Shown here piece by piece: positions 1 to 64,000 of a DNA stretch of 64,000 nucleotides (the first letter of the stretch is position 1; every line of letters begins with the position of its first letter). Below the pieces are notes generated by a model that saw nothing but the letters and a program-made list of their open reading frames with translations, was not told where the DNA came from and made no database searches. This DNA comes from Flavobacterium sp. NRK F7 (GTDB lineage Bacteria; Bacteroidota; Bacteroidia; Flavobacteriales; Flavobacteriaceae): the NCBI RefSeq assembly GCF_024054195.1, contig NZ_JAMXLB010000001.1, forward strand, positions 770,493 to 834,492. Reading direction: 5' to 3'. A program made the translations under genes and the position numbers.

Positions 1-1617
1 GAAATGGAACCACAAGCGGGTATCGGTTTTTTTGGAAGTTATATTGGTACAGATGCTAAAAATAGTACCCGAAATGTAGTGTATATTGGTACGGGTAGTT
101 TAGGTTTACCAGATCGCGATTATTATGTTTCTGATGCTCCTGACAATAAAGAAAAAAGAGAAAAATACGAACAACATGTAGCTAAAATGCTTCAATTTGT
201 AGGTGATGATGAAGCAACCGCAAAAGCAAATGCCGCTAAAATTTTAGCCTTAGAAACTAAAATGTCTGAAGCTACTTTTGATCGTGTTGAAAGAAGAGAT
301 AGAAGAAAAAGCTATAATCCCATGACTGTAGCTGATTTAGAAAAGATTACACCTACTGTAAAATGGGAAAACTATTTACAAGGAGTTGGAATTGGTAAAA
401 TTGATTCTTTAATTGTTTCTCAACCAAAATATATGGAACGGTTAGAGACTATTTTTAAAGAGAACGATTTGGAAGCTTGGAAAGCCTACATGAAATGGAC
501 TTTACTCAGAGGTGCTTCGGATGAATTAACCACAGCAATAGAAGATGCAAATTTTGAATTTTACGGCAAAACTTTAACGGGGGCTGTTAAACAAAGACCA
601 GCTGATGAAAGAGCGCTTCAAGTGGTAAATAGAAGAATGGGAGAAGCTATCGGAAAATTATATGTGGCTAAAAAATTCCCACCTGAGGCAAAAGCAAAAG
701 CACAAGCCATGATTGCAAATGTTTTTAAAGCTTTTGAAAATAGAATTGACAATTTACCTTGGATGACCAAAGAAACCAAAGAAAATGCCAAATTGAAATT
801 AAAGAAATCAAGAGTTAAAATTGGTTATCCAGATGTGTGGGAAGATTACTCTAAATTGACCATCACTGATCCAAAAGATGGAGGTACTTATTTCCAAAAT
901 TCAAGACAATATGCGTTATGGAGACATCAAGATAATTTAGATAAATTAGGAAAACCAGTGGATAAAGAAGAATGGGGAATGTCACCACAAACGGTAAATG
1001 CGTACTTTAATCCTTCTTACAATGAAATTGTATTTCCAGCAGCTATTTTACAACCTCCTTTTTATGATTATAGAGCAGATGAAGCTGTCAATTATGGTGG
1101 AATTGGTGCCGTAATTGGTCATGAAATTTCTCATGGATTTGATGATTCAGGATCTAGATATAACGCAGATGGAAATTTAATCAATTGGTGGAGCGATGAA
1201 GATTTAACACAATTTACTTCTTTAGGGTCCGCTTTAGCAGATCAATATTCTGCTTTGCAACCTTTACCAGGTATTTATGTAGATGGTAAATTTACTTTAG
1301 GAGAAAACATTGGTGATTTAGGAGGTGTAAATGCAGCGTACGATGGTTTACAAATCTATTTAAAAGAAAACGGTAATCCAGGATTAATAGATGGGTTTAC
1401 TCCAGAACAACGTTTCTTTATTTCTTGGGCAACCATTTGGAGAAGTAAAATGAGAGATGAAGCTATTAAAAACCAAGTAAAAACAGATCCACATTCACCA
1501 GGAATGTATCGTGCTTATGTGCCGTTACAAAATGTAGATGCTTTCTATGAAGCGTTTGATGTAGAAGCAGGTGATGGTATGTATGTAGCTCCAGAAAAAC
1601 GAGTTAAAATCTGGTAA
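1..1617 (+). CDS. M13 (neprilysin/PepO) family zinc metallopeptidase, 5'-truncated by the window
   Basis: The frame is open from base 1, so the first ATG at 4 is internal; about 538 residues remain of a family usually near 680, so the signal peptide and first part of the domain lie outside. The zinc motif HEISH is at about 1117-1133, and the third ligand region ENIGDLGG at about 1303-1330. Substrate-binding stretch NAYFNPSYNEIVFPA precedes the zinc site, as in the M13 family. The C-terminus ends in VKIW, close to the CxW ending of the family. It is probably periplasmic or a lipoprotein that cuts short peptides. A strong terminator follows. The family call is secure; the substrate is unknown. 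Confidence 0.93.
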   Translation, partial: EMEPQAGIGFFGSYIGTDAKNSTRNVVYIGTGSLGLPDRDYYVSDAPDNKEKREKYEQHVAKMLQFVGDDEATAKANAAKILALETKMSEATFDRVERRDRRKSYNPMTVADLEKITPTVKWENYLQGVGIGKIDSLIVSQPKYMERLETIFKENDLEAWKAYMKWTLLRGASDELTTAIEDANFEFYGKTLTGAVKQRPADERALQVVNRRMGEAIGKLYVAKKFPPEAKAKAQAMIANVFKAFENRIDNLPWMTKETKENAKLKLKKSRVKIGYPDVWEDYSKLTITDPKDGGTYFQNSRQYALWRHQDNLDKLGKPVDKEEWGMSPQTVNAYFNPSYNEIVFPAAILQPPFYDYRADEAVNYGGIGAVIGHEISHGFDDSGSRYNADGNLINWWSDEDLTQFTSLGSALADQYSALQPLPGIYVDGKFTLGENIGDLGGVNAAYDGLQIYLKENGNPGLIDGFTPEQRFFISWATIWRSKMRDEAIKNQVKTDPHSPGMYRAYVPLQNVDAFYEAFDVEAGDGMYVAPEKRVKIW

Positions 1618-1652
1618 ATAGATTTGGTTTAGTTACAATTCAAAAATTATAG

Positions 1653-1685
1653 AACACTCAAATAAAAGTATTTGAGTGTTTTTTT
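1653..1685 (+). terminator. Rho-independent terminator after the M13 peptidase gene
   Basis: A perfect 12-bp inverted repeat (AACACTCAAATA / TATTTGAGTGTT) with a 4-nt loop is followed directly by T5. It sits between two converging genes and overlaps the end of the EamA gene by two bases. Confidence 0.88.
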
Positions 1686-2607
1686 ATGGTTTTTTAATTG
1701 CTTTGTTTACCAAAAATAAGCCAGTAAGCGTTACGAAACCTCCAATGGCGATTGAAACGGTTAAAGGTTCGTTGAATAAAATGTATCCAAAAAACAAAGC
1801 CACCATAGGGTTAATATAAGCATATAAACTACTTACTTCTTTAGGTAAATGTTCTAAAGCATAAATAAAAGCAATAAACGTTAAAACAGATCCAAAGACA
1901 ACTAAATAAGCAATCGACCACCAAGAAACAGCAGGTATTTCACTTAAAGGAACCGTTTCTCCTGTGGATTGAATTACTCCAAAAATAGCCACACAGGAAA
2001 TTAGCATTTGTAAGCCTAAACTAAAATAAGGGTTGAAATTCGTTCTATTTTCTCTAATATAGATGGAAGATAGAGCCCAAGTAAATGTTGCAATAACAGA
2101 TAGAATAATTCCAAAACGAAATTCAGGGTTTAGAAAATCGTTTAGATAATCATAAAATATTACACAAATTCCAAAAAAACAGATAATCAACCCTAAAACA
2201 GCTTTCCATGAAACTTTTTCACCTCTAAAAAAGCTAATAATTACAATCCATAGCGGAAATATGGAACCAATAATAGCACCCAATCCACTAGAAATATACT
2301 TCACACCCCATGTACTTAAACCGTTACTCAACATGAAATTTAGTATACTTAATACTAAAATATTACGCCATTGTCTTTGTGTAGGCCAAGGTGCTTTTTT
2401 TATAAGAAAATAAGTTAAGTAGATAATGCCACCAAAAAATTGACGTAAAACAACCAACTGCATCGCTGGCATATGTTTTACCCCTTCTTTAGAAGCAATC
2501 CATGTAGTTCCCCAAAAAAAACTAATCCAACACAACGCAAGAAAAGGCAACCCAATTGCCTTTTTTTTCTGCTTGATATATTCGTGAAAAACACTAAAAT
2601 AGGCCAT
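1684..2607 (-). CDS. EamA/DMT-family membrane transporter
   Basis: A 307-residue protein with ten hydrophobic segments arranged as two EamA repeats, about residues 18-150 and 165-300. The first repeat has SFFWGTTWIASKEGV and the second ends in a helix with the NPMVALFFGYILFNEPL signature of the drug/metabolite transporter superfamily. It sits in the inner membrane and probably exports a metabolite; the substrate cannot be told. The upstream gene on the same strand ends only four bases before the start, so the two are probably co-transcribed. Confidence 0.88.
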   Translation of the reverse strand: MAYFSVFHEYIKQKKKAIGLPFLALCWISFFWGTTWIASKEGVKHMPAMQLVVLRQFFGGIIYLTYFLIKKAPWPTQRQWRNILVLSILNFMLSNGLSTWGVKYISSGLGAIIGSIFPLWIVIISFFRGEKVSWKAVLGLIICFFGICVIFYDYLNDFLNPEFRFGIILSVIATFTWALSSIYIRENRTNFNPYFSLGLQMLISCVAIFGVIQSTGETVPLSEIPAVSWWSIAYLVVFGSVLTFIAFIYALEHLPKEVSSLYAYINPMVALFFGYILFNEPLTVSIAIGGFVTLTGLFLVNKAIKKP

Positions 2608-2611
2608 TTAT

Positions 2612-3448
2612 TTATACCTCTTTTTTAAAAATATAAGACAATACTGTTTCAATTTTAGCACTACTGATAATTTTACCTTTTGATGCTGTATTTTTGGCAA
2701 ATATAGGCAAAGGCAAATTCATATTTTTTGCTTTTTTGTGATAATATTCTTCTCGAGTGGGATGCTGAGGTGCCACAGCGTTAAAAATTATTTTGTCAGT
2801 CTTATTGTCACTTCGAGCGGAGTCGAGAAGTTGTTCCAAAATTTCCAGAATTATACCAATACAATCTTCTTGATGTATAAAATTAATCGGTCCATCAGGG
2901 TTTTCTACATTTTCTTTGCCAGCCAAATATTTTATAGGATGTCTATCTTCCCCAATTAAACCTCCAAAACGTAGAACTATAGTTTGAAAATGGGGATTAT
3001 CCAATAGTAATTGTTCTACTTCAACTAATTGCTTTCCGCTTTCAGTTTCCGGATTTGTAGGTGTTTCTTCCGTGATTTCTTCAATTGGAAACACATCACG
3101 ATAAACAGAAGTCGAACTTACAAAAAGGACTTTTTTTATTTCAGATTTTTCAATTTGGGTAACCAATGTTTGTATTTTGGCGACAAAAGAAGCAGAAGTG
3201 TCTTTTCTCAAATTAGGTGGAATGTCAATAACTAAAACTTCCGAATTCTTTAAAAAACTAGTTATGTCTCCTTCAATGGTATTTTCGTAAAGAGCAATTA
3301 AATAAGGTTGGATGCCCTTCTCCTGTAATAATTCGAGTTTATGCGCTGAAGTTGTAGAGCCTTTCACAGAAAAACCATTTTTTAATAAATGATTGGCCAA
3401 AGGCAAACCTAACCAGCCACAGCCTAATAGGGAAATTTGTTTAGTCAT
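2612..3448 (-). CDS. NAD(P)-binding Rossmann protein, YeeZ-like epimerase/dehydratase family
   Basis: A 278-residue soluble protein beginning with a dinucleotide-binding turn (LLGCGWLGLPLA) and carrying VLFVSSTSVY, the position of the SDR catalytic Ser, plus LRFGGLIGEDRHP as in YeeZ-type SDR relatives. The reaction is not known. The start overlaps the end of the 467-residue membrane protein gene, suggesting translational coupling. Near residues 200-215 the reading frame runs through a GC-rich repeat-like element (2807-2833) encoding LLDSARSDNKTDK, which looks like an in-frame insertion into a surface loop. Confidence 0.78.
   Translation of the reverse strand: MTKQISLLGCGWLGLPLANHLLKNGFSVKGSTTSAHKLELLQEKGIQPYLIALYENTIEGDITSFLKNSEVLVIDIPPNLRKDTSASFVAKIQTLVTQIEKSEIKKVLFVSSTSVYRDVFPIEEITEETPTNPETESGKQLVEVEQLLLDNPHFQTIVLRFGGLIGEDRHPIKYLAGKENVENPDGPINFIHQEDCIGIILEILEQLLDSARSDNKTDKIIFNAVAPQHPTREEYYHKKAKNMNLPLPIFAKNTASKGKIISSAKIETVLSYIFKKEV
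2807..2833. repeat. GC-rich palindromic (REP-like) element inside a coding sequence
   Basis: The core CTTCGAGCGGAGTCGAGAAG is much richer in G and C than the surrounding gene and forms an imperfect hairpin between ACTTC and GAAGT arms. It resembles short palindromic elements I know to be scattered in Flavobacteriia genomes, normally between genes. Here it lies in-frame within the Rossmann protein gene. A second GC-rich insertion-like stretch lies at the start of metG. Confidence 0.5.
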
Positions 3449-4844
3449 CTTCTGGACGTTTAGGAGGTAATTTTAATAAATTATCAGTTTCAAACGCGTA
3501 GTTATATATAATATTAAAAGGCAAAATTGATTCTGGATTATTATATAAAGTATAATCACCTACATTTTTTTCTCTAGCAACTATTTTGCAAGCCTTTAAA
3601 TAACCGGCTCGAGTATAAGATAAAACGTTTATATAATCTGAAAAAACGGCATCTTCTTTAAGTCTTACTACTAATGTATAATGCTTATCTTTTAAAATAT
3701 GTAATGCTATATTTTTTGCTATTTCATTACAATTAACAGGACTGTTATTTATTAAAATTTCATTTTCTTTGGTTAATTGAACCATAATTTCATTTTCAAA
3801 AGATGCAACTCTTCTTCTTCTCACTTCAAAAATGCCTTCAGGATTGTCTTGATAGTATCTTTTGGGAAATTTTGGATTTTCAGGATACGCGTTATAAGCA
3901 ATCTTAAAATCGGAGTAAGTCGTAATAACTTTTTGTAATTTATATAACTGTTTTAAAGAAGTATTCTTATCAATATTGAGTTGTACAAAGTAATTGAGAT
4001 TTTCAAAATAAAATCCTTCATTATTAAGCGCTACTACTATTTCTTTTAGTTGACTGAAATTTCTTTTTTTTCCATAAAAGTATAGTTCTCCTTTTTTTGA
4101 AACATATAGTTGTAATGTTTTATTTCGTGAATAAAGAGCTTCTGTAAAATGGATATTTGGTAACTCGATATTTCCTTTAATATAAGGGTTTTCGGCATGT
4201 TGTTTCTTGAAATAGCTTTCAAAATCCACAAGATTAATTTGAGAAAAAACTATCGCAACAATAGAAATGAAAACAAAAGAACCAATCATGTATTTTAAGT
4301 AATTATGAAGAATTACTCTTAAACTTTGCCAGGATTGTAAAAACAAGACCAATATAATCAATAAGAATAGATAAGGATATTCTTCAAAAAAATTAAGATG
4401 CTCATTAATTGAAAAAGTATAATCTCCCCAATAAAGACTATTCATATTCATAACTCCGTAGAACACAGCTAATTTTATAAAACAAAATAGAAAGAACCAA
4501 ATCCATATATTTTGGTTGTGAACTATTTTTTTACGGCTAAATTGAATTCTTTTTTCCCACAATTTTTTATTGGTATCAAAAATTATTTTTAGAAAAAAAG
4601 TTTGTGCAATAATTAAGGCTAAAAAAGCATAAAATAAATTATAAAAAAGGAGTTCGTTTTCCGTAAATTCTAAATAGTTAAAATTAGTGGTAAACGTATA
4701 CGAGCGAAAAATATCTCTACCTAAAATAAAAAATTGGTATAAAAAAAAGCTTAGAAAAATACTTATAACTAAACCTGCCCAAAACCTCAATTTTAAAATA
4801 GGAATGGATTCTTTAAAAGAAATCTTTTTTCTTTTCTCTTTCAT
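3441..4844 (-). CDS. Uncharacterised membrane protein with four predicted helices and a periplasmic domain
   Basis: I do not recognise this 467-residue protein. Four hydrophobic stretches lie in the first 210 residues (about 15-40, 67-90, 110-132 and 150-205 with two close helices), followed by a soluble C-terminal half of about 250 residues. That half contains two similar alpha/beta blocks, VALNNEGFYFENLNYFVQLNIDKNTSLKQL and a later VRLKEDAVFSDY, recalling ExbD/TolR-like biopolymer folds, but the match is only suggestive. The gene is followed by an overlapping NAD-binding protein gene. Very high A+T content is in line with its neighbours. Confidence 0.6.
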   Translation of the reverse strand: MKEKRKKISFKESIPILKLRFWAGLVISIFLSFFLYQFFILGRDIFRSYTFTTNFNYLEFTENELLFYNLFYAFLALIIAQTFFLKIIFDTNKKLWEKRIQFSRKKIVHNQNIWIWFFLFCFIKLAVFYGVMNMNSLYWGDYTFSINEHLNFFEEYPYLFLLIILVLFLQSWQSLRVILHNYLKYMIGSFVFISIVAIVFSQINLVDFESYFKKQHAENPYIKGNIELPNIHFTEALYSRNKTLQLYVSKKGELYFYGKKRNFSQLKEIVVALNNEGFYFENLNYFVQLNIDKNTSLKQLYKLQKVITTYSDFKIAYNAYPENPKFPKRYYQDNPEGIFEVRRRRVASFENEIMVQLTKENEILINNSPVNCNEIAKNIALHILKDKHYTLVVRLKEDAVFSDYINVLSYTRAGYLKACKIVAREKNVGDYTLYNNPESILPFNIIYNYAFETDNLLKLPPKRPEDD

Positions 4845-4857
4845 CTTTTCTCTAAAT

Positions 4858-5208
4858 CTAACTATCTTTTTTCACCAATACAAATCCGTCATTTTCAATT
4901 GCCATATATCCTTGATCGTATAAGAAATAATAGGTGTTCCCTGTTTTAGTTTGATAAATAGAGGTAAAAAAATCAAAATCAAAACCTTTGCTTAGAAGTT
5001 TGTTTCTCGTCGTTTTGGTTTTATCTTCTGGGTTTAATTCGGAAAGAATACGATAATTTTTACGCAATTTATTATTAATATTTCGCATCAAATTATTTTG
5101 ATCCTTATTCATTTTATTATTGTAGGCATTTCTACAACTATCGGAACAGAACTTTTTATCTTCTCGACCTACAATTTTATCCTTGCATTCTAAACATACT
5201 TTGGCCAT
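4858..5208 (-). CDS. Small zinc-ribbon protein
   Basis: A 116-residue protein with an N-terminal zinc-finger pattern CLEC-KDKIVGREDKKF-CSDSC (C-x2-C ... C-x3-C) at residues 5-25, a basic Asn/Lys-rich linker and a C-terminal region ending in YDQGYMAIENDGFVLVKKD. Short proteins of this layout are widespread and uncharacterised in Flavobacteriia. The ribbon is what shows function: it should bind one zinc ion and could contact nucleic acid. It sits two bases from the YfiT-like gene, in the same orientation, so the two probably share a transcript. Confidence 0.7.
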   Translation of the reverse strand: MAKVCLECKDKIVGREDKKFCSDSCRNAYNNKMNKDQNNLMRNINNKLRKNYRILSELNPEDKTKTTRNKLLSKGFDFDFFTSIYQTKTGNTYYFLYDQGYMAIENDGFVLVKKDS

Positions 5209-5210
5209 CC

Positions 5211-5747
5211 TTAAAACTTGTTTTTATGCAATAAAGCTTGTTTAATATGTGCCAAATGGTGGTTGCAATGCCAAGCATATAAACCAGCAACACTTTTTAA
5301 GGTGAATGATTTGTTGCTTTCTGGATGGAAATAGGTTTTTTCCCAATCTTTTTCATCCATATTCACCATTACTAAATGCCATTTGTGGTGTAAGCCTTTT
5401 AAGATCAATAAGGAATACGAAATATCATCATCGGTACCATCAATTAATTCTGCCCAAACATCCTCCGCATAGGGTTTAATAGTTGGGTTGTTTTCAGTAA
5501 GTGCCAATTTAAATCGGATCAAAGCATTACTATGACTGTCTGCGCAATGATGGACCACTTGTTTGATGTTCCAACCATACGGACGGTATTTCCAATGCAG
5601 TTCTTCCTTAGAAAGGCCATCAGTCATAGCCACAATTTGTTCTGGAAAATGTTGTATTTCTGAAATCCAATTATTAAGTATATCTTCTGTAATGATTTCC
5701 GGACAATTAAATTGTCCTATAGGATATTTAAGTTGTTCTAGTTCCAT
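5211..5747 (-). CDS. YfiT/DinB-family metal-dependent hydrolase or thiol transferase
   Basis: A 178-residue protein matching the YfiT/BstA type of the DinB four-helix superfamily. The N-terminal YPIGQF, the GWNIKQVVHHCADSH segment with its metal-binding His at about residues 66-71, and the WHCNHHLAHIKQAL helix with further His ligands near residues 159-168 are all present. Members act as metal-dependent hydrolases or as bacillithiol transferases. Which thiol or substrate is used here cannot be read from sequence. It ends one base before the gene upstream begins, suggesting an operon with the lipocalin-like secreted protein. Confidence 0.85.
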   Translation of the reverse strand: MELEQLKYPIGQFNCPEIITEDILNNWISEIQHFPEQIVAMTDGLSKEELHWKYRPYGWNIKQVVHHCADSHSNALIRFKLALTENNPTIKPYAEDVWAELIDGTDDDISYSLLILKGLHHKWHLVMVNMDEKDWEKTYFHPESNKSFTLKSVAGLYAWHCNHHLAHIKQALLHKNKF

Positions 5748-6227
5748 TTATTTCTTAAAATTAAAAACGACTTCTTTCTTAGAATCTTCAAAATAGGCGT
5801 AAAGGTTGATTTCATTTTCAGATACTTTTTCAAAAGTAAAATTATCAAAGTACATTCTGTTTTTTTCTTTTTTGATAAACCTGAAATCTTCGGATTTGTC
5901 TTTGTCTTCCCAGCCTTTTAAATTAGCATCAAAGTGTTTGATTTGGTACAAAAGTGTTTTGTCTTTTTCTACGATATGCCCTACTTCATAAAAAACAACT
6001 TTACCTTCTACCACTAATTTAAAATCAAATAGCATAGAACCGCCTAAAGGTGAGCTCCAATTTTCTTGAAAGGTTCCACCAAAAGCTTCTCCGGTCCAAT
6101 TTCCAACAAGCCATTCCATATCTTTTAAGGTGGCTTTTTCTGAACCTTTTTCATCATTATAGTGAAGCGTATTTTGTGCAAAACTAATCGTAACAAAAAG
6201 CAGTACTAAGTAAGTTATTTTTTTCAT
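5748..6227 (-). CDS. Secreted DUF6265-like protein
   Basis: A 159-residue protein with a clear signal peptide (MKKITYLVLLFVTISFAQ) and the sequence LKDMEWLVGNWTGEAFGGTFQENWSSP, the hallmark of DUF6265-type proteins with a lipocalin-like beta barrel. These are probably periplasmic and may bind a small hydrophobic ligand, but no function is established. It heads a compact three-gene run with the YfiT-like and zinc-ribbon genes. Confidence 0.75.
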   Translation of the reverse strand: MKKITYLVLLFVTISFAQNTLHYNDEKGSEKATLKDMEWLVGNWTGEAFGGTFQENWSSPLGGSMLFDFKLVVEGKVVFYEVGHIVEKDKTLLYQIKHFDANLKGWEDKDKSEDFRFIKKEKNRMYFDNFTFEKVSENEINLYAYFEDSKKEVVFNFKK

Positions 6228-6251
6228 GTTTGTATGTTTGATAAAAGCCTA

Positions 6252-7781
6252 TTATTGTTTCAGCTTTTTTAATTGGTACAAATCTTTACGACGGTCTTTC
6301 ATAGTGTTTACACTTCCATGTTCGTGCAATTCTTTTAATAAGTCAAGATCCACATCTACTATTAACGTCATTTCCGTATTTGGAGTGGCTTCAGCTTTAA
6401 TTCCATTACTTGGAAAGGCAAAATCAGAAGGCGTAAAAACAGCTGCTTGTGCATATTGGATATCCATATTATTTACTTTAGGTAAATTGCCAACACAACC
6501 AGCAACGGCTACATAACATTCATTTTCAATGGCACGTGCTTGTGCACAATTTTTAACGCGAGTATATCCATTTTGAGTATCGGTTAAAAAAGGAACAAAT
6601 AAAATATTCATGCCTTCATCAGCCATTAGACGCGATAATTCTGGGAATTCCACATCATAACAAATAATAATACCTATTTTACCACAATCGGTATCAAAGG
6701 TTTGAATCATATCGCCACCTGTCATTCCCCAATGAAACACTTCATTTGGTGTAATGTGAATTTTACGATACATTTCATAGGTTCCATCTCTACGACAAAG
6801 GAATCCTACATTATACACATGACCATTTTCTTGATAAGGCATGCTTCCGCTAACAATATTAATATTGTAGGAAATGGCATATTCTTGAAATTTTTTACGA
6901 ATCGCTTCTGTATGACGCGCCAATTCTTTAATGGCTTCCGCTTCCGACAAGTGGTTGTAATCGGCCATTAAAGGAGCGGTAAACAGTTCTGGAAACAGCG
7001 CAAAATCACTACCATAACCCGAAACCGCATCAATGAAAAACTCGGCTTGTTCAAATAGAGCATCTAGATTATTTAACGGGCGCATTTGCCATTGGATTAA
7101 ACCCAAACGAACAATACTTTTGTCTACATTGATTAATTTTTTAGAATCTTCGTAATAAATATTATTCCATTCTAATAAAACAGCATATTCTTGAGATTCT
7201 TTATCACCTTCCAAATAATTTTTCAAGACACGCACTTCATGAAAGTCATTGCTTAACTGGAAAGATAATACAGGATCATAAATTTCTTTTTTCTTGACTT
7301 TTTCCAAATATTTTTTAGGTGTAATTTCTTTAGCATACTTACCATAATTTGGAATTCTTCCTGCAAAAACAATAGAACGCAAATTCAATTGTTCGCATAA
7401 TTCTTTTCGAGCATCATACAAACGTCTGCCCAATCGTAACCCTCTGTAATTTGGATTAATAAATACATCTATACCATATAAAACATCTCCTTCTTCGTTA
7501 TGTGTTTTAAAGGTATAATTGCCAGTAACTTCTTTATAGGTCTTTGTTTTAAAAGCGAAATCTTCCGAAACCAGAATTGATAAAGCAGAACCTACAACTA
7601 CATCGTCGGCTACAATAACTAACTGACCTTCTGGAAAAACTTTTAATAGTTTCTTAATATCAGTTTCATTCCAATAAGAATCTACCATTTCTGGGTAGGC
7701 TTCAATCATGGATTTCTTAAGCTCCTTATAATCTTTAATCTGTAAATTTCGCAGTTCAACTTTACTAATTGTATTCGGCAT
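6252..7781 (-). CDS. GNAT acetyltransferase fused to a carbon-nitrogen hydrolase (nitrilase superfamily)
   Basis: A 509-residue two-domain protein. Residues 1-180 form a GNAT acyltransferase with the acetyl-CoA loop NPNYRGLRLGRRLYDARKELCE. Residues about 222-500 form a nitrilase-superfamily amidase with the catalytic triad in LFPELFTAP (Glu), YRKIHITPNE (Lys) and GIIICYDVEFPE (Cys). The same fusion is widespread in Bacteroidota and proteobacteria and is annotated as bifunctional; its substrate is unknown, though an N-acyl amide or polyamine compound would suit both activities. It is a stand-alone gene with no close partner. Confidence 0.9.
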   Translation of the reverse strand: MPNTISKVELRNLQIKDYKELKKSMIEAYPEMVDSYWNETDIKKLLKVFPEGQLVIVADDVVVGSALSILVSEDFAFKTKTYKEVTGNYTFKTHNEEGDVLYGIDVFINPNYRGLRLGRRLYDARKELCEQLNLRSIVFAGRIPNYGKYAKEITPKKYLEKVKKKEIYDPVLSFQLSNDFHEVRVLKNYLEGDKESQEYAVLLEWNNIYYEDSKKLINVDKSIVRLGLIQWQMRPLNNLDALFEQAEFFIDAVSGYGSDFALFPELFTAPLMADYNHLSEAEAIKELARHTEAIRKKFQEYAISYNINIVSGSMPYQENGHVYNVGFLCRRDGTYEMYRKIHITPNEVFHWGMTGGDMIQTFDTDCGKIGIIICYDVEFPELSRLMADEGMNILFVPFLTDTQNGYTRVKNCAQARAIENECYVAVAGCVGNLPKVNNMDIQYAQAAVFTPSDFAFPSNGIKAEATPNTEMTLIVDVDLDLLKELHEHGSVNTMKDRRKDLYQLKKLKQ

Positions 7782-7825
7782 ATATTAGGGTTTTTTATCA
7801 AAGATACTAATTTTAGTTTCCGTTT

Positions 7826-7842
7826 ACAACCGTTTACAAATA
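7826..7842. repeat. 17-bp direct repeat, left copy (flanks the SLC13 permease gene)
   Basis: The sequence ACAACCGTTTACAAATA occurs here and again, exactly, at 9735-9751. Several further TTTACAA/TTACAAA units surround both copies. Confidence 0.6.
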
Positions 7843-7927
7843 GTCTTATAATCTTGTAAAACTATTTGAAAATGATGTAAATTTTTATACAACAGTAATC
7901 GTATTTTTATGTGTAAATTAGAACTAT

Positions 7928-9715
7928 ATGACCTTTGAAATTGGAATTGTTTTAAGTATTTTAGCCATTGCCTTTCTACTTTTTGTAAGTGAGCAATTTA
8001 CAGTGGATAAAACAGCTTTTTTTATACTTACAAGTTTACTTATATTTGGTATTGTATCACCAGAGGAATCGGTTTCAGGTTTTTCGGATAATTCTGTGCT
8101 TACCATTCTTTGTTTGATGATTATAGCTATCGGGCTTGAAAAAAATGGTGTGGTTGCTTTGATGGCACAACGTATTGTACCTATTATGCATTGGCCTATA
8201 TGGATTTTTTTACCACTTTTAATGATAGCAGTTGGAATTTTATCCTCGTTTATTGCAACTACTGCTGTGGTTATTATTTTTATAAAATTGGTCAACGAAT
8301 TAGATAAGATGGGCAAAATAGACAAAGCGAAAGTGTTATTACCCATTTCATTTGCTGGAATTTTAGGAGGTAGTTGTACGCTAATGGGTACGAGTACTAA
8401 TTTAATAGTTTCGGGAATTTCTAGAAAAAGTGGTATTGGAAATTTCTCTTTTTTCGAATTTTCAGCTGCTGGTGTCATTTTTTTAGCGATAGCAATCCCT
8501 GTTGTTTTTGTACTGGCAAGAATATTTTTGCCCAAAAGCGTTAAGGAAGAAGCCGATAATTTAGCTGATAAATTTGCTTATATCACTTCTGTTAAAATTA
8601 GAGAAGGTTCAAAATTAATTGGTAAAAAACCTTATGAAACGGAAATTTGGGATGAAAACGATATCCGGTTAATTAAAATTCAAAGAGGGAAACGATATCT
8701 TAGAACCGATTTGAAATCGGAGACCTTGCAAGAAAATGACATTCTCTGGCTCGACTTAACGATTGAAGATTTAACTTCTAAATCAGAAAGTTTAGGTTTG
8801 AACATACTTGGGGTGGATCAGGATTTATTAGAAGAACAATACACGAATGAATATCATGAGGTCATTATATTGCCTAATTCGAGATACGTAAATATGTCGG
8901 TGAAAGAGTTTAATGAGCAATTACCTGAAGACATATCTGTAAAAGCCGTAAATAGTGAAAAAGATTATGAGCGTAACCCAAATATGATTTATAAATTTTT
9001 TTCTAAGAAATTTATAAACCCTGGAAATCGCGTTTTATTAACAGGAAATTTAAGTGAAATCCAAAAGATAGCACATTCTAATAACTTACTTTTTACCAAT
9101 TCAGTTTTAACTTTACCGAATATTCCAACGTATAAAAAAATAATCTCACTCTTAGCCATTTTATTGGTTATTTTTCTTTCTGCATCGAATACTTTTTCAA
9201 TTTTAAAAAGTGCACTCATAGGTGTCGCTTTGTGCTTATTTACAGGTTGTATCCAATTAAAAGATGCCTATTCAGGTATTAATTGGCAGGTAATTTTTCT
9301 TTTAGCGGGTATGATTCCGTTAGGGATTGCCATGAAGAATACTGGAACAGATGATTTTATAGGAAGTCATTTGTATTCTATATTAAAATCGGTTCCTACC
9401 TCTGCAGTGATTGCTTTAGTATTTGCTTTTACCCTGCTCATGAGTGGTTTTATTTCTAATAATGCAACGGCCATCATTTTAGCTCCCATAGTCATTGTTG
9501 TGGCGCAAAAGATGAATTTAAACCCTAAGCCTTTATTATATGCAGTGATGTTTGGAGCCAACTTCAGTTTTTACACTCCTATGGGGTATCAAACCAATGC
9601 GATTATCTATGGAATGGGAATTTATAAATTCAAGCACTTTTTACTTATTGGTGGTATTTTATCCTTGGTTTTATTAGTTGTTGCGTCATTTATTTTACCT
9701 CTTTTATACACTTAA
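7928..9715 (+). CDS. SLC13/DASS-family permease with RCK_C (TrkA-C) domains
   Basis: A 595-residue inner membrane protein. Transmembrane helices at about 1-200 carry the family motif SFAGILGGSCTLMGTSTNLIVSG; a soluble insert at about 210-365 contains two TrkA-C/RCK_C-like modules (VKIREGSKLIGKKP and RYVNMSVKEFNEQLPED); a second helical block follows with SGFISNNATAIILAPI and FYTPMGYQTNAIIYGMG. This arrangement is typical of sodium-coupled anion (sulfate, dicarboxylate or related) carriers gated by a ligand-binding insert. The ion cannot be assigned. A 203-residue antisense open frame across its first 600 bases is a shadow. Confidence 0.9.
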   Translation: MTFEIGIVLSILAIAFLLFVSEQFTVDKTAFFILTSLLIFGIVSPEESVSGFSDNSVLTILCLMIIAIGLEKNGVVALMAQRIVPIMHWPIWIFLPLLMIAVGILSSFIATTAVVIIFIKLVNELDKMGKIDKAKVLLPISFAGILGGSCTLMGTSTNLIVSGISRKSGIGNFSFFEFSAAGVIFLAIAIPVVFVLARIFLPKSVKEEADNLADKFAYITSVKIREGSKLIGKKPYETEIWDENDIRLIKIQRGKRYLRTDLKSETLQENDILWLDLTIEDLTSKSESLGLNILGVDQDLLEEQYTNEYHEVIILPNSRYVNMSVKEFNEQLPEDISVKAVNSEKDYERNPNMIYKFFSKKFINPGNRVLLTGNLSEIQKIAHSNNLLFTNSVLTLPNIPTYKKIISLLAILLVIFLSASNTFSILKSALIGVALCLFTGCIQLKDAYSGINWQVIFLLAGMIPLGIAMKNTGTDDFIGSHLYSILKSVPTSAVIALVFAFTLLMSGFISNNATAIILAPIVIVVAQKMNLNPKPLLYAVMFGANFSFYTPMGYQTNAIIYGMGIYKFKHFLLIGGILSLVLLVVASFILPLLYT

Positions 9716-9734
9716 TTTTATTAGTTTATCAAAA

Positions 9735-9751
9735 ACAACCGTTTACAAATA
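9735..9751. repeat. 17-bp direct repeat, right copy
   Basis: Exact second copy of the repeat at 7826-7842, located 20 bases after the permease stop codon. The remaining bases up to the ssb gene hold only an AT-rich stretch with a poor TAnnTTTG-like element (CATCTTTG near 9805). Confidence 0.6.
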
Positions 9752-9921
9752 CTTACAAACGAAAGTAAATAACTAACAACCGAATACTTTTCCAAAGTTG
9801 TTACATCTTTGCCTTGTCGAAATGAAACGAATACAGTTCAATATTAAAAACAATATTTATTGCCACGTTTTACGAGATACGATATTAATTTATTATAAAC
9901 CATTAAAATTTTACAAGCCTT

Positions 9922-10245
9922 ATGAAAAACAGAGTACAATTAATCGGACATGTGGGTCAAGAACCAGAAATCAAAACTTTAGAAGCAGGAAAGAAAGTAG
10001 CGAGCTTATCAATTGCAACCAATGAAGTGTATTATAAAGACAACGGTGACAAAGTTGAAAAGACGGAATGGCATCGTGTAACTGCTTGGGGTAAAACAGC
10101 TGAAATTATTGAAAAATATGTAACCAAAGGAAAAGAAGTTGGAGTTGAAGGGAAATTGACGAACAGAACCTATGATGATAAAGACGGCGTAAAAAGATAT
10201 GTTACGGAAATAGTAGCCAATGAAATACTTTTATTAGGGAAATAA
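9922..10245 (+). CDS. ssb: Single-stranded DNA-binding protein, short form
   Basis: A 107-residue OB-fold protein starting MKNRVQLIGHVGQEPEIK, with the SSB signatures SLSIATNE, TEWHRVTAWGKTAEII and GKEVGVEGKLTNRTYDDKDG. It binds single-stranded DNA in replication, repair or recombination. It stops directly after the OB fold (VANEILLLGK) and lacks the acidic C-terminal tail that recruits partner proteins, so it is either an auxiliary SSB or one that works without tail contacts. A larger canonical SSB would be expected elsewhere in the genome. It has its own terminator. Confidence 0.92.
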   Translation: MKNRVQLIGHVGQEPEIKTLEAGKKVASLSIATNEVYYKDNGDKVEKTEWHRVTAWGKTAEIIEKYVTKGKEVGVEGKLTNRTYDDKDGVKRYVTEIVANEILLLGK

Positions 10246-10259
10246 TAAAAAGGGAAAAT

Positions 10260-10293
10260 GAACCTTTTCAAAATTGAAGAGGTTCGTTTTTTT
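10260..10293 (+). terminator. Rho-independent terminator after ssb
   Basis: A 12-bp stem GAACCTTTTCAA / TTGAAGAGGTTC (one G-T pair) with a 4-nt loop is followed by G and T7. It lies between the converging ssb and HDAC-like genes. Confidence 0.85.
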
Positions 10294-11191
10294 AAAAAAT
10301 ATCTTTAGCTATTCTATACGTATTAGCATGTGCTTCAATAATCGTTTTTATTTCGGGTGAGTAACCACCGCCCATTGAAACTTGCACAGGAATTTCATAT
10401 TGACGGCACAATTGAAAGACGATTTCATCTCTTTTTTTGCAACCGTCTAAAGTACAAGATAGCTTACCTAATTTATCCGTTTTTAAAATATCTACGCCTG
10501 CTAAGTAAAAGATAAAATCGGGTTTTTGTTCTTCTATTAATTTTGGAATAACTGTAGCAATAGTCTTTAAAAAAATAGCATCGGAAGTACCATCTAGAAA
10601 TTCAATATCTAAATCAGATTGTTCTTTTTTAAATGGGTAATTGGTTTTACCATGAGTAGAAAAAGTGAATATATAGGGGTTGTTCTTAAAAATTTCAGCG
10701 GTTCCATTCCCTTGATGTACATCTAAATCAATGATTAGAATTTTTTTAGCTAATTTATGGTCTACTAAATATTGTGCAGCTATAGCTTGGTCGTTCAATA
10801 AGCAAAATGCTTCTCCTCTGTCTGAATAAGCATGATGTGTACCACCAGCAATATTAAAAGAAATTCTTGATTCAAAAGATTTTTTACAACCTAAAATTGT
10901 GCCTTGGGCAATACGCAGTTCTCGTTCAATTAAAGCTTTTGAAAGCGGAAATCCTATTTTTCGAATTGCTTTTGGTTCTAAGGTAAGATGTAATAAGGAT
11001 GTAAGGTATTCCTGAGTATGAACTGCTAAAATATCTTTGAAGTCAGCAAGCTCAGGTTCAAAAAAATCTTGAGGTAAAGCGGTTCCTTCATGTAATAATT
11101 GTTGTGGCAACAATTCATATTTTAGCATGGGAAACCGATGCCCTTCAGGTAACGGATGTTTGTAAATAGGATGATAAGCTATTGGAAACAT
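10292..11191 (-). CDS. Histone deacetylase-family (arginase/deacetylase fold) hydrolase
   Basis: A 299-residue zinc hydrolase of the class II HDAC/AcuC type. Visible motifs are GGTHHAYSDRGEAFCLLND with the tandem catalytic His, IIDLDVHQGNGTAEIF with the metal-binding DxH, an AGVDIL segment with the second metal Asp, and VSMGGGYSP at the C-terminus. In bacteria the family deacetylates small molecules such as acetylpolyamines or acetoin-pathway proteins; the substrate here is unknown. It starts four bases after the neighbouring secreted-protein gene, so the two are probably co-transcribed. Confidence 0.9.
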   Translation of the reverse strand: MFPIAYHPIYKHPLPEGHRFPMLKYELLPQQLLHEGTALPQDFFEPELADFKDILAVHTQEYLTSLLHLTLEPKAIRKIGFPLSKALIERELRIAQGTILGCKKSFESRISFNIAGGTHHAYSDRGEAFCLLNDQAIAAQYLVDHKLAKKILIIDLDVHQGNGTAEIFKNNPYIFTFSTHGKTNYPFKKEQSDLDIEFLDGTSDAIFLKTIATVIPKLIEEQKPDFIFYLAGVDILKTDKLGKLSCTLDGCKKRDEIVFQLCRQYEIPVQVSMGGGYSPEIKTIIEAHANTYRIAKDIF

Positions 11192-11194
11192 ACT

Positions 11195-12577
11195 CTAATA
11201 ATCGTAACCATTTGTGAATTTTGTAAGCACAATTTCTTCTTTTTTGGAGTCATAATAGCTCATAATAAAAAAATCTTTATAAGGAAAAATAGTTTCGTAA
11301 TTCACATTGTTTTGAGCAGTAAATTGTGCTATTTTATCAATGTATAAAGGCTCAAAAGAGGTATCTACAGAGTTAAAATTTGGATCCAATTGAACGTCAA
11401 AAAATATATTTTGATTTACATAACTTCCTAATAAATCACCGCCACCTGCTCCTGCCATTTGAAGACCAATATCTAAAAGCATGGCACTACTTCTTATATG
11501 TTCAGTATAGCCACCAAACGTAGCAATATAATTTCCATTACTACAGTATAAAGATGCTCCTAGATCACTGTTTTGAAGTTTTTTTATAAATTTTTTACTA
11601 TTTTTAAGTGTTGTGGGACTATTATTACCTGTTTGTATTAAAAAGTCAGATGGAAATGGAGAAGATGTTTCAGTTGCGATTGTATATTGTTTTATTTTTT
11701 CTTTTGTAGAGTAGTCAAAGAATTCAATTTCTAATTTTTCCGAATTTAACATCAGTTGCACCAATCTATTTTGGTACAAAAGAGAATTAGAGGCACTACT
11801 ATTAGGTAAATCACTTTTGTTAAAAATAATTTCTTGTATTTGAAAATGAGATAAATCAATTTCAAAAATTTGTGTTTTAGACAGGTTTTGATCTAAAGTG
11901 AGTATTAAAGTATTCTTTCTAAGGTAGTATTTGATGGGTGGAGTGGCATTGAGATACGAATTAAATAATTGGTCTTCCATTTTTGTCAAACCATATTCGT
12001 GCAGTAATGCACTTAAATTGGTGTTATTATTTTTAGAATTGGTTATCTGAAATTCCGAAAAATTTAATGTAGTGGTAGTAATCTCATGACCTTTAAGTCC
12101 AATTAACTGAATCGATTTTGTTTCTTTTTCTTCTGTTAAAAAATACAAAGTATGGTTTACGTAAAATTGCGTAAATAAGGTGTTTTTTGAAAGATCAAGA
12201 GGATATAAAACTTTTTTTGTAGCATGTGTTTTAAAATCAAATTCGATTCCAACAAAACTTTTTAAATCTTCAGAAGTCCAATACGCTATGGGATTATTTA
12301 GGGAAGTAAAGCCACAACCCATTAGGAAGCGATAATTAAACGGTCTTTTTAAAGAAATACTATCCGAAAAGAAAATAGCACTATTAAATTTAATCCCAAT
12401 AAATTTTTCTTTATCGGCTACAAAAGAAAAAATTTCCTTTGTATTTTGGTTCTCTTGGGTAACTAATTGATGAAAATCACTGTTTTTTTTAAGCTCAAGA
12501 GATACATCTGAAAGTCTAATTTGTCCAAAAAATAAATGGGTTATAGATAAGAAACAGAAAAGGATACTCTTTTTCAT
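11195..12577 (-). CDS. Secreted protein of unknown function, paralogue of the gene at 28604-30052
   Basis: A 460-residue protein with a signal peptide ending near FFGQ and no recognisable domain. Comparison with the 482-residue product encoded at 28604-30052 shows shared features in the same order: a signal peptide, DKEK followed by I-K/R-x-N near residue 55, a KFI(K/R)K segment at about 325, then NGNYIATFGGY versus NNNYLITIGGL, and a Gly-rich hydrophobic stretch. The beta-rich composition suggests a repeat or propeller-like fold, which is inference. The two paralogues lie on either side of the lanthipeptide region. Confidence 0.65.
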   Translation of the reverse strand: MKKSILFCFLSITHLFFGQIRLSDVSLELKKNSDFHQLVTQENQNTKEIFSFVADKEKFIGIKFNSAIFFSDSISLKRPFNYRFLMGCGFTSLNNPIAYWTSEDLKSFVGIEFDFKTHATKKVLYPLDLSKNTLFTQFYVNHTLYFLTEEKETKSIQLIGLKGHEITTTTLNFSEFQITNSKNNNTNLSALLHEYGLTKMEDQLFNSYLNATPPIKYYLRKNTLILTLDQNLSKTQIFEIDLSHFQIQEIIFNKSDLPNSSASNSLLYQNRLVQLMLNSEKLEIEFFDYSTKEKIKQYTIATETSSPFPSDFLIQTGNNSPTTLKNSKKFIKKLQNSDLGASLYCSNGNYIATFGGYTEHIRSSAMLLDIGLQMAGAGGGDLLGSYVNQNIFFDVQLDPNFNSVDTSFEPLYIDKIAQFTAQNNVNYETIFPYKDFFIMSYYDSKKEEIVLTKFTNGYDY

Positions 12578-12659
12578 ATAGCATGATTTTAAATCAAATA
12601 TAGAATAATTGCAATAAATCTTTCGTTAAAACTATGCAAAAGTTACTAAAACGGAATAT

Positions 12660-13283
12660 CTAAGAATCCAGTAAATGTTGTAATTTTTCGATTAATAAAC
12701 CCATATGATATCCATCAACTAATCCATGATGTGCGGCAAGGCATAATGACATTGTTTTTTGGGATTCTTTTTGAATCAATTTTCCAAATGAGATTTTGGG
12801 GCAACTATCAGGATAAGAAAAATTTCTTGCATGAGTTAATCCTGTAAAGTTAATCCAAGGAATGGCTGAAAAATGAATAATATTTTCAGGATAGCTAGTA
12901 GTAAGAAGTCCAGGAGTATTTTGTATTCGATTGATTTCTAGTTGCGCCATTTGATTAAATTCCAAAAGGTTTTCATGATAATGCATCATAGAGAAACCAA
13001 ACGTCTTATCCTCTCTCATAATAGTAGCAGACACATGAATGTTGTCATACAAGAAAACTTTTTTATCATCAATTCGATACTTAAAATTTTCAATTGAATT
13101 TATTGCTGTTAAACTTTTGTGTAGATAATAAATAAAAAAAGGAATCTTATGTTTTTTAGCTTTTTCATAGGCTACCGTCATATCTATGTCACAAGTAATG
13201 CTAAAAAAAGGCTCGTTAAATTGAGAAAAAAACTTAAAATGTTCTTTCCGATTCCAGGTGTTGGTATTAATCTCTTGTTTCAT
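12660..13283 (-). CDS. Chloramphenicol acetyltransferase-like acyltransferase
   Basis: A 207-residue protein that matches the type A CAT fold over its whole length: the N-terminal WNRKEHFKFFSQFNEPFFSITCDID and the C-terminal catalytic motif AAHHGLVDGYHMG with the general-base His. It should use acetyl-CoA to acylate a hydroxyl group as a trimer. True resistance enzymes carry HHAVCDG; here it is HHGLVDG, and many chromosomal homologues in Bacteroidota have no proven resistance role, so the drug substrate is doubtful. It is separated by three bases from the HAD gene upstream. Confidence 0.87.
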   Translation of the reverse strand: MKQEINTNTWNRKEHFKFFSQFNEPFFSITCDIDMTVAYEKAKKHKIPFFIYYLHKSLTAINSIENFKYRIDDKKVFLYDNIHVSATIMREDKTFGFSMMHYHENLLEFNQMAQLEINRIQNTPGLLTTSYPENIIHFSAIPWINFTGLTHARNFSYPDSCPKISFGKLIQKESQKTMSLCLAAHHGLVDGYHMGLLIEKLQHLLDS

Positions 13284-13286
13284 CTT

Positions 13287-13982
13287 CTAGTAAGCTAGTA
13301 AAGGAATGATTTCATTTATAGTACTAATAGCCTTGAAGTTTTCATGTTGAATTTCAAAATCAATTTTTTCATATTCCCAAGTAGTATGATAAGGAACATG
13401 AACTCCATAACCGCCTATATTTAAGATAGGCAAAACATCTGATTTTAAAGAATTACCAATCATTAAGAAATCAGCAGCTTGGATGTCTAATCGACCGAGC
13501 ATTTTCGTGTAATCCACTTCAGTTTTATCACTCAATACTTCAATATGATGAAAGTAGTGACCCAGACCAGAGTCATGTAATTTTCTATGCTGGTCTTTTA
13601 AGTCGCCTTTAGTAGCTACAATTAATTTGTATTTTCCTTTAAGTTCTTGTAACACTTCTTCTACATGAGGTAATAATTCTACTGGTTTTTGTAATAAATC
13701 TTTACCAATGGTAATTATCTTTTCAATTCCTTTACCTGAGATGGAGTGATTGGTAATTTGTAAAGCGGTCTCAATCATGGAAAGCGTAAAAGCTTTAATA
13801 CCAAACCCATAAAGAGGTAAGTTTTTGACTTGATGATTTAAAATTTGTCCTAAAATTTCTTGGCTTGAAGCATAATCTTGAAATAATTCACAAAAACGGG
13901 CTTGTGCTTCATCAAAATAAGGTTCGTTGTGCCATAGTGTATCATCAGCGTCAAAAGCAATAGTTTTTGGTTTCATAATCAT
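13287..13982 (-). CDS. HAD-family phosphatase
   Basis: A 231-residue haloacid dehalogenase-fold hydrolase. Motif I is FDADDTLWHNE with the nucleophile Asp; motif II is VATKG; the Lys is supplied by a later segment and motif IV is FLMIGNSLKSDVLP. A helical cap domain is inserted at about residues 18-95. It dephosphorylates a small phosphorylated metabolite that cannot be named. Translation may start at the first Met or at the third codon, also Met. Confidence 0.87.
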   Translation of the reverse strand: MIMKPKTIAFDADDTLWHNEPYFDEAQARFCELFQDYASSQEILGQILNHQVKNLPLYGFGIKAFTLSMIETALQITNHSISGKGIEKIITIGKDLLQKPVELLPHVEEVLQELKGKYKLIVATKGDLKDQHRKLHDSGLGHYFHHIEVLSDKTEVDYTKMLGRLDIQAADFLMIGNSLKSDVLPILNIGGYGVHVPYHTTWEYEKIDFEIQHENFKAISTINEIIPLLAY

Positions 13983-14090
13983 ATCAAAGGGATAAAAATA
14001 ATTTATAAGAAATAAAAGGTTAAAATTACGTCTTTTTTAAGATACTTAAAAATAAACGGTTTCTTTTAAAGAGCTAGACAAATTATTAAA

Positions 14091-14137
14091 ACTACCTTTT
14101 AGGTTAAAGCTATTTCTATCAATAAGAGTTATTTTTG
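14091..14137 (+). promoter_or_regulatory. Candidate LuxR-regulated promoter of the thiF-like gene (one operator box)
   Basis: The box ACTACCTTTTAGGTTAAA at 14091-14108 shares its first half and TTT core with the boxes upstream of the acyltransferase and outer membrane barrel genes (12 of 18 positions with either second box). The -7 element TATTTTTG at 14130-14137 starts exactly 39 bases after the box start, the same spacing as in both other promoters. The right half of the box is degenerate, and no convincing second box is seen 38 bases upstream at 14053. The start codon lies 16 bases after the -7 element. Confidence 0.55.
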
Positions 14138-14153
14138 TATCAAATATAAAGCA

Positions 14154-14903
14154 ATGGATAACAGATATAGCAGAAACAGAATATACATTACTCCAGAGGA
14201 GCAAAATAGAATTAAAGAGTACCCAATACTTCTTGGCGGGAGTGGAATAGGAAGTATTATTGCAGAATGTGCTTTGCGTTTCGGTTTTGAAAACATTACT
14301 ATTATTGATGGAGACCAAGTAGAATTAACAAATCTAAATAGACAAAACTATATAGAAGAAGACATAGCAATTTCTAAAACAGAAGCTTTACAGAAACGTT
14401 TGCTAGCTATTAATAAAAATGCAAAAATTACAGTTCATTCTTGTTTTCTTACGGTCGAAAATGTTGCAGATTATTTAAAAAACCATAAAATTGCAATTAA
14501 TGCACTTGATTTTTCTTCTGATGTCCCTTTAGTTTTTGATGCGATTTGTCAGGAACAAAACATTCCGGTATTACACCCGTATAATTTAGGTTGGGCAGGC
14601 TTAGTTTCAGTTATAGCACCAGATAGTTTGTCTTTGAATGCTTTAGCAAAAAAAGGAGAGCCTTTTAATGAGGTTAATATGGTAGAATATGCGACAAGTT
14701 ATCTTCGTTTTTGGGGAAATCCTCAAGATTGGCTTGAAGACATTATTCAAAAATATAAAGATGAGGTAGAACTTTTGCCACCACCACAATTGGCAGTAGC
14801 CTCATGGATTGTAGCAGCGATGTGTACTCAAATTCTTTTTGATATTGCTACGGGTAAAGAGGTAAAAAAGTTTCCAGAATTTTATTTTTCTTCAATCCAA
14901 TAA
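14154..14903 (+). CDS. ThiF/MoeB/E1-like adenylyltransferase
   Basis: A 249-residue protein with the E1 nucleotide-binding turn GGSGIGSIIAE at residues 28-38 and the hallmark IIDGDQVELTNLNRQ. The usual CxxC zinc motifs of ThiF/MoeB are not visible, and no obvious catalytic Cys follows the adenylation domain, so it may only adenylate a carboxylate. In natural-product clusters such enzymes activate a peptide C-terminus or carrier protein; here that is inference from position. Its promoter shares an operator-like box with the neighbouring acyltransferase and barrel genes, linking it to the lanthipeptide region. It converges tail to tail with the luxR-like gene, two bases apart. Confidence 0.85.
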   Translation: MDNRYSRNRIYITPEEQNRIKEYPILLGGSGIGSIIAECALRFGFENITIIDGDQVELTNLNRQNYIEEDIAISKTEALQKRLLAINKNAKITVHSCFLTVENVADYLKNHKIAINALDFSSDVPLVFDAICQEQNIPVLHPYNLGWAGLVSVIAPDSLSLNALAKKGEPFNEVNMVEYATSYLRFWGNPQDWLEDIIQKYKDEVELLPPPQLAVASWIVAAMCTQILFDIATGKEVKKFPEFYFSSIQ

Positions 14904-14905
14904 TT

Positions 14906-15664
14906 TTAAATGAGTTTATTATTCGTAGCAAAGGCAACAGCTTCGGAAATATTATTGACACCCAATTTATCAAATAATTTACGGCGATGAAATTTAACCG
15001 TGTCAGGAGAAACATAAATAGCATCAGCAATTTCAGTAATTGTAAAACCCCTAATGGAGTAGCTTAATACTTCTTTTTCTCTATCGGATAATTCAATTTT
15101 CTCTTCAGATTTCCAAAAATCACCTTCTAAATCGTATTTAAATATTTTGTTGTCTCCTTTTTTAAATATTTTGATGTTTCCAGAGCGTTGTTCATTGGAA
15201 AGGGAAACAATACAAATGGCTTTCCATATTTTACCATCATTTGTTAAAAAAAGAGGCGTTAATTTTTGATTAATTAAGATGATTTTTCCCTCTTGATTTT
15301 TTAAATGAAAGTCATAGGAAATTGTATGAAATTTTCTTTCTTCTACAGGAATTTTTTCATAAAATTCAAATCCAATCGCATTAATTTTAAGGAGTAAATC
15401 TAAATCTTGTTTTAAAACATATTTAAAATAAAAAGCGTAACCCATTTCTTGTACTTCTTCTCCTGAATGGCCGCAAAGAAATAAAGGATTTTCAGAGACA
15501 TAATCAAACCCTTTCTTTTGATAATCGATAACATAAATACTGTTATAAGTTGTTCGTGCAAAAGCTTTAATAGGCTCTAAGTAATCGTTGGTTTGTAGGA
15601 CTTCCTCATCTGAAACGCTATTAACCGTGTTTTTCAGACTGAAAAAATTGTTTATTTCTTCCAT
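14906..15664 (-). CDS. PAS-LuxR family transcriptional regulator
   Basis: A 252-residue regulator. Residues about 30-165 resemble a PAS sensor (VIDYQKKGFDYVSENPLFLCGHSGEEV), and residues about 188-250 form a LuxR/FixJ-type helix-turn-helix: LSDREKEVLSYSIRGFTITEIADAIYVSPDTVKFHRRKLFDKLGV. There is no acyl-homoserine-lactone-binding domain and no phospho-receiver domain. It is divergent from the acyltransferase gene, with two dyad boxes in the space between. A TATATTTG -7 element on this strand lies at 15682-15689, 17 bases before the start. It is the obvious candidate to bind the boxes; its ligand is unknown. Confidence 0.9.
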   Translation of the reverse strand: MEEINNFFSLKNTVNSVSDEEVLQTNDYLEPIKAFARTTYNSIYVIDYQKKGFDYVSENPLFLCGHSGEEVQEMGYAFYFKYVLKQDLDLLLKINAIGFEFYEKIPVEERKFHTISYDFHLKNQEGKIILINQKLTPLFLTNDGKIWKAICIVSLSNEQRSGNIKIFKKGDNKIFKYDLEGDFWKSEEKIELSDREKEVLSYSIRGFTITEIADAIYVSPDTVKFHRRKLFDKLGVNNISEAVAFATNNKLI

Positions 15665-15681
15665 GTTTATTTGTTTAATAC

Positions 15682-15689
15682 CAAATATA
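15682..15689 (-). promoter_or_regulatory. Putative -7 element of the PAS-LuxR gene
   Basis: TATATTTG on the minus strand fits TAnnTTTG and lies 17 bases upstream of the start codon. No -33 TTG is seen at the normal distance. The nearest operator box (15718-15735) is 46 bases away rather than 39, so autoregulation, if any, would use a different geometry. Confidence 0.45.
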
Positions 15690-15717
15690 AGATTTTTTTA
15701 AGAAAAAAATCTTATAT

Positions 15718-15735
15718 ACTACACTTTCGGGTAGT
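15718..15735. promoter_or_regulatory. Operator box A of the acyltransferase promoter
   Basis: ACTACACTTTCGGGTAGT is an imperfect 18-bp dyad (ACTAC / GTAGT arms). Its sequence matches the reverse complement of the box at 16456-16473 at 16 of 18 positions. It lies in the divergent intergenic region beside the luxR-type gene, the usual place for such operators. Confidence 0.65.
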
Positions 15736-15755
15736 TTTTATGTAACTTATTCATT

Positions 15756-15803
15756 ACTACTATTTTGTGTAATGATGTCCATCTGTATGTTGAATAGCTT
15801 TGA
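15756..15803 (+). promoter_or_regulatory. Operator box B and -7 element of the acyltransferase promoter
   Basis: Box B (ACTACTATTTTGTGTAAT, 15756-15773) begins 38 bases after box A. The element TAGCTTTG (15795-15802), within TGTTGAATAGCTTTGA, begins 39 bases after box B. No -33 TTG is present at normal spacing; box B takes that place, centred near -42 relative to the expected start of transcription, as for class II activators. The expected transcript starts before the ATG at 15821 but after the TTG at 15800, arguing for the ATG. Confidence 0.65.
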
Positions 15804-15820
15804 GTATAAATAAAGCAAAT

Positions 15821-16510
15821 ATGATACTTACAAAAAACTACTTAGAAAGATTAAACACAACAGAAATTCAAAAATTATCTGAATTTGTTGTTATTGAAAA
15901 TTTTAAACATCATGCGAATAGTATTCTACCAAAAGAATACCAAGAAGATGTTCAGTCTATATATGAAGAAGAAATGCTTTATATAAAGAATTCTCAAATT
16001 TTTGTTTCCAAAAATAGTTCAGGTGAGATTTTAGGTGCCATACGCGTATTGAAATGGAATTTTATGGATGTTTTGCCTATTCAGAAAATTTTCGGAATAA
16101 ATCCTTTAAATGTAATTGGTGATATTCCTTTAAATGACATTTTTCATATTGGAAGATTTGCTATTAAAAAAGAAGGCAGCGATATGAATCTATTCAAACA
16201 ATTGATGGTATGTGCGATTTCTCCAGTTTGTAAGCATAAAGGAAATGTAGTCTTTGCAGAATGTGATAGTAAATTGTTACGTATCCTGAGGCTTTTAGGG
16301 ATTAAAGCAACAGTAGTGGGAGCATCTATAAATTATTTAGGTTCGGAAACGATTCCAATTTGTATGACCTATGACGGGTTACTTGATTTCTATAATGCCA
16401 ATAAAGCATTAGTTCCTCATACGGTTATGGAACAAGAATTAAAAGAAGCTTATGTACTACCTAAAAGTGTAGTTTTTAATACCTCAAGCTACAACTACTC
16501 TTTAGTGTAG
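15821..16510 (+). CDS. LuxI/FeeM-like N-acyltransferase (autoinducer-synthase fold)
   Basis: A protein of 229 residues from the ATG at 15821; a TTG at 15800 would add seven, but it lies within the predicted -7 element. The GNAT-related layout matches autoinducer synthases and N-acyl amino acid synthases: GEILGAIRVLKW (core strand with the conserved Arg), DIFHIGRFAIKKEGS in place of the ExGR(F/L) motif, then LFKQLMVCAISPVCKHKGNVVFAECDSKLLRILRLLGI and INYLGSETIPICM. Family members join an acyl chain to an amino acid or SAM-derived head group. The product here is unknown. It is divergent from the PAS-LuxR gene and has a two-box promoter. The 3' end of the gene itself contains the operators of the next gene. 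Confidence 0.72.
   Translation: MILTKNYLERLNTTEIQKLSEFVVIENFKHHANSILPKEYQEDVQSIYEEEMLYIKNSQIFVSKNSSGEILGAIRVLKWNFMDVLPIQKIFGINPLNVIGDIPLNDIFHIGRFAIKKEGSDMNLFKQLMVCAISPVCKHKGNVVFAECDSKLLRILRLLGIKATVVGASINYLGSETIPICMTYDGLLDFYNANKALVPHTVMEQELKEAYVLPKSVVFNTSSYNYSLV
16456..16473. promoter_or_regulatory. Operator box A of the outer-membrane/lanthipeptide operon promoter
   Basis: ACTACCTAAAAGTGTAGT lies inside the 3' end of the acyltransferase coding sequence. Its reverse complement differs from box A at 15718-15735 at only two central positions. Box B starts 38 bases further on, as in the other promoter. Confidence 0.65.
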
Positions 16511-16541
16511 CAGGTACAAAGTAGATGTTGAGTAGTTTTGA
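16494..16541 (+). promoter_or_regulatory. Operator box B and -7 element of the outer-membrane/lanthipeptide operon promoter
   Basis: Box B (ACTACTCTTTAGTGTAGC, 16494-16511) overlaps the acyltransferase stop codon. TAGTTTTG (16533-16540), within TGTTGAGTAGTTTTGA, begins exactly 39 bases after box B and matches the other promoter at 14 of 16 positions. The start codon at 16564 follows 23 bases later. Confidence 0.65.
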
Positions 16542-16563
16542 AATGTAGTTAAAAACAAAAAAG

Positions 16564-18942
16564 ATGAACCATATAATTTTCAATTTACTAGTATTTTTTT
16601 CAATGTCAGTTTGTTTGGCTCAAACTACTTACACAGGAAAAGTTATCGATACTAAAAATATACCAGTAGCTTTTGCAAATGTTATTGTTTATAAAAGTAA
16701 CGACCGTTCTGTTAAAGAAGGTACTATAACAGATGAAAATGGAAATTTTAAAATTACACTGAATGAAACAGAGAATTATCATTTAGAAATTAGTTTTCTA
16801 GGGTTTAAAACCAAAGTTATCCCTCTTAAAAAAACTGCACTGGGAAATATAATAGTAGAAGAAGAGGTGAATAGTCTTAATGAAGTTGTGGTAAAGTCTA
16901 AAAAAATAAACCTCATACGGAAAAATGATCGTCTGATTTTTTCAATTGAAAATACTGTTGCGCAAGAACTAGGATCAGCTGTAGATGTACTTAAGGTTAC
17001 TCCAAATATTGTGATGCGTGATGATCAGTTATCGATGTTGGGAAAAAATTTCATTCGTGTCATGGTAAATGGTAAAATGATGCCTTTTACGGGAAATGAC
17101 TTAAGAAATTACTTGTCTAGTATTAATAGTAATGATATAAAAAGTATTGAAGTCATTACTACACCACCCTCTGAGTTTGATGCAGAAGGAAATGGGGGAA
17201 TTATCAATATTATTCTTAAAAAGCAAAAAAATGATTTTTGGAGTCTAAATGCTCGCTTGTCAAGTATTCAAAGGAAAGAATTTTCATATGGAAGAGATTT
17301 ATCCTTTAATTATAAAAAGAAAAATACCTATTTAACATTGAGTGCTTCTAATGGTAAATATCTTAAAAATAATTTATTTCGAAATGCGACCTATTATGAT
17401 GAGGAAACTTGGTATGGAGAAGGGCCAAATCGATATGATAATGATTATACCAATTATAGATTTTCAATAACCCAAAACATTACTAAAAACTGGGAAATGG
17501 GAGCTAGTTACGCGGGATCTTTTTCGGATACCGATAATCAAACCACAAATAGAGACAGTATATTTGACACAAGCAACACATTAAAATATATAATTAATTC
17601 GAGAGGATTAAACCTAAGTGATTCTAAAGTTCATGCAATAAATTATTACAATACCATTCAATTAGACACGGTTGGGAAAAAAGTATCTATTGATTTGGAT
17701 TATTTTACTTCAAATGCTTTTAAAGAAGGAAATAATAGTGGCGAAAAATCAGAAAACAATATCAATCAACCTATTTTTTCTAATGCTACAGCGATAGATT
17801 ATAGCTTTAAAAATATATCCAATAAAATAGATTTTTTTCTTCCATTTAAAGGAATTGAATTAAAAGCAGGAACCAAAATTTCTTTATCAAAAACTACAAA
17901 TGACTTTAAATTTTATGACACTTTTACGGGTATACCTGTCTTAGATAACAATCAGTCCAATCACTTTAATTATGAAGAAAATATTTATGCAGGATATGTT
18001 TCTGGTACAAAGCAACTCAGTGAAAAATTATCGGGTACATTAGGTTTAAGAGTTGAAAATACGGTTACCGAATCCTATTCAAGAGCAATTAATCAAACGA
18101 ATACAAATAAGTATACCAAATTATTTCCAACGTTATTTTTAACATATAGTCTTGAAAATAATAAATCCCTCTCGTTTAATGTAAGCAGACGATTGAACAG
18201 ACCCTCTTTTGAAAGTTTAGATCCCTTTAAGATGGTATTAAATCCTTTCAAAACCGTTCAAGGGAATCCCTTTCTTAAACCTTCTTACCTTACGAGTAGC
18301 GAACTAATTTTTAATACAAACAAAAATGAATTGAAAGCCTATTCTCAATGGATGGATGATGGTTATGAACAAATAAGTGAAATTGATCCCAATACAAAAA
18401 TCATCAACTATACTTATTACAATTATATAAAAACCAGAACGTATGGAATTACTGACACCTACATTTTTGATAAGTTAGAATGGTTAACCTCTTATAATAC
18501 TATTGATATTGGTTATTCTATAATGTCTTCTTCCATACCACAGACGATTGCAAATCAAGAAGGTTTCAATGCTTTTATCCAAACACAAAATAGTATTCGT
18601 TTGGACCCAAAAAACAACCTCTCTTTAGGAATTAATTATTATTACGTTTTTCCAGCTAAAAATAATCTGTCTAAAGTGGAGGGCTATGGACCACTTGATA
18701 TCTCCTTACGATTAAAACTCTTAGAAGGAAATTTAAACCTCTCTTTATATGCAAGTGATGTTTTATATACCAGTAGAGCTAAAGTAACTAATTATTACAA
18801 CGGAATACGAGCAACATATAAAAACTATTACGATACCAGATATGTGAGTTTTACAGCGAGATACACATTTGGTAACAAAAAGATTTATTCGAAAGCATCT
18901 CGATTTGGAAATGACGATATCCAAAGCAGAGCAACAAAATAA
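16564..18942 (+). CDS. Outer membrane beta-barrel protein with CarboxypepD_reg-like N-terminal domain
   Basis: A 792-residue protein with a signal peptide ending near CLAQ, a carboxypeptidase-regulatory-like domain (YTGKVIDTKNIPVAFANVIV, residues 21-105), a plug-like region (VDVLKVTPNIVMRDDQLSMLG to VITTPPSEFDAEGNGGIINI) and a long C-terminal barrel finishing in a run of aromatic strands. This is the outer membrane beta-barrel family related to TonB-dependent receptors. As first gene after the two-box promoter and upstream of the precursors, it may carry the peptide, or a signal, across the outer membrane; that is inference. It is probably co-transcribed with the downstream genes, since no terminator or promoter is seen in the 91 bases before the first precursor. 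Confidence 0.85.
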   Translation: MNHIIFNLLVFFSMSVCLAQTTYTGKVIDTKNIPVAFANVIVYKSNDRSVKEGTITDENGNFKITLNETENYHLEISFLGFKTKVIPLKKTALGNIIVEEEVNSLNEVVVKSKKINLIRKNDRLIFSIENTVAQELGSAVDVLKVTPNIVMRDDQLSMLGKNFIRVMVNGKMMPFTGNDLRNYLSSINSNDIKSIEVITTPPSEFDAEGNGGIINIILKKQKNDFWSLNARLSSIQRKEFSYGRDLSFNYKKKNTYLTLSASNGKYLKNNLFRNATYYDEETWYGEGPNRYDNDYTNYRFSITQNITKNWEMGASYAGSFSDTDNQTTNRDSIFDTSNTLKYIINSRGLNLSDSKVHAINYYNTIQLDTVGKKVSIDLDYFTSNAFKEGNNSGEKSENNINQPIFSNATAIDYSFKNISNKIDFFLPFKGIELKAGTKISLSKTTNDFKFYDTFTGIPVLDNNQSNHFNYEENIYAGYVSGTKQLSEKLSGTLGLRVENTVTESYSRAINQTNTNKYTKLFPTLFLTYSLENNKSLSFNVSRRLNRPSFESLDPFKMVLNPFKTVQGNPFLKPSYLTSSELIFNTNKNELKAYSQWMDDGYEQISEIDPNTKIINYTYYNYIKTRTYGITDTYIFDKLEWLTSYNTIDIGYSIMSSSIPQTIANQEGFNAFIQTQNSIRLDPKNNLSLGINYYYVFPAKNNLSKVEGYGPLDISLRLKLLEGNLNLSLYASDVLYTSRAKVTNYYNGIRATYKNYYDTRYVSFTARYTFGNKKIYSKASRFGNDDIQSRATK

Positions 18943-19033
18943 CTAAAAAATATTCTTGGCCGAGAATTAGACCGACGAACAATTGATGTCTTTAAACTAG
19001 AATTGAAATAACAATAATTAAAATAAAACAAAA

Positions 19034-19216
19034 ATGAAAAAAATCCAATTAAACAAAGGGTTAAGCTTAAACAAAGAAGCAATTACAAAATTACAAGAAG
19101 ATCAATTATCTAACGTAAAAGGTGGTGTTAGAGGTGTTACTTGTGCTAATGCATCATGCGCAGCTTCATGTAACCAAAATTCATGCAATCACCAAGCAGA
19201 TCAAGTTTTACAATAG
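19034..19216 (+). CDS. lanA1: Class I lanthipeptide-type precursor peptide 1
   Basis: A 60-residue peptide. Residues 1-31 form a leader rich in Asn, Lys and Leu, with KGLSLNKEAITKLQ and the double-Gly end LSNVKGG typical of Bacteroidota GG-leader natural product precursors. The 29-residue core has four adjacent (Ser/Thr)-Cys pairs at 36-37, 41-42, 45-46 and 50-51 and ends ADQVLQ. LanB would dehydrate Ser/Thr, and the C39 exporter would cut after Gly31. The upstream AAAATAAAACAAAAATG is repeated before precursors 2 and 3. Confidence 0.9.
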   Translation: MKKIQLNKGLSLNKEAITKLQEDQLSNVKGGVRGVTCANASCAASCNQNSCNHQADQVLQ

Positions 19217-19262
19217 TTAGTAAAACAATTCAACAAATATTAATTTTTAAAATAAAACAAAA

Positions 19263-19445
19263 ATGAAAAAAATTCAATTAAACAAAGGGTTAAGCTTAAA
19301 CAAAGAAGCAATTACAAAATTACAAGAAGATCAATTATCTAACGTAAAAGGAGGAGTTAAAGGATTTACTTGTGCTAATGCATCATGTGCAGCATCATGT
19401 AACCAAAATTCATGTAACGCTCAAGCAGATCAAGTTTTACAATAA
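19263..19445 (+). CDS. lanA2: Class I lanthipeptide-type precursor peptide 2
   Basis: A 60-residue tandem duplicate of precursor 1, starting 229 bases downstream. The leader is identical. The core differs at three places: R33K, V35F and H53A. All four (Ser/Thr)-Cys pairs stay at 36-37, 41-42, 45-46 and 50-51. Spacer sequence around the start codon is also conserved, so the duplication unit includes the intergenic DNA. Confidence 0.9.
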   Translation: MKKIQLNKGLSLNKEAITKLQEDQLSNVKGGVKGFTCANASCAASCNQNSCNAQADQVLQ

Positions 19446-19492
19446 TTCGTAAAACAATTAAAACAAATATTAATTTTTAAAATAAAACAAAA

Positions 19493-19678
19493 ATGAAAAA
19501 AATTCAATTAAACAAAGGATTAAGCTTAAACAAAGAAGCAATTACAAAATTACAAGAAGATCAATTATCTAACGTAAAAGGTGGTGTTAGAGGTGTTACT
19601 TGTGCTAATGCATCATGTGCTAACTCTTGTAACCAAAATTCTTGTAATGCTCAAGTAGATCAAGTTTTAGAGCGTTAA
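19493..19678 (+). CDS. lanA3: Class I lanthipeptide-type precursor peptide 3
   Basis: A 61-residue third copy, starting 230 bases after precursor 2, with the same 31-residue leader. Against precursor 1 its core has A44N, H53A and A55V, and the tail ends LER rather than LQ. The four (Ser/Thr)-Cys pairs are unchanged in position. A strong terminator hairpin follows within 12 bases of the stop. Confidence 0.9.
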   Translation: MKKIQLNKGLSLNKEAITKLQEDQLSNVKGGVRGVTCANASCANSCNQNSCNAQVDQVLER

Positions 19679-19689
19679 TCATTCAACAA

Positions 19690-19739
19690 AACATAAAGGG
19701 ATTTTTGTTTCCTAATCTAAAAATCCCTTATGTTTTTTT
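19690..19739 (+). terminator. Intra-operon terminator/attenuator between precursors 3 and 4
   Basis: Arms AACATAAAGGGATTTTT (19690-19706) and AAAAATCCCTTATGTT (19719-19734) pair over 16 bp with one bulged A and are followed by a T-run. With no promoter seen downstream, partial read-through would give more transcript for precursors 1-3 than for precursor 4 and the enzymes. Confidence 0.8.
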
Positions 19740-19762
19740 AACCAATTTCAAAAACAAAAGAA

Positions 19763-19954
19763 ATGAAAAAAATTCAATTAAACAAAGGATTAAACTTGAA
19801 TAAAGAAGCAATCACTAGACTTCAAGACGTTCAAATGTCAAATTTAAGAGGTGGTGTGAGAAGTATTTCTTGTTTACAATTTACTTGTAATTCTTCTTGT
19901 AACAATGGAACTTGTAACGGTTCTGCCGATCAACAACTAGATTTTACTCGCTAA
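19763..19954 (+). CDS. lanA4: Class I lanthipeptide-type precursor peptide 4 (diverged)
   Basis: A 63-residue paralogue with a related leader (KGLNLNKEAITRLQ ... MSNLRGG, also 31 residues) but a very different core. Even so, Cys remain at 37, 42, 46 and 51, each preceded by Ser or Thr (S36, T41, S45, T50), exactly the register of precursors 1-3, with Ser/Thr swapped at three of the four places. An extra Ser44, Ser54 and Thr62 are present. Older than the other three by sequence, it is on the far side of the terminator, next to the enzyme genes. Confidence 0.88.
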   Translation: MKKIQLNKGLNLNKEAITRLQDVQMSNLRGGVRSISCLQFTCNSSCNNGTCNGSADQQLDFTR

Positions 19955-20039
19955 TTTTTGCAACAAATCACAATTGTCCTTCCGTCTTAAATGATAAAGG
20001 ACTTACTATTCCAGGGTTCTCTTATTAAAATCAAAAAAA

Positions 20040-21173
20040 ATGAAAATAGCATATCAATTAATTGAAAAAATAGATTCTTTAAATAGCGAAGAATTAACAA
20101 ACGATGGTTTATTATCAGGTAAACTAGGACTTGTATACTATTATTTATCACTTTATAAGCATTTCAAAGAAGATAAATATTTACAAAAAATTCAAGCCAC
20201 TCTTGAAACTGTTTTTTCAAATATTGAAAGCGAACAATCGCATTTAGTGTTGTCTTCTTCCTTAGAAGATGGGTTAAGCGGTTTAGGATATATATTAAGC
20301 TTGCTAATTGAAGAACAAGTCTTAGATCAGCAGGATTATGCAGAAGAAATAGAGCAAATTAATACGATGGCTTTTCAGGAGGCGATGCAATTATTAGAGG
20401 CTCAAAATTATGATTTTATAAGAGGACCATTTGGAATATTATATTATTTAAATCACGTTAAGGCAACTGTTTATGTAGATGAAATTTTACAAAAAATACA
20501 AAAAAAATGTGAGGAAGATGCCTCTTTTTTATTCTATAATAACGCTACCTACATAGAAGGAATTCATATTGGATATGCTCATGGGTTGTGTGCTATCGTA
20601 AAAGTTTTAAATGATATTGAGAATGAAAAAGCAACTAGTATTTCTACAAAAATCCTTACCAAGTTAGTTGATTATATCAATAAAAATGAGGTTTTTATAA
20701 ACCAAAAAAGATATTTCTTGCCAAGAAGTATTCATAACTCTACCGAGTTCCCGAATGGATTAAATTTTAGAGCCGTATTAGCTTGGTCGAACAGCGATGT
20801 GAATTTTTCAACGCTTATTTATTCACTTAAAAAGGAATTGGTTAACCCAGAATTATTAAAAATGGCAGATGAAATTGCCCTAACAAGCCTAGAAAGAATC
20901 GATGCCAGTTCAACTCGAGTATGGGACCATCGATTTTATTATGGCAGCTCTGGAGTATTAAAAAGCTATAACTACTTATATACAAAAACAGGAAACCCAA
21001 AATTTAAAGAAGCTTCCGCATTTTGGTATCAACAAACCCTACATTATTTAGAAAACAATACCATAGCCGAACATCCTTTAGATTTTATAAATAATCTTCC
21101 AGCCACGACGCTAACGCTTTTGGAGTTTGAAGAACAAAAAAATACGAACTGGTCAAATATTGTATTATTATGA
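20040..21173 (+). CDS. LanC-like protein 1, lacking canonical zinc ligands
   Basis: A 377-residue alpha-toroid LanC homologue with repeated Gly-rich helix turns: SGKLGLVYYYLSLYK, EDGLSGLGYILSLL, RGPFGILYYL, GYAHGLCAIVKVL and GSSGVLKSYNYL. The His of the HG turn (about residue 184) is kept. Where canonical cyclases have WCYG, this protein has AWSNS (about 247-251), and where they have CHG it has YYG (about 298-300). The three zinc ligands Cys, Cys and His are thus Ser, Tyr and Tyr. It may be a non-catalytic scaffold or work by another mechanism. Its stop overlaps the next start by four bases (ATGA). Confidence 0.85.
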   Translation: MKIAYQLIEKIDSLNSEELTNDGLLSGKLGLVYYYLSLYKHFKEDKYLQKIQATLETVFSNIESEQSHLVLSSSLEDGLSGLGYILSLLIEEQVLDQQDYAEEIEQINTMAFQEAMQLLEAQNYDFIRGPFGILYYLNHVKATVYVDEILQKIQKKCEEDASFLFYNNATYIEGIHIGYAHGLCAIVKVLNDIENEKATSISTKILTKLVDYINKNEVFINQKRYFLPRSIHNSTEFPNGLNFRAVLAWSNSDVNFSTLIYSLKKELVNPELLKMADEIALTSLERIDASSTRVWDHRFYYGSSGVLKSYNYLYTKTGNPKFKEASAFWYQQTLHYLENNTIAEHPLDFINNLPATTLTLLEFEEQKNTNWSNIVLL

Positions 21174-22114
21174 GAAATGAAGAAATTAAAATAGGACTTT
21201 TAGAGTTTGGGATAAGTGATCAAAAAAACTCTATTCATGGATTAGAAGACATCTTTTCCTATGCAAGTACAGCTGATGAAATTGGATATTCAAGATTTTG
21301 GATTTCTGAACACCATCGATCGAATCCACTCCACCCTTACAATAATCCTGAAATTTTAATTTCTTTAATTGCAGGAATGACAAATACAATACGAGTGGGA
21401 TCAGCAGGATCATTAATAGGCTATTATTCCCCTTATTCTTTGGTCCAAAACTATAAATTACTGAATAATATTTATAATGACAGAATCGACTTTGGTTTGT
21501 CTAAAGGAAGACCCGAACACTCTCATTTACATAATTTTTTCAATTTGGACAATCCCACTTTCGAAAACAGAAATTATATGAGTAATCTGGAAAGTATTTG
21601 TGATTTACTTCAAAATGAAGAAGAAAATTTTGAAAAGAAAAACATTGTAATTCCCCCTTTTAAAGGAGTATCGCCTTCTCTTTGGTATTTATCTAACAGC
21701 TATAAAATGCGAGATATGGCGGTGCAAAAAAAACTTAACATCTGTAGGTCTTTACTACATGGATTAGATGTTTTTGATTTTGATCCAGATATTGAAGGAC
21801 TTACAAAATATAGAGAAGATTTTTATGCAACACATCAAGAATATCCTGAAGTAGCGCTTGCCATTGCCGTTTCATTTACAGATTCTCCTGAAAAACTATT
21901 GGAGAAAGAAAAAGAAATAACCAACATCAAAGAAGGGATAAAAGTACTTTCAGTTACAGAGGATAATTTTCTAGAAACTTTAGAGAACCTTCAGCAAAAA
22001 TACCAAGTAGATGAATTTATTATTTATGATACAGAGTATAATTTGGAGAAAAAGATGAAGCATCTAAAAATCATGAAAGAAGCGGTTTCTTCTAAACTTT
22101 TAAAAATCTATTAA
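21170..22114 (+). CDS. Luciferase-like (LLM class) flavin-dependent oxidoreductase
   Basis: A 314-residue TIM-barrel protein with LLM family features: EIKIGLLEFGISDQ start, STADEIGYSRFWISEHH at about residue 36-52, TNTIRVGSAGSLIGYYSPYSLVQNYKLLNNIYNDRIDFGLSKG. The fold binds FMN or F420. In lanthipeptide clusters some members (LanJ-type reductases) reduce dehydroamino acids to D-amino acids, and others oxidise peptides. Which cofactor and reaction apply here is open. It is translationally coupled to LanC-like 1 and separated by one base from LanB, so it is an integral biosynthetic gene. Confidence 0.83.
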   Translation: MRNEEIKIGLLEFGISDQKNSIHGLEDIFSYASTADEIGYSRFWISEHHRSNPLHPYNNPEILISLIAGMTNTIRVGSAGSLIGYYSPYSLVQNYKLLNNIYNDRIDFGLSKGRPEHSHLHNFFNLDNPTFENRNYMSNLESICDLLQNEEENFEKKNIVIPPFKGVSPSLWYLSNSYKMRDMAVQKKLNICRSLLHGLDVFDFDPDIEGLTKYREDFYATHQEYPEVALAIAVSFTDSPEKLLEKEKEITNIKEGIKVLSVTEDNFLETLENLQQKYQVDEFIIYDTEYNLEKKMKHLKIMKEAVSSKLLKIY

Positions 22115-22115
22115 A

Positions 22116-25100
22116 ATGAAAAACATTAGCATATTTACCAATAAAATAGTTCGAATACCTTTCTTCTCATTGAATGAATACAAAGCAATTCCAACAGATG
22201 TAAAGGAACTAGACACCTTTATCGATGCCCTGTTTTATCACGAAAAATTTTCAGAAGCCGTTTATTTGGCATCACCTGTTTTACATGAAGAATGGGAAAA
22301 AATAGTTGAATCAGGTAAAGAAAGAGGTAAAATCAACGAATCCATTCTAAAATATTACTTAAGAGCAATTTCTAATACGGTGCCTTTCGGATTGTTTACT
22401 TCTTATTCGATATTGGAAGACGAGCCTAAAGAATCAAAGGCAAAAGACTATGAAAGGTTTTCTAATCTTGATATGGAATATCTATTGAAATTGTTACATC
22501 ATCTGAATCAAGATCCTATTATAAAAAACGCAGTTACTTACAGAAAGAATAATTCCATTTATAAAGTAGGGGAAAAATATAGATACATTGAACCTAAATA
22601 CGTCAATGATAAAATCAGCTATACATTAGCATCTATTGATAGTGATGAATTAATTGATTACCTATTACAAGACGACAGAGAAGAAATTACGTTAACAGTA
22701 CTTAAAGAAGAAATTTTAAATCTTGTGGAAGGTGTAACTGAAGATGAGGTGGCAGCTTACTTAGATGAATTAATCCAATCTGGAATCTATCTTTCTTCTC
22801 TAGAAGTATGTTTAAACCAGCCTCAATTTATACAGCAAATAGTAGGTTTTTATGAAAAAAACAAAGCTCAAATTGACACGAAAGATTCGTTAAAAAATAT
22901 TTTTGAAGCCTTACGAAATGTAGATACAGCTTTACATCAATTAGATGATAAGGTCTTTAATTCTAAAGCCATTTATGATACTGTTTTTTCTGAATTGAAT
23001 AAGATTGGTATTCCTTACGAACAAAAATATGTGATTAATTCCAACCTGAAACGTAATAATGTTGCGATAAACGAAAAGGATATTAATCAAAAACTCCAAC
23101 AATTCTTAAGTAAATTATCTAAAATTTCTCATAGTAAAATTAAGCGTTTGAATAATTTGGAAATTTTCAAACAAAATTTTTACAATCGATATGAAGATCA
23201 AGAGGTAAAACTAATGGATGCTTTAGATAATGAGTTAGGAATAGGATACTTATCGCAATATAATGAAGATGTTTTATTCTCAGATCTTTTAGACGATATC
23301 ACCATTGCTCCACAGAAAAAGGGAGTTACCGATAGAAAAATTGAACCTCAAATTAATAATTTTTGGTTGAATTTAATCATGGAAAATGCTGATAAAAGAG
23401 CAATTGACTTGGATAAAGTTTCATTAGATGTATACCAAAATGAAAAACCAATAAAAAATGGTGCTTTTTCAATCGCGTATACCTATGCAAATGATAAAAT
23501 CTATTTAAAATATGCTTCAGGTGCAACCGCAACCAACCTAATTGGTCGTTTTGGAAATAATGACTCACAAATGCAAAAAGTAATTGATGAAATTACCACT
23601 TTTGAGCAAACCGTAAATAAAGATAGAATCACCGCAGAAATCATCCATTTGCCTTCGAATCGAACAGGAAATGTATTAATTAGAAATATAGATAGAGAAG
23701 CAGAAATCAGTTTAATTTCAAGACCATCTGGAAAGCGAAAAGTAATAGATATTAATGATTTATACCTTAGCATAAAAAACAATAGGATTGTCTTACGTTC
23801 TGGGAAATATAAAAAGGAAGTAATTCCCTATCTAAGTTCGGCACAAAACTTTCATTTCAACTCATTACCAGCCTATCATTTATTATGTGATTTACAAATT
23901 CAAGATCGATACATCGATTACGCTATTAATTTTGGAGGTTTTAATATTGATGATTTAGATTATTGTCCGCGATTGGTTTTTGGAGAAAAATTGGTAGTTA
24001 GAAATGCACAATGGCGTTTGAAGAAAGAAAACTACAAGTCGATAGAAGCTTTGCAAAATCATTTAGAAACCTTACAAGTACCTCAATTTGTATATATCGT
24101 TGAAAGTACGGAAGAAAAAATGATTATCGACAGAAAAAACCCGGTAACTCTTGCTATTTTATGGAATGAAATAAAAAAGAACGGTTTTGTACAAATTTCA
24201 GAATGTGTGTATGATTTAAATAAAGAGAATGAAGTGGCTAATGAAAACATTGCTTTTGTAAAATCACAAAGAAGTGCCAATGTTTTAGATACAATTTGGA
24301 ATTTTTCTGATAAAGAAGATCAAAATGTAGAAAGAGCTTTTATCTATGGTGACGAATGGATGTATTTTAAACTCTATACGGGTCGCGTAATTTCAGATGT
24401 TATCTTAACGGAAAACATACAGAAAATTGTGACGACTTTGACCGAACAAAAAATCATAGACAAATGGTTTTTTATCCGATACACTGACCCTGATTTTCAC
24501 CTTAGAGTGCGTTTGCATTTAACGGACAATAAAAACTATGATATGGTAACTAAAGTAATCCATCAAGAGTTAAAAACATTAGTAAATGAAGGAAAAGTTT
24601 GGAAGTTAGATGTTTCCACCTATAAAAGGGAAATTGAAAGATATCATTGGAAAAATATCGACAATTCGGAAAACATTTTTTCAATTGATTCTGATTTTAC
24701 ACTGAAATTAATGCGATACCTCAAAGAAGCAAATGAAAACCGTACTTGGTTGTTTATTTTGAAATCGATAGATGATTTTTTCAATGCATTTCAAATTTCT
24801 CTTGAAGAAAGACATCAAATCATAGAAAAAATGTATCACAGCTTTTGGGTAGAACATGGTGAAGTAAAATCGGTAAGAAAAGACATTAATGCAAAATTTA
24901 GAAAGCATACAGAAGAACTTACTCATTTATTCCACGAAACACCTGCCGATTTACAAGAACTGTATCAAGAGCGGTTGTCACAATTAACTAAAATTCAGTT
25001 TGTGGATGAGGTAACAACTAATATGACAGATTTGCTATGGAGTTATATTCATATGCATGTCAATCGATTTATTCCTGCACATCCGAGATCACATGAGTTA

Positions 25101-25190
25101 ATTATGTATGGAATTTTAGAGCGCTTTTACAGCAAAGAAATTGGAATGAAAAAGTATAACCAAAAACTAGTTACAGATGAAGCTTATTAG
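22116..25190 (+). CDS. lanB: LanB, full-length class I lantibiotic dehydratase
   Basis: A 1024-residue protein carrying both parts in one chain. The N-terminal glutamylation domain runs to about residue 700 and opens with RIPFFSLNEYKAIP and VYLASPVLHEEWEK, followed by LRAISNTVPFGLFTSYS. The C-terminal SpaB_C/elimination domain (about 720-1010) has ERAFIYGDEWMYFKLYTG, DKWFFIRYTDPDFHLRVRLHL and VSTYKREIERYHW. It should activate core Ser/Thr with glutamyl-tRNA and eliminate water to give Dha/Dhb. In some Bacteroidota clusters such as pinensin, the two parts are split; here they are fused. The gene overlaps the exporter start by 14 bases. Confidence 0.94.
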   Translation: MKNISIFTNKIVRIPFFSLNEYKAIPTDVKELDTFIDALFYHEKFSEAVYLASPVLHEEWEKIVESGKERGKINESILKYYLRAISNTVPFGLFTSYSILEDEPKESKAKDYERFSNLDMEYLLKLLHHLNQDPIIKNAVTYRKNNSIYKVGEKYRYIEPKYVNDKISYTLASIDSDELIDYLLQDDREEITLTVLKEEILNLVEGVTEDEVAAYLDELIQSGIYLSSLEVCLNQPQFIQQIVGFYEKNKAQIDTKDSLKNIFEALRNVDTALHQLDDKVFNSKAIYDTVFSELNKIGIPYEQKYVINSNLKRNNVAINEKDINQKLQQFLSKLSKISHSKIKRLNNLEIFKQNFYNRYEDQEVKLMDALDNELGIGYLSQYNEDVLFSDLLDDITIAPQKKGVTDRKIEPQINNFWLNLIMENADKRAIDLDKVSLDVYQNEKPIKNGAFSIAYTYANDKIYLKYASGATATNLIGRFGNNDSQMQKVIDEITTFEQTVNKDRITAEIIHLPSNRTGNVLIRNIDREAEISLISRPSGKRKVIDINDLYLSIKNNRIVLRSGKYKKEVIPYLSSAQNFHFNSLPAYHLLCDLQIQDRYIDYAINFGGFNIDDLDYCPRLVFGEKLVVRNAQWRLKKENYKSIEALQNHLETLQVPQFVYIVESTEEKMIIDRKNPVTLAILWNEIKKNGFVQISECVYDLNKENEVANENIAFVKSQRSANVLDTIWNFSDKEDQNVERAFIYGDEWMYFKLYTGRVISDVILTENIQKIVTTLTEQKIIDKWFFIRYTDPDFHLRVRLHLTDNKNYDMVTKVIHQELKTLVNEGKVWKLDVSTYKREIERYHWKNIDNSENIFSIDSDFTLKLMRYLKEANENRTWLFILKSIDDFFNAFQISLEERHQIIEKMYHSFWVEHGEVKSVRKDINAKFRKHTEELTHLFHETPADLQELYQERLSQLTKIQFVDEVTTNMTDLLWSYIHMHVNRFIPAHPRSHELIMYGILERFYSKEIGMKKYNQKLVTDEAY

Positions 25191-27375
25191 ACAATATGAT
25201 AAAATGGATTGTGGACCTTCTTGTTTAGGAATGGTTGCCAATTCTTACGGAAAAGAAATTTCATTAAATTATCTAAGAGAAAAATGTCATATTACCAAAG
25301 AAGGAGTCTCTTTGCTAGGAATTGATGAAGCAGCTACCGAACTCGGTTTTGAAACCTTCTCTGCAAGCTTAGATATGGATGAATTAAAAAAAGTAGAAGA
25401 CTATAATTTTCCTTGTATTCTTCATTGGAACAACAACCATTTTGTAGTGCTCAAAGGCTATGGAAGAAAAAGCTTTTTTAGCAGACAAAAGAAATGGCAA
25501 ATAGCCGATCCAGGACATGGATTTATCGATTTAAATGATCAAAAATTTAAAAAATCATGGTTAGGTGAAAATGAAACTGGAATTGCCTTTTTTCTTAAAC
25601 CAAAAGAGAAATTCTTTAAAACCGAATTTAAACAACCTGAAAAAATATCATTAAACTTCTTTTTGAAATATTTTGTTTCACATAAAAAGAAGTTGGGACT
25701 TGTTTTTATTTTGATGTTATTAGGAAGTTTAATCAATATGATTTTTCCTTTTCTAACCCAGTTTTTAATTGATAAAGGAATATCGAATAAAGACATCAAT
25801 TACATTCAATTGATTCTTTTTTCACAATTGAGTTTGTATTTAGGAGCCATAATTATAGAAATATTTCGAAACTGGTCGCTTCTAATTGTAGGAACCAAAA
25901 TTAGTATCAAAATTATATCGGAGTTTTTAACTAAAATTCTAGAGTTGCCTTTACGTTTTTTTGATTCCAAATTAATTGGTGATTTTCAACAAAGAATACA
26001 AGATAATGATAGAATAGAATATTTTTTAACCTCTCAATCTATTGCTACGTTCTTTTCAACCATTACTTTTTCAGTCTTTTTTATAGTCTTAGCATATTAC
26101 AATCCTAAAGTTCTATTAATCTATGTTTCTTTAACCGTTTTGTCACTTTTATGGTCCAACTATTTTTTAAAGAAAAGAAAAATACTAGATTATCACCGTT
26201 TTGTTGAAAACAGTAACAATCAAGAAACGATTTATGAAATTTTAAATGGTGTTTCTGAAATGAAACTGAATAATTTCGAAGAACACAAATGCAATCAATG
26301 GAAAGAAGTGCAAAATAGATTGTTTAAAATTAATCTTAAAATCTTGAAATTGGACCAAATTCAAAGTTCTGGATTTAATTTTATCAATCACATTAAAAAT
26401 ATCTGTGTCTCTTTTTATACAGCCGTTTTAGTAGTACAAGGAGATATGTCTTTAGGAGTTTTATTGAGTGTTTCTTATATTATTGGAATGATGAATTCAC
26501 CAGTTGACCAATTGGTTTCATTCTTAAAATCTTTACAAGATGCCAAATTAAGTTTAGCTCGATTAAATGAAGTTCAAACCGAACAAGCGGAAGAAAAAGA
26601 AACCTATGCGAATTTAGAATTAAAAAGTGCGCTTCATTCTGGAATCAAATTAAGCAATGTTTCCTTTCAATACGAAGGTCCAAGATCACCTTTTGTGTTG
26701 AAAAATATTGATATGTATATTCCAGATGGGAAAATTACTGCGATAGTAGGTGCTTCTGGTAGCGGAAAAACGACATTAATGAAAATGTTACTGCGCTTTT
26801 ATGATTCCATAACGGGTCATATCAGTTTTAATGGTCAAAATATTTTAAATCTATCACCAAAAGATTTACGAAAAAATTGTGGGGTTGTAATGCAAGACGG
26901 TTTCATTTTTTCAGATTCCATTAAAAGAAATATTGCTACAGCAGATGAAGAAATAGATTATGACAGGTTAAAAAAAGCCGCTCAAATTGCAAATATTGAA
27001 GAGTATATCGAATCGCTACCATTGAAATATGATACCAAAATCGGTGCTTCAGGCAGTGGTCTTTCTGGAGGTCAAAAGCAAAGAATCTTAATTGCAAGAG
27101 CCGTTTACAAAAACCCACATTATGTTTTCTTTGACGAAGCCACTTCAGCTTTAGATGCAGAAAATGAAAAGATAATTCACGACAATTTATTCGACTTTTT
27201 CAAAGGAAAAACAGTGGTAATAATTGCACACAGATTAAGTACGGTGAAACATGCCGATCAAATAGTTGTCCTTAAAAAAGGAGAAATTAGCGAAGTGGGA
27301 AGTCATGCACAATTAGTAGAAAGAAAAGGAGATTATTTTAGTTTAGTAAAAAACCAATTAGAATTAGGAAGTTAA
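25177..27375 (+). CDS. lanT: C39-peptidase ABC exporter (LanT-like, PCAT)
   Basis: A 732-residue bacteriocin exporter. Residues 1-140 are a C39 Cys peptidase with DCGPSC (Cys12), the His in NNNHFVVLKGYG and Asp in ADPGHG. Six transmembrane helices follow at about 165-450. The nucleotide-binding domain (about 490-725) has Walker A GASGSGKTT, signature LSGGQKQR, Walker B VFFDEATSALD and the H-loop IIAHRLSTV. It should cut each leader after the double Gly and export the core through the inner membrane. No HlyD-type adaptor is seen. It starts inside the end of lanB. Confidence 0.95.
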   Translation: MKLIRQYDKMDCGPSCLGMVANSYGKEISLNYLREKCHITKEGVSLLGIDEAATELGFETFSASLDMDELKKVEDYNFPCILHWNNNHFVVLKGYGRKSFFSRQKKWQIADPGHGFIDLNDQKFKKSWLGENETGIAFFLKPKEKFFKTEFKQPEKISLNFFLKYFVSHKKKLGLVFILMLLGSLINMIFPFLTQFLIDKGISNKDINYIQLILFSQLSLYLGAIIIEIFRNWSLLIVGTKISIKIISEFLTKILELPLRFFDSKLIGDFQQRIQDNDRIEYFLTSQSIATFFSTITFSVFFIVLAYYNPKVLLIYVSLTVLSLLWSNYFLKKRKILDYHRFVENSNNQETIYEILNGVSEMKLNNFEEHKCNQWKEVQNRLFKINLKILKLDQIQSSGFNFINHIKNICVSFYTAVLVVQGDMSLGVLLSVSYIIGMMNSPVDQLVSFLKSLQDAKLSLARLNEVQTEQAEEKETYANLELKSALHSGIKLSNVSFQYEGPRSPFVLKNIDMYIPDGKITAIVGASGSGKTTLMKMLLRFYDSITGHISFNGQNILNLSPKDLRKNCGVVMQDGFIFSDSIKRNIATADEEIDYDRLKKAAQIANIEEYIESLPLKYDTKIGASGSGLSGGQKQRILIARAVYKNPHYVFFDEATSALDAENEKIIHDNLFDFFKGKTVVIIAHRLSTVKHADQIVVLKKGEISEVGSHAQLVERKGDYFSLVKNQLELGS

Positions 27376-27376
27376 C

Positions 27377-28558
27377 ATGAAAACAAATAACATCATTACA
27401 GAAAGTAGTATCGTAAGAGAAATAGAAGAGTCTATTCAAGACAATCATTCCATTTTTACGTCCATGGGTGTCGTAAATGGTTTAGCAGGGGTTTCTTTAT
27501 TTTATTATTATTTAGGAGATGCCGATTTAAGTATCTCTTTTCTAGAAAAAGCCATTGAGGGTTTAAACGACTCCTATGAAGGACCTAATATTGTGGAAGA
27601 TATTATTAGCATTGGCAAACTATTAACTTTTTATGTAGACAATGGATTGCTGCAGCAAGAAGATATAGAAATGTATTTTGAAAGTTATGATCCGATACTA
27701 GAAGAATTATTTGTTGACAGTTTAAAAGAAGACAATTTGAGTCCAGTAACAGGAATCTTAAAATATGTCAATTATTTTGTACAACGCACGAAGTATGGCA
27801 AGAAAGATTATACTTTATTTTTCTCAGACGTGGTCGACAAAATAGAGAAATTGGCGCAGACTGACGCTGAAACTGGTGGTATTTATTGGATTTCAAATGT
27901 GGATCGACAAGGTAGAAAACTAATCGAATTAGGAGTGAAACATGGCGTGATGGGAATCGTTGATAGTTTGATTAATTTGTACCAAATTAATTTTCAAAAG
28001 GAAAGAGTACAAAAACTTATAGAAAAAGCTTTGCTTTATACCACAGCACATCAGTTTGAAAATAAAAAAGTGATTTTCCCTTTTTGTACTGATGATGTAC
28101 CTGAAGCTAAATCTTTCTCTTTTGGTTTAATGTATGGAGATTTAGGAATAGCCTATGTATTGCATCGAGCAGCTGATGTTTTTGATTGGAATAAGTATGA
28201 AGAATTAGCTTTAAAAACTTTAACAAGAGCTAGCGAAATTAGAGATGATAAAAAGGAAATTATTAAAGATGCTAATTTGTTTTATGGAAGTTTAGGAGTG
28301 GCCTCTTTTTTCAAATTGATGAAAGAAAAGACCCAAAGTAATTTTTTAGAAGAAGCGATTCAATATTGGTATACCAAAACAGAAGATTATAAAATACCGG
28401 AAAGTCAATGGGCTGGTTTTGACACTACTTTCAATAAATTTGATATAAATGCACAGTTGTCTTTTTCCCACGGAATTGTTGGAATTGGAACCGCACTATT
28501 GCATTTTGAGAAAAATTTAGATTTTGGTTTTCTATCATTTATAGATTATGAAAAGTAA
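27377..28558 (+). CDS. LanC-like protein 2, lacking canonical zinc ligands
   Basis: A 393-residue LanC-type alpha-toroid homologue starting one base after the exporter stop. Helix-turn motifs include GVVNGLAGVSLFYYYL, GVKHGVMGIVDSL (HG His kept), GDLGIAYVLHRAA, GSLGVASFFKLM and SHGIVGIGTALLHF. The canonical WCYGxxG position reads LMYGDLG (about 249-255) and CHGxxG reads FYGSLG (about 299-304), so all three zinc ligands are missing, as in LanC-like 1. It is only distantly similar to LanC-like 1. It ends the operon and is followed by a terminator. Confidence 0.85.
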   Translation: MKTNNIITESSIVREIEESIQDNHSIFTSMGVVNGLAGVSLFYYYLGDADLSISFLEKAIEGLNDSYEGPNIVEDIISIGKLLTFYVDNGLLQQEDIEMYFESYDPILEELFVDSLKEDNLSPVTGILKYVNYFVQRTKYGKKDYTLFFSDVVDKIEKLAQTDAETGGIYWISNVDRQGRKLIELGVKHGVMGIVDSLINLYQINFQKERVQKLIEKALLYTTAHQFENKKVIFPFCTDDVPEAKSFSFGLMYGDLGIAYVLHRAADVFDWNKYEELALKTLTRASEIRDDKKEIIKDANLFYGSLGVASFFKLMKEKTQSNFLEEAIQYWYTKTEDYKIPESQWAGFDTTFNKFDINAQLSFSHGIVGIGTALLHFEKNLDFGFLSFIDYEK

Positions 28559-28569
28559 TTTTTAAATAT

Positions 28570-28610
28570 AAGAAAGGAATAGAATTTTGTATTCCTTTCT
28601 TATTTATTTT
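28570..28610. terminator. Terminator at the end of the lanthipeptide operon
   Basis: A perfect 12-bp stem AAGAAAGGAATA / TATTCCTTTCTT with an 8-nt loop is followed by TATTTATTTTATT. It also covers the end of the converging secreted-protein gene and may serve both strands. Confidence 0.82.
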
Positions 28611-30052
28611 ATTAAATCATCGAATTCTTTAAGACAATATTGATCTTCCTTGTCTAGGTAGAACCCTAAATAATAGGCATCTTTAACTTTAAAAAGCGTT
28701 TCAAGTTTTAAATTTTTATTGCTATCTAAATAATTTCTTACCTGATCAAATGTAAAGAGAGGTACCTCTCCCTCTAAATGGTTTAAACTTTTATCAAAAA
28801 GACAATTTGTATAAACGACTTTTTGATTTGCATAAGAATTAAAACTATCTAATGAAGGATTTAAAGCAGCTCCAATAAGGGCACCTGTTGCACCAAACAT
28901 TGAACCTCCAATAAAAACACCAGTTGTCATTTTACCAGTTGTAGAAAGACCTCCGATTGTTATAAGATAGTTATTATTAAAATTATGTACAGTTAAGCCA
29001 CAATTTAGACTGTTTATTTTTCTAATAAATTTAGAACTTTTATCAAATTCTCTTTTACCACCGAAACCTCCATTTTCTTGAAAAACTGGAGAATTTTTAA
29101 AATAAAGAGAATCCGATTTTTTTAGATGATGTGTTTTTAGCAAATTATCATCCATATCTTTTAAAGTTAAATAAAATTCTTCTTCCGTTGTTTTGATTTG
29201 AAAAATCTGATTATTAAAAATATAAGAATTGGAATTGAAAAATAAATCATCTCCTTGAACACTCGGCTTTTTAAAGTATTTAAGCGTATAGTCAAAAGAG
29301 TTAAGATTTATAAAAATACATTGGGTTACATCTAAATGATTGTCAAAAGTAAAAATCATTTCATTATCGCTTACATATAGTTTCCTTTTAGCACTAGTAG
29401 ATTTTAATGAAACTAAATTATTTTTTGTGATAACTTGAATTTCTGAATAAATGTTTTCTGGATAAACTATTTCAGTAAAAAGATCATAAATATGAGTTCT
29501 TCTCTTTGAAGAGTTATAAAAAGTTTCCTCCTTTAAATTTATTTTTTTTATGTCTAATTTGCCATCTTTAATAACATAAAGGTTAATTGTTAAATCAATT
29601 TTATTACAAGTAATTAAATAAAAACAATCATTAATTGAAACGGAAGGTAATATGGCTTGTTTTTTTAATTCCAAAGAAAAACTTTTTTGAACAATCTTTT
29701 TTTCTGAAAAATCAAAAGCTTGTTCCATAATTTCAGTTTTATTTGATTTTGCCCAAATAAGCCCAATTTTATTTCCATTTCGGTTATAACCTAGAATCTC
29801 TTGATATTTTGATTCTGGTCTATCAGCTGATAAGGTATCAATAATTTGAAACTCCTGATTTAAACGAATCGCAGTTACTTTTTCTTTATCACTAAAAAAC
29901 ATAGTAACAGTATTGGAAACAGAATCAACTACTTGAAAAACATCTCTATTGCCTTTTAACTTTAAATCAAATTTATGATTGAACTCTTGAGCAAAAGAAA
30001 AGAAAGCCCCTAACATAAATAGTAGGCTTATAAAAACTATTTTGTTTTTCAT
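28604..30052 (-). CDS. Secreted protein of unknown function, paralogue of the gene at 11195-12577
   Basis: A 482-residue protein with a signal peptide ending near SFAQ. No known domain is recognised. It shares with its paralogue the DKEK-xxx-I-R/K-x-N start of the mature region, SSKFIRKI, NNNYLITIGG and a hydrophobic Gly/Ala-rich segment (GGSMFGATGALIGAALNP) at about 385-405 that could be a membrane-active or glycine-zipper stretch. It converges with the lanthipeptide operon and starts seven bases from the metG stop on the same strand. Confidence 0.65.
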   Translation of the reverse strand: MKNKIVFISLLFMLGAFFSFAQEFNHKFDLKLKGNRDVFQVVDSVSNTVTMFFSDKEKVTAIRLNQEFQIIDTLSADRPESKYQEILGYNRNGNKIGLIWAKSNKTEIMEQAFDFSEKKIVQKSFSLELKKQAILPSVSINDCFYLITCNKIDLTINLYVIKDGKLDIKKINLKEETFYNSSKRRTHIYDLFTEIVYPENIYSEIQVITKNNLVSLKSTSAKRKLYVSDNEMIFTFDNHLDVTQCIFINLNSFDYTLKYFKKPSVQGDDLFFNSNSYIFNNQIFQIKTTEEEFYLTLKDMDDNLLKTHHLKKSDSLYFKNSPVFQENGGFGGKREFDKSSKFIRKINSLNCGLTVHNFNNNYLITIGGLSTTGKMTTGVFIGGSMFGATGALIGAALNPSLDSFNSYANQKVVYTNCLFDKSLNHLEGEVPLFTFDQVRNYLDSNKNLKLETLFKVKDAYYLGFYLDKEDQYCLKEFDDLIK

Positions 30053-30059
30053 GTGTTTT

Positions 30060-32153
30060 TTAACTAATTAAAGCACCATTTAAAACACCATCAGTATCAG
30101 GATTTACAAAAACTAATTTTCCTTCTGCTGTATTAGTCATTAAAATCATTCCAGCACTTTCAACTCCACGTAAGGCTCTTGGAGCTAAATTTGCTAAAAC
30201 AGTCACTCTTTTACCCACAACTTCTTCTGGAGTAAAATGTTCTGCAATTCCAGAGACAATCGTTCTTACATCGATACCTGTATCTACTTTTAGAACCAAT
30301 AATTTATTTGCTTTAGGCATTTTTTCAGCTTCTAAAATAGTACCCACACGTAAGTCTAATTTGGTAAAATCATCAAATGTTGCCACTTCTTTTTGAGGTT
30401 CTGCTTTAGCATTCGCTATTTGATTCGCTTTTTTAGAAGCTTCTAGTTTGTCCAATTGTTTTTGTATTTCGGCATCTTCAATTTGTGCAAATAAGATTTG
30501 TGCTTCTCCTATTTTGTGTCCAGCAGGAAGTAAATCTGTTTTTTTACTAATGCTATTCCAATTTACATCTAATATACTTGTATTCAGAATTGTTTTTAAT
30601 TTGTTTGAAGTAAAAGGCAAGAAAGGCTCGCATAAAGTTTGTAAAGCAGTAGCAATTTGCAACGCTACATACATTTGTGTTTTCACTCTTTCAGGATTTT
30701 CTTTTACCATTTTCCACGGTTCTTCATCGGCCAAATACTTGTTTCCTAAACGCGCTACATTCATTACTTCACTTAAGGCTTCTCTAAAACGATAACGTTC
30801 AATAGAACTTGAGATTACAGAAGGATACGCTTTTAATTCGGTTAAAGTTTGTTCGTCTACTTCAGAAAATTCATTTGGAGTTGGGACAATCCCATCATAA
30901 TATTTGTTGGTTAACACCACTACACGATTAATGAAGTTACCAAAAATTGCCGCTAATTCATTGTTATTTCTCGCTTGAAAATCTTTCCAAGTAAAATCAT
31001 TATCTTTTGTTTCAGGAGCATTAGCGGTTAAGGCATAACGCAATACATCTTGTTTTTCTGGAAAATCTTGTAAATATTCATGTAACCAAACCGCCCAGTT
31101 TTTTGAAGTTGACAATTTGTTTCCTTCTAAATTCAAAAATTCATTAGCCGGAACATTATCGGGTAAAATGTAGCTGCCTTCCGCTTTTAACATTACCGGA
31201 AAAATAATGCAATGGAAAACGATGTTGTCTTTTCCTATAAAGTGTACCAATTTGGTTTCCTCATTTTTCCAATACGGTTCCCAATCTTTACCTTCTCTTG
31301 CAGCCCATTCTTTGGTTGCAGAAATATAACCAATAGGTGCATCAAACCAAACGTATAGTTTTTTCCCCTCAGCGCCTTCTACTGGAACATCGATTCCCCA
31401 ATCTAAATCTCGAGTTACCGCTCTAGGTTCTAAGCCACCATCAACCCAAGATTTTACTTGACCGTATACATTTGGTTTCCAATCGTTTTTATGACCTTCT
31501 AAGACCCATTCTCTTAAAAAGGCATCGTATTCATTTAATGGTAAAAACCAATGCTTTGTAGATTTTAAAACAGGAGTTTCACCTGTAATGGTCGATTTAG
31601 GATTAATTAAATCGGTAGCATTTAGAGAAGAACCACAACGTTCGCATTGGTCTCCATACGCTTCTGGGTTTTCACATTTCGGGCAAGTTCCTGTTACGAA
31701 ACGATCGGCTAAAAACTGATCCGCTTTAGCATCATATAATTGTTCGGTAGTTTGTTCAATAAACTTCCCTTCTTGATATAATTTTTTAAAGAAATCCTGA
31801 GCAGTATCATGATGAATTGGTGCAGAGGTTCTAGAGTAATTGTCAAAAGTAATTCCAAAATCGATAAACGATTGACGAATAATACCATCATATTTATCAA
31901 TTACTTCTTGAGGTGAGATTCCTTCTTTCTTTGCTTTCATTGAAATGGCCACACCATGTTCATCACTTCCACAAACAAAAACAACATCTTTACCTTGTAA
32001 ACGTAAATATCTAGCATAAATATCACTAGGTACATACACACCAGCTAAGTGACCAATATGTATTGGGCCATTAGTATAAGGTAATGCAGCAGTTATCGTA
32101 TATCTTTTAGCTTCGCTCTGTTCGGCTTTGCCTCGAGTTGGATTTTCTAACAT
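30060..32153 (-). CDS. metG: Methionyl-tRNA synthetase
   Basis: A 697-residue class I synthetase charging tRNA-Met. The HIGH motif is PIHIGHLAG near residue 32; the zinc knuckle [18 protein letters not shown] is at about 155-172; the KMSKS position reads KLSTS; the C-terminal tRNA-binding domain [25 protein letters not shown] is at about 590-695. The N-terminus reads [21 protein letters not shown]; the family I know goes straight from MxxNP to KRYTIT, so about ten residues ([10 protein letters not shown]) encoded by a GC-rich segment at 32109-32140 look inserted. Confidence 0.96.
32109..32140. repeat. GC-rich insertion-like segment within the 5' end of metG
   Basis: The stretch encoding [10 protein letters not shown] is much richer in G and C than the rest of metG and interrupts the usual N-terminal sequence of the enzyme. 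It resembles the GC-rich short element inside the Rossmann protein gene in composition, though not in sequence. Confidence 0.4.
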
Positions 32154-32279
32154 AAATTGATTGAATTTTAAATTCTGAAAAAAACACTCAGAAAAACATG
32201 CAAAAATAATTCTTTAGGAATGAATTGACGAATTTTTGTCTTTTATTTTATGTATTTTTGAAGTAAACTTTTACAATTT

Positions 32280-33239
32280 ATGAAGTTTGTTTATTTTGGA
32301 ATACTATTTTATTTATCATTATACGCACATTCTCAACAAAAAATGAAACTACCACCTTATTTAAAAAAAGGCGACACCGTTGCCATTGTATGTACCGCTA
32401 GAAAATTTATGCCAGAAGAGGCGAAACCAGCCATTGAACTTTTAGAGTCTTGGGGTTTGAAAGCAAAATTGGGCAGAACTATTGGTTTAGATAGCTGTCA
32501 GTTAGGAGGGACCGATGTGGAGCGTGCTGCCGATTTGCAACAAATGATGGATGATGACAATGTAAAAGCAATATGGTGTGCAAGAGGTGGTTATGGTACG
32601 GTTCGAATCATCGATTTGTTAGATTTTACTAAGTTTTCCAAGAAACCAAAATGGGTTATGGGTTTTAGCGATGTTACCGTATTACATAGTCATTTAAATA
32701 CATTAGGAATAGCTACACTACACTCTATCATGCCTTTTACAGTTCCAAATGCTCCTGAAAAAGTAAAACAAACTTTGAAAGATGCTTTATTTGGGACTAA
32801 TTTAAATTATAGACTCCCTTCTAAATCGTATGATGTAAAAGGGAAAGCAGAAGGAGAATTAGTTGGAGGGAATATTTCCATCTTGTATAGTTTATTAGGC
32901 TCATCTTCTTCAATTTCTACTCAGGGCAAAATTCTTTTCATTGAAGATTTGGATGAATATTTATATCATGTGGATCGAATGATGTACAATTTGAAACGCA
33001 ATGGTTATTTTGAAAAGGCTAAAGGAATCATTGTAGGTAGTATGAGAGACATGCACGATAATGAAATCCCTTTTGGACAAAATGAAGTGCAAATCATTAC
33101 AGCTATTGCAAAAGAATACAATATTCCAATAGCTTTTGAATTTTGTGCAGGTCACCAAAAAGACAATCGTACTTTAGTTTTAGGAAGCCAAGTTTCTTTC
33201 GAAGTGAATGATAAAGAGATTCGACTGCAATTCAAATAG
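32280..33239 (+). CDS. LD-carboxypeptidase, peptidase family S66
   Basis: A 319-residue protein with a signal peptide ending near YAHSQQ. Motifs of murein tetrapeptide LD-carboxypeptidase: LKKGDTVAIVCTARK near residue 31, ARGGYGTVRIIDLLD, and WVMGFSDVTVLHSHL with the nucleophile Ser. Later catalytic Glu and His lie in LFIEDLDEYLYHVDRM and EFCAGHQKDNRT. It removes the terminal D-Ala from peptidoglycan tetrapeptides in the periplasm. A TATTTTTG -7 element is at 32253-32260. Confidence 0.92.
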   Translation: MKFVYFGILFYLSLYAHSQQKMKLPPYLKKGDTVAIVCTARKFMPEEAKPAIELLESWGLKAKLGRTIGLDSCQLGGTDVERAADLQQMMDDDNVKAIWCARGGYGTVRIIDLLDFTKFSKKPKWVMGFSDVTVLHSHLNTLGIATLHSIMPFTVPNAPEKVKQTLKDALFGTNLNYRLPSKSYDVKGKAEGELVGGNISILYSLLGSSSSISTQGKILFIEDLDEYLYHVDRMMYNLKRNGYFEKAKGIIVGSMRDMHDNEIPFGQNEVQIITAIAKEYNIPIAFEFCAGHQKDNRTLVLGSQVSFEVNDKEIRLQFK

Positions 33240-33282
33240 AGTGATTCGTGTATTTTCAAATTTTTAACGAATGCATATAGAA

Positions 33283-33642
33283 ATGGCGGAACACAATGAA
33301 TTAGGAAGAATTGGTGAAGAAAAAGCAGTGTCGTTTTTAGAAGCTAATGGATATGATATTTTAGAAACCAATTGGGTATATGATAAAGCTGAAATCGATA
33401 TTATTGCCCAAAAAGAGACTACTTTGGCTGTAATTGAAGTTAAGACTAGATCTAGTTTAGATTTCGGTTTACCTCAAGACTTTGTTAAACCAAAAAAGAT
33501 TCAATTATTAGTGAAAGCAATTAATGAATATGTAATTTCACATGATATTGAAGCCAACATTCGCTTTGACATTATAGCGATTCATAAAGAAAATTCAGAT
33601 TTTGTTATAGAACATATCGAAGAAGCTTTTTATTATTTTTAA
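33283..33642 (+). CDS. YraN/UPF0102 family endonuclease-like protein
   Basis: The chosen start, the ATG at 33283, gives MAEHNELGRIGEEKAVSFLEANGYDIL, which fits the family; an upstream in-frame ATG at 33271 would add four residues. The restriction-endonuclease-like core is visible in ETNWVYDKAEIDIIAQ and AVIEVKTRSSLDFG (D ... E-x-K). Total 119 residues, as usual. Members bind or cut nucleic acid, but no biological role is agreed. Confidence 0.85.
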   Translation: MAEHNELGRIGEEKAVSFLEANGYDILETNWVYDKAEIDIIAQKETTLAVIEVKTRSSLDFGLPQDFVKPKKIQLLVKAINEYVISHDIEANIRFDIIAIHKENSDFVIEHIEEAFYYF

Positions 33643-33699
33643 GTTATAAATATAACATTTTGTGTTTTTTAATTATATTTGTAAAAAAATCAAATATCT

Positions 33700-34365
33700 A
33701 TGAAAACAATATCTTCTGTTGTAGAACAATATATTAAGTCAAAACCCTTTTTATTAAATTCATTATCTCAAGGAATAATTAACTTAACCTCTTTGTCCAG
33801 AGTAATGATGCCTTATTTAGAAAAAGAATTAGGAAAAGATGTGAAGCAAGGCGCTATTGTTATGTCCTTAAAAAGGTTATCAGAAGAATTGGATTTTAAA
33901 ATCAATCATAAAATTTCTCGTGTGTTAAAAAATACAGGAGAAATTACGGTTCGTTCTTCTTTAACGGATTATGCATTTACAATTTCGGAAACGTTATTAG
34001 ATAATCAAGCTAAATTATTATCAGAAATTAATAAAGAATCGGATGTTTTTTATACATCTTCAAGAGGGGTAAATGAATCCAATATAATTATCAGTACATC
34101 TGCTGCTTATTTAGTTGCAGATTTATTAAAAACAGAGAAGATAACACATAAAATTGAGAATTTATCTTCTATTACTGTAAAATTGCCTCAAGAAAATGTT
34201 TCTGTTCCTGGTGTTTATTACTATATTTTTCAACGTTTGGCTTGGGAAGGAATCATTATACATGAAGTAATTTCAACCACGAATGAGTTTACAATAATTG
34301 TAAGTGACAATCAAATTGATATTGCCTTCAAAGCGATTAAAGATTTAAAAAGCATTCAAGACTAA
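33700..34365 (+). CDS. ACT-domain protein of unknown function
   Basis: A 221-residue protein with an N-terminal helical segment (about 1-80, with a possible winged-helix in INLTSLSRVMMPYLEKEL ... AIVMSLKRLSEEL) and a C-terminal half with two ACT-like repeats. The last, VPGVYYYIFQRLAWEGIIIHEVISTTNEFTIIVSDNQIDIAFKAI, closely recalls the ACT domain of aspartate kinases. No kinase domain is present. It could be an amino-acid-responsive regulator; that is inference. A TATATTTG -7 element lies at 33674-33681. Confidence 0.6.
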   Translation: MKTISSVVEQYIKSKPFLLNSLSQGIINLTSLSRVMMPYLEKELGKDVKQGAIVMSLKRLSEELDFKINHKISRVLKNTGEITVRSSLTDYAFTISETLLDNQAKLLSEINKESDVFYTSSRGVNESNIIISTSAAYLVADLLKTEKITHKIENLSSITVKLPQENVSVPGVYYYIFQRLAWEGIIIHEVISTTNEFTIIVSDNQIDIAFKAIKDLKSIQD

Positions 34366-34473
34366 AGGAGAAAAATATACCTGTTTTTTTTTACATCAAA
34401 AAAAGAAATGTATTTTTACCATTCTTTATACTAAAAAGAGAAAATTGTAGTTAAAGAATTAAAGCGTTTCATC

Positions 34474-37074
34474 TTGAAAAACAATATACTTAAATATTCA
34501 TTTATTATTGGTTTCCTTTTCTTTTTAATTGCTTGTTCAGTTAAAAAAGATAAGTTTATCAATAGAAATTTTCATGCCGTAACTACGGAATATAATATTT
34601 TATACAACGGTAATTTGGCTTTAGAAGCAGGAAAGGCTGAATTAGTACTGACTTATAAAGACAATTTCTGGGAAATTCTACCTGTTGAAAGAATGGGTGT
34701 TAAAGAAGAAGATTTAATGCCAGGAGATAAAAAAAATCCGAATTTTGAAAGAGCAGAAGAAAAAGCGGTTAAAGCGATTCAAAAGCATTCTATGAATATA
34801 AAAGGTAAGGAGAAAAACCCACAAATGGATGAAGCTTATCTTTTACTTGGAAAAGCAAGATATTATGACAATCGTTATTTACCTTCCTTAGAAGCGCTCA
34901 ACTACATTTTATATAAATACCCTACAAGTGATAAAATTTACCATGCAAAAGTATGGAGAGAAAAGGTTAATATTCGTTTAGATAATGACGAAACTGCCAT
35001 TGAAAATCTTAAAAAGCTTTTAGAAGATGATAAAATAGAAGGGCAAGACTTAGCAGATGCGAATGCCATGTTAACAGAAGCTTACATAAAGACAGGGTCA
35101 AATGACAGTGCTGTAGCAACCTTAAAAATAGCAAAAGAGAATACGAAGAATAAAGAACAAAAAGCTAGATATGCATTTATTTTAGGTCAGCTTTATGAAT
35201 CTTTAACTTACAAGGACAGTGCCTATGCTAGTTTTCAGGAAGTAATCGATATGAATAGAAAATCTCCAAGAAGATATGTCATACAAGCACATGCGAGACA
35301 AGCAGCTCAGTTTGATTACAAAAATGGAGACACATTACTTTTTACTGAAAAATTTAATAAGCTTATAGAAGATAGAGAAAACAGACCTTATTTAGATATT
35401 TTATATCATCAAATGGGGCTTTTTTATGACCAATTGGAAATCGATTCTACCGCCCAAAAATGGTATAATAAATCGTTACGTACTGCTTCTCAAGACCGTT
35501 ATTTAAATGCTTCTAATTATAGAAATATTGGTGAAATGTATTTCAAAGAGGCACAATATAAATTGGCGGGTCAATATTATGATAGTACTTTAATTCAATT
35601 GGATAATAGAACGAAAGAATATCGAAAGTTCAAAAAGAAAAGAGATAATTTAGAAGACGTTATTAAATACGAAACCATTGCACACGATAATGATAGTATT
35701 TTAGGTATTGTTGCCATGGGAGAATTGGAAAGGAAAAACTATTTCGAAGCGCATATACAAAAAATAAAAACTGCAGATTCTATTCAAGCTAAAATTGAAG
35801 CTGAAAAAGCCGAAAAAGAAGCTATAAAACAAGAAAATCAAGCCTTGGCAAATACATCTGCTCTAAAACCAAACGGAAATTTACCACCAGGCAATTTTCC
35901 ACCCATAGGGATAGAGGAACAAAGTACATTCTATTTCTACAATCCTGTGACAGTTGCTTATGGGAAAAAAGATTTCCAAAACAAATGGGGAAATAAAAAA
36001 TGGAAAGAAAATTGGAAATTAGAGGATAGTAAAACCAATATTTCTTTGAACGATGCTAACAAAGGAACTGGAGAAAATGAAGTAACAGCTAATGATTCTT
36101 TGAAAGCGAATACCATCACTAAACCAGAGTATGAGGTAGCTTACTATTTAAATAAGTTGCCTAAAAGACAAACACAAATAGATACTTTGGTGAAAGATAG
36201 AAATTTTGCCTATTTTCAATTAGGAACGATATATAAAGAAAAATTTAAAGAATACCAATTAGCTGCTGATCGTTTAGAGCAATTGCTTAAGAATAACCCA
36301 GAAGAGCGATTAATATTACCTGCAAAATATAATTTATTCAAAATATATGAAATTATAAACCCAGCAAAAGCGGTTTCTTATAAAGAACAAATTATTGCAG
36401 AATATCCAGATTCACGTTACGCTCAAATTCTTAAAGACCCTTCTTTATCTATTGAAGATGATACCCGACCTGAAATAGTTTTCAATAAATTGTATAAAAA
36501 ATATACTGAAAACAAACTAAGAAACGTTTATGAAGAAGTACAACAAAGAATTGAACAATATATAGGAGAAGAATCGTTACCTAAATTTGAAATGTTGAAA
36601 GCCAATGTAGTAGGAAGATTAAAAGGTGTTGAGGAATATAAAAAAGTACTTAATGATGTAGCGCTTACCTATCCTAATACAGAAGAAGGCAAAGAAGCTG
36701 AAGACTTATTACGCAATCATATTCCTAAGTTAGAAGCTTTACAATTTGACACTTCACCAACCAGTACTTGGAAATTAGTTTTTCCTAAAAATGCAATAGG
36801 TGATGAAGAAAGTACAAATAAGTTGATTGAAAAAATAGATAAATATTTAGAAGCTAGAAGAAATGATGATCTAAAACGCTCAGTAGATATTTATACCTTA
36901 GAAGAAAATTTTGTTGTAATACATGGTTTCATTACAGAAGAAGTAGCTCGTGCTACTTTAAGTGTATTGCAGGAATATAAAGATTACAAAATTAAAGATC
37001 AAGTTTATGTAATTTCTTCAGACGATTATAAAATTATTCAAGTAAAGAAGAAGCTTCAAGAATGGATTAAATAA
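34474..37074 (+). CDS. sprE: SprE/PorW type IX secretion system lipoprotein, TPR-rich
   Basis: An 866-residue lipoprotein, starting with TTG at 34474; no ATG gives the signal peptide. The lipobox is FLIACS. The N-terminus (NRNFHAVTTEYNILYNGNLALEAGKAEL) and TPR helices through residues 100-400 and 570-770 match SprE/PorW, which supports the type IX secretion machine and gliding in Flavobacteriia. A low-complexity Pro-rich linker lies near 470-485. The protein would sit on the inner face of the outer membrane or in the periplasm. It is followed by a bactofilin gene, suggesting a shared transcript. Confidence 0.88.
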   Translation: MKNNILKYSFIIGFLFFLIACSVKKDKFINRNFHAVTTEYNILYNGNLALEAGKAELVLTYKDNFWEILPVERMGVKEEDLMPGDKKNPNFERAEEKAVKAIQKHSMNIKGKEKNPQMDEAYLLLGKARYYDNRYLPSLEALNYILYKYPTSDKIYHAKVWREKVNIRLDNDETAIENLKKLLEDDKIEGQDLADANAMLTEAYIKTGSNDSAVATLKIAKENTKNKEQKARYAFILGQLYESLTYKDSAYASFQEVIDMNRKSPRRYVIQAHARQAAQFDYKNGDTLLFTEKFNKLIEDRENRPYLDILYHQMGLFYDQLEIDSTAQKWYNKSLRTASQDRYLNASNYRNIGEMYFKEAQYKLAGQYYDSTLIQLDNRTKEYRKFKKKRDNLEDVIKYETIAHDNDSILGIVAMGELERKNYFEAHIQKIKTADSIQAKIEAEKAEKEAIKQENQALANTSALKPNGNLPPGNFPPIGIEEQSTFYFYNPVTVAYGKKDFQNKWGNKKWKENWKLEDSKTNISLNDANKGTGENEVTANDSLKANTITKPEYEVAYYLNKLPKRQTQIDTLVKDRNFAYFQLGTIYKEKFKEYQLAADRLEQLLKNNPEERLILPAKYNLFKIYEIINPAKAVSYKEQIIAEYPDSRYAQILKDPSLSIEDDTRPEIVFNKLYKKYTENKLRNVYEEVQQRIEQYIGEESLPKFEMLKANVVGRLKGVEEYKKVLNDVALTYPNTEEGKEAEDLLRNHIPKLEALQFDTSPTSTWKLVFPKNAIGDEESTNKLIEKIDKYLEARRNDDLKRSVDIYTLEENFVVIHGFITEEVARATLSVLQEYKDYKIKDQVYVISSDDYKIIQVKKKLQEWIK

Positions 37075-37110
37075 AAAACAACATAAATAAACCCCAAAAC
37101 GCAACAAGCT

Positions 37111-37506
37111 ATGTTTGATAAAAATAAAGCACCAGAAAGTAACCCATTAGGAAAAACAAACAGGATAGTCCAAGGAACAGTAATCAGAGGAGATATTGAA
37201 ACCAAAGAAGACTTTAGACTAGACGGAACATTAATTGGAAACTACACTTCCGGAGGAAAATTAGTTATCGGAACATCAGGAGAAGTTCAAGGAGATATTA
37301 AATGTAAAAATGTTGATGTTGAAGGTAAGTATACTGGTAAATTAGAAGTAGATGAACTTTTAACGGTTAAATCCACAGCACATATAAAAGGAGATGTAAT
37401 TGTTAGTAGACTTTCAGTTGAGTCTGGAGCTGTTTTTGAAGCAACTTGCTCTATGAAATCCACTCAAAAGCCATTAGTTGATACTCCAAAAGCGGATAAA
37501 AAATAG
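37111..37506 (+). CDS. Bactofilin (polymer-forming cytoskeletal protein)
   Basis: A 131-residue protein of the bactofilin family. The central beta-helix is seen as repeated short strands: TVIRGDIETKEDFRLDGTLIGNYTSGGKLVIGTSGEVQGDIKCKNVDVEGKYTGKL. Flexible tails lie at both ends, KKNPK-like at the C-terminus. Such proteins polymerise without nucleotide into filaments that organise cell wall enzymes or the envelope. It lies 36 bases after sprE and ends in a strong terminator. Confidence 0.92.
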   Translation: MFDKNKAPESNPLGKTNRIVQGTVIRGDIETKEDFRLDGTLIGNYTSGGKLVIGTSGEVQGDIKCKNVDVEGKYTGKLEVDELLTVKSTAHIKGDVIVSRLSVESGAVFEATCSMKSTQKPLVDTPKADKK

Positions 37507-37523
37507 AAAAATTAACACTTTTT

Positions 37524-37566
37524 AACAACAAAAAGCCTTCAATTAGAGGGCTTTTTGTTGTTTTTT
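37524..37566 (+). terminator. Rho-independent terminator after the bactofilin gene
   Basis: A stem AACAACAAAAAGCC / GGCTTTTTGTTGTT with an 11-base loop region is followed by a T-run. The remaining 240 bases up to the TonB-dependent receptor gene are very AT-rich; I see only an AAACTTTG -7-like element near 37789. Confidence 0.85.
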
Positions 37567-37809
37567 ACGCCTTTTTTTATAAAAAGTTAGGTTAGGCATC
37601 ACTTTTATATTCTTATTAATAAAATAGCTTAAAAAATTAATATTTCGTTTTTTGATAAAATTTATTTTTTTGTAAGAATAAAAAATTAACATAAAAAAAA
37701 TGTTTTAGTTTTTAAAAAGATAAAAAATCACAAGACAATGTTATTTTGTTAAATAATCCAATTTTTTTTTAAATTTTTTTTAAGACAAACTTTGCACTCG
37801 TTTTAAAAA

Positions 37810-40680
37810 ATGAGTTTTATGAAAAAAATTATTGGCTATTTACTATTATTACTATTAGTTTCCTTTCAAGGGTTTTCTCAAACAAAATTTAAAGGAGTGG
37901 TGAAAGATGACAAAGAAAAACTTTCTTTGTTTGGCGCTTTGGTAACCATTACTGCAGAAGGTACTACAGCTGTAGATCAAGCTACTGTAGATTTTGATGG
38001 GACATTTTCTTTGACTACTACTAAGACCTATGGTACAGTAGAGGTTTCTATGAATGGGTTTATTTCTAAATCTTTCCCATTTTATGGCAAAGGTGATGAG
38101 TCTACGATTGATTTAGGAATTATTTATTTAGAAGAAAATACAGTTACTCAAAGAGATATTATCGTAACTACATCAAGTATCGACGTTATCAAAGATAGAA
38201 AAACACCTATTTCTTCTTCTACAATGAGAAATTACGAAATGCGTGAAAAAGTTTCTAATAAAGACTTTATTGAATTAACAAGTCACATGCCTGGCGTATA
38301 TACGTCAAGAGTTGGAGGTGGTTACGGAGACACAAGAATGAATGTGAGAGGTTTTGAGCAAAACAATATTTCTCCAATGATTGATGGTATCCCTGTGTAC
38401 GACTTAGAGGCAGGTATTGTGGACTGGGCAAATATTGCTTCTATGAATGATGTGGCTTCTTCGATTCAGTTACAAAGAGGTTTAGGAGCTTCTAAATTAG
38501 TAAACTCTTCTGTAGCGGGTACTTTCAATATGATTTTAAGAGATGCTAATTATGATAAAGGAGGATTTCTATATAATGCAACTGGGAATGATGGATATAG
38601 AAAATTTGTAGGATCGTATGCAACAGGATTATTAAAAAGCGGATTTTCTGCTAACGTTTTATTAAGCGCAACTTCTGGAGATGGGTATGTAGCGGCTACC
38701 AACTTTGAAGCGTATTCCTACTATTTAGCTTTAGGCTACAAAAAAGGGAAACACGATTTTCAATTTAAAGTATTTGGTTCTCCGCAATGGCACAATCAAA
38801 GAGTATCTGATATTTCATTAGATACATATATTGAAAGAGGAAACGGTGTAGACGAACCAAATTATAAATACAATCGTGATTGGGGTTATTTAGATAACGA
38901 GCAATATGCTACAAAAGTGAACTTTGGTCACAAACCATTAGGAATTTTCCAATGGGATATCAATTTTACGGATAAAACACAGTTATCTGCAAAATTATAC
39001 GGTTCTAAAGGTACCAGTGGAAGCACTGATTTTTCAGGTGGAATTTTAGGTTTTTCTGCTGCACAACTTACAAATGATGAAGGACAAATTGACTTAGATT
39101 TTATTCAACAATATACTTCAAATACTTATACTACAAACCCAAGTAGTGTTTATTTCAGAGATCCAAATTATGTTGATGGTAATGGGAATAATCTTTATAT
39201 AAATTCTCCTTTTGCAGGTGCTTTTACAGATGCAAACGGTAACGTTACTGGCTATTCGTACGATACTGGGGTTACTTTATTATCTGAGATTACCAATCAA
39301 ACTTTTTACGGTGGAATTTTAAATTTAAGTTCGCAATTAACAAATAACTTAAAATTAAATTATGGTTTAGACGCGCGTAAAACGGTGTATAATAAAACAA
39401 GAATTGTAAATGATTTATTTGGAGCTAGTGGCTATTCTATCGATTTTTATGATGCATTAAATTCAGGTCCTTCAGGCTCTTGGTATTCGATGTATACCAA
39501 CAATACTGCATTGCCTGAACCTATTTTAGATTTTACTAAGAAAAATTTAGGAGCTACTCCAGTAGATTATAACTATGATGCCAAAATTGCTTATTTAGGT
39601 TCATATGCGCAAATTGAATACGATATTTGGAAATTGAATTTCTTAGCACAAGGAGGTTTCAATAGACAATTCATTCAACGTGTAGATTATTCTTTAATTG
39701 AGGACTCTTCTAATACTACAAATGAATTACCAATGGACGGTTACAATGCAAAATTTGGCGTGAATTTTAATGTAACTTCAAAACATAACATTTGGGCAAA
39801 TGCAGGTTTTGTGTCTAGACCACCTGTATTCGTAACAGTTTATAGTGGTTTAAATAATGATATTAATACGAATTATAAAAATGAAAAATTCAAATCTATT
39901 GAAGTTGGGTATGGTTTCAGATCTAGAAGCGTGAGCTTAAATATTAGTGCATATTCATCGGATCATAAAGATGCTGAAACCCCTTATTATACTCCTGAAT
40001 TAGGAAATTTTGGTACCACTTCTGGTATTAATAGAGTAAATAGAGGAATTGAACTAGATGTTACTGCTGCACCAATTAGAAAATTAATCTTAAACGGAAC
40101 ATTATCTGTTGGAGAATGGAAATATAGTTCGAACGCCATTTTCCAAGATTTAAGACCTGATACAAGCGGTAATTTATTGGATCCTTCTATTCTTTTAATT
40201 GATGGTCAAAAAATAGGTGGTGCTCCACAATTAATGGCGTCTTTAGGTGCAGAATATGAATTTTTCAAGAATTTCAGATTAGGTTCAAATATAAAGTATT
40301 CAGACAGAATGTATTCTTCTCCAGCTTTAGAAAGATATGATCCTGTTTTTTATGGCGATGTATTTGCTTTTAAATCACCTGTAAGATTACCAAGTTTTGC
40401 TGTTACAGATGCTTTTGCTTCTTACAGATTTAGAGTAAACGTTACCAATTTTATCGACTTACGTTTAAATGTAGATAATATTTTAAATAGAAAATATATT
40501 TCTGAATCAAACACAAGTTATCAAGCGGATAGTGTTGATCCAAGCACGTATGATTCATCAGCTCCTTCTAATGCTACCTTTAGAGATAATGGGAATCTTT
40601 ATAAAGGTTTAGCAACAAGTAATAATGCTTTCTTTGGTTTAGGAAGAACTTGGAACTTTACCGTTCGTTACGAATTTTAA
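37810..40680 (+). CDS. TonB-dependent receptor (outer membrane)
   Basis: A 956-residue outer membrane receptor. A signal peptide ends near GFSQ (start may instead be the Met at codon 4). A CarboxypepD_reg-like domain (FKGVVKDDKEKLSLFGALVTI) is at 22-105; the plug (SNKDFIELTSHMPGVYTSRVGGGYGDTRMNVRGFEQNNISPMIDGIPVYDLEAGIVDWANIAS) is at about 150-245; the barrel fills the rest and ends TWNFTVRYEF with a C-terminal Phe. Substrate is unknown: no SusD-like partner is next to it, which argues for iron or another small ligand. A terminator follows. Confidence 0.93.
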   Translation: MSFMKKIIGYLLLLLLVSFQGFSQTKFKGVVKDDKEKLSLFGALVTITAEGTTAVDQATVDFDGTFSLTTTKTYGTVEVSMNGFISKSFPFYGKGDESTIDLGIIYLEENTVTQRDIIVTTSSIDVIKDRKTPISSSTMRNYEMREKVSNKDFIELTSHMPGVYTSRVGGGYGDTRMNVRGFEQNNISPMIDGIPVYDLEAGIVDWANIASMNDVASSIQLQRGLGASKLVNSSVAGTFNMILRDANYDKGGFLYNATGNDGYRKFVGSYATGLLKSGFSANVLLSATSGDGYVAATNFEAYSYYLALGYKKGKHDFQFKVFGSPQWHNQRVSDISLDTYIERGNGVDEPNYKYNRDWGYLDNEQYATKVNFGHKPLGIFQWDINFTDKTQLSAKLYGSKGTSGSTDFSGGILGFSAAQLTNDEGQIDLDFIQQYTSNTYTTNPSSVYFRDPNYVDGNGNNLYINSPFAGAFTDANGNVTGYSYDTGVTLLSEITNQTFYGGILNLSSQLTNNLKLNYGLDARKTVYNKTRIVNDLFGASGYSIDFYDALNSGPSGSWYSMYTNNTALPEPILDFTKKNLGATPVDYNYDAKIAYLGSYAQIEYDIWKLNFLAQGGFNRQFIQRVDYSLIEDSSNTTNELPMDGYNAKFGVNFNVTSKHNIWANAGFVSRPPVFVTVYSGLNNDINTNYKNEKFKSIEVGYGFRSRSVSLNISAYSSDHKDAETPYYTPELGNFGTTSGINRVNRGIELDVTAAPIRKLILNGTLSVGEWKYSSNAIFQDLRPDTSGNLLDPSILLIDGQKIGGAPQLMASLGAEYEFFKNFRLGSNIKYSDRMYSSPALERYDPVFYGDVFAFKSPVRLPSFAVTDAFASYRFRVNVTNFIDLRLNVDNILNRKYISESNTSYQADSVDPSTYDSSAPSNATFRDNGNLYKGLATSNNAFFGLGRTWNFTVRYEF

Positions 40681-40701
40681 ATAAAAAGAGGAATTAGTTT
40701 T

Positions 40702-40744
40702 AAAAGAGGTTGTATTTTGCAACCTCTTTTTTATTTTATATTTG
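40702..40744 (+). promoter_or_regulatory. Terminator of the TonB receptor gene overlapping the atpI promoter
   Basis: The hairpin AAAAGAGGTTG / CAACCTCTTTT plus T-run (40702-40733) ends the receptor transcript. TTTTG in its loop (40715-40719), 17 bases upstream of TATATTTG (40737-40744), makes a good TTG-N17-TAnnTTTG promoter. Only four bases separate the -7 element from the ATG of atpI, so that mRNA would be leaderless or nearly so. Confidence 0.65.
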
Positions 40745-40748
40745 TGAG

Positions 40749-40961
40749 ATGAAAAATAATAGATACAATAAATGGTTGGCATTACTTACGATTCCTTTTC
40801 AAATGGGAGTTGTAATTTTTGGCTTTAATTACATAGGTGTTTTTTTAGATGAAAAATACCAAACCCATTACATTCAAAAAATAAGTATTTTATTGGGTGT
40901 CTTTGTAGCTTTGTATTTCGTTATTAAGCAAGTGAATCAAATTAATAAAGGAGAGAAATAG
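40749..40961 (+). CDS. atpI: AtpI/AtpZ-like F0F1-ATPase assembly subunit
   Basis: A 70-residue membrane protein from the ATG at 40749: two helices, one in LLTIPFQMGVVIFGFNYIGVFLDE and one in ISILLGVFVALYFVIKQV. That pattern, with the GVFLDEK turn, matches the small AtpZ/AtpI ATPase gene-cluster proteins that help assemble the c-ring or move magnesium. An upstream TTG would add 13 residues but lies inside the terminator and promoter region, so it is not used here. Confidence 0.82.
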   Translation: MKNNRYNKWLALLTIPFQMGVVIFGFNYIGVFLDEKYQTHYIQKISILLGVFVALYFVIKQVNQINKGEK

Positions 40962-40987
40962 TATCAATTCAATCAATAGAACCTTAA

Positions 40988-41383
40988 ATGAAATTCAATA
41001 AAGCATTATACTTACAATATATCTTATTTCTTATTATTGTTTATTTAGCCAATAGATTAGCAATTGCAGTTTTCCAATGGGAATCTGATTTTGAAAAAAC
41101 ACAGTATAGTCTCCATCAAATTTTTGCTTTTTTAAGCATTAGCAGTACCATTTTATTATTGGTTCATGATTTTGTTAAAAGTAAGAATGAAGCTATCTTA
41201 GGCTATGTTTTTTTGGTGACATTAACGATTAAAGTTGTTGCGTGTTATATTTTTATAGCACCGGTATTAAATAGTGAACCAGTAAACACATTCGAAAAAG
41301 GCTATTTTTTTATTTTGTTTGTTCTTTTTTTATGCATAGATGTCTATTTTACAGCGAGATTGTTAAACAAAAACAACTATTAG
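40988..41383 (+). CDS. Small membrane protein of the ATP synthase locus (DUF6168-like)
   Basis: A 131-residue protein with four predicted transmembrane helices and few charges. I recognise it only as the hypothetical protein that regularly sits between atpI and atpB in Flavobacteriia. Its position suggests a part in ATP synthase assembly, by analogy with AtpR/AtpI proteins; no motif proves it. It starts 26 bases after atpI. Confidence 0.65.
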   Translation: MKFNKALYLQYILFLIIVYLANRLAIAVFQWESDFEKTQYSLHQIFAFLSISSTILLLVHDFVKSKNEAILGYVFLVTLTIKVVACYIFIAPVLNSEPVNTFEKGYFFILFVLFLCIDVYFTARLLNKNNY

Positions 41384-41426
41384 ATAAAAAAAATGATAAA
41401 TTCTCAAAAAAAAGTATTTTAGAAAC

Positions 41427-41455
41427 TTGAAATATTAATTAAAATTGTACTTTTG
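41427..41455 (+). promoter_or_regulatory. Promoter of the main ATP synthase operon
   Basis: TTG at 41427-41429 and TACTTTTG at 41448-41455 are 18 bases apart, a full match to the TTG-N17-23-TAnnTTTG consensus. Transcription should start near 41461, so the in-frame TTG at 41453 cannot be the atpB start. Confidence 0.7.
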
Positions 41456-41497
41456 CAAAAATTTTTAACGACCGTAAAAAGAACATTTTATAACGTT

Positions 41498-42694
41498 ATG
41501 GTGATTTCAAAAAGACCACTTCATTTATTTGTAGCATGCGCAGTAGCGATACTACCATTTTTTAGTTCTGCTAATACGATTTCAGATTCTACTCATGTAG
41601 CTACTGAAATTACTCACGAATCTCCTGTTGAAGCTCACGAGGCTCATGATGAAGGACACGGAGAAGTAGAGCCAACAGATAAAAAATCTAAAATAAAAGC
41701 TTTCATCGATCATCACTTACAGGATTCTCATGATTTTACTTTTTTCTCTGATGAGGAAACAGGGAAACACTATGGATTTCCTTTGCCAGTCATCTTGATT
41801 GATAATGGTTTGAAAGTGTTTTCTTCATCTAAATTTCATCATGGAGAAGAAATTGCAGAAGTAGGTGGGAACTACTATGCTTTACATCATGGTAAAATTT
41901 ATAAAACAAATGCGGAAGGACAATTGAATTATGATGAGCATCATCATCCGACGAATGAAAAACCTTTGGATTTTTCAATCACTAAAAATGTAGTAGCAAT
42001 GTTAGTGACTGCAATTTTAATGTTTTTCTTGTTTGTAGGTTTGGCTAAATCATATAGAAAAGGGCCTATTCCAACTGGTTTTGGAAAAGTACTTGAGCCA
42101 TTAGTGATTTTTATTCGTGATGAAGTTGCTTTACCAAATATTGGTGAGAAAAAATATAGAAAATTTATGGGTTATTTATTAACGGTGTTTTTCTTTATTT
42201 TAATTCTAAACTTATTTGGATTAACACCTCTAGGAATTAATGTAACTGGAAATATAGCAATAACTGCTTGTTTGGCTTTGTTTACTTATATAGTAACACA
42301 ATTTAGTGCTAACAAAGATTATTGGAAGCATATTTTTTGGATGCCAGATGTTCCTGTTTTAATGAAAATTGCATTAATCCCTATTGAAATATTAGGGACG
42401 TTAACAAAACCTTTTGCACTTATGATACGTCTTTATGCGAATATTTCTGCAGGACACATAGTAGTAATGAGTTTAATTGGTTTAATTTTTATTTTCAAAA
42501 ACTGGGTGGCTGGGCCTTCATTTTTTGGATTAACCTTGTTTATTTCAATTATTGAGATATTAGTAGCGTTTTTACAAGCGTTTGTATTTACAATGTTATC
42601 AGCTTTATTTATCGGTATGGCGGTACAAGATCATCATCATGATGAACACCATAGTGAGGATATGTTAGGAGAACATGATAATGCAATTATTTAA
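41498..42694 (+). CDS. atpB: ATP synthase F0 subunit a
   Basis: A 398-residue protein from the ATG at 41498, longer than the enterobacterial form because of a signal-peptide-like N-terminus and a His/Glu-rich periplasmic extension (about 20-150; HESPVEAHEAHDEGHGE). The proton-channel helices include KPFALMIRLYANISAGHIVV with the essential Arg, and EILVAFLQAFVFTMLSALFIG. The C-terminal tail is again His-rich. It forms the proton half-channels beside the c-ring. Confidence 0.95.
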   Translation: MVISKRPLHLFVACAVAILPFFSSANTISDSTHVATEITHESPVEAHEAHDEGHGEVEPTDKKSKIKAFIDHHLQDSHDFTFFSDEETGKHYGFPLPVILIDNGLKVFSSSKFHHGEEIAEVGGNYYALHHGKIYKTNAEGQLNYDEHHHPTNEKPLDFSITKNVVAMLVTAILMFFLFVGLAKSYRKGPIPTGFGKVLEPLVIFIRDEVALPNIGEKKYRKFMGYLLTVFFFILILNLFGLTPLGINVTGNIAITACLALFTYIVTQFSANKDYWKHIFWMPDVPVLMKIALIPIEILGTLTKPFALMIRLYANISAGHIVVMSLIGLIFIFKNWVAGPSFFGLTLFISIIEILVAFLQAFVFTMLSALFIGMAVQDHHHDEHHSEDMLGEHDNAII

Positions 42695-42733
42695 AATAGA
42701 ATTTAGTTTAATTAATATATAAATCAAATAGTT

Positions 42734-42925
42734 ATGACAATTCCAGGAATTATTGGTGCAGGTTTAGTAGTAATCGGTGCTGGATTAGGTTTAGGAAGAA
42801 TTGGTGGATCAGCAATGGATGCTATTGCACGTCAACCAGAAGCTGCTGGTAAAATTCAAACTGCGATGATTATTATCGCGGCTTTATTAGAAGGGGTTGC
42901 TTTCGCAGCACTTTTCGCAGCTTAA
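42734..42925 (+). CDS. atpE: ATP synthase F0 subunit c
   Basis: A 63-residue hairpin of two helices: IIGAGLVVIGAGLGLGRIGGSAMDAIARQPEAAGKIQ and the second helix with the proton-carrying Glu in IIIAALLEGVAFAALFA. The RQPEA polar loop is intact. It builds the rotating ring. The downstream hairpin may let more mRNA be made for this subunit than for the later genes. Confidence 0.96.
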   Translation: MTIPGIIGAGLVVIGAGLGLGRIGGSAMDAIARQPEAAGKIQTAMIIIAALLEGVAFAALFAA

Positions 42926-42941
42926 TTAAAACAAAGAAACA

Positions 42942-42977
42942 AAGATCTGTAACGGTTGGTTGCAGGTCTTGTTTTTA
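42942..42977 (+). terminator. Attenuator-like hairpin between atpE and atpF
   Basis: AAGATCTG and CAGGTCTT pair over 8 bp with one G-T, an inner GGTT/AACC can extend the fold, and GTTTTT follows. Its place just after atpE fits partial termination that favours the multi-copy c subunit. Confidence 0.5.
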
Positions 42978-43012
42978 AAAAGAGATTAAACGAATAAATA
43001 TAATTTTCAACA

Positions 43013-43513
43013 ATGGATAAGTTAATTAATGATTTTTCATTTGGATTGTTTTTTTGGCAAGCATTAATTTTAGTAATATTATTAATTTTATTAGCTAAAT
43101 TTGCATGGAAACCAATTATGAACTCTATCACAGAACGTGAAGAAGGAATTAAAAATGCTTTGTTAGCAGCTGAAAACGCTAAAAAAGACATGCAAAATTT
43201 AAAAGCTGATAATGAGAAATTATTATCAGAAGCTCGTGCAGAGAGAGATACCATGATAAAAGAAGCGCGTGAAATTAAAGAAAAAATGATTGCAGACGCT
43301 AAAGAAGAAGCACAAGTACAAGGTCAAAAAATGATTGCTCAAGCAAAAGCAACTATTGAAGGTGAGAAAAATGCAGCTATGGCTGAAATTAAATCTCAAG
43401 TTTCTACTTTGTCTTTAGAAATTGCAGAAAAAATATTAAAAGGAGAATTAGCTAACAATGACGCTCAAGCTAAATTAGTTGAGAAAATGTTAGCTGATGC
43501 TAAATTAAGTTAA
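43013..43513 (+). CDS. atpF: ATP synthase F0 subunit b
   Basis: A 166-residue protein with one N-terminal membrane helix (FSFGLFFWQALILVILLILLAKFAWKPI) and a long charged coiled coil rich in Ala, Lys and Glu (AENAKKDMQNLKADNEKLLSEARAERDTMIKEAREIKEKM). It is the stator stalk linking subunit a to F1. The ending runs into atpH two bases later. Confidence 0.95.
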   Translation: MDKLINDFSFGLFFWQALILVILLILLAKFAWKPIMNSITEREEGIKNALLAAENAKKDMQNLKADNEKLLSEARAERDTMIKEAREIKEKMIADAKEEAQVQGQKMIAQAKATIEGEKNAAMAEIKSQVSTLSLEIAEKILKGELANNDAQAKLVEKMLADAKLS

Positions 43514-43515
43514 TT

Positions 43516-44049
43516 ATGGCAACCAGTAGAGCAGCTATCCGATATGCTAAGGCTATTCTAGATATTGCACAAGCAAACAATACGACAGCACAAGTAAATA
43601 ACGATATGTTACAAATTGTTGCTGCTGTAAAAGAAAGCAAAGAATTGAAAGATTTTTTGAAAAGTCCTGTTGTAAAAGGGCCTGCCAAGTTTGCAGCTAT
43701 ATCTGAAGTATTTGCTTCAGCACAAGGAGAAACTAAAGAATTATTTCGTTTGCTACAAGAAAATAGCAGATTCGAAATTTTAGCAACAATTGCTTCACAG
43801 TACAATACTTTATTTGATGAATTAAATAATATGGAAACGGCAGTGGTTACTACCGCATTTCCAATTACAAAAGATTTAGAAGAAAAAGTATTAACTAAGA
43901 TTGCTAGTTTTTCAAATAAAAAAATAACACTTAAGAATATTGTAGACCCATCTATTATTGGTGGGTTTGTATTACGAATAGGTGACAAACAATATAATGC
44001 TTCTGTTGTAAATAGTTTACAACAATTAAAAAGAGAGTTTAGTAATTAA
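43516..44049 (+). CDS. atpH: ATP synthase F1 subunit delta
   Basis: A 177-residue protein with the N-terminal helical domain (SRAAIRYAKAILDIA) and the conserved C-terminal signature IVDPSIIGGFVLRIGDKQYNASVVNSLQQLKREF. It caps the F1 head and binds subunit b. It starts two bases after atpF. A long antisense frame across this gene is a shadow. Confidence 0.95.
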   Translation: MATSRAAIRYAKAILDIAQANNTTAQVNNDMLQIVAAVKESKELKDFLKSPVVKGPAKFAAISEVFASAQGETKELFRLLQENSRFEILATIASQYNTLFDELNNMETAVVTTAFPITKDLEEKVLTKIASFSNKKITLKNIVDPSIIGGFVLRIGDKQYNASVVNSLQQLKREFSN

Positions 44050-44093
44050 TAATAGTGATCGCACTTCTTTAAGTGTTAAAATTATAAATTAAA

Positions 44094-45668
44094 ATGGCTG
44101 AAATTAAACCTGCTGAGATATCAGCAATATTAAAAAAGCAATTATCAGGTTTTCAATCTGGTACTTCATTAGAAGAAGTTGGAACAGTACTTCAAGTAGG
44201 TGACGGTATTGCACGTGTGTATGGATTATCTAATGCTCAATACGGTGAGTTAGTTCAATTCGATAATGGATTGGAAGGAATTGTATTGAACTTAGAAGAA
44301 GACAATGTTGGTGTGGTATTATTAGGACCATCTACTGGTGTAAGAGAAGGTTCAAATGTAAAAAGAACACAACGTATTGCATCTCTTAAAGTAGGTGAAG
44401 AAATCGTAGGTCGTGTTGTAGATACTTTAGGTAACCCAATCGATGGTAAAGGTGCAATTGGTGGTGAGTTATATGAAATGCCATTAGAAAGAAAAGCGCC
44501 TGGAGTTATCTTCCGTCAACCCGTAACAGAACCATTACAAACAGGTATTAAAGCAATTGATGCTATGATTCCTGTAGGTAGAGGACAACGTGAATTAGTT
44601 ATTGGTGACCGTCAAACTGGTAAAACAACAGTTTGTATTGACACCATCTTAAATCAAAAAGAATTTTACGATGCTGGGAAACCAGTATATTGTATATATG
44701 TCGCTGTAGGTCAAAAAGCTTCTACAGTTGCTGCAATTGCAAAAACATTAGAGGAAAAAGGAGCTATGGCGTATACCGTAATTGTTGCGGCAAATGCTTC
44801 TGACCCTGCTGCTATGCAAGTTTATGCTCCATTTGCTGGTGCGTCAATTGGAGAATATTTCCGAGATACAGGTCGTCCTGCATTAATCATTTATGATGAT
44901 TTATCAAAACAAGCGGTTGCTTACCGTGAGGTGTCTTTATTATTAAGAAGACCACCAGGACGTGAAGCTTATCCTGGAGACGTATTCTACTTACACTCAA
45001 GATTATTAGAACGTGCTGCTAAAGTGATTGCAGATGATGATATTGCAAAAAACATGAACGATTTACCAGATTCGTTAAAACCAATCGTTAAAGGTGGTGG
45101 TTCATTAACAGCTTTACCAATCATTGAAACACAAGCGGGTGACGTTTCTGCATATATCCCAACAAACGTTATCTCTATTACGGATGGACAGATTTTCTTA
45201 GATGGTGATTTATTCAACTCTGGGGTTCGTCCAGCAATTAACGTTGGTATTTCGGTATCTCGTGTAGGAGGTAATGCGCAAATTAAATCAATGAAAAAAG
45301 TTGCAGGTACCTTAAAATTAGACCAAGCTCAATACCGTGAGTTAGAAGCTTTCGCGAAATTTGGTTCTGATTTAGATGCAGTTACTTTAAACGTAATTGA
45401 AAAAGGGAAACGTAACGTGGAAATCTTAAAACAAGCAGTAAATGATCCATTTACGGTAGAAGATCAAGTTGCAATTATTTATGCTGGTTCTAAAAACTTA
45501 TTAAAGGATGTTCCAGTTGAAAAAGTAAAAGAATTTGAAAAAGATTTCTTAGCGTATTTAAATGCGAAACATAGAGACACTTTAGATGCGTTAAAAGCAG
45601 GTAAATTTGATGATAATATTACCGATGTTTTAGCTAAAGTAGCAAAAGAAATTTCTGCAAAATATTAA
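44094..45668 (+). CDS. atpA: ATP synthase F1 subunit alpha
   Basis: A 524-residue protein with the P-loop [13 protein letters not shown] at about residue 172-184, the arginine-finger region and the alpha-subunit signature [14 protein letters not shown] near 380. It forms the hexamer with beta. Codon use here is more GC-tolerant than around, as expected of a highly expressed gene. Confidence 0.98.
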
Positions 45669-45683
45669 TTAATTTTCAATTAG

Positions 45684-45733
45684 TCAATGTGTCGATTAAT
45701 CAATTGACACATTGATAATTGTCAAATTGACAA
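45684..45733. repeat. Two inverted repeats between atpA and atpG
   Basis: TCAATGTGTC (45684-45693) pairs perfectly with GACACATTGA (45706-45715), and TTGTCAA-A-TTGACAA (45719-45733) forms a second small dyad. Neither has a T-run, so an mRNA processing or stabilising element, or a relic of a short mobile repeat, is more likely than a terminator. Confidence 0.55.
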
Positions 45734-45742
45734 ATTAAAAAA

Positions 45743-46600
45743 ATGGCAAACTTAAAGGAAATTAGAAATAGAATTAGTTCCGTTTCATCTACGATGCAAA
45801 TTACGTCTGCGATGAAAATGGTTTCTGCTGCTAAGCTTAAAAAAGCACAAGATGCTATTACAGCGATGCGTCCTTATGCAGAAAAATTAACGGAATTATT
45901 ACAAAACTTAAGTGCTACTTTAGATGGAAACACTGGAGGAGCTTTTGCTGAACAAAGAGAGGTAAATAAAGTGCTTATCGTTGCTATAACTTCAAACAGA
46001 GGTTTATGTGGTGCATTTAACTCGAATGTTATTAAAGAAGTGAAAAGTCGCACTGAATTTTATAAAGGAAAAACAGTTGATGTTTTTGCAGTTGGTAAAA
46101 AGGGTAATGATGTTTTAAAGAAAACCAATAAAGTTGTTGCTAATCAAAGTGCCATTTTTGATCAATTAACTTTTGAAAATGTAGCTGAAATTGCTCAAAC
46201 CTTAATGGATAAATTTGTAGCTGGTGAGTATGATAAAATTGAATTGGTATATAATCATTTTAAAAATGCGGCAACTCAAGTTGTTAAAACAGAGCAGTTT
46301 TTACCATTAGCACCAATTTCTGGAGGTGAAGAAATATCTTCTGATTATATTTTTGAACCATCTAAAGAAGAAATTGTATTAACTTTAATTCCAAAATCTT
46401 TAAAAACGCAATTATATAAAGGTATTAGAGACTCTTTTGCTTCTGAACACGGAGCTAGGATGACAGCAATGCATAAAGCTACTGATAATGCAACAGCATT
46501 AAGAAATCAATTAAAATTAACTTATAATAAAGCGCGTCAAGCTGCTATTACTGGAGAAATTCTAGAGATTGTAGGTGGTGCTGAAGCTTTAAATAGTTAA
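45743..46600 (+). CDS. atpG: ATP synthase F1 subunit gamma
   Basis: A 285-residue central-stalk subunit: MANLKEIRNRISSVSSTMQITSAMKMVSAAKL at the N-terminus, TSNRGLCGAFNSNV in the middle, and the C-terminal signature ASEHGARMTAMHKATDNA ... NKARQAAITGEILEIVGGAEAL. It is the last gene; the beta and epsilon genes are not in the window, the usual split arrangement in Bacteroidota. A strong terminator follows. Confidence 0.97.
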   Translation: MANLKEIRNRISSVSSTMQITSAMKMVSAAKLKKAQDAITAMRPYAEKLTELLQNLSATLDGNTGGAFAEQREVNKVLIVAITSNRGLCGAFNSNVIKEVKSRTEFYKGKTVDVFAVGKKGNDVLKKTNKVVANQSAIFDQLTFENVAEIAQTLMDKFVAGEYDKIELVYNHFKNAATQVVKTEQFLPLAPISGGEEISSDYIFEPSKEEIVLTLIPKSLKTQLYKGIRDSFASEHGARMTAMHKATDNATALRNQLKLTYNKARQAAITGEILEIVGGAEALNS

Positions 46601-46624
46601 TTTCTACTTATACAGCATTTTTTC

Positions 46625-46660
46625 AAAAAGGCTATTTGATCATTCAAATAGCCTTTTTTT
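46625..46660 (+). terminator. Rho-independent terminator of the ATP synthase operon
   Basis: A perfect 15-bp stem AAAAAGGCTATTTGA / TCAAATAGCCTTTTT with a 4-base loop runs into more T. Just after it, TATATTTG (46664-46671) may be a -7 element for the next operon. Confidence 0.88.
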
Positions 46661-46759
46661 ATTTATATTTGAATATATTATTTTTTAATGAAATTTATTT
46701 AAAATTGTAACTTTAACAAAGTTTTTGCGTATAATTAAGAACAATATAACAAGTAATCC

Positions 46760-47446
46760 ATGTCAAAAGAAGGTTTCAATTGGAAAAGTTTATTTATAAA
46801 CGAATCTGAAAACACTACTAAAAAAGAAGAATCATCAAAATCAAATTCATCTCATCAGACAACTACTTCTGGTTCACAAGTGAATAAATTTCCAGAAGAA
46901 AAGATAGCGCAAGTATCTCAAGATAATTTTGCCAATCCTTTTGTGAATGAAATTCTAGACGTTTATGAAAAAGGATTTGAATCCTTAAATTTAGATAATT
47001 TCGATTTTTTTGAAATGTATAAATCTGTGGTAGCTGTAGGAATAACAAATCCGCAAAGTTATCAGATGGCTTTTATGATGGGAAAATCGATAAAGCCCGA
47101 TTTAACGAAAGAATATTTATTAGAAAAATCGAAGTTTTATATTGAAGAAATTAACAAAGTACATACTAAATATGATGCTACTGGTAATGGAAAAAAACAA
47201 GATTTAAGCAATTTGGTTCAAAAAGAAAAAGAAGCATTAACTGTTTCAATCTCTGATTTGGAGACTAAAATTCTTCAAATGCAACAAGAATTGCAAGAAA
47301 AGAAATCATTATTAGCAAACATCGATAGTAAAAACGAACAAGAACTTAGAGAACTTCAATTAAAAATAGAAGCCAATAATTTTGCCAAACAAAAAATTGT
47401 GGATTCAATTAATTTAGTCATAAGCGGAATCAATCAATACTTATAA
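46760..47446 (+). CDS. Uncharacterised cytoplasmic protein with C-terminal coiled coil
   Basis: I do not recognise this 228-residue protein. Residues 1-55 are a disordered Ser/Thr/Lys-rich segment; the middle (FANPFVNEILDVYEKGFESLNLDNFDFFEMYKSV) is acidic and helical; the end from about 150 is a coiled coil (EKEALTVSISDLETKILQMQQELQEKKSLLANIDSKNEQELRELQLKIE). No signal peptide or membrane helix is present. It starts a seven-gene run of closely spaced genes, with six bases to the next. Confidence 0.6.
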   Translation: MSKEGFNWKSLFINESENTTKKEESSKSNSSHQTTTSGSQVNKFPEEKIAQVSQDNFANPFVNEILDVYEKGFESLNLDNFDFFEMYKSVVAVGITNPQSYQMAFMMGKSIKPDLTKEYLLEKSKFYIEEINKVHTKYDATGNGKKQDLSNLVQKEKEALTVSISDLETKILQMQQELQEKKSLLANIDSKNEQELRELQLKIEANNFAKQKIVDSINLVISGINQYL

Positions 47447-47451
47447 AATCA

Positions 47452-48573
47452 ATGAATAAATACGAACAAGAAAAAAGTACTTTATTAGAATTACCTATCT
47501 TAAAGCACTTTGATGAATCTAAAGGAGAAATTGCGTTAAAAGCAAATTCATTAAAAAAAGGTGAAAAAGGACTTTTCTGGGTAATTGCTTTAGGATTATT
47601 AGGAATTGGAGGTTATTTAACCTGGACCTATATTATTCCACCTTTATTTACCATGTTAGGTCAAGTAATTGCATTATCAGCAACAGCAATTTTCTTGATT
47701 TTCTTAGTAATTATGTTCCCTGTCATTATGAAAGCATTGCGTTTTGCGGCTAAAAATATTCATAAAGCCTTAATACAAAGCAATCCTTTCAACGAGTTGG
47801 AGGAACAAAAACAAAAAATGATTAAAAACCGTGAAGTTTTTAAGAATACCAAAGCAAAACTAAAAGGACTTAAAAATGAAATGGAAATGGAAGCTTCAAA
47901 ATCTGAAAAGGAAGCGAAAGATTACCAAGAACAATTGTTAAGTCTGCAACGACAATCTGAAAAGTTAAAATCAGCGATGGATGAAATGGTTAGACAACAC
48001 GGTGCAGGAGCAAAAGATACCGATGAATATGTAGCCTTGCAAAGTGAATTGGCTAAGAAATTAAGTAATTCGCAACGTATTTCAAATCAATATGAGCAAA
48101 GCAAAAGTTTTATTCAAAAATATGGAGTGCGAGCGAATGTCTTAGGTAAAATGGATAGAAAATTAACTTTAGCTGGAACAGCTATAGATATTAAGATTGC
48201 CGATTTTGATGCTACAATTACCATGCTTAGAAAAGAGTATGAATTTGCCAAAAACGCAAAAGCAGCTACAGAAAGCGCAAAAAACGCCATGATGTTTACC
48301 AAAGATTGGGAATTAGAGTATGCTTTAGAAGTGGTTACGTCAACTATCGCTCAAGATATTGCGAGAACATCTGAAAATTTATTAGATATAGACACTTTAA
48401 CGTCTCAATATTCAGTTGATAACGACGAATTATATTCTCGTTTAGATTCTTTAGCAGATAAAATTAAAACGGGAGACAACACCATTCCTGATTCTACTAA
48501 ATATTCGAATCCAAATTACAAAATGTCCAAAGAAGATAAGCAAAATGCTGGTGGCTTTGGCGATATATTTTAA
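47452..48573 (+). CDS. Membrane-anchored coiled-coil protein, PspA-like in layout
   Basis: A 373-residue protein of unknown family. Two membrane helices (about 42-65 and 70-95) are followed by a long charged coiled coil (about 115-220: EEQKQKMIKNREVFKNTKAKLKGLKNEMEMEASKSEKEAKDYQEQLLSLQRQSEKLKSAMDEM) and a helical C-terminal half. The coiled coil recalls PspA/Vipp1-type or TelA-like proteins, but no identity is claimed. The gene lies between a coiled-coil protein gene and the OmpA-fused binding protein gene. Confidence 0.6.
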   Translation: MNKYEQEKSTLLELPILKHFDESKGEIALKANSLKKGEKGLFWVIALGLLGIGGYLTWTYIIPPLFTMLGQVIALSATAIFLIFLVIMFPVIMKALRFAAKNIHKALIQSNPFNELEEQKQKMIKNREVFKNTKAKLKGLKNEMEMEASKSEKEAKDYQEQLLSLQRQSEKLKSAMDEMVRQHGAGAKDTDEYVALQSELAKKLSNSQRISNQYEQSKSFIQKYGVRANVLGKMDRKLTLAGTAIDIKIADFDATITMLRKEYEFAKNAKAATESAKNAMMFTKDWELEYALEVVTSTIAQDIARTSENLLDIDTLTSQYSVDNDELYSRLDSLADKIKTGDNTIPDSTKYSNPNYKMSKEDKQNAGGFGDIF

Positions 48574-48600
48574 TAACTAAAACTAAATCTTTTATATATA

Positions 48601-50415
48601 ATGGGAAAAATTCTTAGAACAAATAAACTAACGACTTTATCAGAATTACTTATTGTTATTCTTGGTATTGGTGGGATATTAGGAGCAATCTATTTTTTAT
48701 CTCCAGGACTTAGAACTGAAGTTTCAAAGAAATTAGATGGAATTACTTTAGACAAAGTGGAAGTTAACAATGTGGTAAACGCAGATAAAATTGAATTGCC
48801 TACAAAAGATATTTCAAACGAAGTAAGTAATAAACCTTTAGTAAGAATTGCGGGTTACGCTTGGAATGCACAATCTGGAATTATTGTTTCTAATGGTGGA
48901 CCAAAAACAACAAAAGGTTCTCTAATGGAAAAAAATGGCGTAAACTTAGAAATCATTCGTCAAGATTGGTTGTCTGAATTACGCAATATGCAAATGAAAT
49001 TTATTGAAGAATTTGATCAAGGTGCTAAATTTCCAACATCAGATAAAAGTGCATTTGCTGTAATGATCATGGGTGACGGTGCTCCTTTTTATATCAGTTC
49101 GGTACAAAAATCATTAGACGAAAAATACGGCAAAGACAAATACCATTTACAAGTAATGGGTGCTGTAGGAATGAGTTATGGTGAAGACAAATTAATCGGT
49201 CCTCCAAGTTGGAAAACAGATCCACAAACTATGAAAGGTGCAGTTATTTCAGCCGTTTTAGGTGATGGAGATTGGGTAACTACAGTTAACTATTGTTTTG
49301 CAAATGGTTTAAAAGTAAATCCTGATCCTGCTACTTATGATGCGGAAGCGGTTAATATTTATCCTTCTGAAAATGATGATTATATCAAATCAGCTGAAGA
49401 ATTAATTAAATCACAAACTACAGGTTGGACCGTTTCTTTAAAAGAGGTTTCAAATGGGAAATTAACTGGAAAATCAGTTAATAGAAAGATTGATGGTTGT
49501 GCTACTTGGACACCTGGTGATAAATTGGTGTTTGATAAATTATCTGGTTTTGTAGATATTGTTTCGACCAAAGAATTTAACAATCAAATGCCAACGGTTT
49601 TAATCGGTTTAAAAGAATGGGCAAGTCAAAATCCTGAGATTGTTTCTAATATTTTAAAATCAGCTTTAACAGCTTCTAATCAAATGAAAAATTATGACGA
49701 TTGGAGAGTAAGAGCTTCTGAAGCGGTTACGGATACGTACCAAATGGAAAGCCCTAAATATTGGTATGATATGTTCAAAGGCCAACAAGGAACTAAAAAC
49801 GGATTAACATATAATATGGGTGGTTCTAAAGTATTCAATTACTTGGATGCGATGCAATATTTTGGTTTATCTGATGGCGTTAACAGATATAAATCGGTTT
49901 ATAACCAAGTTGGGACTTATTTAACGGAGTTGAATCCATTTGGATTTAATGAAAACGTAGGTAAAGTATCCGCTTATGAAGATGCTGTAAATTTATTTTA
50001 CCTTAAAAATATTAACGATATCCAATCTACTGCTCCTGAAAAAGCAGATTATACAGAACAAGCAACGGAAGTAATGGCTTCAGGGGAATGGAGAATTAAC
50101 TTTAATACAGGTAGTGCTCAAATTTCAACAAGTTCTTCTAGCGAATTGGAAAAAATTTACAACCTATTAATTCAGGCTGAAAATACGAAATTAACGATTG
50201 TTGGGCATACTGATAATGTTGGTAATCCAGATTCAAACATTAAATTATCTAAAGACAGAGCAGAAGCAGTTGTAGATTATTTAAGAAAGAAAGGTATTCC
50301 ATTGAATCGTTTCCAAATGATTGATGGAAAAGGTGCTAATGAGCCTACAGCAGATAATAGCACTGCTGAAGGAAAAGCGAAAAACAGAAGAGTAGTGATT
50401 ACTTTATTGAAATAA
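48601..50415 (+). CDS. Periplasmic substrate-binding protein (NitT/TauT type) fused to an OmpA peptidoglycan-binding domain
   Basis: A 604-residue protein with three parts. A single N-terminal membrane anchor (LLIVILGIGGILGAIYFL, about 16-34) is followed by a NitT/TauT/SsuA-type binding domain (about 80-470; VRIAGYAWNAQSGIIVSNGGP and VISAVLGDGDWVTTVNYCFANGLKVNPDP) and a C-terminal OmpA domain (about 490-604; INFNTGSAQIS, TIVGHTDNVGNPDSNIKLSKDRAEAVVDYLRKKGI, EGKAKNRRVVI). It would link the inner membrane, an ABC transporter and peptidoglycan. This combination is unusual for a transporter. A hairpin terminator stands before the permease gene. Confidence 0.85.
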   Translation: MGKILRTNKLTTLSELLIVILGIGGILGAIYFLSPGLRTEVSKKLDGITLDKVEVNNVVNADKIELPTKDISNEVSNKPLVRIAGYAWNAQSGIIVSNGGPKTTKGSLMEKNGVNLEIIRQDWLSELRNMQMKFIEEFDQGAKFPTSDKSAFAVMIMGDGAPFYISSVQKSLDEKYGKDKYHLQVMGAVGMSYGEDKLIGPPSWKTDPQTMKGAVISAVLGDGDWVTTVNYCFANGLKVNPDPATYDAEAVNIYPSENDDYIKSAEELIKSQTTGWTVSLKEVSNGKLTGKSVNRKIDGCATWTPGDKLVFDKLSGFVDIVSTKEFNNQMPTVLIGLKEWASQNPEIVSNILKSALTASNQMKNYDDWRVRASEAVTDTYQMESPKYWYDMFKGQQGTKNGLTYNMGGSKVFNYLDAMQYFGLSDGVNRYKSVYNQVGTYLTELNPFGFNENVGKVSAYEDAVNLFYLKNINDIQSTAPEKADYTEQATEVMASGEWRINFNTGSAQISTSSSSELEKIYNLLIQAENTKLTIVGHTDNVGNPDSNIKLSKDRAEAVVDYLRKKGIPLNRFQMIDGKGANEPTADNSTAEGKAKNRRVVITLLK

Positions 50416-50429
50416 ATAAACTAAAAGTA

Positions 50430-50461
50430 AGAGCTATCAGTATTTGATAGCTCTTTTTATT
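50430..50461 (+). terminator. Intra-operon terminator between the OmpA-fused binding protein and its permease
   Basis: AGAGCTATCA (50430-50439) and TGATAGCTCT (50445-50454) form a perfect 10-bp stem with a 5-base loop, followed by TTTTTATT. Since the ABC permease starts only a few bases later with no other promoter visible, it probably lets through part of the transcripts. Confidence 0.75.
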
Positions 50462-50466
50462 ATAAC

Positions 50467-51237
50467 ATGATACAATTAATTACCCCTTTTCAGACAATCT
50501 CTAAGTCAAAGAAAACGATAATTCTGGTAGCTTGGATTGTACTTTTACTAGTACTTTGGTTTGTTGGAACATCTGGTGAAAAACATTTGTTTCCAAACCC
50601 ACAACAAGTTTTCAAAGGATTTTCTGAACTTTATAATGAAGGTTTAGTGGTGCATATTTTCAATTCGTTGAAATTGTGTTTCCTTTCCATTTTTTTAGCC
50701 ACAACTATTGCATTGCTTTTTGCATATAGTTGGCCCATTCCTTTATTAAAACCAATTTCTGAATTTGTTACAAAGTTTCGTTTTTTACCTTTTACAGGTT
50801 TGTCCTTCTATGTAGCAATGGTCATTCACGATGCAAGAAACATGCAAATCTGGATTATGGTCATTTTTTTAACGACTTTCTTAACAACCTCTTTAATTGC
50901 GGTAGTTAAAGATATTCCTCAAGAAGAATTTGATCATGCTAAAACCTTAAAATGCAACCGTTTTGAAGTGCTTTGGCAGGTGATTGTTTTAGGAAGATTA
51001 GATTATGTGATTGATGTTATTCGTCAAAATTTAGCGATTACTTGGATGATGCTCGTAACGGTAGAATCTATAGTAGTAGCTTCGGGCGGACTAGGGTTTT
51101 TAATTAAAAATTCCGATAAGTTCATGAACCACGGAAGAATCATCGCATTGCAAATTATTATTTTATTAATTGGGTTGTCCTTAGATTGGTTTATTAACTT
51201 TTTAAGAAGAGCACTTTTTAGATACTCTAAAATATAA
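50467..51237 (+). CDS. ABC transporter permease, NitT/TauT (SsuC/TauC) type
   Basis: A 256-residue inner membrane protein with six helices and the BPD_transp_1 fold. The EAA-like loop is PQEEFDHAKTLKCNRFEVLWQVIVLGRLDYVIDVIRQNLAITW, and the N-terminal FPNPQQVFKGFSELYNEG matches the TauC/SsuC family start. It pairs with the ATPase encoded four bases downstream and with the OmpA-fused binding protein upstream. The substrate is not evident. Confidence 0.88.
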   Translation: MIQLITPFQTISKSKKTIILVAWIVLLLVLWFVGTSGEKHLFPNPQQVFKGFSELYNEGLVVHIFNSLKLCFLSIFLATTIALLFAYSWPIPLLKPISEFVTKFRFLPFTGLSFYVAMVIHDARNMQIWIMVIFLTTFLTTSLIAVVKDIPQEEFDHAKTLKCNRFEVLWQVIVLGRLDYVIDVIRQNLAITWMMLVTVESIVVASGGLGFLIKNSDKFMNHGRIIALQIIILLIGLSLDWFINFLRRALFRYSKI

Positions 51238-51241
51238 ACTT

Positions 51242-52072
51242 ATGGATTTCGAATATAAAGAAACGCTTTTATATGTGGAAAATCTTAGTGTTGCTTATGG
51301 TGACACCGTTATTATAAAAGACATTAATCTTGTTGAAAAAGATGTTGTTCGTCAAGGACATAATAGTACCTCTCAAGTAATAGCGGTTGTAGGTCGTTCC
51401 GGAAGAGGTAAATCTACTTTTTTTAAAGCGTTGACAGGTTTGGTGGAACCCAAAACGGGAAAAATTTTAATTAAGGATTTTAAAAGCAGTGAAGAAGGTG
51501 CTGCTAAAGAAATAAAAGAAGGAGATATTGGTTTTGTGGACCAAAAATATACACTGTTTAGACATAAAACAGTACATCAAACCTTAAAATTTGCGTTGCG
51601 TAAAACGAGTTTAACGGATGCTGAAAAGGAAGAAAAAATAATTGAATATTTGCACAAATGGGGTTTAGATAATTTTGCAGATAAGTATCCTAATGAATTA
51701 TCTGGCGGACAAAGACAACGTACAGCAATTATTGAACAGCTTTTTTCTTCGGATCAGTTTATTGTTATGGACGAACCTTTTTCAGGACTCGATGTAGGAA
51801 ATATTATTGAAGTAAAAAAATCATTCGATTTACTAAATTCTACTTCAGAATACAATACGATTATTTTCTCTACACACGATATTGAATTAGCAGTAGAACT
51901 GGCTCAAGTAATCTATGTTATTGGTTACCCAACGGTAAACGGTGAAAAACAAAAATACGGTTCGATTGTCGCTAAATTCGATTTAAGAGATTTAGGCTTG
52001 GCTTGGAAAGAATTTGGGGAAGAACATTTACACTTAACCAAGCAAATTATCAACCAAATGATGCTTTCGTAG
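51242..52072 (+). CDS. ABC transporter ATP-binding protein, NitT/TauT type
   Basis: A 276-residue ATPase with Walker A GRSGRGKSTFF, a Q-loop GFVDQKYTLF, signature ELSGGQRQRT, Walker B FIVMDEPFSGLD and H-loop STHD. The Walker A has Arg where many have Gly/Ser. It energises the permease encoded just upstream. The sequence lies in the same closely spaced gene run. Confidence 0.92.
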   Translation: MDFEYKETLLYVENLSVAYGDTVIIKDINLVEKDVVRQGHNSTSQVIAVVGRSGRGKSTFFKALTGLVEPKTGKILIKDFKSSEEGAAKEIKEGDIGFVDQKYTLFRHKTVHQTLKFALRKTSLTDAEKEEKIIEYLHKWGLDNFADKYPNELSGGQRQRTAIIEQLFSSDQFIVMDEPFSGLDVGNIIEVKKSFDLLNSTSEYNTIIFSTHDIELAVELAQVIYVIGYPTVNGEKQKYGSIVAKFDLRDLGLAWKEFGEEHLHLTKQIINQMMLS

Positions 52073-52078
52073 TTTTTT

Positions 52079-52810
52079 ATGGTTGATAGAAGTACAAAAA
52101 AATATGTTGAAGAAGTTCAAACAAATGGCTATGCTGTAATTGATGCTGTTTTTTCTTCCAATGAGATAGAAGCTATTAGAAAGGAAATTGAAAGAGAAAG
52201 TAATTCTTCAAAAGAAACTTTTCGAAAAACCAAAGATTTATTTGCTATTCGTCAATTTTTAAAAGAAATACCTTACGTTGAAAAATTACTTTTTAATGCT
52301 ACTTTAAAAAATATTTTAGAGAGTTTTTTTGGTAAAAATTATTTTGTGGTAAAATCTATTTATTTTGATAAACCTGAAGAATCGAATTGGTTTGTAGCCT
52401 ATCATCAAGATTTAACTATTTCTGTTAATAAGAAATTAGAGATTGATGGTTTTTCGAATTGGACGGTGAAACAAAATCAATTTTCGGTGCAACCCAATGA
52501 GGAAATTTTAAAAAATATTGTTACCATTAGAATTCATTTAGACGATACCAATGAAGAAAATGGAGCTTTAAAAATAATTCCAAAATCACATGAAAAAGGA
52601 ATAGTTCGTATAGATACATTTGACATCAAAAATCAAGAAGAAATTAGTTGCAATGTTCAAAAAGGGGGAATTATGATTATGAAACCTTTGCTTTTTCATG
52701 CTTCCAATAAAACAACAAATAACGAAAGAAGAAGAGTTATTCATCTTGAATTTTCTAATAGTAATTTACCAAAAGAATTATCTTGGTCGGAACAACACAG
52801 TATCAATTAA
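52079..52810 (+). CDS. Phytanoyl-CoA dioxygenase (PhyH)-like Fe(II)/2-oxoglutarate oxygenase
   Basis: A 243-residue protein of the PhyH family. The jelly-roll iron site is seen as VAYHQDLTI (HxD), LLFHASNKTT (second His) and RRRVIHLEF with the 2-oxoglutarate-binding Arg. It should hydroxylate a small molecule using iron and 2-oxoglutarate. Its place between an ABC ATPase and an AAA+ gene suggests either an incidental passenger or an enzyme acting on the transported compound. The gene is six bases from its neighbour upstream. Confidence 0.82.
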   Translation: MVDRSTKKYVEEVQTNGYAVIDAVFSSNEIEAIRKEIERESNSSKETFRKTKDLFAIRQFLKEIPYVEKLLFNATLKNILESFFGKNYFVVKSIYFDKPEESNWFVAYHQDLTISVNKKLEIDGFSNWTVKQNQFSVQPNEEILKNIVTIRIHLDDTNEENGALKIIPKSHEKGIVRIDTFDIKNQEEISCNVQKGGIMIMKPLLFHASNKTTNNERRRVIHLEFSNSNLPKELSWSEQHSIN

Positions 52811-52819
52811 ATCGTAAGA

Positions 52820-54226
52820 ATGACATTTACAAAAGAATATCTTCAAGAGCTTAATAAAGCAACTGTAACTATTTTAGCAATTTGCGATGCAATTAATGCT
52901 GATGCTAAAGCTATTTCAGAATTAAATACATTATTGCTTCAAAAAGGAGAACACAAACTTTTATTAAAAGCAGAAAAAATCTTTATTTCTGATTTTATTT
53001 TCGTGTTTAGTAAAGTGAAAAACCTTTCTGAAAAAGCACAATTTGGATTGGCTTATTATTATGATGCCATTCGAAACCAACATTTCGCAAATGAAAATGA
53101 ACTTGAAAACTTAAATAAATTGGTGGCAACCAATGCTTTTAAAAGTCATTTTAATAAAATAGTACAAGACAATATTTTATTTGATTTGGCCAAAAGCAAA
53201 ACCTATTTATTGAATTATTTAAAACAAAATAAACATCCTAAGTTTGAAGAAGTGAAACAAGCTTTTAACACCTTTTTAAATTTAGTTTGTGAGTTTGATG
53301 TCCAAAAAAATAAAAATACAAATGACCTTTTAGGAATTGATTTTACTATTCACAATGCTACTGAAATAGAAAACGATTCCTTAGAAAAAGTCTTAGAGGA
53401 ATTGCACGAATTAATCGGTTTGGAAAATGTAAAAAAAGACGTTTCGGAATTGGTTAATCTATTAAAAGTGCAACAGAAAAGAACGTCTCAAGGATTAAAA
53501 AACATTGAAATTACCTTACATACTGTTTTTCTTGGTCCTCCAGGAACAGGAAAGACAACGGTAGCTCGTTTACTGGGAAGAATTTTCAAACAATTGGATT
53601 TTTTATCTCAAGGACAAATGATTGAAACTGATAGGGAAGGTATGGTGGCAGGTTATGTAGGTCAAACAGCTACCAAAGTGGATGCGATAGTCACTGAAGC
53701 CAAAGGAGGTGTTTTATTTATTGACGAAGCCTATGCTTTAAGTCAGAATGTAGGGAATGATTACGGTGCGGAAGCCGTTAATACCTTGTTGAAACGAATG
53801 GAAGATTTCCGAGATGATTTTGCAGTTGTTGTAGCAGGATATGACGAACCCATGCAAGTATTCATAGATTCCAATCCTGGATTGCGTTCTCGTTTTAATC
53901 GTTATTTTCATTTTGATCATTTTTCACCAGATGAGTTATTTGCCATTTTTGAAATCTATTGTAAAAAATCGGATTTTATACTAACTGAGGAAGCCAAAGA
54001 AAAGCTAAAAGACACCTTTGAACTGTTATTTGAAAAACGAGACGATAGTTTTGGTAATGCCAGAGTCATTCGAAATGTTTTTGAAAAAGTAATTCAAAAA
54101 CAAGCCAATAGAATTGTGATGCTAAAAAGAATTTCTAAAAAAGCATTACGCATAATTACAGAAGAAGATATTCCAGAGCCTATGGAAACCGTAGCACAAG
54201 TCTTTTATAAAAAACAAGAAGAATAA
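52820..54226 (+). CDS. CbbX/SpoVK-like AAA+ ATPase
   Basis: A 468-residue protein. Residues 1-190 are an unassigned helical domain. From 195 on it is a CbbX/SpoVK-type AAA+ module: LHELIGLENVKKDVSELVNLL, Walker A GPPGTGKTTVAR, Walker B GGVLFIDEAYAL, sensor and Arg finger in GLRSRFNRYFHFDHF, then the small lid domain. Such rings remodel protein partners, which here may be the coiled-coil or binding proteins of the same operon; that is inference. It closes the run of genes. Confidence 0.88.
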   Translation: MTFTKEYLQELNKATVTILAICDAINADAKAISELNTLLLQKGEHKLLLKAEKIFISDFIFVFSKVKNLSEKAQFGLAYYYDAIRNQHFANENELENLNKLVATNAFKSHFNKIVQDNILFDLAKSKTYLLNYLKQNKHPKFEEVKQAFNTFLNLVCEFDVQKNKNTNDLLGIDFTIHNATEIENDSLEKVLEELHELIGLENVKKDVSELVNLLKVQQKRTSQGLKNIEITLHTVFLGPPGTGKTTVARLLGRIFKQLDFLSQGQMIETDREGMVAGYVGQTATKVDAIVTEAKGGVLFIDEAYALSQNVGNDYGAEAVNTLLKRMEDFRDDFAVVVAGYDEPMQVFIDSNPGLRSRFNRYFHFDHFSPDELFAIFEIYCKKSDFILTEEAKEKLKDTFELLFEKRDDSFGNARVIRNVFEKVIQKQANRIVMLKRISKKALRIITEEDIPEPMETVAQVFYKKQEE

Positions 54227-54302
54227 AAGAGAAAAGGTTATTTTTTAACCCACTTGAATTGGAAAAACCATTCCAATTTTTGATCTAAATTAATTATATA
54301 CA

Positions 54303-55376
54303 ATGAATAAGAATTTTTTAAAAGCCCTATTTTTAGTTATTACAACAGGTGTTTTTGCTCAAGAAACAAATCCAGAAGAGAGTAAAGTGAAAATTGATGT
54401 TTCTGGATATTTAGAAGCATTTTATGGCTACGATTTCAATCAACCCACCTCACCTACTCGTTTAGGATGGATTTACAATCACAGTAGACATAATGAATTT
54501 AATATTAATATTGGAATGTTACGTTCAACGATTAGTTATGAAAACGTCTATGCTAATATTGCCATTCAAGCAGGTACGTATGTAGACGATAATTATACCG
54601 CTGAAAGTTTAAAATTATTCCATGAAGCCTATTTAGGGGTCTATTTAGATTCAGATAAAAAACAGGTAGTCGAAGCCGGTATTATGCCTTCTTATATTGG
54701 TTTTGAATCCGCATCTACCTTCTCTAATCTTACCTTAACACGTTCGATTATGGCTGAAAGTTCTCCTTTTTATTTCACAGGTGTAAAATATAGTTATACA
54801 CCTAATGATTCTTGGAGTTTAGCTTTTATTACTACCAATGGTTGGCAACGTATTGAAAAACCAAATAATAAAGCATTGCCTACTTTTGGAACACAAGTAG
54901 TGTATACTCCAAACGAAAAAACAACGATTAACTGGAGTACTTTTATAGGAGACGAACCAGTTGCAGTAGATGCTTTAAGAACAAGATATTTCAACGATTT
55001 GTATGTAGATTATGCTTGGAATGACAAATGGAAAACAATTGCTGGTTTCGATATGGGTTACCAAAGAAACCTAGCTGGAGATGATTTCCAAGATTGGAAA
55101 ACGATTACTTTAATAACACAATATGCGATTTCTCAAAAATGGAATGTGGCTGCTAGAGCAGAATATTTCGAAGATCAAGAGAACGTGATTGTAGGAGTAG
55201 GTGCTCCTTTTGAAGTATTTGGAGCTTCTTTTAATATAGATTTTATTCCGAATTCTAAATTAAAACTAAGAACGGAAGCAAAATGGTTTGATTCTGATGA
55301 GCCTATTTTTACCAAAGATACAGGAACAACGACAACCAACTTTTTTGTAGCCACTTCCTTGGCTTTTGAGTTTTAA
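54303..55376 (+). CDS. Outer membrane porin-like protein
   Basis: A 357-residue beta-barrel with a signal peptide ending near VFAQ. Aromatic beta-strands such as SGYLEAFYGYDFN, YENVYANIAIQAGTYV, WSLAFITTNGWQRI and a terminal FFVATSLAFEF with the final Phe are typical of the outer-membrane porin (DUF1597-like) family in Bacteroidota. It may let small solutes pass. A terminator follows. Confidence 0.78.
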   Translation: MNKNFLKALFLVITTGVFAQETNPEESKVKIDVSGYLEAFYGYDFNQPTSPTRLGWIYNHSRHNEFNINIGMLRSTISYENVYANIAIQAGTYVDDNYTAESLKLFHEAYLGVYLDSDKKQVVEAGIMPSYIGFESASTFSNLTLTRSIMAESSPFYFTGVKYSYTPNDSWSLAFITTNGWQRIEKPNNKALPTFGTQVVYTPNEKTTINWSTFIGDEPVAVDALRTRYFNDLYVDYAWNDKWKTIAGFDMGYQRNLAGDDFQDWKTITLITQYAISQKWNVAARAEYFEDQENVIVGVGAPFEVFGASFNIDFIPNSKLKLRTEAKWFDSDEPIFTKDTGTTTTNFFVATSLAFEF

Positions 55377-55394
55377 AAGAATAAAATAAAAGAT

Positions 55395-55430
55395 AAAAAA
55401 GAGCCAATTTATTTTGGCTCTTTTTTATTC
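55395..55430. terminator. Bidirectional terminator between the porin and S9A peptidase genes
   Basis: AAAAAAGAGCCAA (55395-55407) and TTGGCTCTTTTTT (55415-55427) form a 13-bp stem with A-run and T-run on the two sides. The genes converge here, so it can serve both strands. Confidence 0.85.
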
Positions 55431-57512
55431 ATTCAAATGTTCCCAAATAAAACTATAAAATTCGGCCTCTTTTTCTACATAATTTTTATAATTCGAAACT
55501 TTACCATAATGTCCAGCTTTGTCATTTATCAGTAAATAAATCGGATTTTTCTGAGCTTCTCTATTTTGTAATTTGGCAGCAAACTTATATGATTGAAATG
55601 GAGGAACTCGATCATCATTTTCAGAAGTGATAATCAAACAAGTAGGGTAATTTACCACTTCTTTAATTTTCTCATAAGGCGAATACGACATAAGTAATTC
55701 AAACTCATTTTTATTGTTTGGGTTACCGTATTCATCAAAATGATGGATTCCAGTAGTATATTTATCTAAAGTTGACAGGTCTAATCTGCCAGCAATAGGG
55801 ATAACCACTTTAAATAAATCGGGTCTCATTGTTAATGCTGCTCCAACCACTAGGCCACCATGAGAAGCACCGGAAATGGCTAATTTATTTGGACAGGTAT
55901 ATTTTTCACTAATTAAAAACTCTGCAGCATCAATAAAATCATTAAAAGTATTAGGTTTGTTTACACCTTTTCCATCTCTATGCCATTTTCTGCCTTTTTC
56001 ACCACCACCTCTAATTTGTGCAAAAGCGTAAATACCTCCTTTTTCAAGAAAATGCAATAATCCCACATCATATTTAGGATTATTTATAACACCAAAACCT
56101 CCATATGCTTCTAATAAAGTAGGATTATTACCATTCAATTCTATTCCTTTTTTATGAACTATGGTGATTGGAACATCCTTATTATCTCTACTTCTATAGT
56201 TAATGGTTTTTATTTCAAAATAATCAAAAGGGAAAAGTGTCGGTTTGGGTCGTATAAAAGCATCATAGTATATATTTGTATCTCCAGTTGTAATGTTTAG
56301 TTTATAGTTCAAATAGGAAATAGTATACGAATAAAATGTTACGTATAGCTCATTAGTTTTATTATCATAGAAGCGAAAGCTAAAATCCATTTCCATAGGC
56401 GCTTCAAATTTTCTAACAAAACTTCCATCATAATTATAAATGGTGATATAATTTCTACCTAAATTTCGATATTTACAAACAATATAATTTTCTAAGAAAT
56501 AAGAATCAATAAGTAAATGGGAATAAATCTGTGGAATTACAGAGACTTTTTCGTTCTTATTATTCAAATCAAAAAATCGAATATCGCCCCAATCATACTT
56601 GTTATCAGTAAAATAGACTTTATTATTTTTATACTTTAGAATAGTAAAATCAGAAGATGCATTATCAATAAATTTAGTAAGGGTAAACTCTTCATCTTCA
56701 AGATTAACATAATAATAATTCTTAGCGGTTTCTTCTTTGTTTGTTTCTTCAATAAATAGTTTATTTTCACTTACAAAAAAATTAAAATTACTTTCTTCCT
56801 TTGTAGTATCAAAAATTAATTTGTCTTTTTCTTGAATGTCTCTTAGCGTATGATAATATAATTGGTAAGTAGAATCTTTAGCAAAAAAATTTTGATTCGA
56901 ATTTTTTTTATAAAAAATACCTTGGTCTCCTTTCCAAGAAACATTAGAAAACTTTATGTCTTTTAATACATCATCTAATGGATTTTGAGAGATAATATCT
57001 ACAAATCGTATTTCATGTCTATCACTACCATCTGGGCTAATTTTATAAGCTAAGTATTTAGAATTTTTAGAGGGATAATAACCATTTAATAATACATTTT
57101 CATCTTTATATATTTTATAAGGATTAACCAATTCTAAAGGCATTTCATTTAAATTCTTTTGATAATGTAAAACAGAAGGTTTATTCTTGTCTAGTCTGAA
57201 ATTTATATAAAAATAGCGTCCTTTTTTAACGGGTAATGAATTGGTTGAAAGAGACCTATAATCTTTTATCTTAAATAAGAAATTGGTTGCTTTTACAACA
57301 TCATCAAGATGCTTTCTGGAATACGCATTTTGTTCGGCTACCCAATTTGAAACATCATCTGAAGAAGTGTTTTCTAGCCAAGCATAATCATCAGAAATAG
57401 TAATTTCATGCATGGTAAAAGAAGAAGTGACTTTCTTGGTAGTTGGATTTTTTTGACAATAAATATTCAATAGAATGAAATAACAAACTAAAAAACAGGC
57501 CTTTTTTTGCAT
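55425..57512 (-). CDS. Prolyl oligopeptidase, family S9A
   Basis: A secreted protein of about 695 residues; the Met at codon 8 of the open frame (57512) gives a clean signal peptide (MQKKACFLVCYFILLNIYCQ), while an upstream Met at 57533 would add seven residues. A beta-propeller (about 60-420) is followed by an alpha/beta-hydrolase domain with GASHGGLVVGAALTMRP (Ser), NDDRVPP (Asp) and GHYGK (His). It cuts short peptides after Pro, probably in the periplasm. Confidence 0.92.
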   Translation of the reverse strand: MQKKACFLVCYFILLNIYCQKNPTTKKVTSSFTMHEITISDDYAWLENTSSDDVSNWVAEQNAYSRKHLDDVVKATNFLFKIKDYRSLSTNSLPVKKGRYFYINFRLDKNKPSVLHYQKNLNEMPLELVNPYKIYKDENVLLNGYYPSKNSKYLAYKISPDGSDRHEIRFVDIISQNPLDDVLKDIKFSNVSWKGDQGIFYKKNSNQNFFAKDSTYQLYYHTLRDIQEKDKLIFDTTKEESNFNFFVSENKLFIEETNKEETAKNYYYVNLEDEEFTLTKFIDNASSDFTILKYKNNKVYFTDNKYDWGDIRFFDLNNKNEKVSVIPQIYSHLLIDSYFLENYIVCKYRNLGRNYITIYNYDGSFVRKFEAPMEMDFSFRFYDNKTNELYVTFYSYTISYLNYKLNITTGDTNIYYDAFIRPKPTLFPFDYFEIKTINYRSRDNKDVPITIVHKKGIELNGNNPTLLEAYGGFGVINNPKYDVGLLHFLEKGGIYAFAQIRGGGEKGRKWHRDGKGVNKPNTFNDFIDAAEFLISEKYTCPNKLAISGASHGGLVVGAALTMRPDLFKVVIPIAGRLDLSTLDKYTTGIHHFDEYGNPNNKNEFELLMSYSPYEKIKEVVNYPTCLIITSENDDRVPPFQSYKFAAKLQNREAQKNPIYLLINDKAGHYGKVSNYKNYVEKEAEFYSFIWEHLNE

Positions 57513-57616
57513 GTGTAAGAAATTAAAAATCAAAAATATTCCTTTTTGAATAAGTTGACAATAAATAAGTATTTTTATTTCAATTTAATATATTTGTTTC
57601 TACCAAAAACAATAGC

Positions 57617-59965
57617 ATGAAAAAGTACTTTTTCTCTCTTTTTATTTTCTCTACAGTAGTTGTACAAGCACAAACCCTTCCCTTAGAAGAAATCATGAAA
57701 GGAGATGATTTTATTGGTCATCAACCCTATAATCAACGTTGGTCTGCAGATGGGAATACGCTTTATTTTGAATGGAATCCCAAAAATGAAATTTCAGGAA
57801 GTACGTATTATTGGCAAGCGGGAATGCTTGAACCTAAAGTATTGGATGAAAATACGTTTGATTATTCGACTGTAAATATTGAATCTCAAAGAGAATTTGA
57901 AGAAGTATTTTATACGAAAAGAGGCAACTTATATTGTTATGATAAAAAGACAAAAAAAAGCAAACCTATATATCTTTCAAACGAACGCATTTATGCAGTC
58001 GAAAGAACGGTTGATCCAGCGATTGTTTTTTTTCAAATGAATCGAAATGTATATCAATTGAATGTCAAAGATTTCTCTTTTAAACAGTTAACCAATTTTA
58101 GAACGGGTTCCGAAAGTCCCAAAAAAGAAAAAGAACCTACTTATTTAGAAAAACAACAAGAAGAATTGTTTCAATATATAAAAGATACTAAAGCAAAAAA
58201 TGATTGGTTTGCCGAAAAATCAAAAAAGAATCCTTCTGATTTACCCAAATCCATCTTTTATGGAAGTGCTTCTTTAGAACAATTAAAACCTTCTCCTGAT
58301 GGAAAGTTTGTCACCTTTCGATTATCCGATTATACGAATTCCAAAGAAACGAATGTGGAACATTTTATTACGGAAAACGGCTACACAAAAAGTGAATCGG
58401 CGCGTTCAAAAGTTTCAGTCACTAACCTAAGTTCACATAGAATGGGAATTTTTGATATCGAAAAAGATACGGTTTATTATGTGTCATTTGCCCATTTATC
58501 AGGGATTAAAAAACACCCTGAATACTACCAAGAATATCCAGAATTAAAAGAAAAAGAAGAGTCCGAAAAACCAATCGTTATGGTTGCACCTATATATAAT
58601 AAAAAAGGAACGAAAGCGGTTTTTGAAGCCAGAAGTCAAGACAATAAAGACAGATGGATTATGACGTTAGACTTAGCGACAGGAAAAATTACAGAAGTAG
58701 ATCATCAGCATGATGAAGCTTGGATAGGTGGACCAGGAATACCCAACTATTCTTTTGGAGGTGGTGTTTTAGGATTTTTGAATGATGGAGAAACGATTTA
58801 TTTTCAATCAGAAGCTTCAGGCTACTCTCACTTGTATACTATCAATTTGAATACAAAGAAGAAAAGCCAACTTACAACTGGAAAATGGGAAGTAAGAGAA
58901 GCGTCGCTTTCGCTTGACGGAAAAAACTTTTATATAACAACCAATACGAATCACCCAGGAAATAGAGAATTTTACAAGTTAGAAGTTACTTCCAAAAAAA
59001 TGATCCCTCTTTTAAATGCAGATGGAGCTCATGAAGTGGTACTTTCCCCAGATGAAAAAAAACTTGCCGTACGTTATTCTTATAAAAACAAACCATGGGA
59101 AATGTATGTGGCTGATACTAAAGAAAAAACAACATTAAAACAAATTACGCATTCTACTACAAAAGCTTTTGAAGCCTATTCTTGGAAAGCTCCTGAAGTG
59201 ATTACTTTTAAAGCAAAAGATGGAACTTCAGTAAATGCACGATTGTACCAACCCCAAGAAGGAAATAATAATAAAGCAGCTGTAATTTTTGTTCATGGAG
59301 CTGGTTATTTGCAAAATGCACACAATTACTGGAGTTCGTATCACAGAGAATATATGTTTCATAATTTATTATCCGATTTAGGATATACCGTTTTAGATAT
59401 CGATTATAGAGGAAGTGATGGCTATGGTAAAGCTGTACGAACTGGAATTTACAGGCATATGGGTGGTTTAGATCTATCCGATCAATTAGATGGGAAAGAG
59501 TATTTGGTCAATACTTTAGGAATAGACGCCAATAAAGTGGGTATTTACGGTGGATCTTATGGTGGTTTTATTACGCTAATGGCTTTATTAACCCAGCCGA
59601 ATACATTTAAAGCTGGTGCTGCTTTGCGTTCGGTTACCGACTGGGCGCATTATAATCAAGGTTATACCGCAAACATTTTGAATTTTCCAGAAACCGATAG
59701 TATCGCTTATAGAAGAAGCTCTCCGATTTATTTTGCTGAAAACTTACAAGATCGATTACTAATGTTGCATGGTATGGTTGATGATAATGTACAATTTCAA
59801 GATGTAGTGCGTTTGTCGCAACGATTTATAGAACTAAAAAAGAAGAATTGGGATTTAGCCATTTTTCCAGTGGAAGAACATGGTTTTCAAGAAACCTATT
59901 CTTGGATAGATGAGTATAGTAGAATACTAAACTTGTTTAATGAAACGTTATTAAATAAGGATTAG
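57617..59965 (+). CDS. DPP IV-like prolyl peptidase, family S9
   Basis: A 782-residue protein with a signal peptide ending near QAQ, a WD40-like PD40 beta-propeller and a C-terminal alpha/beta hydrolase with GIYGGSYGGFITLMAL (Ser), MVDDNVQF (Asp) and EHGF (His). It should cut dipeptides with Pro or Ala at the second place, and act in the periplasm or on the outer membrane. A TATATTTG -7 element is at 57589-57596. Confidence 0.93.
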   Translation: MKKYFFSLFIFSTVVVQAQTLPLEEIMKGDDFIGHQPYNQRWSADGNTLYFEWNPKNEISGSTYYWQAGMLEPKVLDENTFDYSTVNIESQREFEEVFYTKRGNLYCYDKKTKKSKPIYLSNERIYAVERTVDPAIVFFQMNRNVYQLNVKDFSFKQLTNFRTGSESPKKEKEPTYLEKQQEELFQYIKDTKAKNDWFAEKSKKNPSDLPKSIFYGSASLEQLKPSPDGKFVTFRLSDYTNSKETNVEHFITENGYTKSESARSKVSVTNLSSHRMGIFDIEKDTVYYVSFAHLSGIKKHPEYYQEYPELKEKEESEKPIVMVAPIYNKKGTKAVFEARSQDNKDRWIMTLDLATGKITEVDHQHDEAWIGGPGIPNYSFGGGVLGFLNDGETIYFQSEASGYSHLYTINLNTKKKSQLTTGKWEVREASLSLDGKNFYITTNTNHPGNREFYKLEVTSKKMIPLLNADGAHEVVLSPDEKKLAVRYSYKNKPWEMYVADTKEKTTLKQITHSTTKAFEAYSWKAPEVITFKAKDGTSVNARLYQPQEGNNNKAAVIFVHGAGYLQNAHNYWSSYHREYMFHNLLSDLGYTVLDIDYRGSDGYGKAVRTGIYRHMGGLDLSDQLDGKEYLVNTLGIDANKVGIYGGSYGGFITLMALLTQPNTFKAGAALRSVTDWAHYNQGYTANILNFPETDSIAYRRSSPIYFAENLQDRLLMLHGMVDDNVQFQDVVRLSQRFIELKKKNWDLAIFPVEEHGFQETYSWIDEYSRILNLFNETLLNKD

Positions 59966-60018
59966 TTGTTTTTGGCTCTTTTTTTGCATTCAACTCATTA
60001 TAATTAAAATAGATACCT

Positions 60019-60534
60019 ATGTTTTACAAAATAATTGTTTTATTCTTTAGTCTTTCTATGGCTTCTTGTAATTGTACCAAAGATAGTGTTGCTAATGAAA
60101 ATGAAATATCAGAAAAAAAAGAAGGAACGTCACAAGAATTTAAATTACCTATACAAGAAGTATATTATCAAAAATGGATTGCAGGTGTTAAAGGAGGAGG
60201 AAGTGGTATTGATTTTTATTTGGAATTGCAAAAACCATTAGAGAAAGGTGTTGCTTTAGAAAAAGTGAAGTTTGAATCCTATGAAGCATTTTTCGAAAAA
60301 GTCTCTGAAACTTCTTATGTAGCTCACATGAAGACCACTTTAAATGAATTGGTTTTAGATGAAAACCCAAAAAAAGAGTACGGTAATCAAGCCCCTGTTT
60401 CTTCTCTTAAACCCAATGAAGCCATTCTTTTTGTCAATGCAAATGGGAAACAGTTGTCGCAACATCTGGAAAATGTAAAAGAAAAGGAGTTATTAGCGTA
60501 TCCTTCTTCGAAACCTCAAAATACTAAGGAATAA
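60019..60534 (+). CDS. Uncharacterised lipoprotein
   Basis: A 171-residue protein with a lipobox (SLSMASC, Cys17) followed by a short acidic linker. The rest resembles nothing I know; the repeated beta-strand pattern around EVYYQKWIAGVKGGGSGIDFYLEL suggests a beta-sandwich exposed in the periplasm. It lies between a peptidase and a flippase gene. Confidence 0.6.
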   Translation: MFYKIIVLFFSLSMASCNCTKDSVANENEISEKKEGTSQEFKLPIQEVYYQKWIAGVKGGGSGIDFYLELQKPLEKGVALEKVKFESYEAFFEKVSETSYVAHMKTTLNELVLDENPKKEYGNQAPVSSLKPNEAILFVNANGKQLSQHLENVKEKELLAYPSSKPQNTKE

Positions 60535-60578
60535 ACAAAAGAATTAATTACTTTTGTGAGACATTAATTCACTTTATA

Positions 60579-62030
60579 TTGAGTCTTTATAAAAAGCTTT
60601 TAAATCAAACCGCTATTTACGGTATAGCTACGGTTTTACCTAGAATGTTAAGTTTTCTATTGGTTAGACTATATGTCGATTATATGCCAGCGGAAGAATA
60701 TGGAGAAGTTTCAGTCATTTTTGCCTATTTAATTTTTTTCAATGTAATCTTATCTTATGGAATGGAAACCGCTTTTTTCCGTTTCTATAATACAGAAGAA
60801 CAAAAACAAAAAGTAATTTCTACCAGTTCGATTTCATTGTTGATTTCAACAGGTGGTTTTCTTCTATTGGGTTTGTTTTTTAGAGAAAACATTGCTCATT
60901 GGAGTGGCATAAAAAGCAATTATATTTTTTATACCCTATTAATTTTAGCCCTAGATGCTTTAGTAATCATACCTTTTTCAAAATTACGAGCAGAAGGTCG
61001 TCCTATAAAATACGCAGTTATAAAAATTACTAACGTAGCAATCAATTTAGGTTTAAATGTTTTCTTTATTGTACTGTTGCCAAAATGGCAATTTGGGAGT
61101 ACTTTATTAGAAAAAATATATCTACCAAACTTTCAAATAGGTTATATTTTTATTTCAAATTTAATAGCGAGCTTACTCACTTTAGTAGCTTTGTTACCCG
61201 ATTATTTTAAGTTACATTGGAAATTTGACACCCTACTTTGGAAACGAATGATGCGTTATGGTTTTCCTATTTTAATCGCGGGAATTGCTTTTGCAATTAA
61301 CGAACATTTTGATAAAATCCTTTTGGAATGGATGGACGTTCCTTTATCCGATATTGGGGCTTATTCCGCTTGTTATAAAATAGGAATGTTTATGGTACTT
61401 TTTAGAACGGCCTACACACTAGGTATTGAACCCTTTTTCTTTAGTCATGCTAAAAATGAAAGTGCGCCACAAACGTATGCAGAAATTACCAAATACTTCG
61501 TCATCTTTGGTTCCTTTATTTCCTTAGGAGTTATTGTATTTGCTGATGTTTTAAAGCTACTATTGGTGCCAAAATCTGAATATTGGATTGCTATGGATAT
61601 TGTGCCTTTAATTGTAATGGCTAATTTCTTTTTAGGGATCTATACGAATCTTTCCGTTTGGTATAAATTAATCGATAAAACAAAAATAGGGGCTTATATT
61701 TCCATTGTAGGTGCTTTAGTTACCTTATTACTCAACGTACTTTTAATTCCTTCTATTGGATTTGTAGGTTCTGCCATTGCAACTATTTTAGCATACGGAA
61801 CGATGATGTTTATTTCCTATACTTTAGGGCAAAAAAAATATCCAATACCCTATGATAAAAATAAAATAGGACGCTATTTAGGACTTTCTACCGTATTAAG
61901 TATTTTGTCTTTTTATATTGAAATTCTAAGAGAAACCTATGTTTTTGGAATTGTAGCCTTATTATTTTATGGTTACTTTGTTTATACAAATGAAAAACAA
62001 TTGTTTGCAAAAGTTTTAAAAAGAAAATAA
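60579..62030 (+). CDS. Polysaccharide/oligosaccharide flippase (Wzx/MATE-like, MOP superfamily)
   Basis: A 483-residue protein with about 12-14 transmembrane helices starting with TTG: MSLYKKLLNQTAIYGIATVLPRMLSFLLVRLYVDY, the standard start of the family, with no ATG upstream. Later helices include YGFPILIAGIAFAINEHFDKILL. It probably flips lipid-linked sugars across the inner membrane for surface polysaccharide or lipopolysaccharide. A TACTTTTG -7 element lies at 60549-60556. Confidence 0.86.
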   Translation: MSLYKKLLNQTAIYGIATVLPRMLSFLLVRLYVDYMPAEEYGEVSVIFAYLIFFNVILSYGMETAFFRFYNTEEQKQKVISTSSISLLISTGGFLLLGLFFRENIAHWSGIKSNYIFYTLLILALDALVIIPFSKLRAEGRPIKYAVIKITNVAINLGLNVFFIVLLPKWQFGSTLLEKIYLPNFQIGYIFISNLIASLLTLVALLPDYFKLHWKFDTLLWKRMMRYGFPILIAGIAFAINEHFDKILLEWMDVPLSDIGAYSACYKIGMFMVLFRTAYTLGIEPFFFSHAKNESAPQTYAEITKYFVIFGSFISLGVIVFADVLKLLLVPKSEYWIAMDIVPLIVMANFFLGIYTNLSVWYKLIDKTKIGAYISIVGALVTLLLNVLLIPSIGFVGSAIATILAYGTMMFISYTLGQKKYPIPYDKNKIGRYLGLSTVLSILSFYIEILRETYVFGIVALLFYGYFVYTNEKQLFAKVLKRK

Positions 62031-62140
62031 CTGAAAATTTATAAAGGGGTTTTCTAAAAAACAAGTGTAACAAAATCTTAAAAATGTTCGGAACTCCTTA
62101 TATTTTTTTAACTTTGAAAACTTATTCTTAAAGCACAAAA

Positions 62141-62575
62141 ATGAATATTAAAATTATTAACCGCTCCCAACACGATTTGCCTTCTTACGAAACCATTGCT
62201 TCGGCTGGAATGGATTTAAGAGCCAATATATCAGAATCCATAGTCTTAAAGCCTTTAGATAGAGTTATTGTTAAAACGGGTTTATTTATCGAATTGCCTA
62301 TAGGTTATGAAGCACAAGTGCGTCCAAGAAGTGGTTTAGCTGCTAAAAAAGGAATTACGGTTTTAAATTCACCTGGAACAGTAGATGCCGATTATAGAGG
62401 TGAAATAGGGGTTATACTCGTAAATCTTTCAAATGAAGCGTTTACCATTGAAAATGGGGAAAGAATTGCTCAACTAGTCATTGCTAGACATGAAAGAGCA
62501 GAATGGATAATCGTTGAAACGTTATCAGAAACATCTAGAGGCGAAGGAGGTTTTGGAAGTACAGGTGTTAAATAA
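62141..62575 (+). CDS. dut: Deoxyuridine triphosphatase
   Basis: A 144-residue dUTPase. All five family motifs are present: AGMDLRA (I), [11 protein letters not shown] (II), [13 protein letters not shown] (III), GERIAQLVI (IV) and [10 protein letters not shown] (V). It converts dUTP to dUMP and pyrophosphate and works as a trimer. A TAACTTTG -7 element is at 62109-62116. Confidence 0.97.
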
Positions 62576-62602
62576 AAGTGCCATTTTTTAAATAGAAACA
62601 AA

Positions 62603-62983
62603 ATGAAGAAAATTTTTTATTTTCTGTTTTTCTTAATAAGCGTTGCAATGAATGCTCAAAAAGACCCCTATGATTTTAGTGATTTAGATAATCGCGAAAA
62701 AGTAATTTCAAAAGCTAAAACTTCCTCTGCTTTACAAAGAAATTTATTAATTTCTGAGGAATTCAACGGGAAAGATGAATTCATGAATATTGTGTACATA
62801 ACTAAAGAAGCAGCTGAAAAGAAACTAAAAATTGAAGAAAGGATAATTGAAAGTTTAAATCAAGGAAAAGAATTAAGTATACAAATCAATCCTATTTATA
62901 AAGGAAAAAGTTTTGTACCTGAAAAAATCATAATACAAATTTCTGGGGATGAGAATTTCACAGAAGAAATTTTAGTTTGGTAA
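62603..62983 (+). CDS. Small secreted protein of unknown function
   Basis: A 126-residue protein with a signal peptide ending near MNAQ. The mature part has KTSSALQRNLLISEEFNGKDEFMNIVYITKEAAEKKLKIEERIIES and ends EEILVW. No family is recognised. It lies 28 bases after dut and 19 before the nucleotidyltransferase gene, a spacing that suggests one transcript. Confidence 0.6.
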   Translation: MKKIFYFLFFLISVAMNAQKDPYDFSDLDNREKVISKAKTSSALQRNLLISEEFNGKDEFMNIVYITKEAAEKKLKIEERIIESLNQGKELSIQINPIYKGKSFVPEKIIIQISGDENFTEEILVW

Positions 62984-63001
62984 GCATTAAAAAATAAGAT
63001 A

Positions 63002-64000
63002 ATGAAAATAATAGTTCCTATGGCTGGGCGAGGATCTCGTTTACGCCCACATACTTTAACCGTTCCTAAACCCTTAATTCCAATCGCTGGAAAACCTATA
63101 GTGCATCGATTGGTAGAAGATATTGCCAGAGTTTTAAATCAAGATATTGAAGAAGTAGCTTTTATTATTCATGAAAGTTTTGGTGCTCAAGTTGAAAAGG
63201 AATTAATCGAAATTGCACAAAAATTAGGCGCTAAAGGAACTATATATTATCAAAATGAGGCCTTAGGAACGGGTCATGCGATTATGTGTGCCAAAGATTC
63301 GTTAAGTGGTCCTGCTGTTATCGCTTATGCAGATACATTAATCAGAGCCGACTTTGATTTGGACACTACGGCGGATAGTGTTATTTGGGTAAAACAAGTA
63401 GAAAAACCTGAAGCTTTTGGAGTAGTTAATTTAAATGAAAAGGAAGAAATCATTGAGTTAGTGGAAAAACCAAAAGAATTTGTTTCAGATTTGGCAGTTA
63501 TTGGAATCTATTACTTTAAAGATATAGCTATTCTCAAAAACGAACTCCAATCGGTACTTGATAATAACATTATTCATGGTGGAGAATATCAAATTAACGA
63601 TGGAATTAAACAAATGATGCAAAAAGGCATGAAATTTGTACCAGGAAAAGTGGATGAATGGATGGATTGCGGCAATAAAGAAGTAACAGTTGAAACCAAT
63701 GGTAGAATGTTGCATTTTTTACATCAAGATGGCGAAAATTTGGTTTCCCAAAATATAACATTAGAAAATGCAACCATAATCCCTCCTTGTTATATCGGTG
63801 AGGATGTGGTTTTAACAAATGCTACAATTGGTCCAAATGTATCTATTGGTAAAGGCTGTAAAATTACAAATGCTGAAATTTCAAATAGTCTCATTCAAAC
63901 GCATTCGTATGTTCAAAATGCGAAGCTAGACAATGCCATGATTGGGAACTATGCAAGTTTTGACGGTAATTTTAAAAGTATCAGTATAGGAGATTATTCC
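63002..64000 (+). CDS. Sugar-nucleotidyltransferase (glucose-1-phosphate thymidylyl/uridylyltransferase-like), cut by the window end
   Basis: The open frame from the ATG at 63002 continues past the last base; 333 residues are seen. The N-terminal nucleotidyltransferase domain has MKIIVPMAGRGSRLRPHTLTVPKPLIPIAGKPIV (with the NTP-binding loop and Lys), EALGTGHAIMCA, VIAYADTLI and KQVEKPEAFGVV. From about residue 240 a left-handed beta-helix begins (ATIIPPCYIGEDVVLTNATIGPNVSIGKGC). It should make an activated sugar (dTDP-, UDP- or similar) for surface polysaccharide, in keeping with the flippase gene nearby. Confidence 0.9.
   Translation, partial: MKIIVPMAGRGSRLRPHTLTVPKPLIPIAGKPIVHRLVEDIARVLNQDIEEVAFIIHESFGAQVEKELIEIAQKLGAKGTIYYQNEALGTGHAIMCAKDSLSGPAVIAYADTLIRADFDLDTTADSVIWVKQVEKPEAFGVVNLNEKEEIIELVEKPKEFVSDLAVIGIYYFKDIAILKNELQSVLDNNIIHGGEYQINDGIKQMMQKGMKFVPGKVDEWMDCGNKEVTVETNGRMLHFLHQDGENLVSQNITLENATIIPPCYIGEDVVLTNATIGPNVSIGKGCKITNAEISNSLIQTHSYVQNAKLDNAMIGNYASFDGNFKSISIGDYS

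Follow-up and report, generated by a model that had tools for sequence, protein, structure and literature searches.

What switches on the peptide cluster of Flavobacterium sp. NRK F7 that lies behind a LuxR-type regulator gene and a divergent gene for a putative acyltransferase (SYN), and could the proteins encoded there make and read a signal of their own? We addressed this question in a stretch of 64,000 nucleotides (the window), in which the SYN gene sits between two predicted promoters that each carry two near-palindromic boxes. The features discussed below are collected in Table 1.

Table 1. Predicted features of the locus, in window coordinates.
Feature	Position	Strand	Basis or remark
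Third operator, single box ACTACCTTTTAGGTTAAA	14091..14108	+	genome-wide pattern match; upstream of E1-like gene
-7 element TATTTTTG of E1-like gene	14130..14137	+	39 bp from box start
E1/ThiF-like adenylyltransferase	14154..14903	+	ThiF-family matches below curated cut-offs; solved homologue
PAS-LuxR-type transcription regulator, C-terminal GerE HTH	14906..15664	-	PF00196 56.4 bits, cut-off 23.5; PAS weak
Box A, SYN promoter	15718..15735	+	letters and pair pattern confirmed
Box B, SYN promoter	15756..15773	+	centre probably near -42
-7 element TAGCTTTG, SYN promoter	15795..15802	+	
SYN, LuxI/FeeM-like GNAT acyltransferase, proposed signal synthase	15821..16510	+	TIGR03694/FeeM similarity, low-confidence model
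Box A', 3' end of SYN gene (codons for LPKSVV)	16456..16473	+	
Box B', last SYN codons and stop codon (NYSLV-stop)	16494..16511	+	
-7 element TAGTTTTG, downstream promoter	16533..16540	+	
Outer-membrane beta-barrel protein, first gene of downstream unit	16564..18942	+	PF14905 E 1.7e-70
Four class I lanthipeptide precursors	19034-19216, 19263-19445, 19493-19678, 19763-19954	+	ORFs
LanC-like protein	20040..21173	+	PF05147 E 1.8e-25
Luciferase-like monooxygenase	21170..22114	+	PF00296 E 3e-16
LanB-type dehydratase	22116..25190	+	PF04738 and PF14028 over cut-offs
Peptidase-containing peptide-export ABC transporter	25177..27375	+	peptide cleavage/export ABC families, below cut-offs
Second LanC-like protein	27377..28558	+	LanM-family match E 2e-16, below cut-off

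The initial annotation had described the two promoters flanking SYN as one two-box module with exactly repeated spacing. Coordinates and letters of boxes A, B, A' and B' and of both -7 elements proved correct, base for base, and re-measurement gave a box step of 38 bp and a step of 39 bp from box B to the -7 element at both promoters. Box A and the reverse complement of A' do differ at two bases, and the second box set does lie in coding DNA, A' in the codons for LPKSVV and B' in the final SYN codons and the stop codon. The boxes had further been expected not to recur at random across the genome, and here the pair answered the expectation and the single box failed it. The window holds 33 matches to ACTAC-N8-GTAGT (up to two mismatches) against 15.4 +/- 3.5 in shuffled sequence, with none of 100 shuffles reaching 33, but single boxes (up to one mismatch) show no enrichment over the genome as a whole, where each strand has 162 and the reversed-pattern control 187. 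The 56-bp box pair (up to three mismatches), in contrast, has two sites in the 3.75-Mb genome, both at this locus (control, 0), and box B followed after 21 bp by TAnnTTTG (up to two mismatches) gave three genome-wide matches, all at this locus (control, 0). Since the pair and the 39-bp step are rare and single boxes stand at background, we assign the non-randomness to the geometry and not to the single box.

All three predicted promoters of the window thus follow one design, in which a near-palindromic box of 18 bp is set at exactly 39 bp from a -7 element of the form TAnnTTTG; this suggests three transcription units under one code. Two of these promoters carry a second box 38 bp further upstream. 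The third promoter belongs to the E1-like gene, with TATTTTTG ending 16 bp before the start codon. Geometry measured from the -7 element would place the centre of box B near -42, the class II position, and no TTG-type -33 element was seen by eye at the window promoters. The 38-bp box step corresponds to 3.6 helical turns, so two dimers bound there would not be required to share one face of the DNA.

Recent duplication of the promoter was considered as a source of the repeated design and ruled out, because the sole repeat joining both promoters covers 38 nt around box A (74% alike) and because both promoter positions also exist in Kordia and in a faecal contig. Between 13000 and 30000 no Rfam element was matched, and sigma-70-type promoter matches numbered 24 against 32.3 in shuffles, an uninformative count. 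Just upstream of the regulator gene lies a perfect inverted repeat (15685-15717) with 15-bp arms, a 3-nt gap and runs of T and A.

To follow the code into relatives, 62 promoter regions were taken from 22 of 26 SYN loci. Left aside were L018 (98% like the window), L015 (a near copy of L014), and L062 and L069, which have a divergent SYN without the regulator; L010 and L011, two copies in one genome, were both counted, and the own genome is among the 22. A box with TAnnTTTG at offset 39 was present in 48 of the 62 regions; every one of the 34 remaining offsets between 25 and 59 gave 0-5, and 38 of 3299 random windows matched. On these counts a chance origin of the promoter code was rejected. 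Box B lies exactly 39 bp from TAnnTTTG at 21 of 22 SYN promoters, so that the operator keeps a constant position upstream of the synthase gene's -7/-10 element, as at autoregulated promoters of LuxI/LuxR type. The same step was found at 14 of 22 downstream promoters and 13 of 18 E1 promoters, one of these 13 with a box A within four mismatches and the remaining five E1 promoters without a site.

Box A (up to four mismatches) stands at 37-39 bp in 17/22 SYN and 12/22 downstream promoters. When box steps of 20-60 were permitted, all 26 best pairs (up to two mismatches) fell at 37-39, and none of 2186 control windows gave a pair at any step. Conservation in relatives, which the initial annotation had set as a test, thus holds for the boxes and the 39-bp step, whereas the strict 38-bp box step gives way to one of 37-39. 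The box consensus reads ACTAC(A/C)CTTT(A/T)G(T/G)GTAGT, and across 15 genomes the promoter pattern matched 47 times against 6 in the control. With three mismatches allowed, the pair pattern matched 11 of 199 genomes against 27 for the reversed control, which is background, so only close matches are informative; those with at most two mismatches all lie within module or regulator loci, except one in G147 (two mismatches), which, like the matches in G047, G073 and G104 (three mismatches), stood outside the loci inspected. In G516 an additional box pair with a -7 element lies elsewhere in the genome (L124, about 9680; G516:C5:13658-13742).

The downstream promoter is absent in eight of the 22 loci, several of them NHLP-type clusters, in which SYN may share an operon with the genes that follow it. 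In 12 of 26 SYN genes box B' begins exactly 14 bp before the stop codon, which thereby becomes part of the operator, and the protein ends NYSLV, NYPLV, NYTFV or similar. At L011 and L066 the SYN reading frame stops earlier and the downstream boxes are still kept beyond its stop codon, pointing to constraint or selection on the DNA.

The initial annotation had called the neighbouring regulator a PAS-LuxR protein and the obvious binder of the boxes. The LuxR half of that label stands, as the GerE helix-turn-helix (PF00196) was found in 9/9 regulators scanned; the PAS half is weakly supported, with PAS_3 in four of nine (best E 0.025) and PAS_9 in one (0.0013) at E <= 1. Autoind_bind was not among the 20 families listed for the nine regulators at this threshold, nor did they reveal any sensor domain known to bind an autoinducer. 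The regulator profile matches the solved regulator 3clo over 98-248 (E 1.2e-15), and a predicted model (pLDDT 37) was unusable. The regulator subfamily (E <= 1e-60) occurs in 18 of 199 genomes, including all eight with SYN and ten without it. The box check covered six of these ten (G074, G093, G110 and G148 were left out): paired boxes with the 39-bp step are clear at three loci (L075, L076 and L149), and weaker, single boxes were seen at the other three (L150, L151 and L152). A locus from another order (L131 in G804, with regulator, E1 and a partial SYN match) has a box pair at 38 and 39, and the faecal scaffold L130 has no box promoter beside its regulator. Regulators of this subfamily thus have box promoters beside them even where SYN is missing. 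The common factor, and the likely binder, is the regulator, and the earlier assignment is strengthened. At L075, where the regulator adjoins without SYN, box promoters lie at 10140, 12708 and 15296, the first two just before outer-membrane barrel genes.

Sequence profiles suggest a relationship of SYN to N-acyl amino acid synthases. At E <= 1, TIGR03694 matched eight of nine SYN family members (best 8.9e-8; window protein 1.9e-5) and FeeM (PF21926) seven of nine (best 1.3e-5; window protein 0.071), and the window SYN scores below the curated cut-offs of both families (24.2 bits against 111.95, and 13.3 against 27). The LuxI AHL synthase family PF00765 matched none of the nine at E <= 1; its profile search of the own genome also returned nothing, with the controls likewise silent. 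A search of the own genome with TIGR03694 found no match at E <= 0.001, though the SYN protein alone scores 1.9e-5. The predicted SYN model has a mean pLDDT of 50 and a pTM of 0.55. With this low-confidence model the top Foldseek matches included the AHL synthases TofI, BjaI and EsaI alongside a GNAT toxin, at TM-scores of ~0.4, and VIA-align ranked FeeM (2g0b) first (Z 12.3), followed by TofI (11.9), BjaI (11.6) and LasI (11.5); by VIA-align's own rule ordinary GNATs (Naa60, Z 11.4) tie with FeeM and the AHL synthases. The fold of SYN is, as modelled, that of a GNAT, and because ordinary GNATs tie in the fold search its placement in the FeeM/AHL-synthase branch draws mainly on the sequence matches. 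PDB searches with SYN alone or as a profile gave no meaningful match, and two pNGR234a stretches yielded no LuxI relative for profile comparison. Inside the SYN gene lie two adjacent 24-nt copies with 79% identity (16102-16149).

The E1-like protein has a close solved homologue (9egb/9egc/9egd, E 1.6e-121), and its profile matches solved E1-like enzymes, with TcdA, MccB and PaaA among the PDB matches. Residues D52, D54, R63, Q64, K75 and D119 (window numbering), which form the adenylation motif, are invariant in 23/23 sequences. Two further E1 genes lie outside the main loci, that of G178 with a promoter site and that of G137 without. Open-licence PubMed Central yielded no paper for 9EGB/9EGC/9EGD; related work may exist elsewhere.

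SYN was found in 8/199 relatives, 14/397 genomes of the family and 13/395 of the phylum, sets that overlap, each count the own genome and contain some weak or partial matches. Named carriers are Flavobacterium profundi and Kordia algicida OT-1 (two loci, by a method finding close relatives only); in the order of G804 SYN matched 2/344 genomes, partially in both. At thresholds of E <= 0.001 for SYN and E <= 1e-40 for E1, the two genes occur in exactly the same eight of 199 genomes, and the regulator adjoins SYN in 24 of 26 loci. At the two exceptions, L062 and L069, no box pair was found and E1 directly follows SYN, an arrangement that suggests a single pathway for SYN and E1. Pairwise distances of SYN, E1 and regulator correlate (r 0.79-0.84 over 17 loci, 0/2000 permutations), a figure uncorrected for species descent. 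From gene content and order, regulator, SYN and E1 are a conserved module in Flavobacteriales, including Kordia algicida.

No SYN match was found among plasmids and no relative among viral contigs. The phage records gave one, MT836930.1 (L129), an unannotated human-faecal scaffold filed as 'Bacteriophage sp.' whose SYN is 37-39% identical. It carries a cut regulator gene, SYN, a radical-SAM maturase, a barrel and an exporter, keeps both promoters (box step 39, -7 step 39, boxes with one to three mismatches) and shows no E1 on its 8.2 kb by reading; we infer that it is a chromosome fragment of a gut Bacteroidota. This record and MT838486.1 (L130) are both unverified human-faecal 'Bacteriophage sp.' entries that read as Bacteroidota chromosome fragments, and both have a regulator of the PAS-LuxR-type subfamily, cut in L129.

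The gene unit behind the downstream promoter contains LanB, LanC-like proteins and class I leaders and is thus, by predicted content, a class I lanthipeptide cluster. This identity, like those of SYN and of the E1-like gene with its third promoter, was not part of the initial annotation. The NF038153 leader exceeded its cut-off in the first and fourth precursors, the two scanned. Three of the four tandem precursors (19034-19954) are nearly identical. Class I lanthipeptide clusters also adjoin the module at L018 and L017, whereas elsewhere its neighbours are of other kinds: NHLP-type clusters at L012, L013, L016, L063 and L070 (the L063 NHLP leader just under the cut-off), a grasp-with-spasm cluster in Kordia (L019) and an NRPS cluster with a UpxY antiterminator at L010, with E1 also near NRPS genes at L123 by reading. 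These families were profile-confirmed for selected proteins only, and the remaining assignments were made by reading. A NusG-like protein follows SYN at L010, L011, L060 and L073, of the UpxY antiterminator type in the two scanned (L010 and L060), and read-through of long clusters may be under the switch as well. A box promoter about 1.5 Mb away on the contig that carries the module (L125, about 9540; G445:C1:5547538) stands ahead of genes for a barrel, for a peptide with a GG leader and for a radical-SAM maturase; this peptide cluster is likely a distant target of the switch. The presence of one module beside chemically unrelated clusters favours a signal over a tailoring step.

Taken together, the locus is best read as an autoinduction circuit that would work like LuxI/LuxR but is built from other parts, with a candidate signal switching on its own synthesis and a peptide operon. 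We put the probability of this reading, drawn from DNA and protein sequence, at roughly 0.65. The layout is that of such a circuit: the SYN promoter appears to stand under the neighbouring regulator, the operator lies next to the core promoter, and no TTG-type -33 element is seen there by eye. The regulator would bind the boxes and activate RNA polymerase from about -42 (class II) with the help of the upstream box. SYN, together with E1, would make a small diffusible acylated molecule that turns the regulator on as cell density rises, and the active regulator would then raise SYN and E1, closing a positive feedback, along with the adjacent lanthipeptide operon. Since FeeM-type enzymes N-acylate amino acids and E1-type enzymes activate carboxylates, one guess at the product would be an N-acyl amino acid whose carboxylate is activated by E1. 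A bolder version, to which we give even odds, is a quorum-sensing class new to the literature surveyed, in which SYN and E1 jointly make a new signal, perhaps such an N-acyl amino acid activated, perhaps with cyclisation or conjugation, via its carboxylate. A PAS-LuxR-type receptor would read this signal and, acting at a two-box operator that stands 39 bp from the -7 element, would govern both the synthesis of the signal and peptide-antibiotic clusters that are interchangeable. If this is true, the class extends from Kordia, which is marine and algicidal, to a bacterium of the human gut, and many of its members encode the downstream operator within the final codons of the synthase gene.

The regulator and boxes could instead be a switch without any cell-to-cell signal, SYN and E1 making a tailoring group, a precursor or a private intracellular cofactor and the regulator sensing another cue such as redox, light or starvation. 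PAS-type domains often sense internal cues, ten of 199 genomes carry the regulator subfamily without SYN, the poor SYN model is compatible with a general GNAT role, and E1-like enzymes can modify peptides, MccB and PaaA being among the E1 matches. Against this, the same SYN and E1 stand beside lanthipeptide, NHLP, graspetide and NRPS clusters, with SYN also beside a radical-SAM cluster; SYN is itself a predicted target of the switch; and the SYN-E1 pairs of L062 and L069 have no regulator, box pairs or cluster recognisable by reading. We consider this account unlikely. A narrower alternative keeps the signal but gives its synthesis to SYN alone, with E1 as a peptide modifier of the cluster in the manner of MccB or PaaA. 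Such E1-like enzymes are known in peptide natural products, and these two are among the PDB matches, yet E1 tracks SYN through the same 8/199 genomes and not one cluster type, directly follows it at L062 and L069 where no cluster was recognised, and also occurs near NRPS genes (L010; L123 by reading), which leaves the modifier role quite improbable. A chance origin of the boxes, or a tie to some regulator other than the neighbouring one, might be argued from single boxes at genome background and the lack of a box promoter beside the L130 regulator, but is scarcely credible given the fixed 39-bp geometry in 48/62 regions, the boxes adjoining subfamily regulators without SYN, and three genome-wide promoter-pattern matches all at this locus.

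The autoinduction circuit would bear on a question left by earlier work. Open-licence PubMed Central literature gave no description of the regulator-SYN-E1 module, and a metagenome survey, in the part of it available, reports Bacteroidetes LuxR-type genes without a matching synthase and leaves an unknown, non-homologous synthase family possible (PMC6000730). The module is a concrete candidate for such orphan LuxR proteins, supplying an acyltransferase, a receptor, an accessory enzyme and an exact operator code, and with these parts in hand the question becomes testable. It also yields a prediction of how these bacteria could turn on their lanthipeptide, NHLP, graspetide, radical-SAM and NRPS clusters. 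For Kordia algicida, which carries the module (L019), the available portions of two papers describe protease release sped up by cell-free filtrate with no AHL detected (PMC3117869) and, in 2023, activity restored by starvation (PMC10565126). In G549, whose box sequences equal those of L019, the pattern scan hit the three sites of the module and one weak site elsewhere, a result that offers no link between the module and the algicidal protease. The solved E1-like structures (9egb, 9egc and 9egd) mean that the chemistry could follow quickly.

The lux box is centred at -42.5, and the module resembles LuxI/LuxR in having a palindromic box probably near -42 at the promoter of a synthase-like gene, in setting that gene beside a GerE-HTH regulator in a positive-feedback layout, and in the AHL synthases among the fold-search matches of SYN. 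It differs in that nine SYN proteins are without PF00765 and nine regulators without Autoind_bind, in its PAS-like sensor, in its two boxes 38 bp apart, in its Bacteroidota -7 element and in an E1-like partner with a site of its own; the module would thus be LuxI/LuxR-like in working and not a member by sequence, with neither the synthase family nor an autoinducer-binding domain. FeeM and the PEP-CTERM-exosortase N-acyl amino acid synthases (PF21926 and TIGR03694) are the closest sequence families of SYN, but the window SYN lies far below their cut-offs, and its partners are a LuxR-type regulator and E1. For Dyadobacter, the accessible parts of two papers propose a quorum-sensing circuit of dialkylresorcinol (darA/darB) and a LuxR solo (PMC9606717, PMC9430724), the sole Bacteroidota LuxR-type circuit met in the literature surveyed. 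As far as these sources extend, it shares with the module the phylum and a LuxR-type regulator beside signal-synthesis genes, and differs in using other enzymes, its signal coming from DarA/DarB and not from a GNAT and E1; no operator code is described for it there. With the adenylyltransferases of the E1/ThiF/TcdA/MccB group the window E1 has in common the invariant adenylation residues and a close solved homologue, and it departs from them in being tied to SYN and not to one cluster type. The peptide unit, finally, resembles other class I lanthipeptide clusters of Bacteroidota in its LanB, LanC-like proteins, exporter and L1a leaders, and is set apart from them by its position behind a promoter of the module.
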